Positions 1 to 32,558 of a DNA stretch of 32,558 nucleotides are shown here, piece by piece (within the stretch, counting starts at the first letter, position 1; each line of letters begins with the position of its first letter). The notes beneath the pieces were generated by a model that was given only the letters and a program-made list of their open reading frames with translations, was not told where the DNA came from and did no database searches. Origin of the DNA: a virus; the IMG/VR virus record IMGVR_UViG_3300048571_000050, positions 1 to 32,558 of that record; one strand, given 5' to 3'. The position numbers were made by a program, and so were the translations under genes.

Positions 1-240
1 GCTCTCTCCGTCTCTGCTGCTGTTATTAGCTCGGCTGGTACGGCCGCTGTTTCCTTCACAGGACAGGTTACCGCAGCTTCTGCTCTCAGCTCGGCTGGTA
101 CGGCCGCTGTTTCCTTCTCTGCTGTAAGGTTACCTGCCGCCGCAATAAGCTCTGCTGGTACGGCCGCTGTTTCCTTCACAGGACAGATCACAGCAGCCTC
201 CGTTATTAGCAGTGCGGGCGCGGCTAGTGCGACATTCTTC
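1..240 (+). repeat. 60-bp in-frame tandem repeats
   Basis: The DNA repeats with an exact 60-base period here. The block GGTACGGCCGCTGTTTCCTT occurs at 36-55, 96-115 and 156-175 without change, and the fourth unit (181-240) is diverged. The period equals the 20-residue protein repeat, which continues in degenerate form to about base 1010. Near-identity of the first units against strong divergence of later ones suggests recent unit duplication at this end of the gene. Confidence 0.85.
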
Positions 241-1236
241 TCGGACAGCGCAACAGCGGCATTGAGTGCGGTTGGATCATCCACGTTTAGTGCAACCGCT
301 CAAGCGATAAGAAACGCTGTACTCTCCAGCGTGGGCTCTGGGTCGGTATCTATAACCGCACAACGTATCGTATCATCAACAATGACGACGGTAGGTAGCG
401 GAATCGTTAGCTTTGGGGCCGCAGAAGTTAAGAACGCGACACTATTAGTCACAGGGTCTTCTACGGGTAGCGTAGTAGCCCAAGCTATTTCTTCTACCGC
501 CTTTGTCTCCTCAGGTGTCGCTGCTGCTAACATATTCGGGCAAGGTATACAGGCGGCCTCATTAGTCGCGAACGGCGTGTCTACTACAACTCTTGTCGCC
601 CAGAGAATCTTCTCTTCGCAACTCGCGGCGGATGGCCTGAGTTCGTTTAGTGCAGTCGCCGTTTCCATAAATTCAGCGACATTCAACGTAACAGGGAGTA
701 GCTCGACTTCATTTGTTGGTTCAGCGACTAAGCAAGCGATATGGTCTTCTTCTGCGCTATCTTCCGTGTCGTTCGTAGGCGAACGAGATTTCGCTGAGTT
801 TATTTCAGTCGGTAGCTCTACATCTACATTCTCTGCGGAACTTGTCAAATCTTCCGACTTTATATCCCAAGGAATATCTTCGAGTGACTGGCTAGCGGAA
901 GCAACACAAGAGTCTATCTGGGACGTTTCCGTTACCTCCTCTTCCGCTTTTGAGGCGGTAGCTTTCACAGAAGCAGTATTTGACATGGCTGGTGTCTCCA
1001 GCATGTATATGACCTCCAACGACACGGTCATAGTACCAACCAGCTTTACGATGGATGGCGGCTCACGATTCTCTGCCGTAAGTGCGGGGTACATAATCGC
1101 CCCCGTGAATTCCAGGAACACCCTGATAGTGCGTCCAACAAGTGGCCTGACAATAGCGGGCGGTAACAGACCTATTGTGGTTCCTGCGAGGAATAATCCA
1201 GTAAGCAATACGATCAAAGTTCTGAGAACCAACTAG
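1..1236 (+). CDS. 20-residue-repeat phage structural protein (5' end outside window)
   Basis: The frame is open from base 1 with no start codon that clearly belongs to it, so the gene begins upstream; an internal TTG at 262 is only a codon inside the repeats. The visible 411 residues are about 16 tandem units of 20 residues, low in charge and rich in Ser, Ala, Gly, Thr and Val, with a pattern like SSAGTAAVSFTGQ. They are followed from about base 1020 by a non-repeat tail containing MDGGSRF and TIAGGNRPIVVP. Cysteine is absent. The last codons are followed at once by the ribosome site of the baseplate-like gene, so both are probably one transcript. A beta-structured fibre or tail decoration protein fits the repeats and the location just before the tail chaperone genes. 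I do not recognise a named family. Confidence 0.75.
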   Translation, partial: ALSVSAAVISSAGTAAVSFTGQVTAASALSSAGTAAVSFSAVRLPAAAISSAGTAAVSFTGQITAASVISSAGAASATFFSDSATAALSAVGSSTFSATAQAIRNAVLSSVGSGSVSITAQRIVSSTMTTVGSGIVSFGAAEVKNATLLVTGSSTGSVVAQAISSTAFVSSGVAAANIFGQGIQAASLVANGVSTTTLVAQRIFSSQLAADGLSSFSAVAVSINSATFNVTGSSSTSFVGSATKQAIWSSSALSSVSFVGERDFAEFISVGSSTSTFSAELVKSSDFISQGISSSDWLAEATQESIWDVSVTSSSAFEAVAFTEAVFDMAGVSSMYMTSNDTVIVPTSFTMDGGSRFSAVSAGYIIAPVNSRNTLIVRPTSGLTIAGGNRPIVVPARNNPVSNTIKVLRTN

Positions 1237-1254
1237 GAGAGAGAGAGAGTAACC

Positions 1255-1605
1255 ATGGCTAGCTTGACAACTATCGTTCGGTACAGAGGGGATACTGTAC
1301 CCGACTCCTTCTCGCTACAAAACCCAGACGGGACACCCCTGGATTTGGTTGGTTCGACGTTCAAAATGACCGTCAACCGAACGAAAGACCCCCTAAACAT
1401 AACCCAACAGCTTTATGAGTTGATCGGCGTAATCGTTGACGCCCCCGGAGGTATGGTATGGTTCATTCCGTCGCAGGCACAGTCCGATCAACTACCGGGC
1501 AGATACTTCTATGACGTGCAGCGTATAGACGTTTCAGGCCTCATCCACACGATCCGAAAAGGTACATACAAGTATAAGCAGGATATAACGAAGTCCATCG
1601 TCTAA
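1255..1605 (+). CDS. BppU-N-like baseplate/tail domain protein
   Basis: The 116-residue product has the layout of the small beta-sandwich found at the N-terminus of phage upper baseplate proteins (BppU-N / DUF2479-like). RYRGDTVPDSFSLQNPDGTPLDL opens it (read in two parts: RYRGDTVPDS then FSLQNPDGTPLDL), followed by a strand STFKMTV, a GGMVWF strand and the closing GRYFYDVQR. Its size is that of the isolated domain. The ATG at 1255 follows a strong purine ribosome site (AGGAGAGAGAG, from 1234), only a few bases after the repeat protein ends. It is probably a virion protein that anchors or caps the upstream repeat protein; that role is inferred from the fold and position. Confidence 0.6.
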   Translation: MASLTTIVRYRGDTVPDSFSLQNPDGTPLDLVGSTFKMTVNRTKDPLNITQQLYELIGVIVDAPGGMVWFIPSQAQSDQLPGRYFYDVQRIDVSGLIHTIRKGTYKYKQDITKSIV

Positions 1606-1610
1606 AACCC

Positions 1611-1640
1611 TTGACCTTTTCGTTTTTTCCCTTATATACT
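1611..1640 (+). promoter_or_regulatory. Promoter P1, sigma-70-like
   Basis: TTGACC (1611-1616) and TATACT (1635-1640) are separated by 18 bases in the gap before the tail chaperone. Directly downstream lie two copies of ATTAACC (1641-1647 and 1654-1660), a motif also found after two other promoters in this window. It would drive the chaperone and tape measure genes. Confidence 0.65.
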
Positions 1641-1687
1641 ATTAACCCTAACGATTAACCTTAATAGACCCAAAAGGAACTGAAAAT

Positions 1688-2086
1688 ATGTCTATCTATG
1701 CCCTGTACGGTGCCGATGAAGATACCGCTGAGAACGGTAAGTGGTTCAAATTGACCAAGGAAATCTCAGTCAAGGTGCGACGGTTTAAATCAAAGAAATC
1801 ACGCAAGGTCCGAGAAGTCCTTGAATCTCCCTACAAGCGTACGAATAAATTCGGCGCACTACCGGAGGATGTCGCTGATGAGGTTGGCCTTCGTCACGTC
1901 GCCGAAGGTATTCTCTGCGATTGGAAGGGTATCACCTCGAAGGACGGTGAACCTATCCCTTATAGTCCTGATGCGGCGGAAAAGCTATTCCAGGACCTAC
2001 CCGAGTTTAAAGATGCCGTCGCCGAACTCTCTTTGGACCTCGACAACTATCGCGATGAAGTCAAAGACGGTGTCTCGGGAAACTAA
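1688..2086 (+). CDS. Tail assembly chaperone, gpG-like
   Basis: This 132-residue acidic protein sits directly before the tape measure gene, the place of lambda gpG. It has the motifs typical of these chaperones in alphaproteobacterial phages: a basic strand (KVRRFKSKKSRKV), a helical segment with LPEDVADEVGLRHVAEGI, then DWKGI and DGEPIPYSPDAAEKLF. In lambda, gpG and its frameshifted form gpGT coat the tape measure protein and recruit tube subunits in the cytoplasm. The ATG at 1688 has an AAGGAA ribosome site at 1674-1679. The last sense codons GGA AAC before TAA form a -1 slippery heptamer, so part of the ribosomes should read on into the next frame. Confidence 0.85.
   Translation: MSIYALYGADEDTAENGKWFKLTKEISVKVRRFKSKKSRKVREVLESPYKRTNKFGALPEDVADEVGLRHVAEGILCDWKGITSKDGEPIPYSPDAAEKLFQDLPEFKDAVAELSLDLDNYRDEVKDGVSGN
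2077..2083 (+). promoter_or_regulatory. -1 ribosomal frameshift site GGGAAAC
   Basis: In the chaperone frame the reading is G GGA AAC TAA, which is the X XXY YYZ form, directly before the stop codon. A one-base backward slip gives GGG AAA CTA and enters a frame that is open from 2059 to 2478. Lambda uses the closely related GGGAAAG at the same place between G and T. Confidence 0.85.
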
Positions 2087-2478
2087 CAGAAGTCCTTCTG
2101 TATTATCTAGCCAATCCCGTTAAGAAAAAACGGGATTGGATTACGCAATTAAAGAAGGAAGGATTGATAAAAAAGAAAGAGGAAGAAACCTCTTCAGACG
2201 CCCCAGAAGTTATACCTGAAGCGCAGTGGTTGTGGGTAGGCTTTAGCACTCTAAGTGGTCAACGACTTTATAAAGACGATGGACCCCAACCGATCACTAT
2301 AAGCGACGTGTATAGTTATAGTAAAATTGAAGGACATTCCACCGCGGAAAGTTCTTGGCTTCTAGAAGTTGTCTGTGAACTCGATAGACTATTTATCGAG
2401 AAGACACAGGAAAGACTAGATAAAGAGCAACGTAAAGCGAGTAAGAGAAGTGGCCGATCAGTTAAAAATCGAAATTGA
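2083..2478 (+). CDS. Frameshift extension of the tail chaperone (gpGT-like T domain)
   Basis: This frame has no good start of its own and is reached by -1 slippage at 2077-2083. The fusion adds 131 residues starting LTEVLLYYLANPVKKKRDW to the 132-residue chaperone, giving about 263 residues, close to the 272 of lambda gpGT. The T part is rich in Lys and Glu, with a central aromatic stretch (AQWLWVGFSTLSG) and a basic C-terminus. An isolated start such as the TTG at 2164 is possible but would lose the conserved fusion. It overlaps the tape measure start by 29 bases. In lambda the T domain binds the tail tube protein; the same role is inferred here. Confidence 0.8.
   Translation, partial: LTEVLLYYLANPVKKKRDWITQLKKEGLIKKKEEETSSDAPEVIPEAQWLWVGFSTLSGQRLYKDDGPQPITISDVYSYSKIEGHSTAESSWLLEVVCELDRLFIEKTQERLDKEQRKASKRSGRSVKNRN
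2111..2139 (+). other. 9-bp hairpin downstream of the frameshift site
   Basis: CCAATCCCG (2111-2119) and CGGGATTGG (2131-2139) form a perfect 9-bp stem with an 11-base A-rich loop. It starts 27 bases after the slippery heptamer, further than usual for a stimulator, and has no T-tract, so it does not look like a terminator. It may tune frameshifting or translation of the extension. Confidence 0.55.
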
Positions 2479-5400
2479 TGTCTCAGCGGCTAGAGAGTCG
2501 CTGAGTAGTCTATCCACGTCTTTTGCTTCGATGAAGACTTCGGTAGGTGGGAGCGTCGCTGGAGCTAGCACCGCTATAACCAAACTGAATACGGCGATGC
2601 ATAATATTAAAAAGCTTGATGATGGTGTTCTCACCTCACTCAATACATTGAACACAACGCTTGCCTCTTTCACCACTGATAAGATAAAAGCCCTCTCTGC
2701 TGCGCTAAACGACCTAGGTTCAACAAAAACCACAATAGCAGGCATTAGCCAAGAGATGAAGACTCTTGGAACTTCGTTGGCAAACATAAAGGTACCAGCG
2801 GGAGCCGCCGGTTTAGGAGACGCGTTTAGAAAATCTGGGGCAGAAGCTAGCAACGCAAATTCCCACGTTAAGCGATATGCGGAAGTTCTCCGAAGTGAAG
2901 CGCAAGCCGCCAAAGCCTCTGAAGCCGCAGCTCGGGCCACAGCGAGGGCCACAGCGGACTTAGCAAAGGTCAAAGCCGCTGCCACAAGAGATATACAGAA
3001 CCTCAGCAGAGAACTCATCAATTCTGCTGGGTATATGACTGGTTTCGGCGTAACCGCCGGAAACTTGGTATCCTCATTTAACAAAGTAAATGTCTCAGGT
3101 ATAGGCGTTGTAGGTGTATTCCGCGCGGTGTCCGCACAAATTGGTACTATGGGTGCTGGTGTAGCGGCCTTAGGTGCTATCGGACTAGCTGTTGCAGGAA
3201 TTGGTATGGCGGCAGCGACTATAGTAGGTCCAGTAATAAAAGTTTCAGACAGCTTTACGTCCTTCAAGGCTACGGTTGACGCAATAGACGGTTCCGGCGC
3301 GGGCGCAAAAGCCCTAGAAGGCCTCAAGGGAGTCGCTCAACGTACGAGTCAAGACATAAACGTTCTAACAGCCAATTTCAAAGGATTCCGTGTTGCAGCG
3401 GAAGGTGTTGGATTTAGCGCCCAGCAGACGATTCAATATTTTGAAGGATTCAGTGTCGGTCTACGCGGCGTGGGAGCAGACTCTCAAAAAACAGAAAAAG
3501 CTTTTCTTGCGCTCACACAGATGATGTCCAAGGGCAAAGTTCAAGCAGAAGAATTGAGAGGACAGTTCGGCGACGCGTTCCCCGCGGCAATGTCAGCTTC
3601 CGCAGAGGCTTTGGGCGTTACTACCGCCCAACTTGACGCGATGCTTAAAGCGGGTCAAGTTATGGCGAAAGATTTAATTCCTAAACTTTCGGCGTTGTTG
3701 AATCAGAAGTTCGGAGACGCGCTATTAGAACAGAGTAAAACAGCCACGGCGGCTCTTACTAGACTCGGTAACGAGTTTACTTACGTTTTGGAAGCTATGG
3801 GTTCTGGTGGTTTCGGGGGAATCTCCGCAGGGTTCGCCAACGGTGTTGATATGATAACCAAGGCGCTTAGTAGTGAGGCCTTTAAAGACTTCGCTAGAGT
3901 ATTAGGCGATATTATGGGCGCGTTACTCGCTCTTCTTGGTGGAGCTTTAGCTGGCGTTCTTGACGCTTTTTCTGCGTTACCTACGGCTCTGCGTTTTTGC
4001 GTAGAGGTTCTGGGCTCACTAACTTCAGGTTTTCGTTCTTTTGTTAGTAATATCTTCCCAGGCGTGGACGCTATGCAGGCTCTAGCAATAGCTGCAAGAG
4101 CAGTAGCCTTTGTGCTCACGGCTGCGTTCATCGCTATGAATGCCCAGGCAGCGGCTGCTGGCATCGCCGCGGTTGCTACGCGGGGCTTGGGGGCGGCTAT
4201 GGCCGCGCTTGGTAAGGCTCATCCAATTCTTATAGGACTGTCTGTTGTGGCTCTGGCCGTTAGCGCGGCTCTTAGTACGACAGCGGGTAAAGCGCTTTTT
4301 GCCAAAGATTCTTTCGGAGAAACGGCTAGAGCGGCAGATATAGTGAAAGAAGCCATTAAGGGGGTCAACACTCAAGCTAAAGAATCTCCAGGTGCCCTAA
4401 GCGCCACGGCGTTGGCTTTCGGTTCTTTCACTTCAGCTCAGAATCAAGCAAAGACAGCAATCGCAGGAATTGAAGCACAACTATCCTCGAACGCGGATAG
4501 ACTCAAATCATATGACTCAAACATGACGGCTTCGAAGAGTACAATAGAGGGTTGGAAGTCGAACATCGAGTCTAGTAACCGTAGTTTGGAAGCTCAGAAA
4601 GCTTCTCTAAGCCTCTGGGGCGTTGAGTTGAGCAGCTCGAACCAAGCACTTGCGGCTCAACTCGTACAGACAGGGTTACAGAAAGAAGAAGTAGCCAAGC
4701 TTGTTCAGCAATATCAATTCCTGACTCAGACAGAGTCTGAAAGAGCGGCTTCGCTAGAGAAAGAGATGAAAGCTGAAGAGACAAAAATACAAGTTCTTTC
4801 TAAAATGTATGATAAAATCAAACAGGTGACGGACGCCGAGATTGCTCAAATGAGGACTCGCGGACTATCCGAAGAGCAGATCAAGGCTGGCTCCGCAGCA
4901 GGCATCGCGGCACTAGACTCTTTTGGATCGGCTATAGGAAAATCTGCGGCGGCTCATGCCGCTATGACTTTTGCAGCGAACGAATCAAAAGATAGTACTA
5001 AAGCCTTGGCTCAAGCGACAGATGAAGCAAACAAAAAGTTTGGAACGAACATCACGACTCAGGATACTCTAGCGGCAGCAACCGCTAGGATTACGGAGAA
5101 GACGGATGGTGCAACTACCGCTACAGAGAAAGCTGCTGAAGAACAGAAAAAACTAGCAAAAGCCTCCGAGAGTACGTCTACGTGGATGGAGACTCTAAAT
5201 GGACTTTTCTCCGACACCGCGGGTAATATTGAAAAAAGTTCAACGGCGATAACTACGGCCTCTACGTCTTTCTCAACGGCGAACACAAACGCTGCGCTTC
5301 TAGCAACCTCTCTATCGACAATGAATACGGCATTGTCGGGCATGAACACTACAACGCCCCTAGTGGCTGAAAGCGTCGGAGCACTACTAACCGCCGCCGC

Positions 5401-6538
5401 ACAGGCACCGAATCTTACGCTTATGGCTACCGAGCTGACGAAGATTCAGACAAGCTTCGCTTCCATGCTCACAACGGTTCCTCCTGTTGTAGATAAGCTG
5501 ACGGAAATGATGGTAGGAGCAGCTACGGGTGCGCCCCTTATCACGTCTCTCGCTGTGTCTCTGGAGAGAATACCGCCACTTGCTGAAGGAATTCGTCTCG
5601 TCAGTGAAAGTATGTCCGCGTTTCTAGCGCTTATGGTCGAATCTCAACCGGCAATAGACTCTATCGTACAAGAGATGGGAAGATTAGCTGCCGCGGGCGA
5701 CTTAGCCTCAGGTGGTTTTATCGCTGCACAGGAAGCGGGGGCAGCGTTCGCCGACTCTTTGGGTTCAGTGGACAGCGCGATAGACGCAACGATAGGTAAG
5801 TTGATCGCGATGAAAGACGCGGCTGAAAAGGCCCTAGCCGCGGCAAGTAAGGCTGCTAGCGCCGGAGGTGGTGGAGGTGGTGAATCAACTCCACAAGCTG
5901 GTCGCTATGGTGGTATTTCTGGAGCGTTATCTGAGACACAGCGCGTGTCTGACAGTGTATTCGGGACGGCCCCCGCACTAAGATCGGGAACGTCTAACAC
6001 AAACAAATTCATCTCTAAGGTCTCAGGTGGTGGTATCCCTTCCATTCTCCACCCCAACGAGGCGGTTGTGCCTCTTCCAAAGGGCGGAAAGATACCCGTG
6101 GACATTCGCACTGTGGCGAAACAAGAGACATCTAAGAAGAAAGCTACTACTAAGATAGATACAACACCTATCGCCAGATCAATCGACCGATTCTCTAGTA
6201 ACACCGCGTCCGCGATTGGGCGCTTCCATGGGGGTAGTGATGCCACTAGTTCTCCTTCAAAAGAAGCAACCGCCGGAGCTGGTGGATCAGGTCTGTTCTT
6301 CAACCCCCAGCCACAGGGTAGACAACGAACCCAGGATGGGTTAGATACTCCAGCGATTAAATCTAAGACTAAAACCAACTCCACCTCTGGAGAAGCCTCC
6401 GCTGGAGGTAAAGCTCCAGTTTACAACATATACATCACCGTGAACGCTACCGATTCCGACAGTTTCAAAAAATCTGAAGATCAGATTGTCAGAGGCTTTG
6501 TTGAGAAGGTCAAGCGGGCAAACCGTCGTGTAAACTAA
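2450..6538 (+). CDS. Tape measure protein
   Basis: The 1362-residue protein sets tail length and is ejected to help DNA cross the envelope. The N-terminal 200 residues are helical and Ala/Ser/Lys-rich. Residues about 330-403 carry the tape measure domain signature (LRGVGADSQKTEKAFLAL, SKGKVQAEELRGQFGDAFP, GVTTAQLDAML). Hydrophobic, probably membrane-active segments lie near residues 227-263, 489-503 and 543-610. A Gly-rich linker follows at about residue 1140. GGIPSILHPNEAVVPLP near 1194 is a common C-terminal tape measure motif. At roughly 0.15 nm per residue the tail would be near 200 nm. The start is GTG at 2450, inside the end of the chaperone extension. No lysozyme or peptidase domain is evident. 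Confidence 0.95.
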   Translation: MADQLKIEIDVSAARESLSSLSTSFASMKTSVGGSVAGASTAITKLNTAMHNIKKLDDGVLTSLNTLNTTLASFTTDKIKALSAALNDLGSTKTTIAGISQEMKTLGTSLANIKVPAGAAGLGDAFRKSGAEASNANSHVKRYAEVLRSEAQAAKASEAAARATARATADLAKVKAAATRDIQNLSRELINSAGYMTGFGVTAGNLVSSFNKVNVSGIGVVGVFRAVSAQIGTMGAGVAALGAIGLAVAGIGMAAATIVGPVIKVSDSFTSFKATVDAIDGSGAGAKALEGLKGVAQRTSQDINVLTANFKGFRVAAEGVGFSAQQTIQYFEGFSVGLRGVGADSQKTEKAFLALTQMMSKGKVQAEELRGQFGDAFPAAMSASAEALGVTTAQLDAMLKAGQVMAKDLIPKLSALLNQKFGDALLEQSKTATAALTRLGNEFTYVLEAMGSGGFGGISAGFANGVDMITKALSSEAFKDFARVLGDIMGALLALLGGALAGVLDAFSALPTALRFCVEVLGSLTSGFRSFVSNIFPGVDAMQALAIAARAVAFVLTAAFIAMNAQAAAAGIAAVATRGLGAAMAALGKAHPILIGLSVVALAVSAALSTTAGKALFAKDSFGETARAADIVKEAIKGVNTQAKESPGALSATALAFGSFTSAQNQAKTAIAGIEAQLSSNADRLKSYDSNMTASKSTIEGWKSNIESSNRSLEAQKASLSLWGVELSSSNQALAAQLVQTGLQKEEVAKLVQQYQFLTQTESERAASLEKEMKAEETKIQVLSKMYDKIKQVTDAEIAQMRTRGLSEEQIKAGSAAGIAALDSFGSAIGKSAAAHAAMTFAANESKDSTKALAQATDEANKKFGTNITTQDTLAAATARITEKTDGATTATEKAAEEQKKLAKASESTSTWMETLNGLFSDTAGNIEKSSTAITTASTSFSTANTNAALLATSLSTMNTALSGMNTTTPLVAESVGALLTAAAQAPNLTLMATELTKIQTSFASMLTTVPPVVDKLTEMMVGAATGAPLITSLAVSLERIPPLAEGIRLVSESMSAFLALMVESQPAIDSIVQEMGRLAAAGDLASGGFIAAQEAGAAFADSLGSVDSAIDATIGKLIAMKDAAEKALAAASKAASAGGGGGGESTPQAGRYGGISGALSETQRVSDSVFGTAPALRSGTSNTNKFISKVSGGGIPSILHPNEAVVPLPKGGKIPVDIRTVAKQETSKKKATTKIDTTPIARSIDRFSSNTASAIGRFHGGSDATSSPSKEATAGAGGSGLFFNPQPQGRQRTQDGLDTPAIKSKTKTNSTSGEASAGGKAPVYNIYITVNATDSDSFKKSEDQIVRGFVEKVKRANRRVN

Positions 6539-6552
6539 GGACCATTACCTAA

Positions 6553-9500
6553 ATGGCGTACATGGTCTGTGATCGGTTCCACGAGGGACCATTTTGTAGC
6601 GATAAAAGATACGAGACGACAGGACCTGAAAAAGAGGACTGTATCACGACTGCCTTCCTATCCTGCGTAAATAATATATGGAAATGCCGCGAAGAAATCG
6701 CAAATGGGAGTTTTCTGTATAGTCTCAATCGGGCTGATGGGCTTGACGTAGTGAGTAAACCCCTCGATGATCTAGAATGTTACGACGACACGTGTCTGGA
6801 AGAGTACCTACAGTGTTGGTGTACAGGTATGGCAGGTCTTACTTGTGTCGTGTGTGGGGATGAGCAAGGCGGTTCGTTCGGTGGTCCTGTAGATGAGCCT
6901 GACGCTCTTGATGACACAAAGAAGAAGAAGAAGAAGCTGAAACAGACTAAAAACGAGATTACTATCTCTGATACCGATGTTATCATACCACTACTCTTCG
7001 GGAGCGTTGTCGTATATGGAAACATCCTTGAAATTTATAAGACAGACCCCACTCACGTTAGTATGTTGATCGCTATTGGAGAAGGGCCTATTGAAGGTAT
7101 AACCCGCGCGTGGATCGGGAATCAGTTGGTCATAGATAACACCTCTTCGGGCCTCACGAGAAGTGCCGCTGCGAAGAAAGAAAAATTGAACATAAAGATA
7201 TTCAAAGGAGGCCCTAACCAGAAGGTAGAAAATAGAGGTCGCTTTGGTGAAGATGTTGCTATGCGAGGCATAGCTTACATGAGAGTGGAGAACTATCCGC
7301 TACTTGGTACGCAAGGTAGAATACCAGAAATTCGTGTGGAAATCGCCTCCAAAGTTTCCAAAGCAATATCTACCTACTACCAGAGCACACATTCTTCGGC
7401 AGACCTTTGGTATGATCTTCCTGGTGGGTACTTATTCTCATACTCTGGACCAACCGTTCGTATTAGTGACTCCTCGTTTACGAGCTTGACTACGTTCAAC
7501 TCAGACGCAAACATCACTCGCTTTAATGTGACCAAGGACTACAATGACATCATCCTACAGACCGCGACCAACAAACTTCATTTTATTTCGGGAGTAGACA
7601 AAACAGACGTTCAAACGGTCACTGCTCCATTAGCCTATAGCGCCGTATTCGGTGGAAGGGTGCGTACCAGTGATCCAGGGCTTACGCGATATATCGTTGG
7701 CGTAAATGGCGCTACCGTTGACTTCTACGAATCACGCAAACCTAACTATACTACACTAACACTGAGTGGAAGTTTTACGCATCCAGAGGCGATTCATACT
7801 TTCATACTTGCGGAATTCTCTAGCTCCAGCTATGAACGTGACACTCTGGGTTTTGCTTTTAGTAACAACAATACAGCTCCTGGGTTCCTTAGAGTTTCCA
7901 GATCACGACTCTACAGCCCGTTCTCGAAGCAAGATTTAGGACTGGGAACTCCTGATGAATTCAATGTACCTCTTCGAGGTATCCTTCAGCGAGTTGTACA
8001 CATACCACAGGAAAACGCTTTCCTTATCTATAGTCTAGATGGCCCGGAGTACGTTGTGACAAAGATTGGACACTCCGATCCTACCGTGAAGATATATGAA
8101 GTACCTGTCCCTGAAATTCCGCAAAGTTCAGGGAGACAAGAAGTCACGCCCGTGGGTGAGACCTACAGTTTTATAAAAGGTGGTAAGGTCTACACTACAC
8201 AACTATCGAGTGGGGTTACCTACGTTGAATACGATCTAGTGGAAAATGGCGCTACTCTTGAGTCTTCTGGTGGATTCTTTGATGGCCTAACTAATTCTGT
8301 CTTCTACCTTGATGTTATGGGCAAAATATCCAAAATTCTACCCGATAGATTCAGCGCGGCACCTGTTAGTCTGAAAAACGTCGTTGATAGTATACTTGAA
8401 AGAGCGTTTCTCCCTCCAGAGTTGTTCGATACGTCGGGACTTTCCGGGGTTACCCTGGATGGGTATCGTATAGACGGACAACTTACCGCTGAAGCTTGCC
8501 TATCCGAGCTTTCTCGGTTCTATCATCTGAATGTGGTAGAATCCTCGAAGGGTATAACTATAAGGCCACGAAGTTTATCTCCTGTAAGTACAGTGGATGA
8601 ACCATCATTCAGAATATCCGGTAACTACGGTAAACTCCTACAAGAGCAAGAGTTGGCTGAATTCGTCTCTATAACGTACTTCGATAGGAATCGTGAATTC
8701 TCTACGATGACACAAACTGTAACGAAGGACCTTATCAACGGCAAAGAAGTAACAGATAGTATAAAAGGCGGAGAGTCCTATGAAATCAATCTTTACACAA
8801 CAGCGAGCGTCGTTCGCTTGTCAGCGGAAATGCGCCTTCTGAAGAACAACGAGAAACCCCTAGGTGGTGTTCTCGTGTTTGGTCCAAGATATCTGGCGAT
8901 TGAACCTGGAGACTTCATTACCGGAAGTCGTGAACAACATTACTGTTACAAAGCTTATGTAGACGTTGATTTTTCTATGCGATTCGATCTATCTAAAGAT
9001 GATCGAAGTAAATACGAGGAAAGCCCTGCACTATCAGGCGTCATATATAACCCCTTGGTCGCGTCTATATCTACCCCCGGCGGCGTGAAGAACTACCCAG
9101 TTTCTCTTCCCTTAATACCGGCACGGTACAAAGACCCAAGAGTGATCCATTATACGGGACAGGTTAGTCCACACTACTCCTACGAGAGACAGCTAAGTCT
9201 AACCTTACTGCCTTCAGGGCAGACACGCAGAGTAAGCGCCGAACCGACAAGTGAGACTCAACATGGCGTCCTGGAAAGTTATTCAGGGATCACACGCATC
9301 AATGAGTTCAGTTATGATGAACTGAATACCTTCGTCGTCAGATTCGCCAAGCCTGTAGTTGGCCTTACAGTAGCAAGCAGGGAGGAATTAAACGCTTCTC
9401 TAACCAGGAATCTTCTGTTTATAGGTACGGAGCTTGTCCAGTTTACATCGTTCAGTATTGGCGGTGACACCAGGACTGTAACCTTCTCAGGATTATATCG

Positions 9501-10188
9501 TGGTAGGATGGGTACAGTGTACGAAACGGAGAGACACTTTGTCCAGGAACCTGTTTATCTGTATGAATCCTCTGCTCTGAGTATGTCGGAGATTGGCGCA
9601 CCATCAGAACAATACGGTAACGCCGACCTAATTCTACCCTCCTTGTTGGACAACAGTATCCGACGTAGGGCCTCTACGCATATCAAGCCACTAGGCACGC
9701 CTGACTGGCTCAACACTACACTATCTGCACGTAATCGATGGGGAGCTTTCGCCTTAAGAGGTATCGACTTTGATATACTCAGAAATAGGGTCTACGATCA
9801 AGAGTTGTTCAACGGTATACCCGGTCAACTCCTATCCTCGGTTGCGCGTCTTCCGCGCTTTTTCTCACTAAAAGCACCCTATAATGCAGCGCTGTTTCAA
9901 GCGGCGCTCCTAGAAGGTAATTATCTTTTCGGAACTTTGTCCGGTCCCTCACCAGGAGGTTCTCCAAACTCGTATATACATCGTGAACTATTCCAAAGAG
10001 AGCGTGATCCTTCCTCTTTCACCGTTTACTATCGTAGAGAAGACATGGTAGGAGATGGTCTCGGAGAAAACAGTGAAATATATTTTGCAACTTACAGTGA
10101 TAAAATAGAAAACGCCAGAGGATACACTCTGGAGGCTAAAGTCAATCGTGGCTTTAATATACCTACTAAACTCAAGTGGAATCCTTAA
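6553..10188 (+). CDS. Tail hub / tip attachment protein, gpJ and GTA-g15-like, paralog 1
   Basis: This 1211-residue protein is the first of three consecutive paralogs. Order of parts: a Cys-rich N-terminus (11 Cys within residues 6-101, ending CWC and CVVC), a lysine run near 123, then the hub segment PLLFGSVVVYGN (about 150) and AIGEGPIEGI (about 175). A beta-strand-rich, propeller-like insertion spans about 276-596. Next come DTSGLSGVTLDGYR (about 625), which marks the domain shared with GTA g15 proteins, and LLFIGTELVQF with LYRGRMGT (about 953-985), the conserved C-terminal hub module. In phages such proteins form the trimeric tip that contacts the receptor and opens the tube. AAGGA at 6537-6541 precedes the ATG; the gene follows the tape measure stop by 14 bases. 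Confidence 0.8.
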   Translation: MAYMVCDRFHEGPFCSDKRYETTGPEKEDCITTAFLSCVNNIWKCREEIANGSFLYSLNRADGLDVVSKPLDDLECYDDTCLEEYLQCWCTGMAGLTCVVCGDEQGGSFGGPVDEPDALDDTKKKKKKLKQTKNEITISDTDVIIPLLFGSVVVYGNILEIYKTDPTHVSMLIAIGEGPIEGITRAWIGNQLVIDNTSSGLTRSAAAKKEKLNIKIFKGGPNQKVENRGRFGEDVAMRGIAYMRVENYPLLGTQGRIPEIRVEIASKVSKAISTYYQSTHSSADLWYDLPGGYLFSYSGPTVRISDSSFTSLTTFNSDANITRFNVTKDYNDIILQTATNKLHFISGVDKTDVQTVTAPLAYSAVFGGRVRTSDPGLTRYIVGVNGATVDFYESRKPNYTTLTLSGSFTHPEAIHTFILAEFSSSSYERDTLGFAFSNNNTAPGFLRVSRSRLYSPFSKQDLGLGTPDEFNVPLRGILQRVVHIPQENAFLIYSLDGPEYVVTKIGHSDPTVKIYEVPVPEIPQSSGRQEVTPVGETYSFIKGGKVYTTQLSSGVTYVEYDLVENGATLESSGGFFDGLTNSVFYLDVMGKISKILPDRFSAAPVSLKNVVDSILERAFLPPELFDTSGLSGVTLDGYRIDGQLTAEACLSELSRFYHLNVVESSKGITIRPRSLSPVSTVDEPSFRISGNYGKLLQEQELAEFVSITYFDRNREFSTMTQTVTKDLINGKEVTDSIKGGESYEINLYTTASVVRLSAEMRLLKNNEKPLGGVLVFGPRYLAIEPGDFITGSREQHYCYKAYVDVDFSMRFDLSKDDRSKYEESPALSGVIYNPLVASISTPGGVKNYPVSLPLIPARYKDPRVIHYTGQVSPHYSYERQLSLTLLPSGQTRRVSAEPTSETQHGVLESYSGITRINEFSYDELNTFVVRFAKPVVGLTVASREELNASLTRNLLFIGTELVQFTSFSIGGDTRTVTFSGLYRGRMGTVYETERHFVQEPVYLYESSALSMSEIGAPSEQYGNADLILPSLLDNSIRRRASTHIKPLGTPDWLNTTLSARNRWGAFALRGIDFDILRNRVYDQELFNGIPGQLLSSVARLPRFFSLKAPYNAALFQAALLEGNYLFGTLSGPSPGGSPNSYIHRELFQRERDPSSFTVYYRREDMVGDGLGENSEIYFATYSDKIENARGYTLEAKVNRGFNIPTKLKWNP

Positions 10189-13100
10189 TGGCACAGGATT
10201 GTAAACCAGAACAAAGAAACAACTGTGAGAAAGTGGGCGTAGGTCCTAACTGTTCTCGCGACGAAAAAGCGGGCCCAAAACAAAAGACTCAATGCCTTGA
10301 TGAGGCTAAGGAGGCGTGTGAGGAAAAGCTAAAAGACTGTATCAAGAAGTGTAAAGATGAGGACGAAGAGAATTCACCGAAAGTTACAGGGTACAGCGGT
10401 TTCAAGGACGCAGACACAAGCGATGGCAACGCCTTTCTTCTGAATCTGTATGTAGGCTCAGCAGGCAATCTACTACGAGAGAATGGTGTTGCGCAATCTG
10501 CGGCGCAGTATGCTCATGGGGACAACTTTACGGGCGCACCGGGGGCAGACCTCTCTATAAGAGACAAGATGACACTTGAGTGTCAATGTACGCAGGACTG
10601 CTATTCGCAGGCAATATCTGACTGTCAAACTGTCCAGTGCTACTGCGGCAGCTTCCGCTGTGAAGGTCCAGATCAAACACGGAACGCAGATGGTTCGGGG
10701 GGAGGAAAAACACCCGGTGACAACGGTGAAAATTCCTTCACGCAGCGACAAGAGAAGAACGAACTAACTGAGGTCACGTTTAACACCTTATCAAAGTACG
10801 ACGATCCTATAGAAATCGTAATCGGAAGAGCTTTTCTCTCAGGTAATGTTATCTGGATGAGCCCTCCGAGAAGTGTCGCCACGCAAGAGACAACAACGTC
10901 AACAGACATAAAAACACGAACTGTGACCAATAAAGTTACAACCACGGTGAAAACAGTTATAGATATCCAGATCGCACTTTGTGCGGGCGAAGTCAGCGCT
11001 ATAAAAAGCGTATTTGTGGACCTTAAAGTTCTACCCTACGCCGACATTTTATTTAGCAAAGGAACCTCTCGTCAGAAGGTAAGCTCACTAGTATCTTCAA
11101 ATATCGGTTTCGGGAGAGTCCCTGCCAATAGGGATATAGCTATTTATGAGATTAGAGGTGCGGACATAAGCGGCTTCAGAAACTTCCCCGAGTTTAGTTT
11201 CGAAGTCACTACAGATGTCAAGAATATAGTGTCCGAAAACACTGCTACAAGTCCAGCGATATCTGGCGTATCCACTAGTGATCTATGGACTGTGGACCCA
11301 CTATCGAGAAGGATGTTTACTTATAGCGGCTCTAACCTCTTCTGTATAGACACGTCAAATATGCAAACTGTATGGACAAGAACTGTTCCAGGTGTTAGGG
11401 AAGTTACACAAAAAGGCAACGCTATCGTCCATGATAGTTCTTCGTTCCGAATCATGGATACTTCACTATCTTCTTTTCAGAGTAATCCCTTGGTTAGTTC
11501 CCAAACAGGGACAGCTTTACTACACGTTGTCGATCAAAATCTGTCAGGTGGAGAATACTTGTACTATGAAAATGGTACAACGGGATATCTACAGCAAGTA
11601 GATGACGTTTACTTATCATTCCCTTCGGACACCGTGGCTACCCAGAGCTTCAATTTAGTAGGCAGCACTCCTTTTGACCTACTTCTCACAGCTAACATCG
11701 CTAGGTCTATAAATCATCCAAGACATCGAAGCTTCTTCCGGTTTGGCGTAGAAGGATCGAGCATAGTCATTCGAGAGTTCCGAATGTTTGGCCAAGCAGC
11801 GGATAACCTAATAGAGGATGGGCTCTTCTATACTTATACTCTTCCATTCTCTACTCTAGGTCTGGTCAATATTCTCAATATAGAATCGGGATTCTTTGAT
11901 GAGTCCGCGGGTTTGTTCTGTCTGTTCGTGTCTACCGATATAGGCTCAAAGGCTCTTGGCTGGAGTCCGTATTCAGGTCTGATCTGGAAGAGAAATATCA
12001 CAACAGCTCCTAAAGGAGGGAAGTACGCCAGTAGTTACGGCGTGTCGGGTAGTTATTCTTTCCTCTCAGGTTCATCTCTAAACGTAATGGATACTACTAC
12101 AGGTGTCGTCGTCTCTACTCCAGCGACATTTTCAAACGTTAGTGGTAAACAGTTTTACGACGCTGCCAGAGATGAAATCTTGTATACTTCCGGAAGCACC
12201 ATAACAAAGTTCGAAAAAGATAATATCACCTACTATCCAGGAAGCATTTCATCGGGCCTAGAGGCTTTGTTACAGCGTGTAGGTTTATCTCCTGGGGATT
12301 ATGATATCATTGGTCTCTCCGGTGTCATCAAAGGATATAGGAGCGGCAATCAGACCTTTGTATCAGATATACTGGCATCTATCGCTAGCCTGTATAGATT
12401 CAACTTCTTTGCAAGCGATAAACTCACCATAACTCCGATGGATTCTGTCGCAACCATTGCTGTGTCATTGAATCACGTAGAAAGCGTCCCCACCAGAAAA
12501 CGTAGTCCAAAAGAAGCCTCAAAAAGTAAGAATGTAAGAGTCAGCTATTTGTCGGATGTACTTAAAAATCGAGGGACGCCTTCCAAGCAACATTTCCGGG
12601 TGGACACGGGAGGACACACTTCTTCCACACAAGAACAAGAGTCATCTTTTGACTGGACAGCCCTCGAAAGCGCCAGTTACATGAAGCACTTAGCGGAAAT
12701 TCTTTCTACGACCTCCACGGATCAGAATCGAGAAGTGTCTATGATGCTCGCGCCGCGGTATTTGCGTATAACCCCCTCAGACTTTGTCCAACTGGGAACA
12801 GAGTTCTTTGCTGTAAATAAAGTCTCCGTGGGTGCGGACTACAGTGTATCCGTAGAAGGTCTGTTTGATAATCCCACGAAGTATCAAGACACAGTCCTTC
12901 TGTCTCCCCCCATAATACTAGATAATAACACCGCAGATTTCTCTGACGAAAATATCTTAGCCCCGGCGTTTACGATGGTAGGTCGTCCTAATCCTCCTAC
13001 GCACCTTATTTCTAGTAATCTGTTCTTGGGGCTAAGCGGGAATCTACAGTCTGTGGAATCTGTACAGAAAGGCAACGTGGCTCTCACGGAGGACGCTGCT

Positions 13101-14114
13101 TTTGGGAGTATAGTTCCAAGACTCTACACCCGAGAAGTTCTTTGGGGTCGTCTTATTGTGCCTCCTGTATTCACAACAGGAGAACGCTTCAGAACCTTTC
13201 CCGAGCAGAACCTGATGATTGAGTTCGCATCTAATGACATGGTTACAGCGGTATTATCCAAACAGTCGCGCGTCAATGAATATCCCGATTATCGTACTAT
13301 CTCCCCCAACGTCTATAACATGTTGCTCGTTAATAAGGAGCTAATCCAGTACGCCGAATCATTTGCCGTTTCTGGTTTCCCTAGAAGGGTTGAATTTAGA
13401 AACTTACTACGCGGACGAGAGAATACGGATGACAGGATGTCGCATACCGTTGGTGAACCTTGTCTCATCTATGACGGTGTGTCTACTCAGCAACATGAGG
13501 TATTACCTGAGAGAACAGCCTTTTCTATAAAAACCCTTATGCAAAAAGATGGAGAGGATGACAGATATCAATATGACGTGTCGGCGGATGAGGAAGCGCT
13601 TTATCCTGTAGATTTTGGTTACCTGATGCGTTATGATGTTACTGCAACAGATTCAGGTGTTGCAGGCTCCCTAGCTCATCCAGCCAACCCGCACCTATTC
13701 ATTATGTTTCGGATGAGACAGAACAGGGATATTGGTTTTACAGACAACAACGTTTCCCTACAGCCTAGCGGTGCGTCTATGCCCTTCCAATTATATCTGA
13801 TAAGAGGTATATATGATGAGGTTTTGTTCGACACAGAGCGTGACTCAACCGATACCTCTTACGTTTTCTATAGGAAGGATGTTCGTAACGCCGGGTTGAG
13901 TGCTTTTAGCTCAAAGAACTACGACTTAACAACGCGGCAAGAGAGAGGTGTAGTCCTCTATGGTGTAGGTCATCAAGGTTACGACGCAGAAAACGATACA
14001 TTAACGGCGGTAGCAATAGTGAAAAATGAATTTGGTGAGAGTCGCGCGGTATTCTCATGGCCTCCAGGGTTTTCTAGCCTTGATCGCCCAAGACGGGGCC
14101 AAAGGGTAAAATAA
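10188..14114 (+). CDS. Tail hub / tip attachment protein, gpJ and GTA-g15-like, paralog 2
   Basis: The 1308-residue product shares the plan of the gene before it. I chose the ATG at 10188, which overlaps the previous stop as TAATG; an in-frame GTG at 10176 would lie within the upstream coding end. The N-terminus has seven Cys in helical spacing (residues 5-55, with C-x7-C-x6-C-x3-C), then CQCTQDC and CYCGSFRC near 130-157. Hub strands follow: VIGRAFLSGNVIW (about 209) and LCAGEV (about 263). Residues about 362-677 look like PQQ/YVTN-type propeller blades (FTYSGSNLFCIDTSNMQTVW). GLSGVIKGYR (about 705) and LLVNKELIQY with LLRGRENT (about 1045) complete the shared hub core. It is probably one chain of the tail tip. 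Confidence 0.8.
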   Translation: MAQDCKPEQRNNCEKVGVGPNCSRDEKAGPKQKTQCLDEAKEACEEKLKDCIKKCKDEDEENSPKVTGYSGFKDADTSDGNAFLLNLYVGSAGNLLRENGVAQSAAQYAHGDNFTGAPGADLSIRDKMTLECQCTQDCYSQAISDCQTVQCYCGSFRCEGPDQTRNADGSGGGKTPGDNGENSFTQRQEKNELTEVTFNTLSKYDDPIEIVIGRAFLSGNVIWMSPPRSVATQETTTSTDIKTRTVTNKVTTTVKTVIDIQIALCAGEVSAIKSVFVDLKVLPYADILFSKGTSRQKVSSLVSSNIGFGRVPANRDIAIYEIRGADISGFRNFPEFSFEVTTDVKNIVSENTATSPAISGVSTSDLWTVDPLSRRMFTYSGSNLFCIDTSNMQTVWTRTVPGVREVTQKGNAIVHDSSSFRIMDTSLSSFQSNPLVSSQTGTALLHVVDQNLSGGEYLYYENGTTGYLQQVDDVYLSFPSDTVATQSFNLVGSTPFDLLLTANIARSINHPRHRSFFRFGVEGSSIVIREFRMFGQAADNLIEDGLFYTYTLPFSTLGLVNILNIESGFFDESAGLFCLFVSTDIGSKALGWSPYSGLIWKRNITTAPKGGKYASSYGVSGSYSFLSGSSLNVMDTTTGVVVSTPATFSNVSGKQFYDAARDEILYTSGSTITKFEKDNITYYPGSISSGLEALLQRVGLSPGDYDIIGLSGVIKGYRSGNQTFVSDILASIASLYRFNFFASDKLTITPMDSVATIAVSLNHVESVPTRKRSPKEASKSKNVRVSYLSDVLKNRGTPSKQHFRVDTGGHTSSTQEQESSFDWTALESASYMKHLAEILSTTSTDQNREVSMMLAPRYLRITPSDFVQLGTEFFAVNKVSVGADYSVSVEGLFDNPTKYQDTVLLSPPIILDNNTADFSDENILAPAFTMVGRPNPPTHLISSNLFLGLSGNLQSVESVQKGNVALTEDAAFGSIVPRLYTREVLWGRLIVPPVFTTGERFRTFPEQNLMIEFASNDMVTAVLSKQSRVNEYPDYRTISPNVYNMLLVNKELIQYAESFAVSGFPRRVEFRNLLRGRENTDDRMSHTVGEPCLIYDGVSTQQHEVLPERTAFSIKTLMQKDGEDDRYQYDVSADEEALYPVDFGYLMRYDVTATDSGVAGSLAHPANPHLFIMFRMRQNRDIGFTDNNVSLQPSGASMPFQLYLIRGIYDEVLFDTERDSTDTSYVFYRKDVRNAGLSAFSSKNYDLTTRQERGVVLYGVGHQGYDAENDTLTAVAIVKNEFGESRAVFSWPPGFSSLDRPRRGQRVK

Positions 14115-17100
14115 GTGGCAGATTGGAAACAAAACAAATACGGGCTCTCTACAGAACTCTACATCCCTCCGGGATCGATTTCGGCTATCCCAGCTCCAGG
14201 TACAAAGGGAGAAAGCTCTAACGTACTAACATGGACTCGTGATCCTGAGGAGATTGTAAAAGACCTTTTCGCTGGTTCGGGGGGGGCAAAGAGCGGCAAG
14301 AAAAAAGAAGAATGCGAGGATATGAAGGGGAAGATTAGGGGCTCGGGTCCAGATTGCTCTCCGTTGAAAGAAGAGGGGGATCACGATAGTGCCCTCTGTT
14401 TTTACAATGAAACACTTGAGTGTATCCAATCGTGGAGAGCTTCTGTGTACGCTTCTAGTCTTGATTATATTGATACGATGCTGACAAACAAAGATCAAGC
14501 AAACGAGTCCTTCAAACATGGATTTTCACAGTTGTTCCCTTCTGATATGAGTCCGGAGAGTCTGGATGAGTCTCGTGAGACGTTCGATGACGCTGGTGAG
14601 GAATACAAAGCCTGTTTAGAGGAGATTGAGGACCTATGTGAGTGTGATCGTTGTGTGTGGGGCGGAGGAGACGGTGATGATGAGAAAGAAGACACAGACA
14701 CAGGCGCGCCTAACCCAACAGCAAATGATACACCTAAGAAAGACGATACTTCTGTCACGTCCGACTTTCGTGAAATACGGACCATATCTGGATTCGACGT
14801 TATACCGCGAGTGTGGGGTCGTTACGTCTTAGGAGGTAACATCGTCTGGACTGGGGGGGTCAGGACCGTCGTAAATAACACCTTTAAACCCCCTAGAGAT
14901 GGTGAAGGTCGTCCAATTACGGTCTTCGATACTACACTGGACTTTTCTTTGGGTTTGTGTGCGGGCGAAGTAGAGAGTCTACTGCGAGTATGGTTTGACG
15001 ACATTAAAATTGTTGATCGTCTTTTGAACCCTATAACCGATAGAAATTATACGAGTGATCTATTCTCGGCCCCCCTTGCCACGAATCCCCACGACTTAAC
15101 GGTGTTGTCGAAGAGGCAACCTAAACTCAAACTTGAGTTAGGAACAAAGAGTCAAAAAGTAAATAAAGATCACGCTGAAAAGGACGGTTTTGGTCGTTCT
15201 CCGGCTTATAGAGAACTATCTTTCTTACATTTCAAAGATGTCAATCTCGCGGTTTTTCCAAACGATTTCCCGAAAATACGTGTTGACATCGCGACTAACA
15301 CCGAACCTGTGACGGATTATGTAGAGACTGCACCTGAACCAGAGGTATATGGTCTATCCATGAACGTAGACCCGCGAAGTGGCTCTTTGACGGTACAGAC
15401 CGAGGATGACGAATATGTTATCTATGATTGGGACACGATGGAGGAGCGTTTTCGCGGTGTGTGCTCCTTCGACGTATACCCGATGATCCTAGAATCTGGA
15501 TACCAAGCCTATTTTGATTATGACTTTAATCAAGTGAGACTCGTAGATGTCGCTTATCCTCCCGGTAGAGTTCTCGTAACTGAGTACGCTCCTGTTACTC
15601 CTCTTGTCACGAATAATGACGTTCTCCTAGCTCGCACAATCAAGTATACAGATTCCAAGAGTAGAATCCCCTACGACGTGATCTATTGCACACAATTTGA
15701 CAACAATATCGGAGCGTTTAGGGTAGATTACACAAACAATAAGATACTAGAAACATCTTCTTTATTTAGCTCGCCGCAGATAAATTCTACGGTAGAAACC
15801 GTACAAGCTGACTCCTTGGCTATTTTGTCGGGAATCACGACATACTTCCAAATGTCTGTCCCTAATGTATCTGGGACACACATAAAGATAACAAAAAACG
15901 CTGTTATGGGGATCAACTACATCTTCAAGGATCAGCTACTGCCATCAGACGTTACCTCTTCAACCATCCCTGCAAGTGTTTGGGGAGGTGGTGTATCTAA
16001 CGTAAATATACGTCAAGCCATCTATTGTCATCATGACAACACGATACTACTCTTCGTGTCCCAGGATACCGTTTATACATGTATAAAGATCGACGCGATG
16101 ACTCTATCGGTAATCTGGTCGAGCACAGGTCTTCCTGCATTCTTTACGTGGGCCACTACTTCTAATCCTCTAAGTAGAGGACCTATTGGCGTTCTTAAAT
16201 TCGTTACTAGCAATGGTACGGTTCAGAGATTAAATCTGGATACAGGAGAACTTTCCACCGAGGTTGCTTTAGTTCCATCAGGGTATCCTGCGTACATCGT
16301 AGGCTCATCTCAGCACTATGACGCAAGAACCGACTCCCTGTTCTACTTCAGTTTGAGCGGTCTAAATACCAAGATTGTGCGTCTGTTCTTTGACCGGTTA
16401 AGTCCTGTTGATGTTCCTATCAGTACGATAGTGAATGATCTAGCAAGAATCACCGAACAATCTATAAATACCTCCGGTGTGACGGGTGTCACCGTCAAGG
16501 GATACGCGGTGCAATCCACCGCTTCCATAAAATCTTTCTTTACAGACTTCGCTGACTTCTTCCATCTCATTCTAACGGATAATGGTACATCCCTTACAAT
16601 GAACAGTAAGGCTCTACTGTCCGCTCCTGTAGTTTTATCTCCTACAGAAGACCTCCTAGAGAACAGCTCTGAGGGTGGGATGACAACAAGTAGCAAGGTC
16701 CCAGATTCTTTGTCGGTGTCTTTTGTCACGATAGATGAAGCTGGTTTGAATGAGAGCTTACAAATTGTATCAAGCAGAGAGGTGGAGAGTGACTACTCGG
16801 TATTCTCATCTAACGATATAAAGTACACGCTGGGGGTCTATGAAGAACCTCTAGTTATGAGACAGTACGCAGAAAAAGCACTGAGGTCTGCTCGCTCAGA
16901 ATCTAGACAGACGCGTTTTGGTCTTATGCCAAAGTTGATGCGTCTAGGGGTGCAGGATTCAGTGAGTCTACTGGGAGACGTGTTCCGTATCAACAGGCAT
17001 GTGCAAGACCCTCTGGAGAAAGTAATTCTAGACGGAAAGACTTTCAGCACAGAGGATTATTCTTTTGATGTAGCGCTCTCCACGTCAGCACTAAACACTA

Positions 17101-18377
17101 CGAACTTCCGCCCTCGTGTTGTGAAGGCTCCTTTTGGTAAGCCTGTGATTCTCTTCGCTAACGCCATAACGAACGAGGATTCTCTACGCTCTGTTGGTGG
17201 AGAGCAAGTCGTATACACTTTGATTGAGAGTAAGGTCCACGTTCTAGATGGTTATCGTGTAAAGATGCGAACCTTATCCCATACACAGTACTACACAGAT
17301 GAGTTCAATGTCGCTTCTAGCGTTCGTACTAAAGAAGTTGATCCATCCCCTGCGTATATATCTAAGAAGCACACAGTTTCTGCTCATGTTGGTCTTCTGA
17401 CAGTTATCCCTCAAACAAGAGAATTGCGTCCTGATTGGGGTAGAGTTCGTGAAGAGGATTTCCTTGAGATTACTTTCGACAAGGTAGAAACGCTCGATCA
17501 ACTTGCTCTACTTACGTTCCCAGACGATAAGTCGGAGATACCTGCTGACAGTCGGAAAAATCTGTTGATAGTCGGTCAAGAACTTATACAGTTCGGGGCT
17601 TATCAGATAATGGACGCTCCGAATAAAGTTGTGCGATTCTCTCACCTATTCCGTGGTATACGCGGTACCGAGTCATATCTGAATCACGTTGCTGGAGGTA
17701 CATTCCTCGTTGATGATGGTGATGGCGGATTTAATGAGATTACTCGCCCTGGTGATAGAGTATATCTATACACAGAAGACACCATACTTCCGATGGGTGT
17801 TGACGCTTACTTCACTAAGTTCAATACATCCACTCGTGTCTGGATCGATGCAGACGTACCCGCGGGATATTCCCCAGTAGATTACATCCAGAAGGCTTCC
17901 GCAGGGTCCGCGCGCGCATGGGCACCTAGCCACGCGAAGATATATTCTCTAGCAGGCGATCAGACTCACCTAAGAGTCAGTTTCGTCAAACGAGACCCCC
18001 TTGTGTTTTCCGAAATGGATAATCTGGGCCCGTCAAACGGGGTCTATGGACCTACCGTATTTATGATGAAACACTTCCAGACTGCGCAAGGAATCCTATA
18101 CAACCCAGAGAATAATTACGAGCTTTTCTCCACTACAGTCCCTCAGATATCCGAGATAACCCTCCCCCTAGACAAGCAACGAACCGATATCGTAGACGGG
18201 GAGGTTATCGCCTCCTATGATATTACACATACTGCGACAAATATGACGCGGTGGGTAACCCTTCTTGTCTCCCAGATATCAAGAGACGGGCAGAATGAAC
18301 CTATTATGGGGCACCCTGCTATTGTATATATTCACGCTGGTAGCGGCGTTCAGTTTAGTTACCCGCCGGTACCTTGA
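14115..18377 (+). CDS. Tail hub / tip attachment protein, gpJ and GTA-g15-like, paralog 3
   Basis: At 1420 residues this is the longest of the three. Translation starts at the GTG that directly follows the previous TAA, with AAAGGG about 10 bases upstream. It has eight Cys in the N-terminal 180 residues (CECDRC near 174) and an acidic, disordered linker. Hub segments are VWGRYVLGGNIVW (about 233) and LCAGEV (about 280). The propeller-like region is about 410-762. VTGVTVKGYAV (about 788) and LLIVGQELIQF with LFRGIRGTES (about 1148) are the conserved core. The C-terminal 250 residues differ from the siblings and may carry specificity. Its end lies beside promoter P2, so the three hub genes probably close one transcription unit. 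Confidence 0.8.
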   Translation: MADWKQNKYGLSTELYIPPGSISAIPAPGTKGESSNVLTWTRDPEEIVKDLFAGSGGAKSGKKKEECEDMKGKIRGSGPDCSPLKEEGDHDSALCFYNETLECIQSWRASVYASSLDYIDTMLTNKDQANESFKHGFSQLFPSDMSPESLDESRETFDDAGEEYKACLEEIEDLCECDRCVWGGGDGDDEKEDTDTGAPNPTANDTPKKDDTSVTSDFREIRTISGFDVIPRVWGRYVLGGNIVWTGGVRTVVNNTFKPPRDGEGRPITVFDTTLDFSLGLCAGEVESLLRVWFDDIKIVDRLLNPITDRNYTSDLFSAPLATNPHDLTVLSKRQPKLKLELGTKSQKVNKDHAEKDGFGRSPAYRELSFLHFKDVNLAVFPNDFPKIRVDIATNTEPVTDYVETAPEPEVYGLSMNVDPRSGSLTVQTEDDEYVIYDWDTMEERFRGVCSFDVYPMILESGYQAYFDYDFNQVRLVDVAYPPGRVLVTEYAPVTPLVTNNDVLLARTIKYTDSKSRIPYDVIYCTQFDNNIGAFRVDYTNNKILETSSLFSSPQINSTVETVQADSLAILSGITTYFQMSVPNVSGTHIKITKNAVMGINYIFKDQLLPSDVTSSTIPASVWGGGVSNVNIRQAIYCHHDNTILLFVSQDTVYTCIKIDAMTLSVIWSSTGLPAFFTWATTSNPLSRGPIGVLKFVTSNGTVQRLNLDTGELSTEVALVPSGYPAYIVGSSQHYDARTDSLFYFSLSGLNTKIVRLFFDRLSPVDVPISTIVNDLARITEQSINTSGVTGVTVKGYAVQSTASIKSFFTDFADFFHLILTDNGTSLTMNSKALLSAPVVLSPTEDLLENSSEGGMTTSSKVPDSLSVSFVTIDEAGLNESLQIVSSREVESDYSVFSSNDIKYTLGVYEEPLVMRQYAEKALRSARSESRQTRFGLMPKLMRLGVQDSVSLLGDVFRINRHVQDPLEKVILDGKTFSTEDYSFDVALSTSALNTTNFRPRVVKAPFGKPVILFANAITNEDSLRSVGGEQVVYTLIESKVHVLDGYRVKMRTLSHTQYYTDEFNVASSVRTKEVDPSPAYISKKHTVSAHVGLLTVIPQTRELRPDWGRVREEDFLEITFDKVETLDQLALLTFPDDKSEIPADSRKNLLIVGQELIQFGAYQIMDAPNKVVRFSHLFRGIRGTESYLNHVAGGTFLVDDGDGGFNEITRPGDRVYLYTEDTILPMGVDAYFTKFNTSTRVWIDADVPAGYSPVDYIQKASAGSARAWAPSHAKIYSLAGDQTHLRVSFVKRDPLVFSEMDNLGPSNGVYGPTVFMMKHFQTAQGILYNPENNYELFSTTVPQISEITLPLDKQRTDIVDGEVIASYDITHTATNMTRWVTLLVSQISRDGQNEPIMGHPAIVYIHAGSGVQFSYPPVP

Positions 18378-18403
18378 CATCCCAAAATGAAACAGTATAT
18401 AAA
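18374..18403 (+). promoter_or_regulatory. Promoter P2, sigma-70-like
   Basis: TTGACA (18374-18379) is followed by TATATAAA (18396-18403), giving a 16- to 18-base spacer. It begins within the last codons of the third hub gene. An ATTAACC element is at 18421-18427, before the ATG at 18441. It would give the distal tail genes their own transcript. Confidence 0.65.
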
Positions 18404-18440
18404 GAGTACACAACACCCTAATTAACCATACGGTATCCTA

Positions 18441-19079
18441 ATGCCTGTTTCCTTTCTAGAAGAGCGGTTTCCGCCTGACATATCATACGGGTCAAAGGGT
18501 GGCCCCAGCTTCAACACAACGATTTTCACAGCAGCCTCTGGGTCTGAGCAAAGAAACTCGAACTGGCAAGTGGCGCGCTGTGTGTACGACGTGTCCCACG
18601 GCATTCGTGATAAAGCGGATATGGATTCCGTCCTAAACTTCTTCTACAATATGCGCGGAAAAGCTACTGGTTTCCGCTTCAAAGATTGGTCAGACTACCA
18701 TCTGACCAACGGGAATATTGGTACAGGTAACGGCACCCAGACAGCATACCAAATAAAAAAGATATATGCTACCGGGGCCACTGTTTATGAGAGAATTCTA
18801 AGGAAGATCGTATCTCCAACAGTTGGTCCACCCGCCGTTGCGCTCCTCGTAAAAGTGAACAATGTCCTCCTGACTAACGGTGTCGGGTACAATATAAACT
18901 ACAACACCGGTATCATCACTTTTACGTCTGCTCCAGCGGCTGGTCATTCTGTTGTTGTGTCGTGTGAGTTTGACGTTCCGGTACGTTTCGACGTGGATGA
19001 GATGCCGATTACGCTTGAAGCGTTTGAGTTAGAGACGTGGGATAGTATCCAGCTAGTTGAATTGAAGCTCGTAGTATGA
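18441..19079 (+). CDS. Distal tail protein, DUF2460 family (GTA g12-like)
   Basis: The 212-residue protein starts PVSFLEERFPPDISYGSKGGP and then reads DVSHGIRDKADMDSVLNFFYNMRGKATGFRFKDWSDY (in pieces: DVSHGIRDK, NFFYNMRGKATGFRFKDWSD), the hallmark of the DUF2460/TIGR02217 family. Members, including Rhodobacter GTA g12, form the ring that joins the tail tube to the hub. Length matches the family (about 210). The C-terminus PVRFDVDEMPITLEAFE is also typical. No clear purine-rich ribosome site precedes the ATG, which is unusual for this window. The next gene overlaps by ATGA, as expected for an operon with the hub gene. Confidence 0.9.
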   Translation: MPVSFLEERFPPDISYGSKGGPSFNTTIFTAASGSEQRNSNWQVARCVYDVSHGIRDKADMDSVLNFFYNMRGKATGFRFKDWSDYHLTNGNIGTGNGTQTAYQIKKIYATGATVYERILRKIVSPTVGPPAVALLVKVNNVLLTNGVGYNINYNTGIITFTSAPAAGHSVVVSCEFDVPVRFDVDEMPITLEAFELETWDSIQLVELKLVV

Positions 19080-21223
19080 GAATTATCCCTCCAGCGCTTC
19101 AGACACACATTGAAGGTGAGGTTTTATCTCTCACTAGATGTATGAAGATTACTCGATCTGATGGGGTTATTCTTCGTCTAACTACGCATGATGTTAATTT
19201 GCTCGTTAACGGCGACGTTTATCAAGCTGGAATTCCTCTAGACTTTTCGGCGCTTGAAAGCACAGATACCTTATCCGTAGATAACGCAGAAATAACCCTT
19301 GGGATCGATGAAACGGTAATCAGAACAACCGATCTGAATGCGGGTCTCTACGATAACGCTAGTTTTGAGTTGTTCCTTGTGAACTGGGAGAATACCTCTC
19401 AGGGCGTTATATTCCTCAAGAGAGGATCGTTAGGTGATTCAGAGATTACGGAAGGCGTTTCGGCGAAGATACAACTGCGCGGTCTCACTTATCTCCTACA
19501 GCGTCCCGTCGTTGAGCGATATTCACTTACGTGTAGGGCGGCTCTCGGAGGAAAGCGGTGCGGTGTTGCAAACTCACCAACGAGGGTTAGAAGGAAACGA
19601 CAAAGAGTAAAGACCTGGGATTGGATTCTCAAACCGGCGGCTAACGTCACTACGCCTTCGTTGTCTAATCTGGGATTTGAAACGGCTGCGCTAGTTTCAT
19701 GGACCTCTGCTCCGGGCTCGCTGTGGAGTCGCGTAAACGCCATAACGCCCGCTGAGGGCTCCTACTACGCTGAAGCTGGTGTCGGCTCTGTGAACCAAGA
19801 ACACACACTATACCGGGATGAAACCATTGCGTCTTTAGGTATGGTTAGCGGAAATGTTGATACGGGGGATTACTCGGTAGACTTCAGCGCAGCTATTACC
19901 CGAACGTCCGGTGTTCATCGTAACCCTGGAAAAATGTTCGTAGAACAGTATAACGCCCTGGGGGTTACTCTAAAGAGGGAAGAGACAGATTATATCTATC
20001 CGGAGAACGGTGTCTGGGAAGGGATAGGCGTCACTAGTGTTGTTCTCCCCTTGTGCCGTACAATTAGATTTGGCTTCTTGGCTAAGGTGGACAACGGTGG
20101 CGCTGGCTTTATCGCGTTTGATGAAGTAGGTATTAGGAAGTGGACAAACGAGTCCTCTACTTGGGGAGGAAAAGTCTACCGAACGGTTAGAATCCCTTCA
20201 TATCACGTCACAGATAGTTTACTACTCTCTAACCAGAATTTTGAAACAGGCGCGGTATCCAATACAAACATCGCCTCTGCTATCTCAGGGTGGACTCTTT
20301 CTGGTTATGGTCGCGTCGTTTCGACTTCAGGAGGTCTATCCTCGCAGAGTGGCTCTCTGTTTTTTATGGGGGGTGATGACGGTTCAACTTTGCCTAACTC
20401 TATCTATGAGATATCTCAAACGAAGGATATCCCTAGCACTGTTACCGCTCAGAACGTAACTGACGGATGGTACTACACAGAAGCTAGAGTGTATGCAGCG
20501 AGAAGTGATTCTGATAGCTCCCATCGTATTCTCGTTCAATTTCTGGATGCCGCAAATGGCGTCCTTGGTTCCTTAGACTCAGGCTTCTTCACGCTCACTA
20601 CAGAGGATTCATGGAGTCTCAAGAAGTTAGGTGGCCGTGCCCCCAGCGGGACTAAGAAGGTCAAGCTAATTCTTCGGTCGCGATCTGGTGCCTCCGGTTC
20701 TTTGTCTGGTGCCGCTTTTGACACCGCACGGTTGTATTTTACAGCAACAGCCTACGAGAACGAAGCTGATGCAGAAATCGGTCTGTTATCGAAAGATGAT
20801 GTATCCTATCCCTCGGTGCTGAAGGACTATGTGATCGACGGTGAAGTTATCGTACAAACACAGCCTATAGTGTTCAACTACTCTACGGTTACGGCTGTCA
20901 CGGATACCCGTATCTTCACCTCCAGTGGAATCAACGATACCGCTCAGAATTTATATTCTGGTAGGATTCAGTGGCTAAGCGGTCAGAACGCTGGAAAGAC
21001 CAGCTATATCCGCGTGTGGGATAATACGACGAAAGTCGTCAAACTATACGACAATATCCAGTACCCAATACAGATTGGTGATAAGTTTATCTACGCCAAG
21101 GGGTGTGATAAGACCATCGCTACGTGTGCTGACACCTTCGGCAATGCACACAACTTTAGAGGTGAGCCTTACCTACCGGGTACAGCAAAAGTCATCGAGT
21201 TTTTAAGTTCAACCGACGCGTAA
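19076..21223 (+). CDS. Tail hub protein, DUF2163/BR0599 family (GTA g13-like), enlarged by insertions
   Basis: The N-terminal 160 residues match the DUF2163 hub family: RCMKITRSDGVILRLTTHD, ALESTDTLSVDNAEI and an FELFLVNW strand. The first Cys pair is in LTCRAALGGKRCGV (about 152 and 162) and the second in GCDKTIATCADTFGN (about 678 and 684), followed by NFRGEPYLPG. In lambda gpL and GTA g13 these cysteines hold an iron-sulfur cluster. Family members are around 300 residues, but this one has 715, because about 420 residues lie between the Cys pairs. That insert shows two beta-sandwich units, each opening NLGFET or NQNFETG and closing with FDEVGI or FDTARLYF, as in carbohydrate-binding modules. 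The ATG overlaps the previous stop by four bases. A hub with added binding domains is likely. Confidence 0.85.
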   Translation: MRIIPPALQTHIEGEVLSLTRCMKITRSDGVILRLTTHDVNLLVNGDVYQAGIPLDFSALESTDTLSVDNAEITLGIDETVIRTTDLNAGLYDNASFELFLVNWENTSQGVIFLKRGSLGDSEITEGVSAKIQLRGLTYLLQRPVVERYSLTCRAALGGKRCGVANSPTRVRRKRQRVKTWDWILKPAANVTTPSLSNLGFETAALVSWTSAPGSLWSRVNAITPAEGSYYAEAGVGSVNQEHTLYRDETIASLGMVSGNVDTGDYSVDFSAAITRTSGVHRNPGKMFVEQYNALGVTLKREETDYIYPENGVWEGIGVTSVVLPLCRTIRFGFLAKVDNGGAGFIAFDEVGIRKWTNESSTWGGKVYRTVRIPSYHVTDSLLLSNQNFETGAVSNTNIASAISGWTLSGYGRVVSTSGGLSSQSGSLFFMGGDDGSTLPNSIYEISQTKDIPSTVTAQNVTDGWYYTEARVYAARSDSDSSHRILVQFLDAANGVLGSLDSGFFTLTTEDSWSLKKLGGRAPSGTKKVKLILRSRSGASGSLSGAAFDTARLYFTATAYENEADAEIGLLSKDDVSYPSVLKDYVIDGEVIVQTQPIVFNYSTVTAVTDTRIFTSSGINDTAQNLYSGRIQWLSGQNAGKTSYIRVWDNTTKVVKLYDNIQYPIQIGDKFIYAKGCDKTIATCADTFGNAHNFRGEPYLPGTAKVIEFLSSTDA

Positions 21224-21237
21224 GAGGAACTAATAAA

Positions 21238-21444
21238 ATGAAAAAACCTGAAGTTATGAGTGTAGTGTGGGGCATTCAAATCGCTGGAAAGCTCGAAAAA
21301 GTTACTGTCCTAAAGAATGGCGTCTTTAACAAGATTGAGTTCATGGACTCTATGGACTCAGAGCCTACCCATATTGGGTGGATCGAAGAGAGAGAAGCTT
21401 TGGAACTAATTGATCGTGGCGCTAGTTGGAAAAAGGTAGACTAA
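21238..21444 (+). CDS. Small hypothetical phage protein
   Basis: This 68-residue protein has an AGAGGAA ribosome site just after the hub gene's stop and an ATG at 21238. It reads as a compact mixed alpha/beta protein (VVWGIQIAGKLEKVTVLKNGVF, in parts VVWGIQIAG and KLEKVTVLKNG; then HIGWIEEREALELIDRG). There is no signal peptide, membrane segment or metal motif. It lies between hub and fibre genes and could be a minor tail or assembly factor. I do not recognise a family. Confidence 0.7.
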   Translation: MKKPEVMSVVWGIQIAGKLEKVTVLKNGVFNKIEFMDSMDSEPTHIGWIEEREALELIDRGASWKKVD

Positions 21445-21447
21445 GTC

Positions 21448-22512
21448 ATGGGTGTTTCTAGAAGACTCGGAATCAATGAACTAGCCCAAGGCACAGTTCA
21501 AGCATTCACTGTTGTGAACGATATGCTGGGCGATCTTGAGGACGCGTTCAACGCTGTCAAGAACCCCTACAACATAACGACCGCGAATGTCATCATGGCG
21601 GAGACGGATTTCACATCCTATGATGTTTTTATAGTAACAGGTCTAACTGCACAGCGAGCGCTGACTTTTCCTAGTTTTGTGACGACCGTGGCTAATCCGA
21701 GTCAGAGGTCCCTGACTGTAGTGAATGATTCCAATTTCCCGTTGGAAATTGTGAGCACTCTTGCCCCAGGAAACTTTCTCATCCCATCGAAGGCAATCAG
21801 AAGACTGCATGTTAGCGGGACACAAGTTAGAGTAACGGGTGAGGCTGGGAAAATAACAGCACTAGATCACTCTATCTCGCTGTTCTCCGCCGCTCATCCC
21901 CCTCACGATTCTGAAATTCTTCGGTATATCTTTACCGAGCCAGCCCAGTGGCCTGCGGGCTTGCTTACTCCTGATTCCCGCGGGACAGTCGGAATCTCTC
22001 CCTCACCTATCGGAGCAATGTACATCTTCAAGAACGGTACACAGGTTGCCACCGCATACATTTCTTCAGGGGGTCTATTCACTTTCTCCACAGTAGCAAA
22101 CGCTGTTGTTAACTGGGCGGTGAATGATGTCCTAGTAGTGAAGTATGAATCCCTACAACAAGGTACTATCTCTTTCTCTGTCGTAGCTGATACTGGAGAT
22201 ACGGTCACCATCAACAACGGTACAGATGCTGCTGTCGTATTCACTTTTGGAGGTGGTGGTGGTCAAGTCCCTCCCGGTGGTAGTGCCACAGACTCAGCCA
22301 CAGGTCTAAAGACAGCTATTGAAGCATCCGCTATCGGGTACAGTTTGACCGTAACTATAACTGGAAGCGTCCTGACTATTCTCAACAAACTTCAAGCCCG
22401 TGGTGGCTCTATAACCAAGAGTGACGCGGATAACGACTACGTCGTAGCGGACTTCTCCGACGATACCACGAGTCAAAACTTTGGCGTAACATTTGTAGGT
22501 AAAAGAGTCTGA
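21448..22512 (+). CDS. Minor tail / fibre-like protein with beta domains
   Basis: The 354-residue protein starts three bases after the preceding gene. Residues about 45-130 (FIVTGLTAQRALTFP, SLTVVNDSNFPLEIV, RRLHVSGTQVRV) form a beta domain seen in many phage tail and fibre proteins. The C-terminal 120 residues contain GDTVTINNGTDAAVVFTFGG and a Gly-rich turn, then TGLKTAIEASAIGYSLTV; this is another widespread phage structural module. There are no Cys or membrane segments. It probably sits at the tail tip or connects to the fibres encoded downstream; exact function is unknown. Confidence 0.65.
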   Translation: MGVSRRLGINELAQGTVQAFTVVNDMLGDLEDAFNAVKNPYNITTANVIMAETDFTSYDVFIVTGLTAQRALTFPSFVTTVANPSQRSLTVVNDSNFPLEIVSTLAPGNFLIPSKAIRRLHVSGTQVRVTGEAGKITALDHSISLFSAAHPPHDSEILRYIFTEPAQWPAGLLTPDSRGTVGISPSPIGAMYIFKNGTQVATAYISSGGLFTFSTVANAVVNWAVNDVLVVKYESLQQGTISFSVVADTGDTVTINNGTDAAVVFTFGGGGGQVPPGGSATDSATGLKTAIEASAIGYSLTVTITGSVLTILNKLQARGGSITKSDADNDYVVADFSDDTTSQNFGVTFVGKRV

Positions 22513-22513
22513 G

Positions 22514-23287
22514 ATGCACCTTAGTCTTACAAAAGAGCACTATATAACCATCGTCGGTGACAAAGGTCAGGCGATGCAGGTTAGTATTCAGGAGGCTATA
22601 GGCGAGCGGACGATATTCGACTGGTTTGGTAATGAACACTTAGTAAGCGTCTCCAAGGCACCCGCTCTTGAGTCGGTTTTGTCCACAACCGCTGCTTCAG
22701 GTGAGTTCGTATCTTTCGGGGAAACGCATAGTTTCTACGCTCGCGCTCCTAAGAGTGCAGAATGGAAGCGAACACCCATTACAGACCTTACCAATGACAT
22801 GTTCTTGGTTCAGTTACCTCAGAAAAAGATAGAGGTTGCTGATGAGGTTTTTGAAAGCTTTGACCTAGATGACAAACACTTGTACATCGTCCCACAACAA
22901 GCCTCAGACCTCTCTACGCTGATGCGTAAAGCGGCGTGGTCCGGTATTACAGTGAACAGACATAAGACGGAACTGCGTATTGAGCTAGAAAAGCTCCGTC
23001 CTGCATGTTTCGCCTCAAAGCTTATTAACGGAGCTTTGACCTATAGGCTCAAGGACGCCCTTTCTAGTTTGATATCCTCAGGTATTGTCTCGATGCCGGG
23101 CACCTTCTGTGATGAATATGTCACAGAAGTTCAGCGCAAGAAGGTCCTCATGGAGGGTTTTACGGTATTCAACAGTACCAGCGTTCTCCCCGTCCGAAAG
23201 ATCAGTGACAAAATGTCCGAGGTATACCATGTTGATTTTCTTGGAAATTCCAATATTCCCGTGGAGCTTACTTGGTTCCATAGCTGA
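22514..23287 (+). CDS. Unknown protein with possible Hint/intein-like fold
   Basis: The 257-residue product starts one base after the fibre-like gene ends. It is unlike the neighbouring structural proteins: more charged, with two Cys and few low-complexity stretches. Residues 1-105 resemble the N-terminal half of a Hint domain: ITIVGDKGQAMQVSIQEAIG, then the strand pair LVSVSKAPALESV, a GETHSFYAR segment where inteins have their block-B His, and ITDLTNDMFLVQLP. The end EVYHVDFLG...WFHS recalls the closing strand and HN/S of inteins, but the terminal Asn and first Cys/Ser are missing. No LAGLIDADG or HNH endonuclease is visible. It could also be a tail assembly factor. The fold call is tentative. 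Confidence 0.5.
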   Translation: MHLSLTKEHYITIVGDKGQAMQVSIQEAIGERTIFDWFGNEHLVSVSKAPALESVLSTTAASGEFVSFGETHSFYARAPKSAEWKRTPITDLTNDMFLVQLPQKKIEVADEVFESFDLDDKHLYIVPQQASDLSTLMRKAAWSGITVNRHKTELRIELEKLRPACFASKLINGALTYRLKDALSSLISSGIVSMPGTFCDEYVTEVQRKKVLMEGFTVFNSTSVLPVRKISDKMSEVYHVDFLGNSNIPVELTWFHS

Positions 23288-23292
23288 GGATA

Positions 23293-23327
23293 TTGACTTT
23301 CGTCTAGTTTAACACTACTTATTAACC
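23293..23327 (+). promoter_or_regulatory. Promoter P3 (weak -10) with ATTAACC element
   Basis: TTGACT (23293-23298) lies 28 bases before ATTAACCTTAA (23321-23331). The same 11 bases occur downstream of P1 at 1654-1664. The expected -10 (CTACTTA, 23315-23321) is poor. Spacing and the shared element suggest a promoter for the fibre genes. Confidence 0.45.
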
Positions 23328-23348
23328 TTAAGATTAGGAGAACAAAAG

Positions 23349-24356
23349 ATGGCAGTTTACGGTGTTGGCGGAGAAGCGGATTGCTTCTACCCGGTTTCAG
23401 GTCAAACCTACGCCTTTGAAGCTACAGGCGGTGGCGCTGCCCCTGGTAGCTCGCTATTTATTAACACATTGTCCCGTGGGGCGATGAAGGTTGAACAGGG
23501 GGTTAGTGAGCTTGAGCTTAATGCCTCTGCAAACGTCGCTTTGGGTTATATCCACGCGTATCTATACCAGGAAACCGTCGCGGGGACGGTAGCAGACTGG
23601 ATTCAGATTAAACAAATCAACGGCAATCCATCTTATCGTATTGGTCTCAATCCCGCTGGTACATGGACAATTCAGCGATACTCCGGTGGTGGTTACATCA
23701 CCATGGGTACAAGCACATCTTCAATCATATCAAATGAAGGCGCTTACATTGATATGTTCATCAAGGTTGATCCTGCTGTTGGTGAGTTTCGTGTGTTTAA
23801 GGACGGAACCGAAGTTTTTACCTTCTCGGGTAATACGAACATCGATAACGCTACCTTTGGTCGTATTCATTTCAAAGGTCAATCGGGCACAGCGAACGAA
23901 CTGAACGTCTCACAGATCATCTTCTCAAACGAAAGTACGCTTGGTTGGGTTCTCGCTACTCTGAACCCAGACGGTAACGGATTCAACACAGCGTGGACCG
24001 GTTCTTACACAGATATCGATGAATTCGTTCTAGACACAAATGACTACATCGAAGCTATCGCGGTCAACTTAGTTGAGACTTCGACGGTGACGAACATCAA
24101 CGGGGCCTATTCGACCTATAACGTCAAGGCGGTTGTAGTGGCTATGCGCGCTTCAAACGATACGGGTTCTGTCATTGCAGACCTCCAGGCCGCGATTAGA
24201 ACAGCGTCTACCAATTACTTCTCACCTAACCTGTCGCTTCCAAAAGATGGTACAGACTACAGTCGTCAGTATGTTTGGGACGTAAACCCGAACACTGCTG
24301 CTGCTTGGTCTCAAGCTTCTGTGAATGCTATAGAGGTTGGTGTCAAATCAGTCTAA
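23349..24356 (+). CDS. LamG-like tail fibre protein, paralog 1
   Basis: The 335-residue protein is the first of four similar tandem genes. Its middle (FIKVDPAVGEFRVFKDGTEV, residues about 138-157) has the layout of a concanavalin/LamG beta-sandwich, in which a strand pair carries FKDG or INE turns. TLGWVLATLNPDGNGFNTAWTG and the end SVNAIEVGVKSV are shared with the siblings. The ATG at 23349 follows AGGAG at 23336-23340. Such domains often bind surface sugars, so a receptor-binding or adhesin role is plausible. No enzyme motif is visible. Confidence 0.7.
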   Translation: MAVYGVGGEADCFYPVSGQTYAFEATGGGAAPGSSLFINTLSRGAMKVEQGVSELELNASANVALGYIHAYLYQETVAGTVADWIQIKQINGNPSYRIGLNPAGTWTIQRYSGGGYITMGTSTSSIISNEGAYIDMFIKVDPAVGEFRVFKDGTEVFTFSGNTNIDNATFGRIHFKGQSGTANELNVSQIIFSNESTLGWVLATLNPDGNGFNTAWTGSYTDIDEFVLDTNDYIEAIAVNLVETSTVTNINGAYSTYNVKAVVVAMRASNDTGSVIADLQAAIRTASTNYFSPNLSLPKDGTDYSRQYVWDVNPNTAAAWSQASVNAIEVGVKSV

Positions 24357-24372
24357 TATAATATAATATAAG
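24352..24372 (+). repeat. TATAA tandem repeat between fibre genes
   Basis: The short gap after paralog 1 is TAATATAATATAATATA, about three units of a 5-base repeat spanning the stop codon. It contains two overlapping TATAAT boxes (24357-24362 and 24362-24367). No good -35 is placed upstream (TTGGTG at 24337 is off-spacing), so a promoter is uncertain. Confidence 0.5.
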
Positions 24373-24381
24373 AAGTGATCT

Positions 24382-25359
24382 ATGCCTGTCATCAACGTAG
24401 GAGATGAGTTTGAGTTCATGGTCTCATCTAATACGGGACAGGTGTCCGTAAAAGATATTGGTCAACGAGGAGGCGTGAATCCGAGAACTACAGGCGGACA
24501 GGTAACCCTCGTCCCTATTGATTCTCCTGTATCGGATATGTGGTTCCGTTGTTTGATCGCTCCTGCTGCGCTCTCTGTGTCTGCTACCAACCCTCTCGTA
24601 TCTTTTTTCCTAGGTACTCCTAGCTCTGGTACCGTTTTCTCTATAAAAAGACACTCAGTAGCCCTAAGAAAAAACTGCACCATCGACATAAACGGTGTGT
24701 TTTCTGTCCCTCTATCTCTGTGGACAGGCGGTATTAATAGTTTTTATGATATGTGTATCCACCTAAAAAGCGGTCCTTCTGGTCGGTTGAGGATTTGGCT
24801 TGAAGGTAAGAAAGTCCTGGACTATTTCTTCAGCAGCTCGGTTTTTACTTGGGACGCGGTCCAGCTTTACTCACCAGGGACTACTCCTTCCTACTATGGA
24901 GGCATGATTCTCTCCTACGGTACTATAGAAAATAGTAATATCATAAACGCACAGGTGTACCACAAGACTCCCTCTAGTGTGGGTTTTTACAACGCGTGGA
25001 GCGGTTCGGCAACAGACCTACGTGACGACTCTGTCATTCCTCGCATAGACACCGCTACGTTTAGAGATAGCACCACTGTGGGAGCTAAGTTCACACAAGT
25101 ATATGACAACATGTATTCTATTAACCAGTCAAGGATACCTATGGCTGTGACTATCGGCGCTGATGGAAGTTTGTCTGGTGGGGGTGCAATATCCGGGCTA
25201 AACTACTTCGCGCGTTTCTCGGGAGTTGACTACAACTTAGGGACCTATCCTACTGTTGGCGTTCCTATGACCACATTTACCCTTAGTTCAGACCCTGCTG
25301 GTAACCCTTGGACCGTAGCTAATATAGACGCCATTGAGTGGGGAATCAATTCAACATGA
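24382..25359 (+). CDS. LamG-like tail fibre protein, paralog 2
   Basis: This 325-residue protein keeps the domain order of the previous gene: an N-terminal beta region, the LamG-like core FYDMCIHLKSGPSGRLRIWLEG at about residues 120-140 (given in parts FYDMCIHLKSG and GRLRIWLEG), FYNAWSGSATDL, and the C-terminal SDPAGNPWTVANIDAIEWGINS (ending DAIEWGINST). The ATG at 24382 follows AAGAAGTGA. The stop overlaps the next start as ATGA. It is diverged in sequence from its siblings, which would suit different receptor variants or different positions in one fibre. Confidence 0.7.
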   Translation: MPVINVGDEFEFMVSSNTGQVSVKDIGQRGGVNPRTTGGQVTLVPIDSPVSDMWFRCLIAPAALSVSATNPLVSFFLGTPSSGTVFSIKRHSVALRKNCTIDINGVFSVPLSLWTGGINSFYDMCIHLKSGPSGRLRIWLEGKKVLDYFFSSSVFTWDAVQLYSPGTTPSYYGGMILSYGTIENSNIINAQVYHKTPSSVGFYNAWSGSATDLRDDSVIPRIDTATFRDSTTVGAKFTQVYDNMYSINQSRIPMAVTIGADGSLSGGGAISGLNYFARFSGVDYNLGTYPTVGVPMTTFTLSSDPAGNPWTVANIDAIEWGINST

Positions 25360-26333
25360 GCATCTTCGCAATAGGTGACGATTATGAATCTTATAACGTC
25401 ACTCCGCCACTTACAAACGCGATTCATTACGATCAATTCGAGACAGGTGCTGTCGGTGTAGTATCTTCGGCCGCAATAGAGGCCAGACTATACTTCTCCG
25501 CACAGACTGCGGCATGGGTTCACTTTAGATTTTTTGAGTCGAGTTTGGCTACGAGTGTGGATAAAGTTCTATTTGCCTTGTCTATGGTGGATTCTTTTGA
25601 AGAACCTTTGAGAGTATACCGTCAACTAATAAGCTCTATTCATTATCTTGTTTTTATGGCTGGTGACGATAATATTTATGGATATGTAGAGCTTGGGCGC
25701 GTAGCGATACCAATCAACACAGTAAATCTAAGATTCGATGTATTTTTCTCGACTACGGGGGGTTCAAAAGGTTTAAAGGTATTCATCAACGAGATGCTTG
25801 TGATAGACAAGGCTGGTGGTTTTAGTGTTCCTCTTACGACTTTTAACGGTCTGATCTTAGCGGGCCCCTCAATGAGTCATTCCAATGTGGTTAAGTGGAA
25901 TACGGTAATAGTCTCCAGCACACCTTGCTTCAGATATAACATCATAACAACCAATCCCACAGCCGCCGGGACCTACTCACAATGGAACGGGACGTACTCT
26001 ATATGGGAACGTACGAATTTTCGAGATAATGCCGTGTGGGTGGATAGTAACAATAAAAAATTTAGTGCACCATACTCCTCGGTGTCGGTCCCTGCAAATA
26101 GAGATATAAAAACCGTTCAAGTGAATTCTCTTGTCAGTATGAGCAGCGTTGCTTACAGTCCGAATGTTTTCATGAGAAGCGGGGGAATTGATCTCTTTCT
26201 TGGTGGTATGAATGTTCAAATAAATGACGGTCAATCTAGTGATAAGATCATATTACATACTGACCCCCTCACGGGACTACCTTGGACGACTTCCGTTCTA
26301 AACGCGATTGAGTGGGGGATGATAACCGCATGA
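25356..26333 (+). CDS. LamG-like tail fibre protein, paralog 3
   Basis: The ATG at 25356 overlaps the upstream stop by four bases and is preferred to an in-frame GTG at 25338, which lies in the upstream coding end. The product has 325 residues. The core strand pair is LRFDVFFSTTGGSKGLKVFI followed by NEMLVID. YSQWNGTYSIWERTNFRD and DPLTGLPWTTSVLNAIEWG complete the pattern shared by the four genes. The ribosome site appears to be GAGTGGGGA, which in the upstream frame encodes the conserved Glu-Trp-Gly. Role as in the siblings, inferred from architecture and position. Confidence 0.7.
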   Translation: MSIFAIGDDYESYNVTPPLTNAIHYDQFETGAVGVVSSAAIEARLYFSAQTAAWVHFRFFESSLATSVDKVLFALSMVDSFEEPLRVYRQLISSIHYLVFMAGDDNIYGYVELGRVAIPINTVNLRFDVFFSTTGGSKGLKVFINEMLVIDKAGGFSVPLTTFNGLILAGPSMSHSNVVKWNTVIVSSTPCFRYNIITTNPTAAGTYSQWNGTYSIWERTNFRDNAVWVDSNNKKFSAPYSSVSVPANRDIKTVQVNSLVSMSSVAYSPNVFMRSGGIDLFLGGMNVQINDGQSSDKIILHTDPLTGLPWTTSVLNAIEWGMITA

Positions 26334-27355
26334 CGATTCTAGCAGTAGCAAGCAGTCACGCGAACACAAAGTGGGGTCACTCTGTCGTTAAGGGCGCGGG
26401 ACCAATCCCTAATTATGATACAAGCAACGCGGGTCTCTATTACAACAATTCTTTATCAAGAGGAACCATACGCGCACTTAAAGGTGAGGGTGACCCCTAC
26501 GTCGAATTATCCGCCGACGCCTCCGAACTATGGCTTCATTTTGAGCAAAAAACCCAGTCGTATCCTGGTGGACCAGATACTACTGTACTAAAGTTCATGG
26601 GCAATGACGGGAGTTATCAGATCGCGGCGATCCGATTTGGAAACGCCATGGGTTTTTATAAATCAACGGATGGAGTCTCTCTAGTTCCGATTGTGTCCGG
26701 GATGCCGATTACCTTGTCCACAACGGATAGGATGATCATTGATGTACATGTGAAAATTGCAGCTTCTGGTGGTTTCGTTAAGGTATATATCAATGAAACG
26801 CTGGTACACACAGAAGGTCCTACGAATACGTCTACAAACGGCCCCCAGAGTATTCGTTATATCAACCTATCCTCTCCAGGAGCGGCCTCTTTCTACTCAC
26901 AGATAATAGTAGCTGATCAATCCACCATAGGATGGCGTCTTGCCGAAATTCATCCAGTAGTGGGTTCTCAAAATTTTAGTGGGTGGACTGGTGACTACTC
27001 CGCCCTAGATGATTTTACATACTCCTCCACTAAGACTGATTTCCTAAGCGTAAATACAAACAACGCGGTCTCGTCTTTCGAAACTTCGGACGTGCACTCA
27101 TCCTTGTCAGTTATGACCATAGAGGCGGTGGTCTTCTGCGCTCGGGCGTTGGCTGAGACGGGTTCAGCAGTAGACAACATTCAGCTAGGACCTTCTATAG
27201 GAGGAACTTTCTACCCCAGCGGTACCTTGACAATCGGTGAGGGAAATGGTGAAGTTATAGTTAAAGCTATATTCAGTAATAATCCAGCAACATCCTCTCC
27301 TTGGAACTTTACCGCAATTAATAACATGCAAATTGGTGTTAAAGCCATAACCTAA
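26330..27355 (+). CDS. LamG-like tail fibre protein, paralog 4
   Basis: The start is the ATG at 26330 in another ATGA overlap (a GTG at 26312 is less likely). The 341-residue product has the core MIIDVHVKIAASGGFVKVYI followed by NETLVHTEG, then STIGWRLAEIHPVVGSQNFS and the terminal INNMQIGVKAIT. It is closer to paralog 1 than to 2 and 3 in these stretches (GWRLAEIHP against GWVLATLNP; GVKAIT against GVKSV). This suggests an ABBA-like order from duplication. A sugar-binding fibre role is inferred. Confidence 0.7.
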   Translation: MTILAVASSHANTKWGHSVVKGAGPIPNYDTSNAGLYYNNSLSRGTIRALKGEGDPYVELSADASELWLHFEQKTQSYPGGPDTTVLKFMGNDGSYQIAAIRFGNAMGFYKSTDGVSLVPIVSGMPITLSTTDRMIIDVHVKIAASGGFVKVYINETLVHTEGPTNTSTNGPQSIRYINLSSPGAASFYSQIIVADQSTIGWRLAEIHPVVGSQNFSGWTGDYSALDDFTYSSTKTDFLSVNTNNAVSSFETSDVHSSLSVMTIEAVVFCARALAETGSAVDNIQLGPSIGGTFYPSGTLTIGEGNGEVIVKAIFSNNPATSSPWNFTAINNMQIGVKAIT

Positions 27356-27366
27356 GGTTTCGCATA

Positions 27367-29175
27367 GTGGCATTTATTTACAAGATGGGGGTAGCGGTTG
27401 TCGTTAGAGACAGACCGGGTATCCACGTCTTTAAACAATCTGCCACCGTACTGCACGGCCCTGCTGTCGGAGAGTACCTAACTCACTTCATGAGTAATGT
27501 AGTTCTAAAAAGAACTGTGGGTTTAAACGTCTCTGATTTTGTAGCTGTTGTCGTCTGTTCCCCTACGGTTGCTGCGCCCGGTGTACGGTCACATAAATAC
27601 AACACCTATGGTGTCTTGTCTCCTAACACGTTAGTTTACCAATACAATAATTATAGCGTGCTTGAGCCTATAGAGATACCATCCAAGATAAAGAAGTTGT
27701 CAGGGTATGGTGCCTTAAAAGCCTCAACGAGAGTTTTCGGTCAAGCCGGTTATTCCGCACTGAAACCACCACCACCTGTTCGTGTAACAAGTAGTCGCGC
27801 ATATGCTATTGTGGCTCCCACGGTAACCGCTGGTAAGTTATCCTCTTTCGTAGCTCTTAAGCCACCGCCACCTATCACGGTTGATAAGGTTACAGGATAC
27901 GCCGTTGGTGCTTCCGCGCTTAGTGTGATGCGCTTGTCAGGATACGTCGTTGCGGACGTTCCTCCGGGGCAAATCGCGCGCAAATATGGCGGGTATGTCG
28001 CTCTGGTTCAGGCGGCGTCAGTCTACCAAAACGCGTCTTACGCTGTTCTAGATGTACCTCCTCCCTCTATAATCTATACGCTCAAGGGATACGGTGTTCT
28101 CTTCGACAAAGCTTCTAATGTTTATCAGAATACCCTTTATGGTGTTTTGGACGCGCCTCCTCCAGAAGTCGTGCGAAAATACAACGCATATTCTGTTCTG
28201 GTCCGAGCCGCCAGTGTGTATTCTAAAGTAGGATATGCTGTTCTAGATGCGCCTCCGCCTTGTAAGGTTTACAAACTATCTAGTTACACCATTCTTATGC
28301 ACGCAGTATCTGTTCCAGGGAACAGAGGATACGCCGCACTGAAACCCCCACCACCAATTACCGTTTATGGCGTTGGCGGGTATTCTGTATTAAATCAAGC
28401 CGCAAATGTGTACGTTAAAAGTAGTTATGCCGCGCTAATCCCTCCTCCTCCGATATTCGTCCTAAAGTGGGCGTGTTACGCTGTGTTCTGCCAAGGAGTA
28501 AATACTTCTAAGAACTTAGGTTACGCTGCGTTGAAACCCCCACCACCGATTTTGTCTAACAAACTTATCGGTTACACCGCCCTCGCACCTACCGCTAACG
28601 TGTACTCATTCGTACATTATCGTGTCCTAACACCGCCGCCGCCTATCTTCGTGAGAGCGTTTGTTGGATATGCTGTACTGAACCAGATAGCGGAAGTACA
28701 AGCCTACAACGCCTATGGGGTCATGAAGGCTCCACCACCTATAAAAGTTTTCGACTGCTCAGCGTATGCTTGTTTGGTACAAAGCGCGGAAGTAAAGAAC
28801 ACTACCTCCTATGTCGTACTAGGTTCGCCCCCACCCCTGTATCTCTCTGGGATGAAGGGTTACGGCGTCCTAACGCCAGCTACGCGTGTCTTGATCACAA
28901 GCGCTTGCGTGGTCATGGAACTTCCTAGAACATTACACTATAAGACCTCCGCAGGTGTCGTATTGATGCATAAACCAGTAGCGACCATCGCTTATGAATA
29001 CAACGGGTATGTGGCAATAGATTCACCACCAATAAGTGTTGATAAGATGACCCTATACACGCCTCTCGTTCCACTGTCCGGTATAGGCCCCAGACAGAGG
29101 AAGACGGTATCCTATGTAGTCGGCGCGCCTACGATCAACCCAAGCAAGACCTCTGTTGTTAATACGAGCCAGTGA
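27367..29175 (+). CDS. 32-residue Pro-rich repeat protein (probable fibre shaft)
   Basis: After a non-repeat N-terminus of about 70 residues, nearly all of the 602 residues is a tandem repeat of 32 residues, made of two unequal halves. A 17-residue half reads like YAALKPPPPITVYGVGG and a 15-residue half like YSVLNQAANVYVKSS. About 14 full units can be followed, most regular between residues 130 and 500. Each turn has an aromatic (mostly Tyr) at its start and PPP or PPPP in the long half. The repeat is unlike collagen or known fibre repeats I can name. A beta-solenoid or beta-prism shaft with polyproline edges is plausible. GTG at 27367 follows TAAGG at 27353-27357; no ATG is better placed. 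Confidence 0.75.
   Translation: MAFIYKMGVAVVVRDRPGIHVFKQSATVLHGPAVGEYLTHFMSNVVLKRTVGLNVSDFVAVVVCSPTVAAPGVRSHKYNTYGVLSPNTLVYQYNNYSVLEPIEIPSKIKKLSGYGALKASTRVFGQAGYSALKPPPPVRVTSSRAYAIVAPTVTAGKLSSFVALKPPPPITVDKVTGYAVGASALSVMRLSGYVVADVPPGQIARKYGGYVALVQAASVYQNASYAVLDVPPPSIIYTLKGYGVLFDKASNVYQNTLYGVLDAPPPEVVRKYNAYSVLVRAASVYSKVGYAVLDAPPPCKVYKLSSYTILMHAVSVPGNRGYAALKPPPPITVYGVGGYSVLNQAANVYVKSSYAALIPPPPIFVLKWACYAVFCQGVNTSKNLGYAALKPPPPILSNKLIGYTALAPTANVYSFVHYRVLTPPPPIFVRAFVGYAVLNQIAEVQAYNAYGVMKAPPPIKVFDCSAYACLVQSAEVKNTTSYVVLGSPPPLYLSGMKGYGVLTPATRVLITSACVVMELPRTLHYKTSAGVVLMHKPVATIAYEYNGYVAIDSPPISVDKMTLYTPLVPLSGIGPRQRKTVSYVVGAPTINPSKTSVVNTSQ
27770..28840 (+). repeat. 96-bp in-frame repeats encoding the PPPP motif
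   Basis: CCACC-type runs coding three or four prolines recur about every 96 bases, for example near 27766, 27862, 28345, 28441, 28537 and 28633. Codons differ between units (CCACCACCA, CCGCCGCC, CCTCCTCC), so the repeat is held at protein rather than DNA level. Confidence 0.8.
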
Positions 29176-29837
29176 TGAAACTTACAGATGACATTCTAGA
29201 CGAAGCGCTACTATCCATGACGGATCGGGTTAGCGGAAAGATGCAACCAAAATATATTTGTCTTTATTCTTATAGTGGCGATCTGCTGGATTTCGAGGAT
29301 CATATTTTCAACGTGTTGGATAAAGAGTCCGTTCATATTTCTGTAGACACAGACGGTACAATTACCCAATACGCGCCCTTTACCTCTAAGACGTGGCACG
29401 CCGGGGCGGCCTCCTGGCAAGGGTACCACGGCCTCAACGGCTTTGCGATTGGGGTCTACGTCATTGTGGACGAAAAGGGGGGATATTCGGCAAATACTTT
29501 AGACGCGCTTGTCCGTCTCCTGGTCGATACCTACAAGATACGCGACATAGTGTCCATCAAGCGACCCTTTAGCGGTATAGTTGACATAGAGCCTTACAAA
29601 CCTTATGTTGAGTATGGTAACGCAGATAGTATGGGTAGATACGTAGTAATCTCTGGTAGCGAAGTCTTTTCTGGACCTTCTACTAGTTTCACGAGTATCA
29701 CTGTAGTGGAACCTGGAGAGGCTGTGAAGCTTCTCAAAACCTCTAGAGATCAAGAGTGGGCGCTGATTCTGTTTGAACAAAGAGATAACGTATCAAAGCA
29801 AGGTTGGCTACACGAGTCCATGCTCCGGAGACTCTGA
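29175..29837 (+). CDS. Amidase_2-fold protein with C-terminal SH3 domain, active site degenerate
   Basis: Residues about 25-145 follow the N-acetylmuramoyl-L-alanine amidase (AmpD/T7 lysozyme) fold: DTDGTITQYAPFTSKTWHAG, then WQGYHGLNGFAIGVYVIV and VRLLVDTYKIRDIVSI. Residues about 152-220 (SEVFSGPSTSFTSIT, GEAVKLLKTS, KQGWLHESML) form a bacterial SH3 wall-binding domain. Several expected catalytic positions look changed: the first zinc His appears as Tyr (ICLYSYS), the GIE glutamate as Tyr95, and the GHSDI and K-x-DPG region as SIKRPF...IVDIEP. The ATG at 29175 overlaps the previous stop (TGATG); a GTG three bases earlier is equally possible. It could bind wall without cutting it, or be an unusual endolysin. 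It precedes the membrane proteins, as an endolysin would. Confidence 0.75.
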   Translation: MKLTDDILDEALLSMTDRVSGKMQPKYICLYSYSGDLLDFEDHIFNVLDKESVHISVDTDGTITQYAPFTSKTWHAGAASWQGYHGLNGFAIGVYVIVDEKGGYSANTLDALVRLLVDTYKIRDIVSIKRPFSGIVDIEPYKPYVEYGNADSMGRYVVISGSEVFSGPSTSFTSITVVEPGEAVKLLKTSRDQEWALILFEQRDNVSKQGWLHESMLRRL

Positions 29838-29982
29838 CGACGACGATGATGATTACGCTGACCTTGGTGAAATACCAAGTCATGACTGGGTACGAAAAAT
29901 TGAGAACAACGGGGACCAGTTTGATATGGCAGATCAGGGGATGGGCTTTTTGTCTGGAAGTTTCTTCAAACAGGAGGAACAC

Positions 29983-30258
29983 GTGGCAGAAATAAACATA
30001 GACAAGAACGAAGAGAACGAGACTGCTAGTACGATAGGTCAACCGGGTTACGGTCTTGTTATCGATGGTCTCGACTATATAAGTGAGAGGAAGCTTTATG
30101 CAGACTTATTCGAAGCTTACGGCTGGACTGAACTCTTCCGCGAGTGTGTTGGTCTTGTCGCGCTTTTACTGGTCGTTGGACTTTACTACCAAAAAAGAGA
30201 ACCATTACTCTTGGCACCCATAACCCTATGGGTTTCCTTATATCTATTTAGGAGATAA
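29983..30258 (+). CDS. Two-helix membrane protein, holin-like
   Basis: I place the start at GTG 29983 because AGGAGG stands five bases before it. This gives 91 residues. The soluble N-terminal half is acidic. Two hydrophobic segments, residues 55-69 and 74-89, are joined by a short KRE turn, and the end is RR. Size, hairpin topology and the place between an amidase-like gene and a spanin-like gene suggest a holin, which would permeabilise the inner membrane at lysis. The frame stays open upstream to 29773 through an Asp-rich stretch (29838-29982); a longer form from an ATG at 29926 cannot be excluded. Those 145 bases hold no other gene. Confidence 0.6.
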   Translation: MAEINIDKNEENETASTIGQPGYGLVIDGLDYISERKLYADLFEAYGWTELFRECVGLVALLLVVGLYYQKREPLLLAPITLWVSLYLFRR

Positions 30259-30262
30259 TATC

Positions 30263-30553
30263 ATGCTATCCTGGCTAAAACTAGGCGTTCCGGCAATCGC
30301 ACTATACCTCATGTCAAGCTGGGGTCATGGGATCATTCAGAATTATAATGAGGCATTCGCTGTAAAAGCTGAACAGGCGCGAAAGATTGATCAACTGGAG
30401 GCGCGCGTCAATGCCTACAAGAATATGATCGAGCGCCGAGACGACGCTATCGCGGCATCTGCCTGTAAGGTGAAGATTAAAGGTTGGCTCAACCACCCTG
30501 AAACCCTCCCAATGAGCGTGCCTACGCCGCTGGGTCCGTTACACCCAAACTAG
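30263..30553 (+). CDS. Spanin-like inner membrane protein (Rz-type)
   Basis: The 96-residue product has one N-terminal membrane segment (LGVPAIALYLMSSW, residues about 7-20). Then comes a charged heptad-like region AEQARKIDQLEARVNAYKN (about 36-54), and a short Pro-rich tail (PMSVPTPLGPLHP). This is the plan of i-spanins, whose periplasmic coiled coil joins an outer-membrane partner to disrupt the envelope. GGAG at 30251-30254 precedes the ATG. No lipoprotein partner gene with a clear lipobox is seen inside or after it, so the assignment rests on topology and position. Confidence 0.55.
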   Translation: MLSWLKLGVPAIALYLMSSWGHGIIQNYNEAFAVKAEQARKIDQLEARVNAYKNMIERRDDAIAASACKVKIKGWLNHPETLPMSVPTPLGPLHPN

Positions 30554-30569
30554 CCTCTAGGAGAGCCCT

Positions 30570-30767
30570 GTGGGCCCGTTAAATTCCTTTGTCAGCAGTA
30601 TCCTCTACTGGGCAGAAATCGCCTGTATGGCCATCCGCTGCCTTCTGCAAGAGCTTCGAGGGGAAGAGCCAGATTGTCCTGTGTGCTGGAAGTGTGATAT
30701 GATGCGTGTTCTCGTTTTGTGCTTCCTAGCCGCCAGTTTCACTACGTTGTTGAAATTTTTACTATGA
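30570..30767 (+). CDS. Small membrane protein with CxxCxxC motif
   Basis: This 65-residue protein starts at GTG 30570 with AGGAGAG four bases upstream. A hydrophobic N-terminal helix (residues about 7-26, with Cys19 and Cys24) is followed by an acidic loop, CPVCWKC at 36-42, and a C-terminal membrane helix (46-65). The Cys cluster could bind a metal or form disulfides. Its place at the end of the lysis genes suggests a role there (antiholin or second membrane factor), but I do not recognise a family. Confidence 0.6.
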   Translation: MGPLNSFVSSILYWAEIACMAIRCLLQELRGEEPDCPVCWKCDMMRVLVLCFLAASFTTLLKFLL

Positions 30768-30780
30768 AAGCTCTTTCCTC

Positions 30781-30809
30781 TTGATTATTTAGAGGTTAGA
30801 CGCTAAATA
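30781..30809 (+). promoter_or_regulatory. Promoter of the tmRNA gene
   Basis: TTGATT (30781-30786) and TAAATA (30804-30809) are spaced by 17 bases, directly after the last lysis-region gene and just before the first tmRNA segment. A start near 30815-30820 is expected. Confidence 0.55.
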
Positions 30810-30877
30810 TATCCTACTGACGTTGAAGCGCGACTAGTTTGGACAACACTCGGGGGCAGTACCCGACAGGTCCACCA

Positions 30878-30952
30878 AAAGCGTCTACTATGAAACTCTG
30901 AAGGGGCTTCCCGAAGTGTCCCCGAGGAGAATCTCTAGTAGGCGCTTCTGAT
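30878..30952 (+). other. Intervening segment of the permuted tmRNA
   Basis: Between the CCA end and the GGGCCTG strand lie 75 bases that should be removed on maturation. AAGCGTCTACTA (30879-30890) pairs with TAGTAGGCGCTT (30936-30947) over 12 bp with one G-U pair. An inner GGGG/CCCC hairpin sits near 30903-30923. The long stem would stack on the acceptor stem and hold both pieces together for processing. Confidence 0.85.
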
Positions 30953-31036
30953 GGGCCTGAAATAGGATCGATTGACAAATGCGGTCTATGTGGAGTTAGT
31001 GGTGACGTTTCCGATCTTACGGGACAAACTCTAGAT

Positions 31037-31087
31037 GCAAACGAAAACTCGGTTGCGGAAGACTTTGAGTACAGACTTGCTGCCTAA
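31037..31087 (+). other. tmRNA tag reading frame
   Basis: From the resume codon GCA the frame encodes ANENSVAEDFEYRLAA and stops at TAA (31085-31087). The start AN-E-N and end LAA match the general proteolysis tag plan (E. coli ANDENYALAA). At 16 residues it is longer than the E. coli tag. The bases before it (CTAGATGCAAACGAAAAC) match the conserved context around other resume codons. Confidence 0.92.
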
Positions 31088-31209
31088 GCAGTAAGTTCGT
31101 CTTAAACCTTTCTGGGGCTTTCCGGTGCGCCTTATTACCCAAGCACTGGATCAATCACGCGTTTGCTGCTTTCTTGCAAAGTAGCTGGTGGAGGGCTTAA
31201 ACGCCCCTG

Positions 31210-31250
31210 GGCTGTCTAAGTGCTCGGCACGCTTAGACAGCCTCCAATTT
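31210..31250 (+). terminator. Rho-independent terminator after the tmRNA
   Basis: GGCTGTCTAAG (31210-31220) and CTTAGACAGCC (31232-31242) form a perfect 11-bp stem, extended by a short inner TGC/GCA pairing. TCCAATTTT follows. The T-tract is modest, but the stem is very stable, and it closes the tmRNA unit. Confidence 0.8.
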
Positions 31251-31257
31251 TATAGGT

Positions 31258-31443
31258 ATGCTCGTGTTCGTGATCGTGAGGTTCGTTGGCGACTACAGGA
31301 CCGTGAAAGGTGAAGAACTTTTTCGATCCAAGACGAAAGCCGACTGCGACAAAGTGTACAAAAAGTTTAAAGAGCAATATATCACAGATACTGTCATACT
31401 TCTTCCAGCCGATAAGAAGTGGAACTATCTGTTACCGCCTTAA
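31258..31443 (+). CDS. Small hypothetical phage protein
   Basis: The 61-residue frame starts at ATG 31258, just after the tmRNA terminator. It encodes a compact basic protein: a beta start (MLVFVIVRFVGDYRTV), a Lys-rich helix (KADCDKVYKKFKEQY) and a strand TDTVILLPA. The ribosome site is weak (AGG is too close to the ATG). The stop codon TAA ends at the base before the tRNA begins, so RNA processing of the tRNA would cut the message at its end. No family is recognised. Confidence 0.5.
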   Translation: MLVFVIVRFVGDYRTVKGEELFRSKTKADCDKVYKKFKEQYITDTVILLPADKKWNYLLPP

Positions 31444-31519
31444 TGCGGGGTAGGGAAGAGGTCGTCCCGCCTGCCTCATAAGCAGGAGACCGCTGGTTCG
31501 AATCCAGCCCCCGCAACCA
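31444..31519 (+). tRNA. tRNA with CAT anticodon (elongator Met or Ile2)
   Basis: All four arms can be drawn. The acceptor is TGCGGGG/CCCCGCA, the D stem GGGA/TCCC, and the anticodon stem CCTGC/GCAGG with loop CTCATAA (anticodon CAT). The T stem is GCTGG/CCAGC with loop TTCGAAT. Discriminator A is at 31516 and CCA (31517-31519) is encoded. The 1-72 pair is T-A and the anticodon stem lacks the three G-C pairs of initiators, so it is not fMet. With a lysidine-modified C34 it could read AUA as Ile; sequence alone does not decide. Confidence 0.95.
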
Positions 31520-31532
31520 ACTGGAGTATGAT

Positions 31533-31634
31533 ATGGACGCCGCAAGTCAATACGCCCTTGGTATGCTAGTAGTCGTGGCCGCTATTTTCTTGTTCCTGTG
31601 GTTCCTGGATCGAGACGACGACTACTCCTCTTGA
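31533..31634 (+). CDS. 33-residue single-helix membrane peptide
   Basis: An ATG at 31533 with TGGAG seven bases upstream opens a 33-residue frame ending TGA at 31632-31634. One hydrophobic helix (LGMLVVVAAIFLFLWFL, residues about 9-25) is followed by a very acidic tail (DRDDDYSS). Peptides of this kind occur in phage lysis and host-takeover regions, but no function can be read from it. It is the last phage-like gene before the insertion element. Confidence 0.5.
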   Translation: MDAASQYALGMLVVVAAIFLFLWFLDRDDDYSS

Positions 31635-31674
31635 CAAACAGATAAACTATGATTATCGCTCCTTCCCCGGAAAA

Positions 31675-31694
31675 CCCCGGCGTTTAGGCCGGGG
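31675..31694. repeat. Subterminal hairpin of the IS left end
   Basis: CCCCGGC (31675-31681) and GCCGGGG (31688-31694) form a 7-bp stem with a 6-base loop. The tnpA stop codon lies in it. A second perfect stem TCGGCCC/GGGCCGA (31707-31723) follows. TnpA enzymes recognise such subterminal hairpins as single-stranded DNA, so the first is the likely transposase-binding end. Confidence 0.6.
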
Positions 31695-32142
31695 ATGTAG
31701 AGGGGATCGGCCCACCGGGCCGACTTTGTTGCTCGATGTACTGCTTGACTACAGATATCGGAGCCCCGCCGACCGACCCTGCAAAATAGCTGGGTGTCCA
31801 CAGAACGCCTCCACTTTTCCTGACAGACCAAAACGTCTTGATCGCCGGAAACTCTTGCTTGAGGCGTCGGCTCGAAACGCCCTTTAGGCTGTTGACCAGC
31901 TCCGAAAGACGCACCTTCGGAGGATAGTTGACCAGCAAGTGAACGTGATCCGCTTCGCCGTTGAATTCTTTTAGGTGAACCTCGAAGTCCTTGCACACCT
32001 CGTTGAAGATGATGCCGAGACGGTCGAGATGCTGGCCAGTGAGAACCTTTCCACGCCGCTTGGTCACAAAGACCAAGTGCGCGTGAAGCATAAAGACTAC
32101 GTGACGACCTGTTCGAATTTCCACGATAGACCAATTTGACAT
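31684..32142 (-). CDS. tnpA: IS200/IS605-family TnpA, HUH Y1 transposase
   Basis: The 152-residue protein cuts and rejoins single-stranded ends of the element by a tyrosine-DNA link. LHAHLVFVTKRR is at residues 19-30, the metal-binding HUH motif (DHVHLLV) has His66 and His68, and PSYFAGSVGG lies at 117-126. The catalytic Tyr135 is in VVKQYIEQQ. Length and motifs are complete, so the gene appears functional. The C-terminus after residue 139 runs into the two end hairpins and is slightly longer than usual. The ATG is at 32142-32140. Confidence 0.93.
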   Translation of the reverse strand: MSNWSIVEIRTGRHVVFMLHAHLVFVTKRRGKVLTGQHLDRLGIIFNEVCKDFEVHLKEFNGEADHVHLLVNYPPKVRLSELVNSLKGVSSRRLKQEFPAIKTFWSVRKSGGVLWTPSYFAGSVGGAPISVVKQYIEQQSRPGGPIPSTSPA

Positions 32143-32151
32143 TGTTGCCAG

Positions 32152-32161
32152 ATAGGCCTAT
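32152..32161. promoter_or_regulatory. Palindrome between tnpA and tnpB
   Basis: ATAGGCCTAT is a perfect 10-base palindrome in the 28-base gap between the divergent starts. It could be an operator or part of overlapping promoters; the nearby TATATAG may act as a -10 for tnpB. Confidence 0.35.
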
Positions 32162-32170
32162 ATAGATAAC

Positions 32171-32558
32171 ATGAACTCGACCGAAGACCAAGACAAAACA
32201 TACAAGACTTTCAGCTACCGCGTCAAAGATGCGACCAGCGGAAAGCGCCTTGTCGCGCTTGGCAATGCGGTCAATACAGTTTGGAACCACTGCAACGCCG
32301 CGCAGAAGCACGCGGTCGATAGGAACCAGAAGTGGCCAAGCTACGCCGCTATGCACGCCAGCACTAAAGGCGCTGGCAGGCTGATCGGATTGCCGTCCCA
32401 GGTGGTGCAAGCCGTCTGCAAGGAATATACGATCAAGAGGAAGGCGGCCCACAAGGCCAAGCTCCGCTGGCGCGTCAGTCGCGGATCGAAGCGTTCCCTC
32501 GGCTGGGTACCGTTCACGAACCAGGACATCAACCTTGCAAAGCGTGGCACCGTCGAGC
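32171..32558 (+). CDS. tnpB: TnpB-family RNA-guided nuclease, N-terminal part (cut by window end)
   Basis: An ATG at 32171 opens a frame that stays open to the end of the window (129 residues). TYKTFSYRVKDA, then LVALGNAVNTVWNHCNAAQKH, LPSQVVQAVCKEY and TIKRKAAHKAKLRWR correspond to the wedge and early helical region of TnpB proteins. The RuvC catalytic residues and zinc finger would be encoded beyond the window. TnpB is an RNA-guided nuclease that helps keep the element at its site, using a guide RNA from the right end. Divergent tnpA next to it confirms the family. Whether the gene is intact cannot be seen. Confidence 0.85.
   Translation, partial: MNSTEDQDKTYKTFSYRVKDATSGKRLVALGNAVNTVWNHCNAAQKHAVDRNQKWPSYAAMHASTKGAGRLIGLPSQVVQAVCKEYTIKRKAAHKAKLRWRVSRGSKRSLGWVPFTNQDINLAKRGTVE

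Follow-up and report, generated by a model that had tools for sequence, protein, structure and literature searches.

Identification of a Permuted tmRNA Gene

The tailed-phage gene at 30785-31178 on the + strand of the DNA studied here is a circularly permuted, alpha-type tmRNA gene (ssrA) whose RNA-side elements are intact. The DNA, referred to below as the window, is a stretch of 32,558 nt that makes up a whole IMG/VR virus record. The host of the phage is most likely an alphaproteobacterium.

To the whole 32,558-nt window ARAGORN assigned a single tmRNA, permuted, at 30785-31178 on the + strand and with the tag ANENSVAEDFEYRLAA*. Two Rfam covariance models matched the same region end to end: RF04321 (tmRNA_permuted) at 30816-31087 with 71.2 bits and an E-value of 5.6e-12, and RF01849 (alpha_tmRNA) at 30777-31136 with 67.5 bits and an E-value of 1.4e-16. 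Both scores exceed the gathering cut-offs, which are 47 bits for RF04321 and 50 bits for RF01849. Three independent callers or models concur on a tmRNA, to a degree that chance does not explain. An initial annotation, made from the sequence, had proposed a phage-borne permuted tmRNA, and this proposal is borne out by the permuted ARAGORN call and the two Rfam matches. RF01849 and ARAGORN in permuted mode were among the checks that it had named, and one outcome that it had put forward as refuting, no hit to any tmRNA model, did not occur.

By sequence, ARAGORN and Rfam alike, the 3' acceptor half with the T arm and CCA precedes the 5' acceptor half and the tag. The features of the gene and its flanks are as follows.

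29172-29837, + strand: upstream endolysin, Amidase_2 and SH3 (Pfam, PHROGs)
30812-30821, + strand: 5' strand of P2, in the acceptor piece (pairs with 30995-31005 in co-folds; P2 is also in the RF04321 model)
30850-30866, + strand: T arm (sequence, ARAGORN, Rfam alignments)
30867-30873, + strand: 3' acceptor strand CAGGUCC (sequence, ARAGORN, Rfam alignments)
30874-30877, + strand: A73 (discriminator) and CCA, end of the acceptor piece (sequence, ARAGORN, Rfam alignments)
30878-30952, + strand: spacer of 75 nt, its ends predicted to pair as a long stem joining the two cleavage sites (folding, phage covariation)
30953-30959, + strand: 5' acceptor strand GGGCCUG, start of the coding piece (7 bp with 30867-30873; Rfam)
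within 30953-30972, + strand: D-loop motif GAAAUAGGAUCGA, after the 5' acceptor strand (Rfam)
30995-31005, + strand: 3' strand of P2 (co-fold)
31037-31087, + strand: tag frame ANENSVAEDFEYRLAA, resume codon GCA at 31037 and stop codon TAA at 31085-31087 (ARAGORN; Rfam alignment over UGCAAACGA)
31073-31098, + strand: hairpin around the tag stop codon, bounds approximate (every co-fold containing the region; GCUGC-UAA-GCAGU in the RF01849 alignment)
31209-31250, + strand: terminator-like hairpin (31209-31243) and short U-rich tail (scan, folding)
31444-31519, + strand: downstream tRNA with a CAT anticodon (ARAGORN; Rfam, 66.3 bits; resembles phage tRNAs)

The acceptor helix GGGCCUG/CAGGUCC has 7 bp, and G30955-U30871 corresponds to G3-U70, the alanine identity pair. 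For the ACCA (30874-30877), the 5' acceptor strand (30953-30959) and this helix with its G3-U70 pair, the coordinates of the initial annotation were exact, and the T arm, D-loop motif and tag frame had also been placed correctly, as judged by sequence, Rfam and ARAGORN. When the two presumed pieces are co-folded without constraints, the acceptor, T arm and P2 are predicted to form together for most choices of the ends. At the position before the tag where the pseudoknot PK1 would lie, the co-fold predicts a hairpin. The tag has 16 amino acids, an alanine resume codon, an LAA ending and an intact stop codon.

The gene had also been credited with a promoter and a terminator of its own. The latter agrees with the strong terminator-like hairpin at 31209-31243 (14 pairs, -23 kcal/mol, fold z -5.3), about one such hairpin being expected by chance in the region. 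The promoter was not borne out: the promoter scan detected none adjoining the gene, and a candidate picked by eye, TTGATT-17-TAAATA at 30781-30809, is weak. Transcription from upstream is therefore possible.

Conservation of the Acceptor and Spacer Stems

Pair 4 of the acceptor is C-G in the window. It is G-C in the remaining cleanly parsed genes, phage and cellular alike, whose acceptors read GGGG.../...CUCC; both sides have changed and G3-U70 is kept. The acceptor parser failed or misplaced the helix on some cellular loci and on Lacusarx, RpAliso, Bajun, the long form of Phosso, XM05, L02 and C1, and these were excluded from the pair counts.

The spacer stem of the window (30868-30962) folds at -45 kcal/mol with a z of -5.7. 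Among 14 distinct phage spacers, pairing in the same register was found for 151 of the 168 possible pairs, compared with a mean of 108.7 and a maximum of 135 in 5000 shuffles and with 61-87 when the register was slid by 1-2 bases; these figures come from related sequences that are not independent, leave out records unreadable by the parser, and include IMG/VR loci in which the fetch pattern fixes the first three spacer bases. Many positions of the stem show several pair types among the 14 spacers. A stem bringing the two cleavage sites together is thus supported by compensatory changes across phages and by predicted folding, and the phage set offers covariation evidence for such a precursor stem.

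Possible Function of the Phage tmRNA

The gene is probably a working phage ssrA that takes part in host-dependent trans-translation and keeps ribosomes usable during mRNA cleavage. Related alphaproteobacterial phages retain a permuted tmRNA gene, which we counted in favor of a working gene; counted against it were a score that is low for the family (67.5 bits vs. 157-318 in most cellular alpha genes) and the failure to detect a promoter belonging to the gene.

Beyond the observed anatomy, conserved pairing, viral context and absence of SmpB in related phages, we propose the following course of transcription, processing, charging, tagging and benefit. A precursor RNA ending near 31245 would be transcribed either together with the lysis genes or later than they are. 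Host tRNA-processing enzymes would make two cuts, one behind the CCA (30877) and one in front of the 5' acceptor G (30953), and so set the spacer hairpin free. The acceptor and P2 helices would keep the acceptor and coding pieces together, and host AlaRS would charge the RNA via G3-U70. No SmpB was found in the window or in 12 tmRNA-bearing phage records, and therefore host SmpB would serve to deliver the RNA to ribosomes stalled on broken mRNA. Addition of ANENSVAEDFEYRLAA would then free the ribosome and lead to degradation of the product. The likeliest role would be ordinary trans-translation that adds to the host tmRNA or competes with it, and on the simplest reading the phage would gain extra rescue capacity under heavy mRNA cleavage, with ribosomes that stay usable. 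The phage set sharpens the question of what phages gain from a tmRNA of their own when they bring no SmpB.

The main rival to simple rescue, which we regard as unlikely, is that trans-translation is intact and that its main effect is competition with the host tmRNA, by which phage products would escape host tagging or receive a differently handled tag. The authors of the Lacusarx study proposed that its tmRNA counteracts host tagging (PMC5648845). The tag in the window is in line with this idea in being longer than cellular ones (16 vs. 10-14 amino acids) and in starting with ANEN rather than the usual ANDN. However, the tag keeps its LAA end, which ClpX recognises, and proteins that carry it would still be expected to undergo degradation. 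A stronger form, in which the tmRNA is a counter-host device and not a rescue aid, its 16-amino-acid tag being handled differently by host adaptors and proteases, appears rather improbable. If it were true, the position next to the lysis genes would link the tmRNA to a late change in how proteins are turned over.

It is very improbable that the gene was captured from a host and is now a decaying relic, as the low covariance-model scores and the lack of a clear promoter might suggest. The acceptor is fully paired and carries a two-sided change, the CCA and tag frame are intact and the spacer stem is conserved, all of which decay at such divergence would have broken.

Genomic Context

The tmRNA gene is viral, as it lies among tail and lysis genes and its score is far lower than those of most alpha-type ssrA genes from cells. 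The genes of the window, the record of which is classed as viral, include those for a tape measure, a DUF2460 protein, a baseplate-hub-type protein and an endolysin (Pfam, PHROGs). As the initial annotation had stated, a lysis gene lies upstream (amidase/SH3, 29172-29837) and a tRNA(CAT) downstream (31444-31519); between the two, beside the tmRNA, are small ORFs of no known family. The tRNA(CAT) is up to 87% identical to phage tRNAs over its full length among the matches listed. Its acceptor UGCGGGG/CCCCGCA with U1-A72 is reminiscent of the alphaproteobacterial initiator tRNA, and there are similar tRNAs in RcXuper and RpoS-V10, while Vibrio phages carry related ones.

Among 299 Pseudomonadota genomes drawn for comparison, RF01849 gave 85 hits at 157-318 bits, two more at 91 and 115 bits and a further group, mostly shorter, at about 36-60 bits; these lower-scoring hits may be other permuted types. 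Two of the cellular genomes (L161 5021-5423 and L162 5021-5410) have a second permuted tmRNA with the tag ANDNVALNEVRLAA at 163-166 bits, the main one scoring 307-309. The end of this tag resembles the EVRLAA of Lacusarx, and the surroundings in L161 look chromosomal. The range for phage genes is 57-113 bits and includes the window gene at 67.5.

The contig stops within an IS200/IS605-type element, 1.4 kb past the tmRNA gene. The gene for an IS200-type Y1 transposase lies at 31684-32142 on the - strand, and a divergent frame at 32171-32558 on the + strand, which extends past the contig end, appears to be its partner in the element. The transposase was tried for host assignment and rejected as uninformative, its best matches being from Gammaproteobacteria and Actinomycetes.

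The least probable reading is that the window runs from a prophage into the chromosome and that the gene is the host ssrA at the junction, as might be suggested by the short right flank with its insertion element and by the use of ssrA as an integration site for islands (PMC11915505), but the score lies within the phage range and far below the 85 cellular hits, no integrase was seen, the neighbouring tRNA is similar to those of phages, IMG/VR classes the record as viral and related lytic-type phages carry the gene. The initial annotation had named host chromosome at a prophage junction as a refutation; the score and the phage neighbours speak against it, the right flank being short.

Elsewhere in the window, the genes for three large tail proteins (1211, 1312 and 1420 amino acids) follow one another at 6553-18377. 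Stretches of them are 23-32% identical to each other, which suggests from sequence a repeatedly duplicated tail hub or fibre gene.

Occurrence among Phages

The view that a permuted tmRNA is uncommon in a tailed phage did not hold. In a survey of 18,146 phage genomes, 133 unique tmRNA structures were recorded from 402 phages; 53 of the structures were two-piece, and 50 of these came from marine or aquatic samples (PMC9004378). The ssrA of Lacusarx has been annotated since 2017, and the RF01849 cut-off was reached in 12 of the 17 phage records that we searched, a set partly picked through tmRNA matches. The endolysins of DSS3_MAL1, RpoS-V10, DSS3P8, MD18 and RpAliso align with that of the window over most of the length, and all of these phages have a permuted tmRNA. 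RcXuper, RcRudolph, Phosso, Bajun, XM05 and L02 are also above the cut-off, and Erythrobacter, Brevundimonas and Sinorhizobium phages are among the carriers of permuted tmRNAs. The gene is not present in every relative, as no match was obtained for Citromicrobium phage RXM, RcZahn, OLIVR5 and Mwe-JY26. Several of the phage genes are unannotated in their records. The window gene is therefore a divergent example of a type of phage permuted tmRNA that is already known.

A strict sequence pattern alone retrieved 17 more IMG/VR contigs, presumed viral, all above the RF04321 cut-off. In viral_contigs, the window-specific acceptor/spacer pattern for a near-identical gene gave zero matches, no close relatives of the endolysin or the 1211-amino-acid tail protein were found, and the DUF2460 relatives were fragments without a tmRNA.

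Some further loci were observed. Unusually long tags, VNASNDNDVVVSTMTSVKLAA and VAANDNAPFAVREAIAA, were found in the ARAGORN tmRNA calls of Caulobacter phage C1 (L201) and Brevundimonas phage Bajun (L180), respectively, the C1 call falling below the RF01849 cut-off. In Sinorhizobium jumbo phage Phosso (L193), which has no ARAGORN call, the permuted tmRNA match (108 bits) extends across 690 bases; about 410 bases separate its CCA from the acceptor, far more than in other phage spacers. Acinetobacter phages BS46 and Phab24 were rejected as tmRNA carriers, the evidence being a blastn match to the T arm with no tmRNA model or ARAGORN call. The stretch concerned (L004 3938-4030) is an unannotated tRNA-like sequence after tRNA-Arg, with a T arm 90% identical to that of the window.

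Comparison with Known Systems

Among cultured phages, the Sphingobium phage Lacusarx (KY629563) is the best match to the DUF2460 tail protein of the window (47%). Its annotated ssrA (LAV_00111) is alpha-type and was shown by ARAGORN to be permuted, with a spacer of 74 nt vs. 75 in the window and a tag, ANDNDVVTAEVRLAA, that ends in RLAA as does the window tag. The acceptors differ (GGGGGUG/CACCUCC vs. GGGCCUG/CAGGUCC), and the Lacusarx gene is located at 74.8 kb of a 130-kb genome, far from the endolysin at 29.7 kb, whereas the window gene follows the lysis genes.

The roseophage-type siphoviruses of about 150 kb (DSS3P8, RpoS-V10, DSS3_MAL1, MD18, RpAliso and RcXuper) share the gene form, G3-U70 and the D-loop motif with the window, and their endolysins, RcXuper excepted, are related to that of the window. 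Those that the parser read (V10, RcXuper, DSS3P8, DSS3_MAL1 and MD18) have the spacer stem in the register of the window. However, their spacers are of 98-111 nt and their tags of 14 amino acids, compared with 75 nt and 16 amino acids, their gene is in or near a tRNA-rich region, and the window gene, at 67.5 bits vs. 83-113, has diverged further. Ruegeria phage V10 also has, in a tRNA-rich region and about 170 bases upstream of its permuted tmRNA match, a match to GOLLD RNA (L002 5341-5774) that scores 151.4 bits against a cut-off of 150. Large siphophages of alphaproteobacteria thus carry the permuted form repeatedly, in many cases without annotation, and the window adds a divergent example.

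Methylophage Melnitz and the pelagimyophages likewise carry a phage-borne permuted tmRNA of alphaproteobacterial type, but they are myophages with a glutamine riboswitch linked to the tmRNA (PMC9004378); such a riboswitch was looked for in the window and none was found. Cellular alphaproteobacterial ssrA (RF01849) shares with the window gene its order of parts, the acceptor with G3-U70, the T arm, the D-loop motif and the start and end of the tag. Of the cellular genes that were parsed, nearly all have a spacer of 22-57 nt and one has 75 nt, vs. 50-111 nt in phages, and the tag has 10-14 amino acids in the cellular set vs. 16 in the window. The tag in the window starts with ANEN and cellular ones usually with ANDN, while the AN.N start and the LAA end are common to both.
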